The notes under the pieces: model-generated | The model's database searches: none | What the model was told of the DNA's origin: nothing | Seen by the model: the letters and a program-made list of their open reading frames with translations, nothing else | Virus record (IMG/VR): IMGVR_UViG_3300035670_001422 | Location: 1-20,950 of that record | From: a virus | Length of the DNA stretch: 20,950 nucleotides | Direction: 5' to 3' (one strand) | Program-made: the position numbers and the translations under genes | In this document: positions 1 through 20,950 of the stretch, piece after piece | Position numbering within the stretch: the stretch's first letter is position 1 | Layout of the letters: every line of letters begins with the position of its first letter

Positions 1-277
1 GGTCATTAATATTTTTTACTCCCATAGCCCTGGCAGTGCTTGGCATAAGCTGCATAAGCCCCCTGGCCCCCTTGGGAGACACAGCCCCCCGGTTTCCTTC
101 ACTTTCGGCCTGAAGCATACGCTCAATGATAGGAATTTTGTCAGTAAGTCCGTATTGTGTAGCTGCCCTGGTGATAATATCGGAATAGTTACCCCCACTG
201 CCGAATGATAACTCAGGGGATGAAGGAGCAAACTGGCTCACATCGATTGTGTCTGCGATTTTATTTAGCCAGTCCAT
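1..277 (-). CDS. Lytic transglycosylase (SLT domain), virion-associated, 3' end outside window
   Basis: Reading frame opened by ATG at 277-275 and still open at base 1, so only about 92 N-terminal residues are seen. After a polar 45-residue leader comes a clear soluble-lytic-transglycosylase signature: IIERMLQAESEGN, then AVSPKGARGLMQLMPSTAR, then AMGV. The Glu of the AES motif (about residue 60) is the expected catalytic acid, and the GLMQLMP stretch is the family's second conserved motif. Such enzymes cleave the MurNAc-GlcNAc bond of peptidoglycan. In short-tailed phages this domain usually sits in an internal ejection protein that opens the cell wall during DNA entry. The start lies one base past the stop of the upstream ejection-type gene (TGAAATG), which suggests translational coupling; no strong ribosome site is visible. 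Domain identity is well supported. The virion role is inferred from position. Full length and further domains lie beyond the left edge. Confidence 0.88.
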   Translation of the reverse strand, partial: MDWLNKIADTIDVSQFAPSSPELSFGSGGNYSDIITRAATQYGLTDKIPIIERMLQAESEGNRGAVSPKGARGLMQLMPSTARAMGVKNIND

Positions 278-278
278 T

Positions 279-1583
279 TCAATATACCAGCATATATTCT
301 TCGGCTACTCGTCTCAAGGCCTGTTCCTCTATTTTATCATCAGGTGTTTTAGACCGCTGCTCAGGCGTCAGTTGTGATATTATCCCCTGTTTAACCTTGT
401 CTTTCATAACCTGTAATTCATAATCGAGTTTATCGGTATTACGAATTGATAATCCGTGTTTGCGAGCGAAGTTTGATCTAACGATAACCCGCTTGGTATC
501 CTCTTCCAAACGTTTTAACTTAGTTTGCGCCGTGGTGCCACTATCCTTGTCAGGGTCAATGGTAAACGCCTTGATTCTCTCCTCCTCGGCCGCTGTGACA
601 GCCAATCCGGATAGGTTTTTCAAGATTTTTGAGTGCAAACTTTTGGCCGATGCGACAAAAGTCGTAAATCCTTCTACCTTTTTCTTTGTTTCATCGTCTA
701 ACTGTCCGCCGAACTTTTCTCGTTGCTTGTTTACCCAATTACCGAACTGGCCAAAATATTCCAGGTATTCCGGTTTTAAGTTAGCATCAGTTTCCTGGAT
801 CCCTCTCAGGTTTTCAGTGGCGCCCAATAGTTTCTCGTAAACATCGCCCTCAACCTTTTTAGGGAGCCCACTTCCTGTCTGTCCGCCCTTCCCTATGGTT
901 ACTGTCCCGTCCGGAGCTACGGTAATTTGATTTTTTTCCGGATCCCACCTGGGGCCAGTCCCCACGTTTTTCCATTGCCCCGTAGTCTTATCCCACTCCT
1001 GTGTTACAATCTGATCTCCCTGCTTGACATCCCTTGTCTGAGGCGCCTTAGGCCCCTCAAGTTCAGACTTAATTATATCTTTCAGACCAACGATGCGCTT
1101 TAAAGCCTCATTGAACACTGGCATATTAAACGATTGCCCGTCTTGGGATAGAAACGAATTCGGATGAGGGAGAGGACCGGCAAGCCCCAGCCCTCCCATA
1201 GTTTTGTAATATTGGATATATGCTGCCGGGTTATCCATCATCATCGGCGCATACTGTTCAGTTAGTTTAGCCCCTGCCCCGAGCAAATCAATCTGTTCTT
1301 TCGTGCTTTTCCGGAGTGATTCTCTTACTTTTAAGGCCATTTCAGGATCAATCGGCATAAGTTTAGTGACAGCCTGATCCATGTCATAGCCTTCCTGGCC
1401 GAATCCTGCCAGGGCCTTTTTGGTTTCTTCTCTTTTGGTAAGTTCATCCTTGATCATCTTATTTTTAGTATCTGCGGCTTGCATTTCCCGAACCATCATC
1501 AGGGGACCGAGAACATTCTGAAATGCGTTTTGAAATATAGGTTGCCGCTGAAATGGAGGAGGCATAGGATTATAATTGAACAT
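279..1583 (-). CDS. Putative internal virion / DNA-ejection protein
   Basis: A 434-residue protein with no domain I recognise. The N-terminus is Pro/Phe/Gln-rich (PMPPPFQRQ) and is followed by a long charged helical region (about residues 30-115) rich in Lys, Glu and Met. A central Gly/Thr-rich beta-type segment (about 180-245) precedes a second charged helical half ending in ALRRVAEEYMLVY. The start has an excellent AAGGAG site 8 bases upstream and overlaps the previous gene by 14 bases. It sits between an Ala/Gln-rich protein and a lytic transglycosylase, the place where podoviruses encode ejection proteins that leave the head with the DNA. Function is inferred from position and composition only. 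A tape-measure role is unlikely because no long-tail genes are present. Confidence 0.75.
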   Translation of the reverse strand: MFNYNPMPPPFQRQPIFQNAFQNVLGPLMMVREMQAADTKNKMIKDELTKREETKKALAGFGQEGYDMDQAVTKLMPIDPEMALKVRESLRKSTKEQIDLLGAGAKLTEQYAPMMMDNPAAYIQYYKTMGGLGLAGPLPHPNSFLSQDGQSFNMPVFNEALKRIVGLKDIIKSELEGPKAPQTRDVKQGDQIVTQEWDKTTGQWKNVGTGPRWDPEKNQITVAPDGTVTIGKGGQTGSGLPKKVEGDVYEKLLGATENLRGIQETDANLKPEYLEYFGQFGNWVNKQREKFGGQLDDETKKKVEGFTTFVASAKSLHSKILKNLSGLAVTAAEEERIKAFTIDPDKDSGTTAQTKLKRLEEDTKRVIVRSNFARKHGLSIRNTDKLDYELQVMKDKVKQGIISQLTPEQRSKTPDDKIEEQALRRVAEEYMLVY

Positions 1584-3000
1584 TGACCTTACTCCTTAAA
1601 TCTTCTATTTCCTTCCCCTGGTCTTGCAACGCCTGGCACAATGCCGCCACAATCGGCATAATAGCAACCTGCTTCAATCCGCCAGGACCGTCGATAACAG
1701 CCTCAGGAATAACATTTAAAAGGTCATCGGCCACAAAGCCCAACTGGTGAGATCCCCCGAACTCCGGCCGATAATCAAAGCTAACCGGCTGTAAATCGTC
1801 GATGTTGATATGAGGCATAGGGCCAATGTTTGTTTTAGCTCGTTTATCAGATAATCCAAAAAGTTTAGCCGCCCCAAGAGCAAGCCCACCAATACTAAAC
1901 AAATTATTCCATGAGTTTTGTTGATTCTGAGCTGCCGCATTGGCCGCATTGATATACCCGGAACCAATAGCCTGGGCCCCGGCCATGTTCGCTTGGCCAG
2001 CTCCTTGAGCCCCGGCCATGGTGTTCGCCGCACTTTGCGCTGCCATGTTTTGCCCCGACTGCGCTCCCTGCGCTGCAGTCGATTGTCCAAGGCCGGCCAT
2101 GTTTGCCAGACGGTCCATAAGCGTGTTGTAATGCCCCAAGGCAAAGTTTTGACCGTATTCCTGGGCTCCCCTCGTTTGCGCTCCACTTAACAGCATCCCA
2201 CGGGAAGCCGCAGACCGATCAAGAGCATTAAGCCCCTCTTGAAACTGGAAACCATATCCGGGAGTGCGCTTTACCCATTCTGTGGCGTCCATGCGGGTTG
2301 AAGGCGATGAAATAGACTTTTCATAATTCGCCAAAATATTAGCGTTAGTGTTTGTCGTGCCCCCTGTGGACGTACTACCCTGAAAGGTTGCGGTAGGCGA
2401 TACCGGCCCTGAACTGGCAGGAGTAACTTCCATTTGTGTTCCGTCTTTAGCTGTGGCTATGTAGGTATATCCCGTGGGCTTTGCTCCGCTTATCTGTTCA
2501 AAAACATTGCCATATTTAGGATATTTTTGAATCATCGCCGAAGGATACAGGTTCCCATAAGAATCTTGATAAAAAGTCTGATCTTTCTTGTATGGAGTCC
2601 ATACACCCATTTCAGGGTCATAGGTATAGCCGCCGCCTCCAAGCAAAACGTTTCCCGATGTTCCTGTTGTTCCGATTGCGCCTGTAGTCTCGGTGGTTTT
2701 GGTAGTATCGTTGCTTGTTTTTGGATACTCCTGACCTGGAACCGTAGGAAATTGAGTGCTGTATATAGACGGCAACCCCAGGAGGCCACCGTAAACATCC
2801 ATGGCCATTTGACCTTGGGCTCTCCATGGAGCAAGGTCAGCCCGGCCCGTCTGATACATTTCCTTAATTAACGCATTGCTTTCCCTGGCTGCCTGAAGTT
2901 GCATTTGCGCCGTTTCCCTGGCAGCCGCCGCCTGAGTAGCTGCAGCGTTTTCGTATGCTGCACCCTGATCACCGCCACCACCCATATCAAAATCAGGCAT
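1570..3000 (-). CDS. Ala/Gln/Gly-rich ejection-type protein with C-terminal peptidase S74 chaperone domain
   Basis: 476 residues. The N-terminal 60 residues form an Ala-rich helix (AAATQAAAARETAQ). Residues 90-225 are Ser/Thr/Gly-rich and low in complexity. Residues 295-362 are a long Ala/Gln/Asn/Gly run (AAQSAANTMAGAQGAGQ). This is followed by a short hydrophobic stretch (about 365-382) that might contact membrane. The last 93 residues look like an intramolecular chaperone/peptidase S74 domain: SDKRAKTNIGP (384-394) with candidate Ser384/Lys389 dyad, FDYRPEF, GFVADDL (421-427) and IPEAV. Ribosome site AGGGAG lies 7 bases before ATG, and the start overlaps the previous stop by 8 bases. The order suggests a DNA pilot protein. 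S74 domains normally mature trimeric fibres by self-cleavage, so a fibre-like role is the main alternative. Whether cleavage occurs is unknown, as the domain is short. Confidence 0.78.
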   Translation of the reverse strand: MPDFDMGGGGDQGAAYENAAATQAAAARETAQMQLQAARESNALIKEMYQTGRADLAPWRAQGQMAMDVYGGLLGLPSIYSTQFPTVPGQEYPKTSNDTTKTTETTGAIGTTGTSGNVLLGGGGYTYDPEMGVWTPYKKDQTFYQDSYGNLYPSAMIQKYPKYGNVFEQISGAKPTGYTYIATAKDGTQMEVTPASSGPVSPTATFQGSTSTGGTTNTNANILANYEKSISSPSTRMDATEWVKRTPGYGFQFQEGLNALDRSAASRGMLLSGAQTRGAQEYGQNFALGHYNTLMDRLANMAGLGQSTAAQGAQSGQNMAAQSAANTMAGAQGAGQANMAGAQAIGSGYINAANAAAQNQQNSWNNLFSIGGLALGAAKLFGLSDKRAKTNIGPMPHINIDDLQPVSFDYRPEFGGSHQLGFVADDLLNVIPEAVIDGPGGLKQVAIMPIVAALCQALQDQGKEIEDLRSKVNVQL

Positions 3001-3469
3001 CTTCGAACTCCCTCAAATAATCCCAGTATTTCTCCTGCATATTGCCGGAAATTAACTGCCAGAACTTGGGGCCCTGTTCCCTGGCCCAATCCTGTCCACC
3101 TACCAGAAATATTAGATAATGAACCACTTCCATAAGAGAATTGCGGATTAAAAATCCGGTAAATTTATTATCATCGTGGCCGTGGGCCAAAATGTTGGAA
3201 CATTCCCACTGAATCATAGCATTTCGCATCATGTGGTAAATCGCCGGGAAATAAGGATTAAGGGGAATTTCCCCTAATGCGACAGTAAAAGCGTCGTTTA
3301 TTTCCCGCTCATTTCGTTGCTTATCTCCGTCAACTAAATCATCCCATAAATGCCCGATAAATAATAACTGCACCGCTAATTTCAAAGCATTGTCATCATT
3401 CTTGTAAAAATATCTAAGGCTTTTCAGAACATTCTCTTGATTCTCTGGCGATAATTCAAAAATATCCAT
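2993..3469 (-). CDS. Conserved-looking helical phage protein of unknown function (DDxxD-like motif)
   Basis: 158 residues, predicted mostly alpha-helical by eye, rich in aromatic residues (Trp, Tyr, Phe) and acidic residues. Residues 35-48 contain LLFIGHLWDDLVDGDK, an aspartate-rich helix. A second hydrophobic segment, SLMEVVHYLIFLVGG, lies near residues 111-125. There is no signal peptide. It starts on TAATG shared with the end of the fibre-like gene and overlaps the following ejection-type gene by 8 bases, so it belongs to the tail/ejection operon. I do not recognise a function. The position would suit a small ejection protein or an assembly chaperone for its neighbours. The DDxxD pattern resembles the first metal-binding motif of isoprenoid synthases, but without the rest of that fold I do not assign such activity. 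Confidence 0.7.
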   Translation of the reverse strand: MDIFELSPENQENVLKSLRYFYKNDDNALKLAVQLLFIGHLWDDLVDGDKQRNEREINDAFTVALGEIPLNPYFPAIYHMMRNAMIQWECSNILAHGHDDNKFTGFLIRNSLMEVVHYLIFLVGGQDWAREQGPKFWQLISGNMQEKYWDYLREFEDA

Positions 3470-4158
3470 TATGTTAACGCAACCTTTTTTTGACCATCTG
3501 CAAAATTGGCCAGCAAATAATAATCAGGGCCAGCATCTGTATCTTTCCAGAGAGCAATTGTATTTATAGTTATTGCCGGTTCAGCGTCTTGAGCGTAATA
3601 TGGCAATGATACTTCCGCAGAGCTTGATAAAACTCCCGCCACAGAAACCTTGACGTAGCCGGCTGTGGTCAACTCAGACAAGATATAACTGCCTTTGGTA
3701 GCGTGCGAAGTCGTCTGCAACGTCAAATCATCTCCGGACCCTGTGCCGCCCTTGGCTACCTGCCCTCCAGCTCTGCCGGCCAGAAGGAGGTATTGGGAGT
3801 GGTCATCATCCGCCCGGCTTGCCGAAGTTAGCGCCGCCCCATGGTCTAACTGCCCACCGTCATCAGCGTCCTGGTGATCGTGCCCGGCGTTGGTATAATC
3901 CGCAATCGTCGGAGCAGTCAAGGTCTTGTTTGTTAATGTCTGCGTATCGGTCGTGCCCACAAATGCCCCCGTGGGAGCAGCTTTCCCTGTGTCCTCTAAT
4001 TCTCCTCCGGCTGCAATCTCGGGCACATTGCCAGCCGTCCCGGAGGTAAGTAAATCCAGCTTGTTGTTTATCCGGTCAAAAGCCTCTTGCAGCCAGTAGA
4101 GAAATTCTCTGGATATTGTCTTACCGATTATCTGAGGAAGTTGAGATAGTTCGATCAT
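3469..4158 (-). CDS. Tail fibre / needle-like structural protein
   Basis: 229 residues from the ATG at 4158, which overlaps the gp10-like gene's stop as ATGA; an in-frame TTG two codons upstream (4164) is possible but less likely. The N-terminal 35 residues are an amphipathic helix (REFLYWLQEAFDRINNKLD) suited to trimerisation or attachment. The rest is Thr/Gly/Asp/Ala-rich. TDTQTLTNKTLTAPTI and the His/Asp-rich GHDHQDADDGGQLDHG, followed by DDHSQYLLLAGRAGG, are sequence patterns I know from many phage fibre and appendage proteins. The C-terminal 70 residues look like a small beta domain. It directly follows the gp10-like tail gene, where P22-type phages encode the needle or fibre that plugs the tail. 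It is a short fibre, so host recognition may be shared with proteins outside this window. Confidence 0.72.
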   Translation of the reverse strand: MIELSQLPQIIGKTISREFLYWLQEAFDRINNKLDLLTSGTAGNVPEIAAGGELEDTGKAAPTGAFVGTTDTQTLTNKTLTAPTIADYTNAGHDHQDADDGGQLDHGAALTSASRADDDHSQYLLLAGRAGGQVAKGGTGSGDDLTLQTTSHATKGSYILSELTTAGYVKVSVAGVLSSSAEVSLPYYAQDAEPAITINTIALWKDTDAGPDYYLLANFADGQKKVALT

Positions 4159-5492
4159 GTCCAATTCACGCTAAGCAAATCCCGTGAAACCGGGTCACTA
4201 ACTGAAAGTTTAAAAATCCTGTTATAACTACTTCCCAGCCGCCGCCAAATTGTCCTGGTTCGATATTCCCCTAAGTTCCCTAAGTCTGCTTGAAGTTCCG
4301 GTCCCCAGGTGTTGCCCCCGTCATCGCTATATTCCAGCGTCGCCTTTGGGGCCGTGCTATGGCTTACCGTGCCCCGTTTAAATTGTGCTTCGAATCCCTG
4401 GAAAAACTGCCGTTTTCCTTCTGATCTAATTTCCGGGCTCTCTATACTGGCGATTAATTCAGTGCCATCGTCATCGTAATAATCACGGCTCATGACATAC
4501 AATTTACCGTTGGCATAATCCCCGACTACATGCTGGCCGTTAAAATAAGCGTAGCAATTGGCCCGGTGTCTCCCCTGGTCAGGAAAACTTGCCCTCTGAT
4601 GCCATATCTGAGTAGAAGCGTCATATACCCAGGTTTTGTTTTCACTTGGGAATATCAACCAATAAAAAGTATGGCCTTCGAAAATCTGTATAAATGCCTT
4701 AGCATCGCTTATGATTGAATAGTTATCAAATTCTCTTTCCAGTTTCCGGGTGCTGACAATTTGAGGCTGGTATCCTTTCCCCTGCATGACCTGGCGAGTT
4801 GAGGCCAGCCAATATACCATGTTGTCGCCCTTGGCTACACTGGCAGCCGCAGCGCATCCCTGCTCAATATACCCGCCTTGCACCCTGGCAAACGGAAACG
4901 GGGAGGCCCCGGAGTTATACCAAACTTCAATAGTCTCCTTTCCAAATAGCCATAACTCCCGGTAATTCATGATGATACTGACAAGATCATCCGGCCAGCC
5001 CTCAGCCGTAGCGTAATCAGTAGAAGTTATATCGGTGAAGTCATATAGCGCCGTGAGGTAAAACTGACCTGTGTCCGGATTGATAAATGCCCCATAACCG
5101 TCTTGATAGGTCAATGCCGCCGCCCCAGGGAAGTCGGCATCCGACACCTGGGCAAACGTTGTGCCGTTCCAAACATACATGGTCTGACCATCTACCAAAG
5201 CCACTTGACTGCCATTGTAGGCCAGCCATACAGCACCGGCATTAGTCGATATCGTCCCTCTAAGCGTTCCACTAAAAGCGGTATCATATTCGTAAAGACT
5301 ATTGCCACTTACCACATAAAGCGAGTTTTCAACCGGCAGCATCCCCCTAACTTCTGTGGCCCCCGACACAGTGGTTATGCTGGATAATCCAGGAGCCCCG
5401 TATAAAATTACTTCCTTGTCAGTATCGACTCCGGGATACCAGTTTATAGGAATGTGGCTTAGGTAACTATCTCTGGCAAAGGGTATCTGCAT
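4155..5492 (-). CDS. Packaged-DNA stabilisation / tail hub protein, P22 gp10-like
   Basis: 445 residues, close to the roughly 470 of P22 gp10. The start MQIPFARDSYLSHIPINWYP and the early TDKEVILYGAPGLSS are typical of this family. The body is beta-rich with repeated aromatic and acidic strands (SLYVVSGNSLYEYD, ALVDGQTMYVWNGTTF, RELWLFGKETIEVWYN, NKTWVYDASTQIWHQR), as expected for a beta-propeller-like tail hub. In P22, gp10 binds below the gp4 adaptor ring and keeps packaged DNA from leaking, providing the platform for the needle and tailspikes. Here it follows the gp4-like adaptor and a small basic protein, and precedes the fibre-like gene, the same functional order. The start shares TAATG with the previous stop. 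Family assignment rests on motif memory and synteny. Confidence 0.85.
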   Translation of the reverse strand: MQIPFARDSYLSHIPINWYPGVDTDKEVILYGAPGLSSITTVSGATEVRGMLPVENSLYVVSGNSLYEYDTAFSGTLRGTISTNAGAVWLAYNGSQVALVDGQTMYVWNGTTFAQVSDADFPGAAALTYQDGYGAFINPDTGQFYLTALYDFTDITSTDYATAEGWPDDLVSIIMNYRELWLFGKETIEVWYNSGASPFPFARVQGGYIEQGCAAAASVAKGDNMVYWLASTRQVMQGKGYQPQIVSTRKLEREFDNYSIISDAKAFIQIFEGHTFYWLIFPSENKTWVYDASTQIWHQRASFPDQGRHRANCYAYFNGQHVVGDYANGKLYVMSRDYYDDDGTELIASIESPEIRSEGKRQFFQGFEAQFKRGTVSHSTAPKATLEYSDDGGNTWGPELQADLGNLGEYRTRTIWRRLGSSYNRIFKLSVSDPVSRDLLSVNWT

Positions 5493-5710
5493 TATTTCTT
5501 TTTACCTTTTTTGGCTTTACCGGCCTTCTTTAAGGCGATAGCCACCGCCTGCTTTTTTGGCCGGCCGGTCCCTATAAGTTCTTTTATGTTACCAGAAATA
5601 ACTTTGTCAGTCTTACCTTTTTTTAATGGCATAGCAAAGCCCTCTTTGTCGTCCTGCTTATTCTTGAGAGCTAACTTTTTCAAACCTAATCTTCCCTTTA
5701 AAATAGACAT
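5492..5710 (-). CDS. Small Lys-rich conserved phage protein
   Basis: Up to 72 residues with about one third Lys/Arg and a poly-basic tail (KKAGKAKKGKKK). The core MPLKKGKTDKVISGNIKEL, then TGRPKKQAVAIALKKAGK, matches a small protein I have seen repeatedly in the head-tail modules of podovirus-like phages; no function is known to me. Two starts are possible. ATG at 5710 directly follows the connector stop (TAAATG) but has no good ribosome site. ATG at 5632 begins MPLKK and has AGAGGG 7 bases upstream, giving 46 residues. The shorter form matches the remembered family start, so I regard it as at least equally likely. The charge suggests nucleic-acid binding, perhaps DNA in the connector channel, but that is inference. 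Confidence 0.72.
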   Translation of the reverse strand: MSILKGRLGLKKLALKNKQDDKEGFAMPLKKGKTDKVISGNIKELIGTGRPKKQAVAIALKKAGKAKKGKKK

Positions 5711-6640
5711 TTAGCGCCCCGGAACAAACTGAGTAGAAACGTTTTCCATGTCGTGACTCCACGTGTCATTAAACGATATAATCGCATCGGCCTTAATTCT
5801 TTGGGCTTTCTCTGTTGGAACATCAAACTCAAAAGTAATTTTATCGGCCAGGCAAATTGACAAAGGTTCAAGCCATTCTTGAGGAAAATCTGGATCATCA
5901 TCCGCAGAGTCAAAGTCTTGGACAGGGATAAGGGCGTCAAGGATAATATAGGAGGAAACATCGTCTGTCGTGGGCCAAACATACAGCTTTCCGTTTGTCG
6001 TTAACGGATCATAATAAAATTGCGTTATCTGTCCCTCAGTGGATTTTTGAGCAAGTCTAAAATACTCTGCTCTTGACGCCTGGCGAAGCTCAAACTCATC
6101 TCCACCTACATTCAAAAGCCCTTGATTAATTTTCAAGGGCCTCTTGGATTTAGTCGTATATGTATAAACCACATTGTCAGTTGCAGCGTCATCGGTCAAA
6201 ACCGCAGTAAGTGTTATCACGTCAGCGGCCGGCGCCCCGTTTACTGTAGTCCATTGCATTGTCCCATCGTCAAGCTCAATACCGATAAAATCACCACTTG
6301 ATATGCCGTCATCGCTGTCAACCGTGATTGTCCCCGCACCACTGGTAGCGTCTGAGGCTATCGCCGTAGCAACCATGGAAAACGTCGCATTAGTCCCAGA
6401 CGGTCCGATCAAATAACTTTGCGTCCCGTCAGCCGTAAATACGTAAATCAGTTTCTTGAGCCATAGCCCTACATTTTTGACTTGCCAGTTTTTAATCATC
6501 TGATTTAGAGCAATTTTACAGACCTGGTAATCATCTCCGGATGGTGTCTCCCCGGTCCCCAAAACCCCGCATATTCTCATTGCCCTCTGGATTATCTCAG
6601 TGGCAGTATTGCTATAATCATAACTCCCGGAAGTGGTCAT
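5711..6640 (-). CDS. Head-to-tail connector / adaptor protein, P22 gp4-like
   Basis: 309 residues. The N-terminal helical part (TATEIIQRAMRICGVLGTGE, then ALNQMIKNWQ) and the C-terminal helical part (QEWLEPLSICLADKITFEFD, then RIKADAIISFNDTWSHDMEN) match the pattern of the P22 gp4-type adaptor, which forms a ring under the portal. Between them (about residues 70-175) is a Thr/Asp/Gly-rich beta insertion (SGAGTITVDSDDGISSGDF, LTAVLTDDAATDNVV), so the protein is clearly longer than P22 gp4 (about 166 residues). Family members in other phages also carry such insertions. The start overlaps the preceding zinc-ribbon gene as ATGA. Placement between capsid and gp10-like genes supports the role. The assignment is by pattern and order, not by alignment. 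Confidence 0.75.
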   Translation of the reverse strand: MTTSGSYDYSNTATEIIQRAMRICGVLGTGETPSGDDYQVCKIALNQMIKNWQVKNVGLWLKKLIYVFTADGTQSYLIGPSGTNATFSMVATAIASDATSGAGTITVDSDDGISSGDFIGIELDDGTMQWTTVNGAPAADVITLTAVLTDDAATDNVVYTYTTKSKRPLKINQGLLNVGGDEFELRQASRAEYFRLAQKSTEGQITQFYYDPLTTNGKLYVWPTTDDVSSYIILDALIPVQDFDSADDDPDFPQEWLEPLSICLADKITFEFDVPTEKAQRIKADAIISFNDTWSHDMENVSTQFVPGR

Positions 6641-6879
6641 AAATCATCCGCCGTAATGTCACCAGCTTCGACATAATATTCTGTTGGCTCGGGTCTCGCC
6701 ACCTCAACCGCTATTTTATCAGGCGTTGACCTAATCAACTCTTGCGGATGCTGTGGCTCCCAGCATTTAGCGCATACCCAAAGATTATCATGCGTAGGTT
6801 GCATTTGTGACCGCCTAAACTTAAATCGGCACCGATCACAGATCATATAATAATCGCCGGAAATATATTTATCGGCCAT
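6637..6879 (-). CDS. Small zinc-ribbon-like phage protein
   Basis: 80 residues with two Cys pairs, CDRC (about residues 14-17) and CAKC (about 36-39), some 20 residues apart. This is the spacing of a small zinc ribbon. The Arg-rich segment between them (RFKFRRSQMQPTHDNLWV) is followed by WEPQHPQELIR and a Glu/Pro-rich tail ending TADDL. Proteins of this form, with the MADKYISGDYY start, recur upstream of connector genes in phages as I remember them, without a defined function. It starts on TAATG shared with the previous gene, with GGAAGA as ribosome site, and its stop overlaps the connector start. It may be a structural zinc-binding head-completion protein or a DNA-contacting factor. The context favours a virion role. 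Confidence 0.75.
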   Translation of the reverse strand: MADKYISGDYYMICDRCRFKFRRSQMQPTHDNLWVCAKCWEPQHPQELIRSTPDKIAVEVARPEPTEYYVEAGDITADDL

Positions 6880-7196
6880 TATCTTCCCAACATGAAGGTT
6901 ACTTTCACGTTTGCCGCTGTGTCAAAAGTACATTCGCTGACGTCGATCATCGGTTTGAACCTAACGCCGTCATTATGAAGCAGCACCCCGACACAGCCAC
7001 CGTCAACGGATTTCAGCCACACGGCAGAATCTGCCGTTGTGCCTGCTATATATTCTTGTACTTTCAAAATGTCATCAACGGCAGATGGATAAAAAATAAT
7101 CGACTTTATATTGAGCTGTTGGGAGCATGTCCAATCAGCGTCAATAGCCGACACCGTAAACATGACCTTACCCAGAGTGCTTTCAGTCGCAGCCAT
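6879..7196 (-). CDS. Unknown small structural-type protein
   Basis: 105 residues, beta-rich by eye, with no domain I recognise. The start MAATESTLGKVMFTVSAIDA and the end ANVKVTFMLGR look like edge strands. AVWLKSVDGGCVGVLLHNDG is the central strand-turn-strand region. It has an AAGGAT ribosome site just after the intrinsic terminator that follows the beta-helix gene, so it opens the post-terminator part of the late operon and is probably expressed at lower level than capsid. It is coupled to the zinc-ribbon gene by a TAATG overlap. The position between capsid and connector genes suggests head completion or decoration. The compact all-beta character would also fit a small head-binding domain protein. 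Confidence 0.65.
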   Translation of the reverse strand: MAATESTLGKVMFTVSAIDADWTCSQQLNIKSIIFYPSAVDDILKVQEYIAGTTADSAVWLKSVDGGCVGVLLHNDGVRFKPMIDVSECTFDTAANVKVTFMLGR

Positions 7197-7210
7197 AACG
7201 TATTATCCTT

Positions 7211-7238
7211 AAAAAGCCCCCTCCCGCAAAGGGAGGGG
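7211..7238 (-). terminator. Intrinsic terminator after the capsid / beta-helix genes
   Basis: On the minus strand an 8-bp perfect GC-rich stem (CCCCTCCC / GGGAGGGG) with loop TTTGC is followed by GC and five T residues. It lies 9 bases past the stop of the beta-helix gene and just before the ribosome site of the next gene. Partial termination here would leave the capsid and beta-helix messages abundant and reduce connector and tail expression. Confidence 0.85.
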
Positions 7239-7246
7239 ACTGGAAG

Positions 7247-8239
7247 TTAAACAGCTCTCGGAATAGAACAGGTATCAGCAGCTGGAGTCGGATGGCCAAC
7301 GATCTTAATCTTATCCCGATCATCAACGTCCCACTTCCCGGCAGCCGCCAAGGGGCCGTTATAGGCGTAGGAGTCCTTGACCACAATAATGCCCTGAGTC
7401 AAATCGGCCACCAGTTTGAACACGCCACTCTGAATCGTTCCGTAGTTTGTTGAAGTGCTGATAAAGGCGCACCGGTCAAACATCAGAAATTCATCAATGC
7501 TGGTAGCAGCAGCAATCTTCACAAGCGGATGATTCGTTGCGTGTTCAATCCGCCGGAAAATAGTGCAATCCTCAAAGAACACATTTTTTACCGTATTCGC
7601 AATGAGAATTTCACTGTTAGCCGCAGTCCCAGCATCAACCGTATTCAGCCCAATTTTGCAGTTTTTGAACAGTGTTTCCTCAACACCATTCAGATACAGG
7701 GAATATGCCCCCGCGATGTCGTTATTGTCATTGCCAATACCGGCGATATGACAATTTTGGAACGCATTGCGATCACCTGTTACCTGCAGGCAACCCGTGG
7801 GGTGAGTATCGGCAACCCCTGCAAAAAACGACACATTAGCAATCAAGCAATTGTCCGCCGAAAGCGTAAACAGGTTCGAAGCCGTAACATAGGTGCTGAT
7901 CAAAGCAACCCGGGATCTCTGACTCATTGGCGATCCTGAGTTAATCCCGACAAGGTGAACCCCGTCTTTATTCCAGTCAAGGGTTGAAGATTGATAATCA
8001 GTGGTAGAGGCAGCGCTGTTACTTTCAGAAAACAGGTAAACCACGTCATTCTGATCGGCAGTGGCCAGGCTTAACGCCTTAGCAAGTGTCTTTACGGCCC
8101 GATCAGGCCGCTTGCCACTATAATTGTCACTGCCAGAGTAAGGTTTGACATAAATAGCTTTCCCCTGAGTCACCTGGGGAAGTGCCATAACATTCATGCC
8201 CATGGCCGGCCACAGGGCTTGCAAATTTCCATATCCCAT
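7247..8239 (-). CDS. Right-handed beta-helix (pectin-lyase-fold-like) capsid-associated protein
   Basis: 330 residues. Residues 28-70 (KAIYVKPYSGSDNYSGKRPD, then AVKTLAKALSLA, then DVVYLF) are the typical opening of parallel beta-helix proteins. At least four similar rungs follow, each with an aromatic and then a Cys: FQNCHI, FKNCKI, FEDCTI and FDRCAFI. Their Cys residues are at 163, 194, 225 and 257, a spacing of 31-32 residues. No enzyme motif of pectate lyases is evident. The ribosome site AGGAG is 8 bases before ATG. It lies directly after the major capsid gene and before the terminator, so it is probably made in large amounts. It could be a head decoration or head fibre, or a surface-binding spike. 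A sugar-degrading activity is possible for the fold but not shown. Confidence 0.8.
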   Translation of the reverse strand: MGYGNLQALWPAMGMNVMALPQVTQGKAIYVKPYSGSDNYSGKRPDRAVKTLAKALSLATADQNDVVYLFSESNSAASTTDYQSSTLDWNKDGVHLVGINSGSPMSQRSRVALISTYVTASNLFTLSADNCLIANVSFFAGVADTHPTGCLQVTGDRNAFQNCHIAGIGNDNNDIAGAYSLYLNGVEETLFKNCKIGLNTVDAGTAANSEILIANTVKNVFFEDCTIFRRIEHATNHPLVKIAAATSIDEFLMFDRCAFISTSTNYGTIQSGVFKLVADLTQGIIVVKDSYAYNGPLAAAGKWDVDDRDKIKIVGHPTPAADTCSIPRAV

Positions 8240-8287
8240 CTTTTAGACTCCTAAGAGCGGGGAGAGGTTGCCCCCTCCCCCTAAAAG
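8240..8287 (-). promoter_or_regulatory. Nested inverted repeat around the beta-helix gene ribosome site
   Basis: The gap between capsid and beta-helix genes holds an inner hairpin (8259-8280: six GC-rich pairs, one mismatch, two more pairs, 4-base loop). It is framed by outer 7-bp arms CTTTTAG (8240-8246) and CTAAAAG (8281-8287). The AGGAG ribosome site (8248-8252) lies between the arms, and ATG abuts the outer arm. There is no T-run, so it does not look like a terminator. It may be an mRNA stability or translation-control structure. Confidence 0.5.
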
Positions 8288-8293
8288 GTTATT

Positions 8294-9190
8294 TTAAGCA
8301 CCAGGGGAGGAATACAACGCCCTGGGATCGGTCCACCCAAAAGAGTAACGCTCATACCCACGGGCCTTGAGGTTATGGGTATCAAAGTCATTATCCTGGT
8401 CAAACTCAATCCCTACCCGCTGATAATGAATCAACCCACGAGGCGCATTTGTGCGAATGAAATACGCATCACTGTCAGAAAGGTAATGATTCAATTTGAC
8501 GCCCTGGGGGAATGTGCCGGCCAGTTTGATCACGTTAACAGCATTATTGGCCGTGTCGTTCTGCAGGTCAGACTTGACAATCCGATTTGCGTCATACCAC
8601 AGGGCAGGAGGAACAATCAGAGCCTCTGGCATAAGGTTGATCTTCAATCCCCGGTCATTGGTTGCCGTCATAATGACAACAAGCAAATCCTCAAGAGCCG
8701 TTTCACTCAAATCTGCCGATGTGGTTAACTCATTTGCCCACGTCCCGGCGCTTGAAGGATGGTCCGTAGCACACAGTTCTTTACCGTCGCCCCCGGTATA
8801 GGAGGAATTGAAAGCCCTGTTGTAAACGTTCGCCGCCACGGTTTCCTTGGTTTGGTTAAAAGAAAAGGCCAGGGCCGAAACACGTTGTTTACTCACTTCC
8901 ATGTAAAGCGAATCATCAACGTCTTTCCGAGTCACAATATACCCCAGCATATACTCAACGTGGGTATAGCGAGAGGTATAGCCCTGGGTTTCAGTGTCAT
9001 AGGGAGTGCTAACCGGATTAGCTGCCGCCAGCCCAAAACCAGTTAACTGAACATCCTCTTCATATCGCATACGAGAAGTGTCGGTCTCAAAAAGATCGAC
9101 ATATTCTTTTTTATGCTCGTTATACTTGCGGCCCCACCATGCTTTAACGCCGGGCCACAGTGACTTAGGATGAGACGGAATAATGGCCAT
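8294..9190 (-). CDS. Major capsid protein
   Basis: 298 residues. The N-terminus MAIIPSHPKSLWPGVKAWWG is followed by a charged arm (KYNEHKKEYVDLFETDTS). The C-terminal GLIHYQRVGIEFDQDNDFDT, then RGYERYSFGWTDPRALY, is the signature I associate with HK97-fold capsid proteins of this phage type. There, F..DNDFDT.N...R...RYSFG..DPR is strongly conserved. MEVSKQRVSALAFSFNQTKE is consistent with the spine helix, and LMPEALIVPP is a conserved P-domain strand. Ribosome site GAGGTG lies just before ATG. It follows scaffold, an unknown protein and a decoration-like protein, the standard order for assembly genes. No separate head protease is seen; the dedicated scaffold gene makes a P22-like assembly route more likely. 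Confidence 0.9.
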   Translation of the reverse strand: MAIIPSHPKSLWPGVKAWWGRKYNEHKKEYVDLFETDTSRMRYEEDVQLTGFGLAAANPVSTPYDTETQGYTSRYTHVEYMLGYIVTRKDVDDSLYMEVSKQRVSALAFSFNQTKETVAANVYNRAFNSSYTGGDGKELCATDHPSSAGTWANELTTSADLSETALEDLLVVIMTATNDRGLKINLMPEALIVPPALWYDANRIVKSDLQNDTANNAVNVIKLAGTFPQGVKLNHYLSDSDAYFIRTNAPRGLIHYQRVGIEFDQDNDFDTHNLKARGYERYSFGWTDPRALYSSPGA

Positions 9191-9201
9191 GTGTCACCTC
9201 G

Positions 9202-9774
9202 TTAAATACCGGTCAGGTAGCGGTTTTGGTGAAGGTTAATGGAAACCAAAAGCCGAGCATTAGTCCCGATAGAATTGTCAGGAGTTTGCATAATGCCGTG
9301 GATACGTAATTGAAGGGTATTAGTAGTATTAGCTGTGCTACTGTCTGCCTCAAACCCTGATTTCCCGGTCACAGTGGAGCCGGTCCCGGCTACTAAGTCA
9401 ACATTTTGACCTACATTCGTCGCAGCCAGGGCCCCCCCATCGCTATCTTCCTGGATCATAAATAACAGGTCCGGGTCGGATGCGACATGAACATATCTGG
9501 CAGTAGAAGCAACCCGGTAAGTATAACTGTCTGCAGTTTCAGGTTCGACTGCTACAATGGAGCCAAACACATAATTGCCCCCCGCAGCAGTTGCCCTGGT
9601 AACAGTGGGAACGCCGTCAGCATCAGCAGAACCGGCAATTTGCACCGGATCACCGATATATAACGCCGTCCCGTCAGTGGCCGGAACATAGCACCGGGTA
9701 TATGCCCCGGTATAAGGCCGACCGTCACGGTATTTAACGGGAATCATCCCGAACGCAGCGTCAACGTTTGCCAT
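9202..9774 (-). CDS. Putative head decoration protein
   Basis: 190 residues, beta-rich, beginning MANVDAAFGMIPVKYRDGRP. It contains YVPATDGTALYIGDPVQIAG, a pattern I recall from small proteins encoded just before major capsid genes in many phages. The middle is rich in Ala, Thr, Asp and Gly, with strands such as YVFGSIVAVE and YTYRVASTARYVHVA. The C-terminal ARLLVSINLHQNRYLTGI would be an edge strand. The ribosome site AGAGG is about 10 bases upstream. Its position directly before the capsid gene and its small beta fold fit a cement or decoration protein that binds the outer shell. That role is inferred rather than proven by any motif. Confidence 0.7.
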   Translation of the reverse strand: MANVDAAFGMIPVKYRDGRPYTGAYTRCYVPATDGTALYIGDPVQIAGSADADGVPTVTRATAAGGNYVFGSIVAVEPETADSYTYRVASTARYVHVASDPDLLFMIQEDSDGGALAATNVGQNVDLVAGTGSTVTGKSGFEADSSTANTTNTLQLRIHGIMQTPDNSIGTNARLLVSINLHQNRYLTGI

Positions 9775-9780
9775 ATCGTT

Positions 9781-10224
9781 TTAACCTCTTGAGTTTTTCA
9801 AAGTGATATTTCCATAAACTGATCCTTGAGGAATATTTGCCCCCGCCGGAACCTTGTCACGATAAATGCTTTTCTCAACTTCGTCGATTTCTTTTTGCTT
9901 CTCAGCCTGATCCTCCATGTGCATATCAGCAGGCTTTCTCATGAGATAGGCAGATAAGGGCTGGCCATTCTCGCCTTTGCCCACTACCTTGCTCTCCCTG
10001 CTGTCAATGCCGGATTGAACCTCAAGCCCCGCCTCTGAATTGCCTTGAACGTCATCTCTCAAAACAAACTCATATCCGGCGGATTGAGCATCTTGCAGAC
10101 GTGAACCGGAGTCATTGAAATAACGATACACATAACCATCATTGGCCTCAACCTGCTCAAGTTTGCGCCTTGGCGAACCTAAAATCACTCTTTTCTTTCT
10201 GTCAGTTCTCGGTGGTCTTGGCAT
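9781..10224 (-). CDS. Unknown morphogenesis-module protein
   Basis: 147 residues from the second ATG (10224), chosen because GGAG lies 8 bases before it. The first ATG (10230), which overlaps the scaffold stop, has only 2 bases of spacing. The N-terminus is basic (MPRPPRTDRKKRVILGSPRR). Residues around 30-56 (DGYVYRYFNDSGSRLQDAQS, then AGYEFVLRDD) form the most structured part, and GYxYRxxND...AGYEFV is a pattern I remember in phage head-module proteins of unknown role. The C-terminal half is charged and helical (EDQAEKQKEIDEVEKSIYRD), then PAGANIPQGSVYG. It lies between scaffold and decoration-like genes, so a role in head assembly is likely. No enzymatic motif is seen. Confidence 0.72.
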   Translation of the reverse strand: MPRPPRTDRKKRVILGSPRRKLEQVEANDGYVYRYFNDSGSRLQDAQSAGYEFVLRDDVQGNSEAGLEVQSGIDSRESKVVGKGENGQPLSAYLMRKPADMHMEDQAEKQKEIDEVEKSIYRDKVPAGANIPQGSVYGNITLKNSRG

Positions 10225-10229
10225 CGTCA

Positions 10230-11006
10230 TTACTCCATTTCAAAATATTCTTTGACATAATCGTCCTTTGTCATAAGCCCTTGTTTTACAAAATCATCGC
10301 AGGCTTTCTTGGCGTCCCCCGGCAGATCACTATATGATTTTTTTCGCCCACGGCCCCCACTGCCGGAATAATTATCGCCGCCCAATACCGGGGAAACCTT
10401 AGAGGCTTTGTCAGATTCAAACTTTTCAGGGTATTGCTCCATAACCATCTTTTTTATCTCAGCTAACTGCTTTTCAGGTGACATAGTCGGGTGTTTAATT
10501 GATAGGATGTTTCCCGCTGCAATAGCCGCCTGGTGTAAAGTAATATCGTTTACGAACCATTCATTCTCAGATACCCACTTATCGAGTGTTTCCTGGTGAG
10601 ATTGGGCAGATTGCCCGGAATTAGCAGGAGAAATCTCATCCTCCGGTTTTGCCGCCTGCAGTTCCTGGATTTCTTCGTCAACTTTCTTGAAAGTATCAGT
10701 ATCACCCAGCTCCACCGCCTCCTGGCGTTTTTGACTCAGTTCCCGGAGGGCTCGCTTATAGGCCAGCTGAGCGGTCTTTTTATGATGGTCTGCCAGTTTA
10801 TGCAACGTGCTTTGAGTTTGCTCATATTTCTGATTTAATTTTTCAAGCTGTTCGGTCAAATATCTATTGCGCTCCCGGCTTACCGGCGCATAATCTTCGG
10901 CCACTTTGAGAAAATCCTCAGCCGATTTAAACTTCTCAGGAGGCCCGGAAAATTCTTCCGGCCCCTTCCAGCCTTGTGCCCTTGCCAGTTCTTCAACATC
11001 TGCCAT
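10230..11006 (-). CDS. Capsid scaffolding protein
   Basis: 258 residues, highly charged and almost entirely helical. Residues 27-125 are a long coiled coil (NRYLTEQLEKLNQKYEQTQS, ALRELSQKRQEAVELGD, EEIQELQAAKPEDE). The N-terminus VEELARAQGWKGPEEFSG, then FKSAEDFLKVAEDY, is the common opening of scaffolding proteins in short-tailed phages. A Ser/Gly-rich linker (about 205-225) leads to a basic, compact C-terminus (GRGRKKSYSDLPGDAKKACD) ending in YVKEYFEME. In P22, a basic helix-loop-helix at the C-terminus binds the coat protein, and this tail would suit that job. The ribosome site GGAG lies 9 bases before ATG. Gene order (portal, GroES-like, scaffold, capsid) supports the call. The protein would direct procapsid assembly and then leave. 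Confidence 0.85.
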   Translation of the reverse strand: MADVEELARAQGWKGPEEFSGPPEKFKSAEDFLKVAEDYAPVSRERNRYLTEQLEKLNQKYEQTQSTLHKLADHHKKTAQLAYKRALRELSQKRQEAVELGDTDTFKKVDEEIQELQAAKPEDEISPANSGQSAQSHQETLDKWVSENEWFVNDITLHQAAIAAGNILSIKHPTMSPEKQLAEIKKMVMEQYPEKFESDKASKVSPVLGGDNYSGSGGRGRKKSYSDLPGDAKKACDDFVKQGLMTKDDYVKEYFEME

Positions 11007-11012
11007 GTCTCA

Positions 11013-11330
11013 TTACTCCTGTGTAATTACTGCGATTAAATCCTTGTCATTACATATCTGGTATTTCTTTTCATCTACGCCCATTACGTCCCGGATTCCA
11101 GCATACTTGGCGAATAATACCCGATCGCCAGGCTTTGGCTTTTCTCCCTGCCAATCTTCAAAGGCATTGCCACCATGGGCAACCAAAAAACCCTTTACCT
11201 GCGCCCATTGCTCTTTTTCTCTGGCAATCTCCGGGCGATACAATATCCCTGACTCGGTTTTCTCTGGCACCTCATCCGGAAGGATTAAAACTTTATACTC
11301 CAATGGCTGTAAACCTGATTCGTTAATCAT
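11013..11330 (-). CDS. GroES-like co-chaperonin (phage Cpn10)
   Basis: 105 residues, about the length of GroES (97). LQPLEYKVLILPDEVPE (7-23) corresponds to the first strand of Cpn10. KTESGILYRPE (24-34) is the mobile loop, with Ile29-Leu30 as the hydrophobic contact that inserts into GroEL. VKGFLVAHGG (46-54), KPGDRVLFAKYAG (67-78) and NDKDLIAVI (94-102) match the remaining conserved strands. Bacterial and phage Cpn10 proteins cap GroEL. T4 gp31 is the known precedent for a phage version needed to fold the capsid protein. Here it lies between portal and scaffold in the late operon, so capsid folding is the likely job. Ribosome site GAGG lies 6 bases upstream, and the start overlaps the previous stop by 8 bases. 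No GroEL gene is in the window, so the host GroEL would be the partner. Confidence 0.9.
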   Translation of the reverse strand: MINESGLQPLEYKVLILPDEVPEKTESGILYRPEIAREKEQWAQVKGFLVAHGGNAFEDWQGEKPKPGDRVLFAKYAGIRDVMGVDEKKYQICNDKDLIAVITQE

Positions 11331-11517
11331 CTCTTGCCTCTACATAGTTGATTATTGACTCAATACCCCTGGCCATAGCCAAAAACTGAGGCGCCTTGTC
11401 AAGATCATGCATAGCCGCCACCAATAGCCCCTGCATTTGGCCCCTGAGCATTTCCAGGAATGTTTGAGTTTCCCTCTGGGATTTCCATTCCCGCATTTCC
11501 TGCTGTGTTGACTGCAC
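11323..11517 (-). CDS. Small helical ORF overlapping the portal gene end
   Basis: A 64-residue frame starting at GTG (11517), with GGAG about 10 bases upstream, and overlapping the portal gene by 113 bases in another frame. Internal ATG codons at 11496 and 11451 are alternatives; the latter would reduce the overlap to 47 bases. The product is amphipathic and Gln/Met/Glu-rich (RETQTFLEMLRGQMQGLLVA, then FLAMARGIESIINYVEA), probably all helical. Its stop overlaps the GroES-like start by 8 bases, which suggests that it is translated to couple portal and co-chaperonin. No function is recognised. A small protein between portal and scaffold occurs in other phages of this type as I recall. The evidence for expression is only the ribosome site and tight packing. 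Confidence 0.55.
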   Translation of the reverse strand: MQSTQQEMREWKSQRETQTFLEMLRGQMQGLLVAAMHDLDKAPQFLAMARGIESIINYVEARDD

Positions 11518-13441
11518 CTTGATTTATCTCCATTCCTTTTTGGATCATGGACCCACGTTGCTTAAGACCCTCAAGTAGTATCCCTAACTCCTGTTTATAA
11601 ATTTCTAACTGCTGGCCGGCCTCTAAACTCTCCGCCTGTGCCAGGTTCTTAATCGTTTCGGATACCGTCTTAGCGTTATCATAATCCGCCTTCTGGGTAG
11701 CCATCATTTGTTTCATCGCTTCAAGTTGAATAGTTGACTCAACCTTCATTTTCTCGGTTTCGGCAGCTATCGTTAACGGATCTGGAGGTGCGCTTTGCGC
11801 CTGCTGCTGCATTTCCTCTTCAGTGAAAATAATCTTTTTGGCAACCTCAGAATCTAATTGCTCTAAAATGTATCTTGTCAATGCATACTCATTTATCCCC
11901 GGTCGGCCTGACATCTGAGAAACGGTCAGCGTCTTGCTCGCTTTTGCCGCTGTCGTTATTAAGCTGGGGTCACCCACAGGATATACCGCTAAATCCTCTG
12001 AGTTGTAATCCATAGCCATGACCTGGGCCATTTCGGGAGGATAATCAAGCAAATTGTAATAATCAAACGTATCCTCAAGGCTTTTCCTGTTAATGTCGAA
12101 TAAAAGCCGAAATTCCTTAGTAAAACCCCGGTAAATCCGCTTATAGTTTGCCGAAAATACCTCAACCGCACTCTCCATCATGGCCATAACCATCGGGACA
12201 GAAGCATTACCAGATATTTTTGACGGGTCTGTCATGATATCATTCAGGTTCGCCAGGTCTTTCGCCCCGCCCAGGATCGCATTGAACAGCTCGAATACTA
12301 CCGGGGAGACCTCCGGCCTGGGCATGGGGAAGATATGATCCGCAATATTGCCGATACAATCAACCTGCCGCCACTCATTAAAGCCAAGGGTCACTTGACC
12401 GCCAGGGAGTTTTAATCCCTTGGAATAAAGACCGCCGCCCTTAACCTGGGAAGCCCCGGCGTCAAGAAGCTGATTAATCGTGCCGTTCACCACCTCATTC
12501 AGTGGTTCAAGCAACCTGCCCAGCCCCATGGAATAATACGAACCATCCGGCGACGGGATAAAGTGATAATCGACGAAGTATTGAACCGGCTTTATGCCAA
12601 TGAACTTGCCTTTAACCTGCTTTATGCCATCCTCTTCGTAGTTCGCCGCAATCCGCAGAACTTGGCCAGTGACCCGGTGAAACGTGACCACATAAGGCTC
12701 TGAGTAACCATCGTCATCTAAATCAAGGAACCTGTGCTGCTCAATGATCTCGTGGGGTGCATCCTCGTCAGCTTGCTCTGACTCCGGCAGCCCCAGGTCA
12801 ATATCCCGGAACAGCCCGGAGGCTTGCATTTCAAAAATATCGTTAGCATATAACCAAAGGCGATGGCTCTTGCGCCTGGCCGTCTCCAATGATCGAACAT
12901 TGTTATTGACTACTAAGTCCTGAGGAAGCACTAACTCTATCTTGGCTTTCTTTTCAGTGGTGCAATACCGCACCTTCCGGAAACATATCCCCGTTATAGG
13001 CACAATAATCAGGAGTTTATCGGTATCAGAGTCCCAATGTTCCACGTCATACAGCAGTTGCCAATTTAGATGCTTCTCAAGTCGCTTTTTCCTGGCCTCT
13101 TTCTGGCCGTCTTGATCTTCGCCAAATGTCAATATCTTGACAATGTTTTGTCCCTGAACTATCTCAGGGTATGCCCTGGCATTGAACCGAATGGCAGAAT
13201 CAGTGAGCAAGGGATACTTGACATTGGCGCACCCTTCAAACGGGTCATTCTTAGCTGTAATCGTCTGCATAGCCAGATCAAGGGCCTTTTTGTTTTGCTT
13301 TTCCCACATGGCCCGACTGTTCAGGTCAATATCATAATCACGCAAACACCTATCGCCGATGGTGACCAAGATCCCCGAGTCAAGTTTGCTGGCAAGATTA
13401 ACTACACCTATTTGATTGACAAGTTTTCTAATATCCGGCAA
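11405..13441 (-). CDS. Portal protein, P22-like
   Basis: About 678 residues from a TTG start at 13441, chosen because GGGGAGGT lies 6 bases before it. An upstream GTG (13489) would add 16 residues but deepen the overlap with TerL to 62 bases and lacks a clear ribosome site. The portal forms the dodecameric DNA channel. Recognisable parts are TAKNDPFEGCANVKYPLL (about residues 65-82), WDSDTDKLLIIVPITGICFR, YHFIPSPDGSYYSMGLGRLL, and PLNEVVNGTINQLLDAG followed by the Gly-rich VKGGGLYSKGLKLPGGQ. DYPPEMAQVMAMDYN comes next. All belong to the P22-type portal pattern. The C-terminal 120 residues are a Gln/Met/Lys-rich helix (QLEAMKQMMATQKADYD), like the long barrel helix in P22, ending in a flexible Gly/Asn/Ala tail. 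It follows TerL directly, with a 14-base overlap. Confidence 0.88.
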   Translation of the reverse strand: MPDIRKLVNQIGVVNLASKLDSGILVTIGDRCLRDYDIDLNSRAMWEKQNKKALDLAMQTITAKNDPFEGCANVKYPLLTDSAIRFNARAYPEIVQGQNIVKILTFGEDQDGQKEARKKRLEKHLNWQLLYDVEHWDSDTDKLLIIVPITGICFRKVRYCTTEKKAKIELVLPQDLVVNNNVRSLETARRKSHRLWLYANDIFEMQASGLFRDIDLGLPESEQADEDAPHEIIEQHRFLDLDDDGYSEPYVVTFHRVTGQVLRIAANYEEDGIKQVKGKFIGIKPVQYFVDYHFIPSPDGSYYSMGLGRLLEPLNEVVNGTINQLLDAGASQVKGGGLYSKGLKLPGGQVTLGFNEWRQVDCIGNIADHIFPMPRPEVSPVVFELFNAILGGAKDLANLNDIMTDPSKISGNASVPMVMAMMESAVEVFSANYKRIYRGFTKEFRLLFDINRKSLEDTFDYYNLLDYPPEMAQVMAMDYNSEDLAVYPVGDPSLITTAAKASKTLTVSQMSGRPGINEYALTRYILEQLDSEVAKKIIFTEEEMQQQAQSAPPDPLTIAAETEKMKVESTIQLEAMKQMMATQKADYDNAKTVSETIKNLAQAESLEAGQQLEIYKQELGILLEGLKQRGSMIQKGMEINQGAVNTAGNAGMEIPEGNSNIPGNAQGPNAGAIGGGYA

Positions 13442-14891
13442 TGGCAGACCTCCCCACTCTTGCCCGTTGCATATCCAACAGCTCTCCACGTGGCTCTGAT
13501 TGTGCGATACCGAGGCCTGTCATTATCAAATACCTGGTAGCGTCCATTAAATGATCACGATCCTTAACTATTTTTCCGTTTTCATCCCGGCGATATAGGC
13601 GATATTCATCAAACCAGTTGCGAAGGGTATTGAACACCTTAAGCCTGCCAGTCGACAGCCTCTGCCAAACCGCATAAATCCCAGCCTCAACAGAATTATC
13701 GGCCGGCGCCAACATTAACCCTAAATCCTGGTAAATCGCCATAAGCTGCTTGCCGTCCACCTGGGTGCGCCCGTTCGCCGCCGGGTCAATGGCCCCCGGT
13801 ATCCAATCTCCCCTTGATTGTATCGCATGGGAATGTATCAATGGCTCCGCTTGCCCCTGGTAGTGTTCGGAGTAAAGATAGACAATATCACTATCACGGT
13901 CCCACGCACCCCAAAGCGCCGCAGTCCTGTTCCAACCCACGTCAAAACCAAAAGCCCGAGGCCACCAGTAGGGCATATCGAACGGATCACAAGATATATC
14001 ATCCTCAGACAATGGATAAATAGCCCCTGAGCCAAGCTGAGGTATGCCCTTCGTCCGGCTATCCCTCTGATACGGGGGGATACTTGCCCAAAGTTCCTCC
14101 TTCTGCTCTGTAGTCAGATGCGGCGCATCATCCCAGGTTGCCGTAATGACATACCGGGGCGATGTTTTCTCAGGAATCTTACCATTAGGAAGGTAGTGCA
14201 ATACCGTTTCCGAAAGCCCCTGCAGTGGGGTAAATGTGCAGAGGATAGAGCCATCGGTGGTCATGGTCCGCATTAAACACTCAACATAGATATTATATGG
14301 CGGCTCTTCATCAAGCCAAATAATATCCTGCTCCGTGCCCTGGAAAGCCTCCCGGCGCTGGTCATAACTCTTGAGAATGAGGGTTGATACCCCACCGCTG
14401 ACATGCTTGACCTTGACGATCTCCACAGCCTCAGGAACGCCAGGTTTACTTAGCGGCTTACCCGATATGAGCCACCGGGGGATAAGTCCTGAGCCCATAT
14501 CATTCGATGGACCTAAAAGTTTTCGCTGGATAATGTCCCGTGTGGTCTTGGCAGTGTCGCCAGAGGCCCACGCCGATACGGGCCGGTCAAAACGCTTGCC
14601 CTGCCACCACTCAGGGTATAACCCGGACAAATGCAGGGTTAACTCGTAACCCCCTACACCCTCAGACTTGCCAACCCGGTTAGCTGCGATAAACAACCTT
14701 TCACGATATTGAGCCCCTGCAACGAAAAAAGCCGTATGCTTATGGTAAAGCTCACGGCGATTAGGTCCATCGTCTGGGTAATATTTATCAAATGTCCTGG
14801 CCTGCTCTAATTTTTTGCGCTGCTCAAGAATCTGTATCGCTTGTATCTTGAGATGCGCCGGCAGACTGAGCAAGTTCTCTAAGTTTATCAT
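13428..14891 (-). CDS. terL: Terminase large subunit (packaging ATPase/nuclease)
   Basis: 487 residues, the usual size. The ATPase domain has Walker A AANRVGKS (69-76) and Walker B IIWLDEE (190-196) with catalytic Glu after Asp194. CTFTPLQGLS (218-227) fits the coupling motif. The RNase H-like nuclease domain shows GFDVGW (Asp317), AIDPAANGR (Asp369) and DRDHLMDATRY (444-454), giving the three acidic clusters expected for metal-dependent cleavage. TerL drives DNA through the portal and cuts the concatemer. ATG at 14891 has AGGA 5 bases upstream and overlaps the TerS-like gene by 68 bases. The N-terminal RRELYHKHTAFFVAGAQYRE is the typical adenine-binding lead-in. Which packaging mode is used (headful or cohesive end) cannot be told from the sequence alone. 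Confidence 0.95.
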   Translation of the reverse strand: MINLENLLSLPAHLKIQAIQILEQRKKLEQARTFDKYYPDDGPNRRELYHKHTAFFVAGAQYRERLFIAANRVGKSEGVGGYELTLHLSGLYPEWWQGKRFDRPVSAWASGDTAKTTRDIIQRKLLGPSNDMGSGLIPRWLISGKPLSKPGVPEAVEIVKVKHVSGGVSTLILKSYDQRREAFQGTEQDIIWLDEEPPYNIYVECLMRTMTTDGSILCTFTPLQGLSETVLHYLPNGKIPEKTSPRYVITATWDDAPHLTTEQKEELWASIPPYQRDSRTKGIPQLGSGAIYPLSEDDISCDPFDMPYWWPRAFGFDVGWNRTAALWGAWDRDSDIVYLYSEHYQGQAEPLIHSHAIQSRGDWIPGAIDPAANGRTQVDGKQLMAIYQDLGLMLAPADNSVEAGIYAVWQRLSTGRLKVFNTLRNWFDEYRLYRRDENGKIVKDRDHLMDATRYLIMTGLGIAQSEPRGELLDMQRARVGRSAIAGY

Positions 14892-15156
14892 CTAATTCCT
14901 GTGGGCTCATGTTTAAAAGTCTCAAATCTGTTTCGATTTTGTCCGGGAGCGCTTTCCTGATAAGTTCTTTCAGGATTAAATTGTCCCCTGGCACTTTTTT
15001 CCCATTCTCTGTATAGCCATAGGCTCGTTTTATTGCCAGCTCCAGGAGGCCAGGGGCGGCCTGGGCGAAAATCTCCCGAACCTCTTTTTTGTGAGGGTTG
15101 ATTGCTCCCTTAGGTTTCCCTGTCGGATTTCCCGATTGTCCCTTTATCCACGCCAT
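14824..15156 (-). CDS. Putative terminase small subunit (DUF5681-like N-terminus)
   Basis: 110 residues. The N-terminus WIKGQSGNPTGKPKGAIN carries the GQSGNPxGxPKG motif that I associate with DUF5681 proteins encoded before terminase genes. The remainder is helical (EVREIFAQAAPGLLELAIKR, LILKELIRKALPDKIETDL), ending in a polar Asp/Ser-rich tail. TerS proteins bind the packaging site and regulate TerL. Direct placement before, and 68-base overlap with, terL supports this, though no classical helix-turn-helix is obvious. The ribosome site is weak (GAGAG about 13 bases upstream). It is the first gene of the late operon and reads away from the plus-strand small-gene island across a 171-base divergent region. 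Confidence 0.72.
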   Translation of the reverse strand: MAWIKGQSGNPTGKPKGAINPHKKEVREIFAQAAPGLLELAIKRAYGYTENGKKVPGDNLILKELIRKALPDKIETDLRLLNMSPQELDDKLRELAQSAGASQDTSDTDS

Positions 15157-15184
15157 TTAATCTGTAATCTCTCTGGTTTTTCAG

Positions 15185-15243
15185 TGTCAAAAAACTGACA
15201 TCTATCTGTCAATCTATTGGCACATAAAAAAAATGATTTGTCA
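15185..15243. promoter_or_regulatory. Phased TGTCA/TGACA operator-like motifs in the divergent control region
   Basis: TGTCA at 15185, TGACA at 15196 and TGTCA at 15207 are exactly 11 bases apart and form two overlapping inverted repeats with 6-base spacers. Another TGTCA lies at 15239, and TGACA recurs in the plus-strand -35 (15268). The three TGTCA copies also read TTGACA on the minus strand, so they could be -35 elements for the late operon, although no good -10 follows. The rest of 15157-15327 is AT-rich with no further feature seen. Confidence 0.5.
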
Positions 15244-15266
15244 AGGGATTTTTTTTCACTTTATGG

Positions 15267-15295
15267 TTGACAATCTTGCTTTTATTGCTTATATT
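15267..15295 (+). promoter_or_regulatory. Sigma70-type promoter for the plus-strand small-gene island
   Basis: A consensus -35 TTGACA (15267-15272), a 17-base spacer and TATATT (15290-15295, 5 of 6 matches) lie 32 bases before the first small ORF, followed by AGGGAGGA as ribosome site. It is the best promoter in the window and needs no phage factor, so early or constitutive transcription is likely. The minus-strand late operon starts 110 bases upstream of it. Confidence 0.82.
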
Positions 15296-15327
15296 GTATC
15301 TAACAAATTGAGAGGGAGGATTTAGAA

Positions 15328-15453
15328 ATGACAACTTTTTTTCAGTATCTTGATTGGGGATTTGGAAACAAAGATTCCGCATTTTCCCGGGATATGTGGA
15401 GGTTGGTTGGAAGTGATGATGGGTTTGAGTATATTTGCGAATTGTTGCAATAA
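15328..15453 (+). CDS. Unknown 41-residue protein, first gene of plus-strand island
   Basis: ATG with a near-perfect ribosome site (AGGGAGGA, 7 bases upstream) behind a strong promoter. It encodes 41 residues that are acidic and aromatic: FFQYLDWGFGN, SRDMWRLVGSDD, FEYICELLQ. There is no signal peptide or membrane segment; the C-terminal helix is amphipathic. The family is not recognised. The small size, net negative charge and early-type promoter resemble the general profile of phage host-takeover or anti-defence proteins, but that is only a profile match. The gene is the first of three co-directional small ORFs ending at a terminator, and opposite in direction to all other genes here. Its AT-rich codons contrast with the GC-richer second ORF. 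Confidence 0.68.
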   Translation: MTTFFQYLDWGFGNKDSAFSRDMWRLVGSDDGFEYICELLQ

Positions 15454-15462
15454 ATATTATGA

Positions 15463-15478
15463 GGGCCATGGATGGCCC
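15463..15478 (+). promoter_or_regulatory. Palindromic hairpin before the second island gene
   Basis: GGGCCAT and ATGGCCC are separated by two bases; as RNA this gives a 6-bp GC-rich stem with loop UGGA. It sits 10 bases after the first ORF's stop and directly before the TTGGAGG ribosome site (15481-15487) of the second ORF. No T-run follows, so it looks like an mRNA-structure or protein-binding site rather than a terminator. Confidence 0.5.
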
Positions 15479-15492
15479 CATTGGAGGAAAAA

Positions 15493-15696
15493 ATGAGCAA
15501 GCGTTATTTTTACACTGTAATCGATGATGGCAAATGCCTCACGGTCCACCGTTCTCTTAGTCGGGCGGATCGTGAGGCGATGGTGGCCGGCAACTCCCCT
15601 TGGGGGAGGCCGGTGGCGTCTAATAGCAGCCTGGTTCGGTCGGCCAGGCGGATCGCAGATGCCGGTCAAGGTTGGCCGGTGGAGATAAGGAGATAG
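15493..15696 (+). CDS. Unknown 67-residue basic protein, second gene of plus-strand island
   Basis: Start set at ATG 15493, where GGAGG lies 5 bases upstream. An in-frame ATG at 15472 sits inside the preceding hairpin and lacks a ribosome site. The 67-residue product begins with strands (KRYFYTVIDDGKCLTVHRSL). It continues with a helix-turn (SRADREAMVAGNS) and a basic C-terminal helix (LVRSARRIADAGQGWPVEIR). It carries a net positive charge and a single Cys and has no transmembrane segment. The family is not recognised. It is noticeably richer in G+C than the first island gene, which suggests that the island's genes have separate histories. A DNA- or RNA-binding role would suit the charge, without other support. 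Confidence 0.7.
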   Translation: MSKRYFYTVIDDGKCLTVHRSLSRADREAMVAGNSPWGRPVASNSSLVRSARRIADAGQGWPVEIRR

Positions 15697-15699
15697 AAA

Positions 15700-15897
15700 A
15701 TGGAAACGATGAAAAGAATGAACTCTGGCGGCATGGTTTATGCCACCAATCCCAGCGGGTGGGGTCTTTTCGTGCGCAGGGAACACGATGGAGCCTATAC
15801 CCAAGTTTCGGCTAATTTGTATTTTCCTGATGAAAAAAGCTTTATCCGTCACCTCAAAAGGGCCGGGATCAAACCTGGGAGGCTTATCGGTTGGTAG
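15700..15897 (+). CDS. Unknown 65-residue protein, third gene of plus-strand island
   Basis: ATG at 15700 lies 3 bases after the previous stop with AAGGAG about 8 bases upstream; a second in-frame ATG at 15709 is an alternative. The product is 65 residues: a Gly/Met-rich beginning (KRMNSGGMVYATNPSGWGLF), strands (YTQVSANLYF), and a basic helix (KSFIRHLKRAGIKPGRLIGW). No signal peptide or membrane segment is seen, and it matches no family I know. The pattern 'VYATNPSGWGLFVRRE' suggests a small beta sheet. Its stop lies 17 bases before an intrinsic terminator that closes the island. Tight spacing with the second ORF indicates co-translation. Confidence 0.72.
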   Translation: METMKRMNSGGMVYATNPSGWGLFVRREHDGAYTQVSANLYFPDEKSFIRHLKRAGIKPGRLIGW

Positions 15898-15914
15898 TCT
15901 TCCGCCTCCACCCC

Positions 15915-15942
15915 CCCCGGCCCTCCCTGGCCGGGGTTTTTT
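15915..15942 (+). terminator. Intrinsic terminator closing the plus-strand island
   Basis: An 8-bp perfect GC stem (CCCCGGCC / GGCCGGGG) with a 6-base loop is followed by six T residues. It ends the island and lies just 11 bases from the convergent lipoprotein gene's stop. On the minus strand the stem is not followed by a T-run, so it mainly serves plus-strand transcription and would protect the convergent replication operon from antisense read-through. Confidence 0.92.
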
Positions 15943-15952
15943 GTTGGCATAA

Positions 15953-16249
15953 CTACCTAAGCCCCCACATATAGACGTTATAATTTTTGGGCTGAGTTTG
16001 AGCCTGGTATAATAACGAGGCTCCTATCAGCGCCGTCCCCACCTGCTGGCGTCTGGTTTCCTGGGCCTCCAGCATGGCCTCCTTGTGGGCAATCTCGTTA
16101 AATCTCTGCTGCCGGGCCATGGGGTCCGCGATCTGCTCCAGGTCGGCATACTGCCGGGCAATGTCTTGCTTGGCCTGGTGGTAGGGGGAAGCGACGCAGC
16201 CGGCCATGAGGACGGCGAAAATAATCGCCACAGCGGTCAAGGTTCTCAT
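15953..16249 (-). CDS. Small secreted lipoprotein
   Basis: 98 residues from ATG 16249, with GGGAG about 10 bases upstream. MRTLTAVAIIFAVLMAGC is a clear lipoprotein signal: Arg at 2, a hydrophobic core and lipobox LMAGC with the modified Cys at 18. The residue after Cys is Val, not Asp, so in a Gram-negative cell outer-membrane sorting is expected. The mature part is helical and Gln/Ala/Glu-rich (QDIARQYADLEQIADPMARQ, then HKEAMLEAQETRRQQ) and ends with a short hydrophobic stretch and MWGLR. It closes the replication operon, so it is likely an early product. Small phage lipoproteins of this kind can block receptors against superinfection (T5 Llp is the precedent). It lacks the Pro-rich form of an Rz1 spanin, and no Rz partner is seen. 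Confidence 0.8.
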   Translation of the reverse strand: MRTLTAVAIIFAVLMAGCVASPYHQAKQDIARQYADLEQIADPMARQQRFNEIAHKEAMLEAQETRRQQVGTALIGASLLYQAQTQPKNYNVYMWGLR

Positions 16250-16292
16250 TTTGTGGTTCTCCCTATGGATTGTATGGGTTTTGGGTTTTCGT

Positions 16293-16314
16293 GCCTCAGA
16301 AACGATTCTGAGGC
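16293..16314 (-). other. Perfect hairpin at the end of the Cys-containing small gene
   Basis: GCCTCAGAA and TTCTGAGGC form a 9-bp perfect stem with a 4-base loop, covering the stop codon of the 68-residue gene and about 45 bases ahead of the lipoprotein start. It is followed by ACGAAAACCC, not a T-run, so a classical terminator is unlikely. An RNA-processing or stability element separating two messages is more plausible. Confidence 0.55.
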
Positions 16315-16502
16315 TCCTTAGCCAAGTCTCCGGCAGTATACGGCTCCCATTCTCTCCTGCCATACGTCTCACACAGAAGCACGGTCGGCAGGTTGCAGGT
16401 TTTGGGCGGGTTGAAATATCGACACAGGCCGGGGTCAATTGGCCGGAAGGGATCGGGAAATAGGTCGACTTGACGTGACCGGAATTTATCACAGGTTTTC
16501 AT
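16296..16502 (-). CDS. Unknown small Cys-containing phage protein
   Basis: 68 residues from ATG 16502, with AGAGGA about 8 bases upstream and placed 13 bases after the SSB stop. There are four Cys residues (positions 4, 28, 38 and 45) spread through Pro/Arg-rich sequence: RQVDLFPDPFRPIDPGLCRY, then NPPKTCNLPTVLLCETYGRR. They could bind a metal ion, but spacing does not match a zinc finger I know. No membrane or signal segment is seen. Being directly downstream of SSB in the replication operon suggests a small accessory or regulatory role. A longer frame upstream to 16565 overlaps SSB and has no better start. The function is not recognised. Confidence 0.65.
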   Translation of the reverse strand: MKTCDKFRSRQVDLFPDPFRPIDPGLCRYFNPPKTCNLPTVLLCETYGRREWEPYTAGDLAKEPQNRF

Positions 16503-16515
16503 AACTTCTTTCCTC

Positions 16516-16890
16516 TCAGAACGGAAATTCCTCTTTTTCTTTTTCCGGCTGGCTGGGTGATTCACTTTTATCTTCTCTGAACCACTGGCATTTAACCATA
16601 AGGCCAGCCACGATTTCGGTAATATACGCCTTGGTCCCGTCTGTTTTCTCCCAGGTCCTGGTAGTCAATTCGCCGGTTACATAAACCAAATCACCTTTTT
16701 GGTAATGTGCGGCTTGTTTGGCCAACCATTCCCATGCAATGATTTTGTGCCAGGTAGTGGTTTCGGTTTCTCCCCGTTTTTTGGTAGTGGCGATTGACAG
16801 GCTGGCAACTGCTTTCCCGGATTTTGTGTATCTTATTTCCGGGTCTGCTCCCAGGTGGCCCATGATCTTGACTTCGTTCATACTTGGCAT
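16516..16890 (-). CDS. ssb: Single-stranded DNA-binding protein
   Basis: 124 residues with one OB fold: NEVKIMGHLGADPEIRYTKS (5-24), then VASLSIATTKK, WHKIIAWEWLAKQAAHYQKG and LVYVTGELTTRTWE. These are the standard SSB blocks, including the Trp/Phe stacking positions. The tail is short and acidic and ends EKEKEEFPF, the expected partner-binding tip (as in DDDIPF of E. coli). It coats single-stranded DNA during replication and recombination. ATG at 16890 has GGAG 7 bases upstream; a second ATG at 16881 overlaps the previous stop as ATGA and would give the more usual MNEVK start. The C-terminal linker is shorter than in host SSB (about 178 residues), as is common in phages. Confidence 0.95.
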   Translation of the reverse strand: MPSMNEVKIMGHLGADPEIRYTKSGKAVASLSIATTKKRGETETTTWHKIIAWEWLAKQAAHYQKGDLVYVTGELTTRTWEKTDGTKAYITEIVAGLMVKCQWFREDKSESPSQPEKEKEEFPF

Positions 16891-17792
16891 TGAGCGGCTC
16901 CAATCTGTTTTAGGATTGAATCGAATCTTTCGTTTTGCTCCATGGTCCCGTAGGGTTCTTTTTTGAACCTAAGATAGAATTGCCAGTCCTCATCGGTTAT
17001 GTTGGGGGGCTTGGCGGGTGAATGAGTTTTCCTGTTGCCTTTTTTGGGAATTATTTCATCTTCCCAACGCTTATTGTTGAGCCAGACCTCGGGGCCAGCT
17101 ATGAATTTTTTATCATCGGAAAAGTTGTCTCCGACCAGTTGTTTTTTAAGGGCAGCGATGATTTCCTCTTGCTGGTCTGGTGTGAATTTATATTTATCCC
17201 AGGATTTTTGGGCAGCGGCTCGGTTAACGTGTTTTGGGTAGAGGTCGTAAAATTCAGAAAATCGGCTATGATTTTGGGTTTTGATATTTTGGATTTTGGG
17301 CAGTGCTTTTATTTCTGTTTCTGTTTCTGTTTCTGTTTCGACATACCCTTTCGGTGGGTCTTTCAGTAACCCTTTCGGCATAGCTTCGGCAAAGGCTTTA
17401 CTAAAGCCTTCCATAAAGACTTTAACGCTTTGTAAATATTTATCTTTTAGGCTACACTCCGGCAACATTCCTTCTAACTTTACCCACGACTTTACTACAT
17501 TAGGGTTCTCAGGCATGTTGTATTTGATGAAGTTTGGGAAGCATAAAAAGTTTGCATTTTCGTCATACTGAATCATGCCTTTCGATAAGACTTCCAGAAA
17601 GGCTTCCCGAAAGGCTTTAATATCCCACTTCATGAACTCGGCCATACCAGAAATAGTAAACTTCATAGCTCCTACAGCAGTAAGGTCTGGGAAAGTGATA
17701 AGAGTAAACCATAAGAGCTTGGCCTTGTCTGACAATGACCTAAATTTTACATCATTATGAACCTTAACGTCTATTTTACGATAAAAGCTCAT
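16878..17792 (-). CDS. Phage replication initiator / helicase-loader-type protein
   Basis: 304 residues. The N-terminal half (1-95) looks like a winged helix: RKIDVKVHNDVKFRSLSDKA, then LLWFTLITF, then AFREAFLEVLSKGMIQYDEN and FPNFIKYN. This is the pattern of replisome-organiser proteins. Residues 120-150 contain 4-residue repeats (VKVF, MEGF, SKAF, AEAM), and 151-160 a Glu-Thr dipeptide repeat. The C-terminal half (178-247) has FSEFYDLYPKHVNRAAAQKS, a D-K rich helix, and FIAGPEVWLNNKRWEDEI, typical of phage replication proteins related to lambda O / DnaT-like loaders. It would recognise the origin and load the helicase. Start overlaps the RHH regulator's stop as ATGA; its own stop overlaps SSB. 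The DNA encoding the repeats may itself be the origin. Confidence 0.82.
   Translation of the reverse strand: MSFYRKIDVKVHNDVKFRSLSDKAKLLWFTLITFPDLTAVGAMKFTISGMAEFMKWDIKAFREAFLEVLSKGMIQYDENANFLCFPNFIKYNMPENPNVVKSWVKLEGMLPECSLKDKYLQSVKVFMEGFSKAFAEAMPKGLLKDPPKGYVETETETETEIKALPKIQNIKTQNHSRFSEFYDLYPKHVNRAAAQKSWDKYKFTPDQQEEIIAALKKQLVGDNFSDDKKFIAGPEVWLNNKRWEDEIIPKKGNRKTHSPAKPPNITDEDWQFYLRFKKEPYGTMEQNERFDSILKQIGAAQCQV
17312..17426. repeat. Iteron-like repeat block, candidate replication origin (cluster A)
   Basis: Three kinds of direct repeat crowd together inside the initiator gene: TTTCTG four times (17312-17335), CCCTTTCGG twice (17346 and 17370, 24 bases apart), and 12-bp units starting at 17379, 17391, 17403 and 17415 (AAAGGCTTTACT, AAAGCCTTCCAT, AAAGACTTTAAC, with a diverged first copy). 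An AT-rich stretch follows at 17421-17450 and could be the melting region. Intragenic origins with iterons are established for lambda O and for replisome organisers of several phages; here the role is inferred. Confidence 0.62.
17574..17621. repeat. Second set of 12-bp iteron-like units (cluster B)
   Basis: Units at 17574, 17586, 17598 and 17610 (a diverged first copy, then TAAGACTTCCAG, AAAGGCTTCCCG, AAAGGCTTTAAT) match the consensus of cluster A and start 195 bases from it. They encode residues 58-73 of the initiator, inside the winged-helix region, so protein constraint is an alternative explanation for the similarity. Confidence 0.5.
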
Positions 17793-18001
17793 TGGTCATT
17801 AACCTCAATTATTTGAAGTTTTTTGCCCGTTTTTACCTTTGGGATTGCCCCGTTATAGATAGCACTTAATATACAAGCCCTGATAAACTCAGCGGATGAC
17901 ATTCCTATTGATTCGGCAGCATCTTCAACAATCTCCTTAAAATGCGAAGTTACCCGAAACTGCATCCTTGCGTCTCTATCCAATATCCTTTTTTTTCTCA
18001 T
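17789..18001 (-). CDS. Ribbon-helix-helix (Arc/MetJ-type) transcriptional regulator
   Basis: 70 residues. ARMQFRVTSHFKEIVEDAAE (11-30) has the expected short beta strand (MQFRV) followed by helix A, the turn IGMSSAEFIRACILSAIY is the second helix of the fold, and the tail is basic (KVKTGKKLQ). RHH proteins dimerise and insert a two-stranded ribbon into the major groove. The ribosome site AAGGAGG lies 10 bases upstream. It has its own promoter in the 57-base gap after the helicase gene, and half-site-like repeats overlap the -10, so autoregulation of itself plus initiator, SSB and downstream genes is likely. A Cro-like timing role for replication genes is a reasonable inference. The stop overlaps the initiator start as ATGA. 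Confidence 0.85.
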   Translation of the reverse strand: MRKKRILDRDARMQFRVTSHFKEIVEDAAESIGMSSAEFIRACILSAIYNGAIPKVKTGKKLQIIEVNDQ

Positions 18002-18005
18002 TTCT

Positions 18006-18038
18006 TGTTAGCCTCCTTGTTATACTATAAAGCTAACA
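18006..18038. promoter_or_regulatory. Operator-like repeats at the RHH promoter
   Basis: TGTTAGC (18006-18012) and its inverse GCTAACA (18032-18038) flank the -10 and ribosome site, and CTTGTTA occurs twice 12 bases apart (18004 and 18016). Short direct or inverted repeats spaced about one helical turn are usual RHH operators, so the downstream regulator is the likely ligand. Confidence 0.55.
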
Positions 18039-18053
18039 CATATCGTCTGTCAA
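18024..18053 (-). promoter_or_regulatory. Internal promoter before the RHH regulator
   Basis: Minus-strand TTGACA (18053-18048) and TATAGT (18029-18024; TTATAG at 17-base spacing is the alternative) are 18 bases apart, just after the helicase stop and upstream of the AAGGAGG site. It would let RHH, initiator, SSB and lipoprotein be expressed apart from the recombination genes. Confidence 0.72.
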
Positions 18054-18058
18054 GCAAA

Positions 18059-19162
18059 TTAATCCAAAAACCTGCACCCCTGCACAAGCCGGTAATGAAA
18101 TTCCTTATCCTTGGGATTTACCCCAGGCTGAGCCCAATTCTTGCCCTTGAGAATTTTGCACACTCCGGGGTCGATCGACACATAGAGCCGGGCTTTCTCA
18201 AGGGTAAATTCCCCGCCCCTGGCATATTGGGAGTCTGACTTTTTCTGGATAGCCACCACCGCAATCCCGGTTTTCAGCCTATCGTAAATGGCCTTAATCT
18301 CTGCACCGATTGCGTAAAAATTATCGTAAATCTCTAAAAAATCTACGATATTGAGTGAATCAGGATCAATCATGGGAGCAAAATCAGAAGATCGGTCCCA
18401 AAACTCCACGGCCTTCCAGTCGGTCATGGGGTAGTTAAATAATTCCAGGCGTAGGCGCAGCTCCTCCGGTCCCATTTCGGATGATAAATATCTCACCCGG
18501 TGGGCCTGGCGATTATCGTAGGCCAGGTTGAGTAAAAAAGCAGTTTTTCCGGCATTGCTTGCCCCGGCCACTATCGCAATGTTTCGGGGGAACAGGTTGA
18601 CGTAATGGTGTAATCCCAATGGCCAAATAACTTTATACACATTGTCAGGATTTGCGTTTATGTAGTCAATTTTATTAGCGTTTACCAGTTCAATATTATT
18701 TGTAAGTTCTTTAAGTTTGGCCTCGTGTTCGACAATTATGCTGGATAAATTGACTTTCCCGGCAGCGGCCTTGATGGCTTCGCCTTCCAGCCTTTTGCAC
18801 TGATCGGCATATCCCCTGGCAAGGCTCGCTTCCTTAAGTCTTTTGGCGTAATAAACCGCCTGGGTAGACGTTCCCACATTGTCCTGCAATTCTACCAGAT
18901 AGCCAGGGCCACCACACAGATGCAATAATCCAGTCCGATGCAGATATTCGGCAACGCTTACCGCAGTAACCTCCAGTCTGTCATTAGATATTGCAGTAAT
19001 AGACTCAAATATTTTTGAGTGCGCCTCTTTAGAGAAATCGCTTGCGGATAGGAGGTGGGCAACAGAAAAAAAAACCTGGCCGTCAAGCAAAATTGATCCT
19101 AAAACTATCTGCTCTGCCAGGAGGTTTGACTCTGCCGGGTCGTGCTTCCCTATTGGTTTCAT
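18059..19162 (-). CDS. DnaB-N-domain / RecA-like ATPase, compact replicative helicase-type protein
   Basis: 367 residues. Residues 14-115 are a DnaB N-terminal helical domain (EQIVLGSILLDGQVFFSVAH, AHSKIFESI, YLHRTGLLHLCGGPGYLVEL). After a linker, a RecA-like core carries Walker A GASNAGKT (200-207), YLSSEMGPEELRLRLE (225-240, the SLEM motif of DnaB), a Walker B-like hydrophobic strand ending in Asp274, and AVVAIQKK (301-308), the position of the DnaB SQLNR motif. The total is about 100 residues shorter than DnaB (about 470), and the SQLNR and DYLQL motifs are altered. It probably unwinds DNA at the fork, loaded by the neighbouring initiator. A Sak4/RadA-like recombination ATPase is the main alternative. 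It starts as ATGA with the RusA stop. Confidence 0.82.
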   Translation of the reverse strand: MKPIGKHDPAESNLLAEQIVLGSILLDGQVFFSVAHLLSASDFSKEAHSKIFESITAISNDRLEVTAVSVAEYLHRTGLLHLCGGPGYLVELQDNVGTSTQAVYYAKRLKEASLARGYADQCKRLEGEAIKAAAGKVNLSSIIVEHEAKLKELTNNIELVNANKIDYINANPDNVYKVIWPLGLHHYVNLFPRNIAIVAGASNAGKTAFLLNLAYDNRQAHRVRYLSSEMGPEELRLRLELFNYPMTDWKAVEFWDRSSDFAPMIDPDSLNIVDFLEIYDNFYAIGAEIKAIYDRLKTGIAVVAIQKKSDSQYARGGEFTLEKARLYVSIDPGVCKILKGKNWAQPGVNPKDKEFHYRLVQGCRFLD

Positions 19163-19545
19163 TCGACAAATTCCGTTATCGTTATCTCTGCCCTTGGGTT
19201 TTCTTTATCCAGCCCCATGATCCTTGACCCGTCAACGCTGGCAACAAGATTATCATCCTCCAATATCCCGGCGTCTTGCAATAAATCAGATGTGCCGGCC
19301 AAGAGGTTGAGTAAATCCGGCCACCATCTTTTATCAGGGAGCCAATAAAGCACCTTGAGATTTACCGGATCCCTGATTTGAAGGTTTCCCCACTGCATAA
19401 GCCAGCCGGGCCGCTTGGCTGTTCCGATACAAAACTTTTGGTAAGCCCGGAAAGCCTTAGATGGCAAGATCAAACTCCGGCTTGCCACCATAACGGCGCT
19501 ATTCTTTTTCGGGACTGGCCGGCCGGGGATAGTTATTTCCAGCAT
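19159..19545 (-). CDS. RusA-like Holliday-junction resolvase (divergent active site)
   Basis: 128 residues, the usual RusA size. ITIPGRPVPKKNSAVMV (4-20) and WWPDLLNLLAGTSDLLQDAG (75-93) followed by ILEDDNLVASVDGSRI (94-109) are the conserved blocks. E. coli RusA needs Asp70, Asp72 and Asp91, with Lys76 also important. Aligned here, Asp77 and Asp98 are kept but Asp72 is Leu79 and Lys76 is Ala83. I recall phage relatives with a different residue at this Asp and a conserved DGSR...DK.NPR tail, present here (105-118), so this is probably an active subgroup. RusA resolves four-way junctions formed by recombination before packaging. The start shares TAATG with the preceding recombination gene. Confidence 0.85.
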   Translation of the reverse strand: MLEITIPGRPVPKKNSAVMVASRSLILPSKAFRAYQKFCIGTAKRPGWLMQWGNLQIRDPVNLKVLYWLPDKRWWPDLLNLLAGTSDLLQDAGILEDDNLVASVDGSRIMGLDKENPRAEITITEFVE

Positions 19546-20576
19546 TAGTAAGACGCCAGCACATCGATCAGTTTAACGGCGGATTCCGAGTCAAGTTCAA
19601 TAAGATCGCAGTTGAGCCCCAGTGATTGCATAACCTCAGACAGCGTAATGCTTTTTGCCCGGCAAACCTCCTCAATGTGGTCAATTTGCTCATCCGTAAT
19701 GCCGTTGACTATGGCTTCGGCGGGAGTTGCCTGGGGAGGGGGAGGCGGGGGAGACTCATGGGGTTGCTTCTTGGCTTTCTTTTCAGGAGCCGGGGCCGCA
19801 CTAATTTCTTCAAACCAATCGCCTGTCTTGCTCATGCCGTCTTTCATGGAGTTGTAGATTTTCCGCAGGGCCACTACCTGGGCAGCAGTAATTGACTCCA
19901 ATTTGCGCTGGATACGGGCTTCGATCTGTTCTTTGCTTACCTGAAAACCCTCAAATGCCTTGACCATTTTGGAGATAGCTTCCGGGCTTATGTCGGCCTT
20001 GGCTTTCAAAGTTTTCTCGCATTGATTTACCGCTTCCTCCACTACGTCGCCGGGGATAATCCCCAGGATACAGGCCCGGAGGCGGCGGGCTCCCTGATTG
20101 GCCACAAGTTCATAAATGTCCCTTGGGTCTGTCAAATCATAGGTGCCCTTTTTGGTATAACGCTTGTGTCTTACCTGAAAAATCTTTTTCTGGCGGGTGT
20201 TGGTTTCCAAATCCCAGGCATACGCCTCAACGGTAGATTCCCCGTTTCGCTGTTCAAGCTCCCGTATCCCAAAATCCAGATTGCCCCACTGTTGGGCGAT
20301 GGCTTCGGCAAGCCGGATACTCGGGCCGGTGATCTCCGTCCCGCCCCTGGCATAGCTGTATAATGCACTTTCCGCCAGGGTGGGGCGCTGGCACGAGATA
20401 ATGATGCGGTCAAGGGCCTGCGCTTGGTTACGGGGGAACCGCTTGGCAATCGTCATTGACGCCTGCACCTCTGCGATTTCCCGCTGGGCGGCGGCGTCTG
20501 CCAGCACTGCCGGAACCGCTTCCGGTTTTGGCATTAGTTCGCCGGTAAACACTTGAACGTCTGAAAAGTCTGTCAT
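19545..20576 (-). CDS. Phage recombination-associated protein (candidate ssDNA-annealing protein)
   Basis: 343 residues from ATG 20576, chosen because AGGAGG lies 8 bases before it; an ATG at 20582 overlaps the exonuclease stop but is only 2 bases from the site. The N-terminal 190 residues look like a well-conserved phage protein: MTIAKRFPRNQAQALDRII, then YSYARGGTEITGPSIRLAEA, WGNLDFGIRELEQRNGES, DLTDPRDIYELVANQGARRL and RACILGIIPGDVV. The centre is charged and helical. A Pro-rich linker (about residues 275-285: ESPPPPPPQ) leads to a small C-terminal helix domain. It sits between an exonuclease and RusA, the place of the Red-beta/RecT/Erf type annealing partner. Assigning annealing is inference from synteny; I see no sure RecT or Rad52 signature. 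Confidence 0.72.
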   Translation of the reverse strand: MTDFSDVQVFTGELMPKPEAVPAVLADAAAQREIAEVQASMTIAKRFPRNQAQALDRIIISCQRPTLAESALYSYARGGTEITGPSIRLAEAIAQQWGNLDFGIRELEQRNGESTVEAYAWDLETNTRQKKIFQVRHKRYTKKGTYDLTDPRDIYELVANQGARRLRACILGIIPGDVVEEAVNQCEKTLKAKADISPEAISKMVKAFEGFQVSKEQIEARIQRKLESITAAQVVALRKIYNSMKDGMSKTGDWFEEISAAPAPEKKAKKQPHESPPPPPPQATPAEAIVNGITDEQIDHIEEVCRAKSITLSEVMQSLGLNCDLIELDSESAVKLIDVLASY

Positions 20577-20578
20577 AC

Positions 20579-20950
20579 TCATTTCCTCCTGGTAACATAT
20601 CTACATGACTGATAAAAACCGCACCACACGGGGGAACATAAAAAACTATCGGGAGGGCACGGCGGAAATAGCCCCGCCTCAATTTGTGCCAGCATAAGTT
20701 GGATTCGGACAATCAGGTTTTGCCAGTCGGCGTTATCCCTGGTAGTCACCAGTGATTGCAGTTTTGGCTCTTTAGTGGCAATCAAAATTTCCAGGGATAA
20801 CTTATCCGGCCACTTGCCGAACTTAGAAAAATACAAACCGCTATAAAAAGTTAGTTGCAGGGAATTGTGTGCCTCGTTGACACCCTTAGACTTGCCCGCA
20901 GATTTCAAGTCTGGAAGCCAGCCGGTATCGGTTACAACGTCAATAGTCCC
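20579..20950 (-). CDS. PD-(D/E)XK exonuclease (RecB/Cas4-like), 5' end outside window
   Basis: The frame is open to the right edge; 123 C-terminal residues are visible. GTIDVV (at the edge) and DLKSAGKSK give the Asp and D-x-K of the PD-(D/E)XK active site, and SLQLTFYSGLY has the QxxxY motif of RecB-type nucleases. The end carries four Cys residues within GLFPPCPPDSFLCSPVWCGF, then YQSC. In AddB/Cas4-type nucleases the last three such Cys, with one near the N-terminus, hold an Fe-S cluster. The N-terminal Cys would lie outside this window, so a cluster is possible but unproven. It is the exonuclease partner to the neighbouring candidate annealing protein and RusA, making 3' tails at ends for recombination. 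It ends 2 bases before the start of the next gene. Confidence 0.85.
   Translation of the reverse strand, partial: GTIDVVTDTGWLPDLKSAGKSKGVNEAHNSLQLTFYSGLYFSKFGKWPDKLSLEILIATKEPKLQSLVTTRDNADWQNLIVRIQLMLAQIEAGLFPPCPPDSFLCSPVWCGFYQSCRYVTRRK

Follow-up and report, generated by a model that had tools for sequence, protein, structure and literature searches.

The three-gene island described here is situated between the DNA-packaging genes and the replication genes of an uncultured bacterial virus. The stretch analyzed, referred to below as the window, is a linear IMG/VR virus record of 20,950 bp; it is probably a fragment, with much of the phage genome missing. Its gene set is that of a podovirus, comprising on the structural side TerL, portal, a GroES-like co-chaperonin, the major head protein, a head-closure protein and a DNA-ejection-type protein, and on the replication side SSB, a DnaD-like replication initiator, a DnaB-like helicase and a RusA-like resolvase. 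The GroES-like gene (11013-11330, minus strand) is flanked by portal on one side and scaffold on the other, and ct2G2228 is annotated likewise at the same place. Among named records, the closest by TerL are EBPR podovirus 1, at 57% identity, and Podoviridae sp. ct2G2228, at 54.5%. The nearest of the contigs recovered, L097 (92% identity for the head protein [MCP] and 71% for DNA over 4.4 kb), stops short of the island; among relatives that span the island site, the best TerL identity is ~66%. Scans with the flanking TerS and lipoprotein genes found no relatives. The island and its immediate surroundings hold the following features:

14824-15156, minus strand: small gene in the TerS position (DUF5681), divergent neighbor of the island and start of the late operon
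15185-15222, no strand assigned: operator-like array of TGTCA (15185), TGACA (15196), TGTCA (15207) and TGGCA (15218) in exact 11-bp steps
15267-15295, plus strand: predicted near-consensus sigma70 promoter, TTGACA-17-TATATT, 11/12 consensus match with a 17-bp spacer
15328-15453, plus strand: ORF1, 41 aa, GGGAGG ribosome site, without known relative
15460-15480, plus strand: small hairpin in the ORF1-ORF2 gap, GGGCCA-TGGA-TGGCCC, immediately 5' of the ORF2 ribosome site
15493-15696, plus strand: ORF2, 67 aa, GGAGG ribosome site, GC 58%, without known relative
15531-15690, plus strand: strongly folded RNA segment inside ORF2, a run of four GC-rich hairpins with an MFE of -81.6 kcal/mol over its 160 nt
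15700-15897, plus strand: ORF3, 65 aa, AAGGAG ribosome site, without known relative
15915-15942, plus strand: predicted intrinsic terminator, CCCCGGCC-CTCCCT-GGCCGGGG-TTTTTT, perfect stem of 8 G-C pairs, 6-nt loop and six T
15953-16249, minus strand: 98-aa lipoprotein-like gene (lipobox LMAGC), convergent neighbor, closing the early minus operon

The first-pass annotation had described a plus-strand unit in an otherwise minus-strand window, with a sigma70 promoter, three ORFs of 41, 67 and 65 residues behind strong ribosome sites, and a perfect-stem terminator followed by six T residues. Each of these elements was recovered, the two transcription signals as predictions, and every other convincing gene of the window was found on the minus strand. 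Shuffling gave a chance expectation of 0.01 promoters of 11/12 quality for the 800-bp region and of 0.37 for the whole window, where one other such site exists (minus strand, at 18053). At least three non-overlapping ORFs on the same strand, each of at least 40 aa and with a ribosome site, arose in 19 of 5000 shuffles. The small hairpin at 15460-15480 was no stabler than its shuffled counterparts (z -0.8). The lipoprotein gene converges on the island and stops 11 bases from the end of the island terminator, and no strong minus-strand terminator was detected in a scan from this gene to TerS; antisense minus-strand early transcripts may therefore run through the island. The lipoprotein-like gene itself (MRTLTAVAIIFAVLMAGC...), with which the replication operon closes, has a weak match to phrog_13472, a family of unknown function.

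Codon usage of ORF1 and ORF3 matched that of the phage's own genes (shuffle p 0.001 and 0.0015, respectively), and the match of ORF2 was weak (p 0.09). The start of ORF2 is placed at the ATG at 15493, which carries the GGAGG site; an in-frame ATG upstream at 15472 is less likely. A competing minus-strand ORF of 131 aa (15457-15852) lacks a ribosome site and scores negatively for codon usage; it was rejected as a true gene, and no alternative on the minus strand is considered credible. Profile searches with Pfam, PHROGs, NCBIfam and PADLOC returned no match for any of the three products, for which the first-pass annotation had recognized no family, apart from a chance-level PHROGs hit for ORF3 (E 0.12); defense and anti-defense families, sought in PADLOC, Pfam and NCBIfam, were likewise without a match. 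No real match was obtained by tblastn of phage records with all three ORFs or of plasmid records with ORF2 and ORF3, and no homolog was found by tblastn of all fetched loci (~190 related) with ORF1-3, in the full records of 45 relatives with ORF2 and ORF3, or among PDB sequences with ORF1. Viral contigs scanned with patterns of ORF2 and ORF3, and bacterial genome contigs scanned for ORF3, yielded nothing. At the present depth of search, the three products are orphans. Two candidate relationships were discarded: ORF1 as a YozE/SAM-like protein (PF06855 was unmatched in the window at E 10, though control genomes matched), and ORF2 as a relative of an L057 gene sharing the motif SRADR (the match spans 13 residues only). 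A single-sequence model of ORF3 predicted a beta-beta-beta-alpha arrangement of fair quality (pLDDT 78.8), for which Foldseek found nothing at E <= 0.001 in PDB or among viral structures; its structural neighbors by VIA (Z at most 4.7, 9 A rmsd) were uninformative. The ORF2 model (pLDDT 45.8) was too poor for a structure search.

The site was then compared among relatives. A TerL search identified 136 viral relatives, the best 80 of which were kept. Among the relatives examined, 49 of 59 carried one or more opposite-strand genes within 2.5 kb upstream of TerL, a count obtained with a home-made gene caller and one that overstates independence, over half of the relatives with such genes belonging to one close cluster. 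A sigma70 promoter matching at least 10 of 12 positions was present in the 200 bp before the first opposite-strand gene in 9 of 62 scored relatives, against 1.5 expected. In L068, the hexamers and spacer are identical to those of the island (TTGACA-17-TATATT) and precede a 42-aa gene; in L057, TTGACA-18-TACACT is followed by a three-gene unit (63, 41, and 95 aa). The opposite-strand genes of relatives are not homologous to those of the island. In EBPR podovirus 1 and ct2G2228, the genes just upstream of TerL are all co-directional, and there is no opposite-strand unit. According to the first-pass annotation, an ordinary early operon containing these three genes in related phages would speak against an island, and no such arrangement was encountered in the relatives examined; as to its suggestion that the island might be replaced or absent in related phages, relatives hold different small genes at the site, and no close relative with an empty site was found. 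One of the loci collected, L088, is a phage terminase fragment (51% TerL identity) within a bin labeled Borreliella garinii; the label looks wrong, and the isolate name suggests a sulphidic-cave metagenome.

Given that relatives commonly hold small opposite-strand genes at this place, some of them with strong sigma70 promoters, a standing divergent early unit is likelier than a moron inserted once. The simplest reading would be a standing divergent early slot whose contents turn over, filled in this phage by three genes in a compact unit with its own predicted signals at either end. It is proposed with moderate confidence that the island is the divergent, host-polymerase-driven immediate-early unit of a podovirus, located at a hypervariable site upstream of TerS. 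Upon infection, host sigma70 RNA polymerase would transcribe the island at once from the promoter at 15267, reading away from the packaging and structural operon and stopping at the terminator at 15942. The three small, presumably fast-evolving proteins would be directed at the host cell, for takeover or counter-defense, rather than at virion assembly; relatives keep differing small opposite-strand genes at the same site upstream of TerS. A regulator, probably a dimer binding cooperatively to one face of the DNA at 15185-15222, would balance the early unit against the late operon. The island would not constitute the whole early region because the replication genes are on the other strand with their own promoter (18053). 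Homologs of the ORF1-3 products are lacking, and therefore comparison cannot yield their function; a host-takeover or anti-defense role is one that we infer for the island.

The unit had initially been described as a moron-like cassette, and the corresponding explanation is that of a classical moron: a cassette that recently entered between two phage operons, is expressed independently from the prophage and benefits the host or lysogen, for example by superinfection exclusion. Published criteria for a moron include bracketing by promoter and terminator (PMC5567305), and the island has both a predicted sigma70-type promoter and a predicted factor-independent terminator of its own around products without a family, so that the autonomous anatomy stands; the lack of an opposite-strand unit upstream of TerL in ct2G2228 and EBPR podovirus 1 is also consistent with an insertion. 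However, the GC content of the whole island (49%, 68th percentile) equals that of the genome (48%), most relatives have opposite-strand genes at the same position, no empty site is seen in a close relative, and neither an integrase nor a repressor was recognized in the fragment. An insertion, unlike the anatomy, is thus at most putative, and the classical moron is considered unlikely. The base composition of the individual genes had been taken to suggest separate origins, ORF1 being AT-rich and ORF2 GC-rich. The contrast exists (38% GC, 5th percentile, and 58%, 97th percentile, respectively, with ORF3 at the 63rd) but is mild, and the argument drawn from it is weak.

Upstream of the island promoter, in the gap that separates it from the TerS start (15156), lies the array at 15185-15222; its half-sites pair into two 16-bp palindromes, TGTCA-N6-TGRCA, that share one helix face. 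Three half-sites phased in this manner occurred in none of 20,000 shuffles, and the array is likely bound by a regulator, being placed such that it may affect the TerS operon, the island, or both. The divergent gap of L061 contains a pair of near-identical 16-bp palindromes, ATTACATTTTTGTAAT and ATTACATTAATGTAAT (~970-1113 bases upstream of TerL), which are likewise operator-like and analogous to the TGTCA array. It has been considered whether an island protein itself recognizes the 11-bp-phased TGTCA/TGACA array beside its own promoter and governs the divergently transcribed late (TerS) operon as an early-late switch, a function to which both the intergenic position between two divergent starts and the 16-bp TGTCA-N6-TGACA geometry, suited to a dimeric binder, would be appropriate. 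Against this, profile searches recognized a DNA-binding family in none of the three proteins, a looser test admitting any 5-mer present three times at 10-12-bp steps was satisfied by 42 of 5000 shuffles, much of the genome is probably absent from the record, and the phage has a separate ribbon-helix-helix-like protein; we regard the switch as quite improbable. The gene for the latter protein (70 aa; 17789-18001, minus strand) is directly preceded by the second 11/12 sigma70 promoter of the window, TTGACA-18-TATAGT (18024-18053, minus strand), and its product matches PF21983 (NikA-like) at 28.9 bits, marginally above the cut-off. A TGTTAGC/GCTAACA inverted repeat surrounds the second hexamer of this promoter and the ribosome site, and the gene may perhaps encode a self-regulated repressor.

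Within ORF2, the segment at 15531-15690 was the most structured (z -4.7) among the 160-nt segments sampled from the window; 2 of 174 background segments reached -3.9. The ORF2 transcript was also stabler than 299 of 300 protein-preserving codon permutations (z -3.1; controls averaged -0.4, with a lowest value of -2.55), a result of moderate significance obtained on one sequence with a test devised after the hairpins had been noticed. Comparable folding was seen neither in ORF1 and ORF3 nor in four small genes of relatives. Rfam gave only weak, chance-level hits to the segment and none at the gathering score, and searching phage and plasmid DNA with it returned nothing beyond chance hits. The structure is regarded as a lead, and ORF2 may be, or may contain, an RNA element. 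The notion that ORF2 is mainly such an element, its four hairpins carried on the transcript between ORF1 and ORF3 and its frame incidental or doubling as a short protein, draws on this folding, on the weak codon signal and on the failure to find a protein homolog, but is set against a good GGAGG ribosome site with 67 open codons, the absence of an Rfam match, the reliance on a single sequence and the post hoc nature of the test, and is very unlikely to be correct. It would be a long shot that a functional structured RNA at 15531-15690, between two small proteins and expressed from a host sigma70 promoter on entry, represents a new type of phage RNA-plus-protein cassette for host takeover; if real, the structured segment would bring RNA into the repertoire of counter-defense and host control.

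The divergent immediate-early unit remains the favored interpretation. Sites of small early gene exchange among related phages offer a practical hunting ground for new counter-defense and host-control proteins, and this one can be recognized in many uncultured podoviruses by a single landmark, the divergent gap that precedes the terminase genes.

The island resembles the units found upstream of TerS in L057, L068, L070, L055 and L067 in lying at the same place and pointing the same way with respect to the terminase genes, and several of these also have near-consensus sigma70 promoters; it differs from them in that the proteins are not homologous and in its compact bracket of promoter and terminator, the equal of which was confirmed in none of the five. 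With the early ORFan region of lytic podoviruses exemplified by the Pseudomonas phage LUZ24, where small database-unique early genes are found behind sigma70 promoters and several inhibit host growth (PMC4635203), the island shares small database-unique proteins and a strong predicted host sigma70 promoter, presenting, like early host-takeover operons, small non-core genes behind a predicted host-polymerase promoter. Unlike the LUZ24 region, it has three genes only and is on the strand opposite both the replication and the structural operons. Phage morons, a term used for lambdoid phages and also applied to SPP1 (PMC6316719), are alike in being small genes of unknown function between core operons with their own sigma70 promoter and rho-independent terminator; the island differs from these in that the GC content of the unit as a whole is not foreign, and its insertion and any expression from a lysogen would be conjectural. 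In its workings, the island would appear to resemble a moron or else an early operon of short length.
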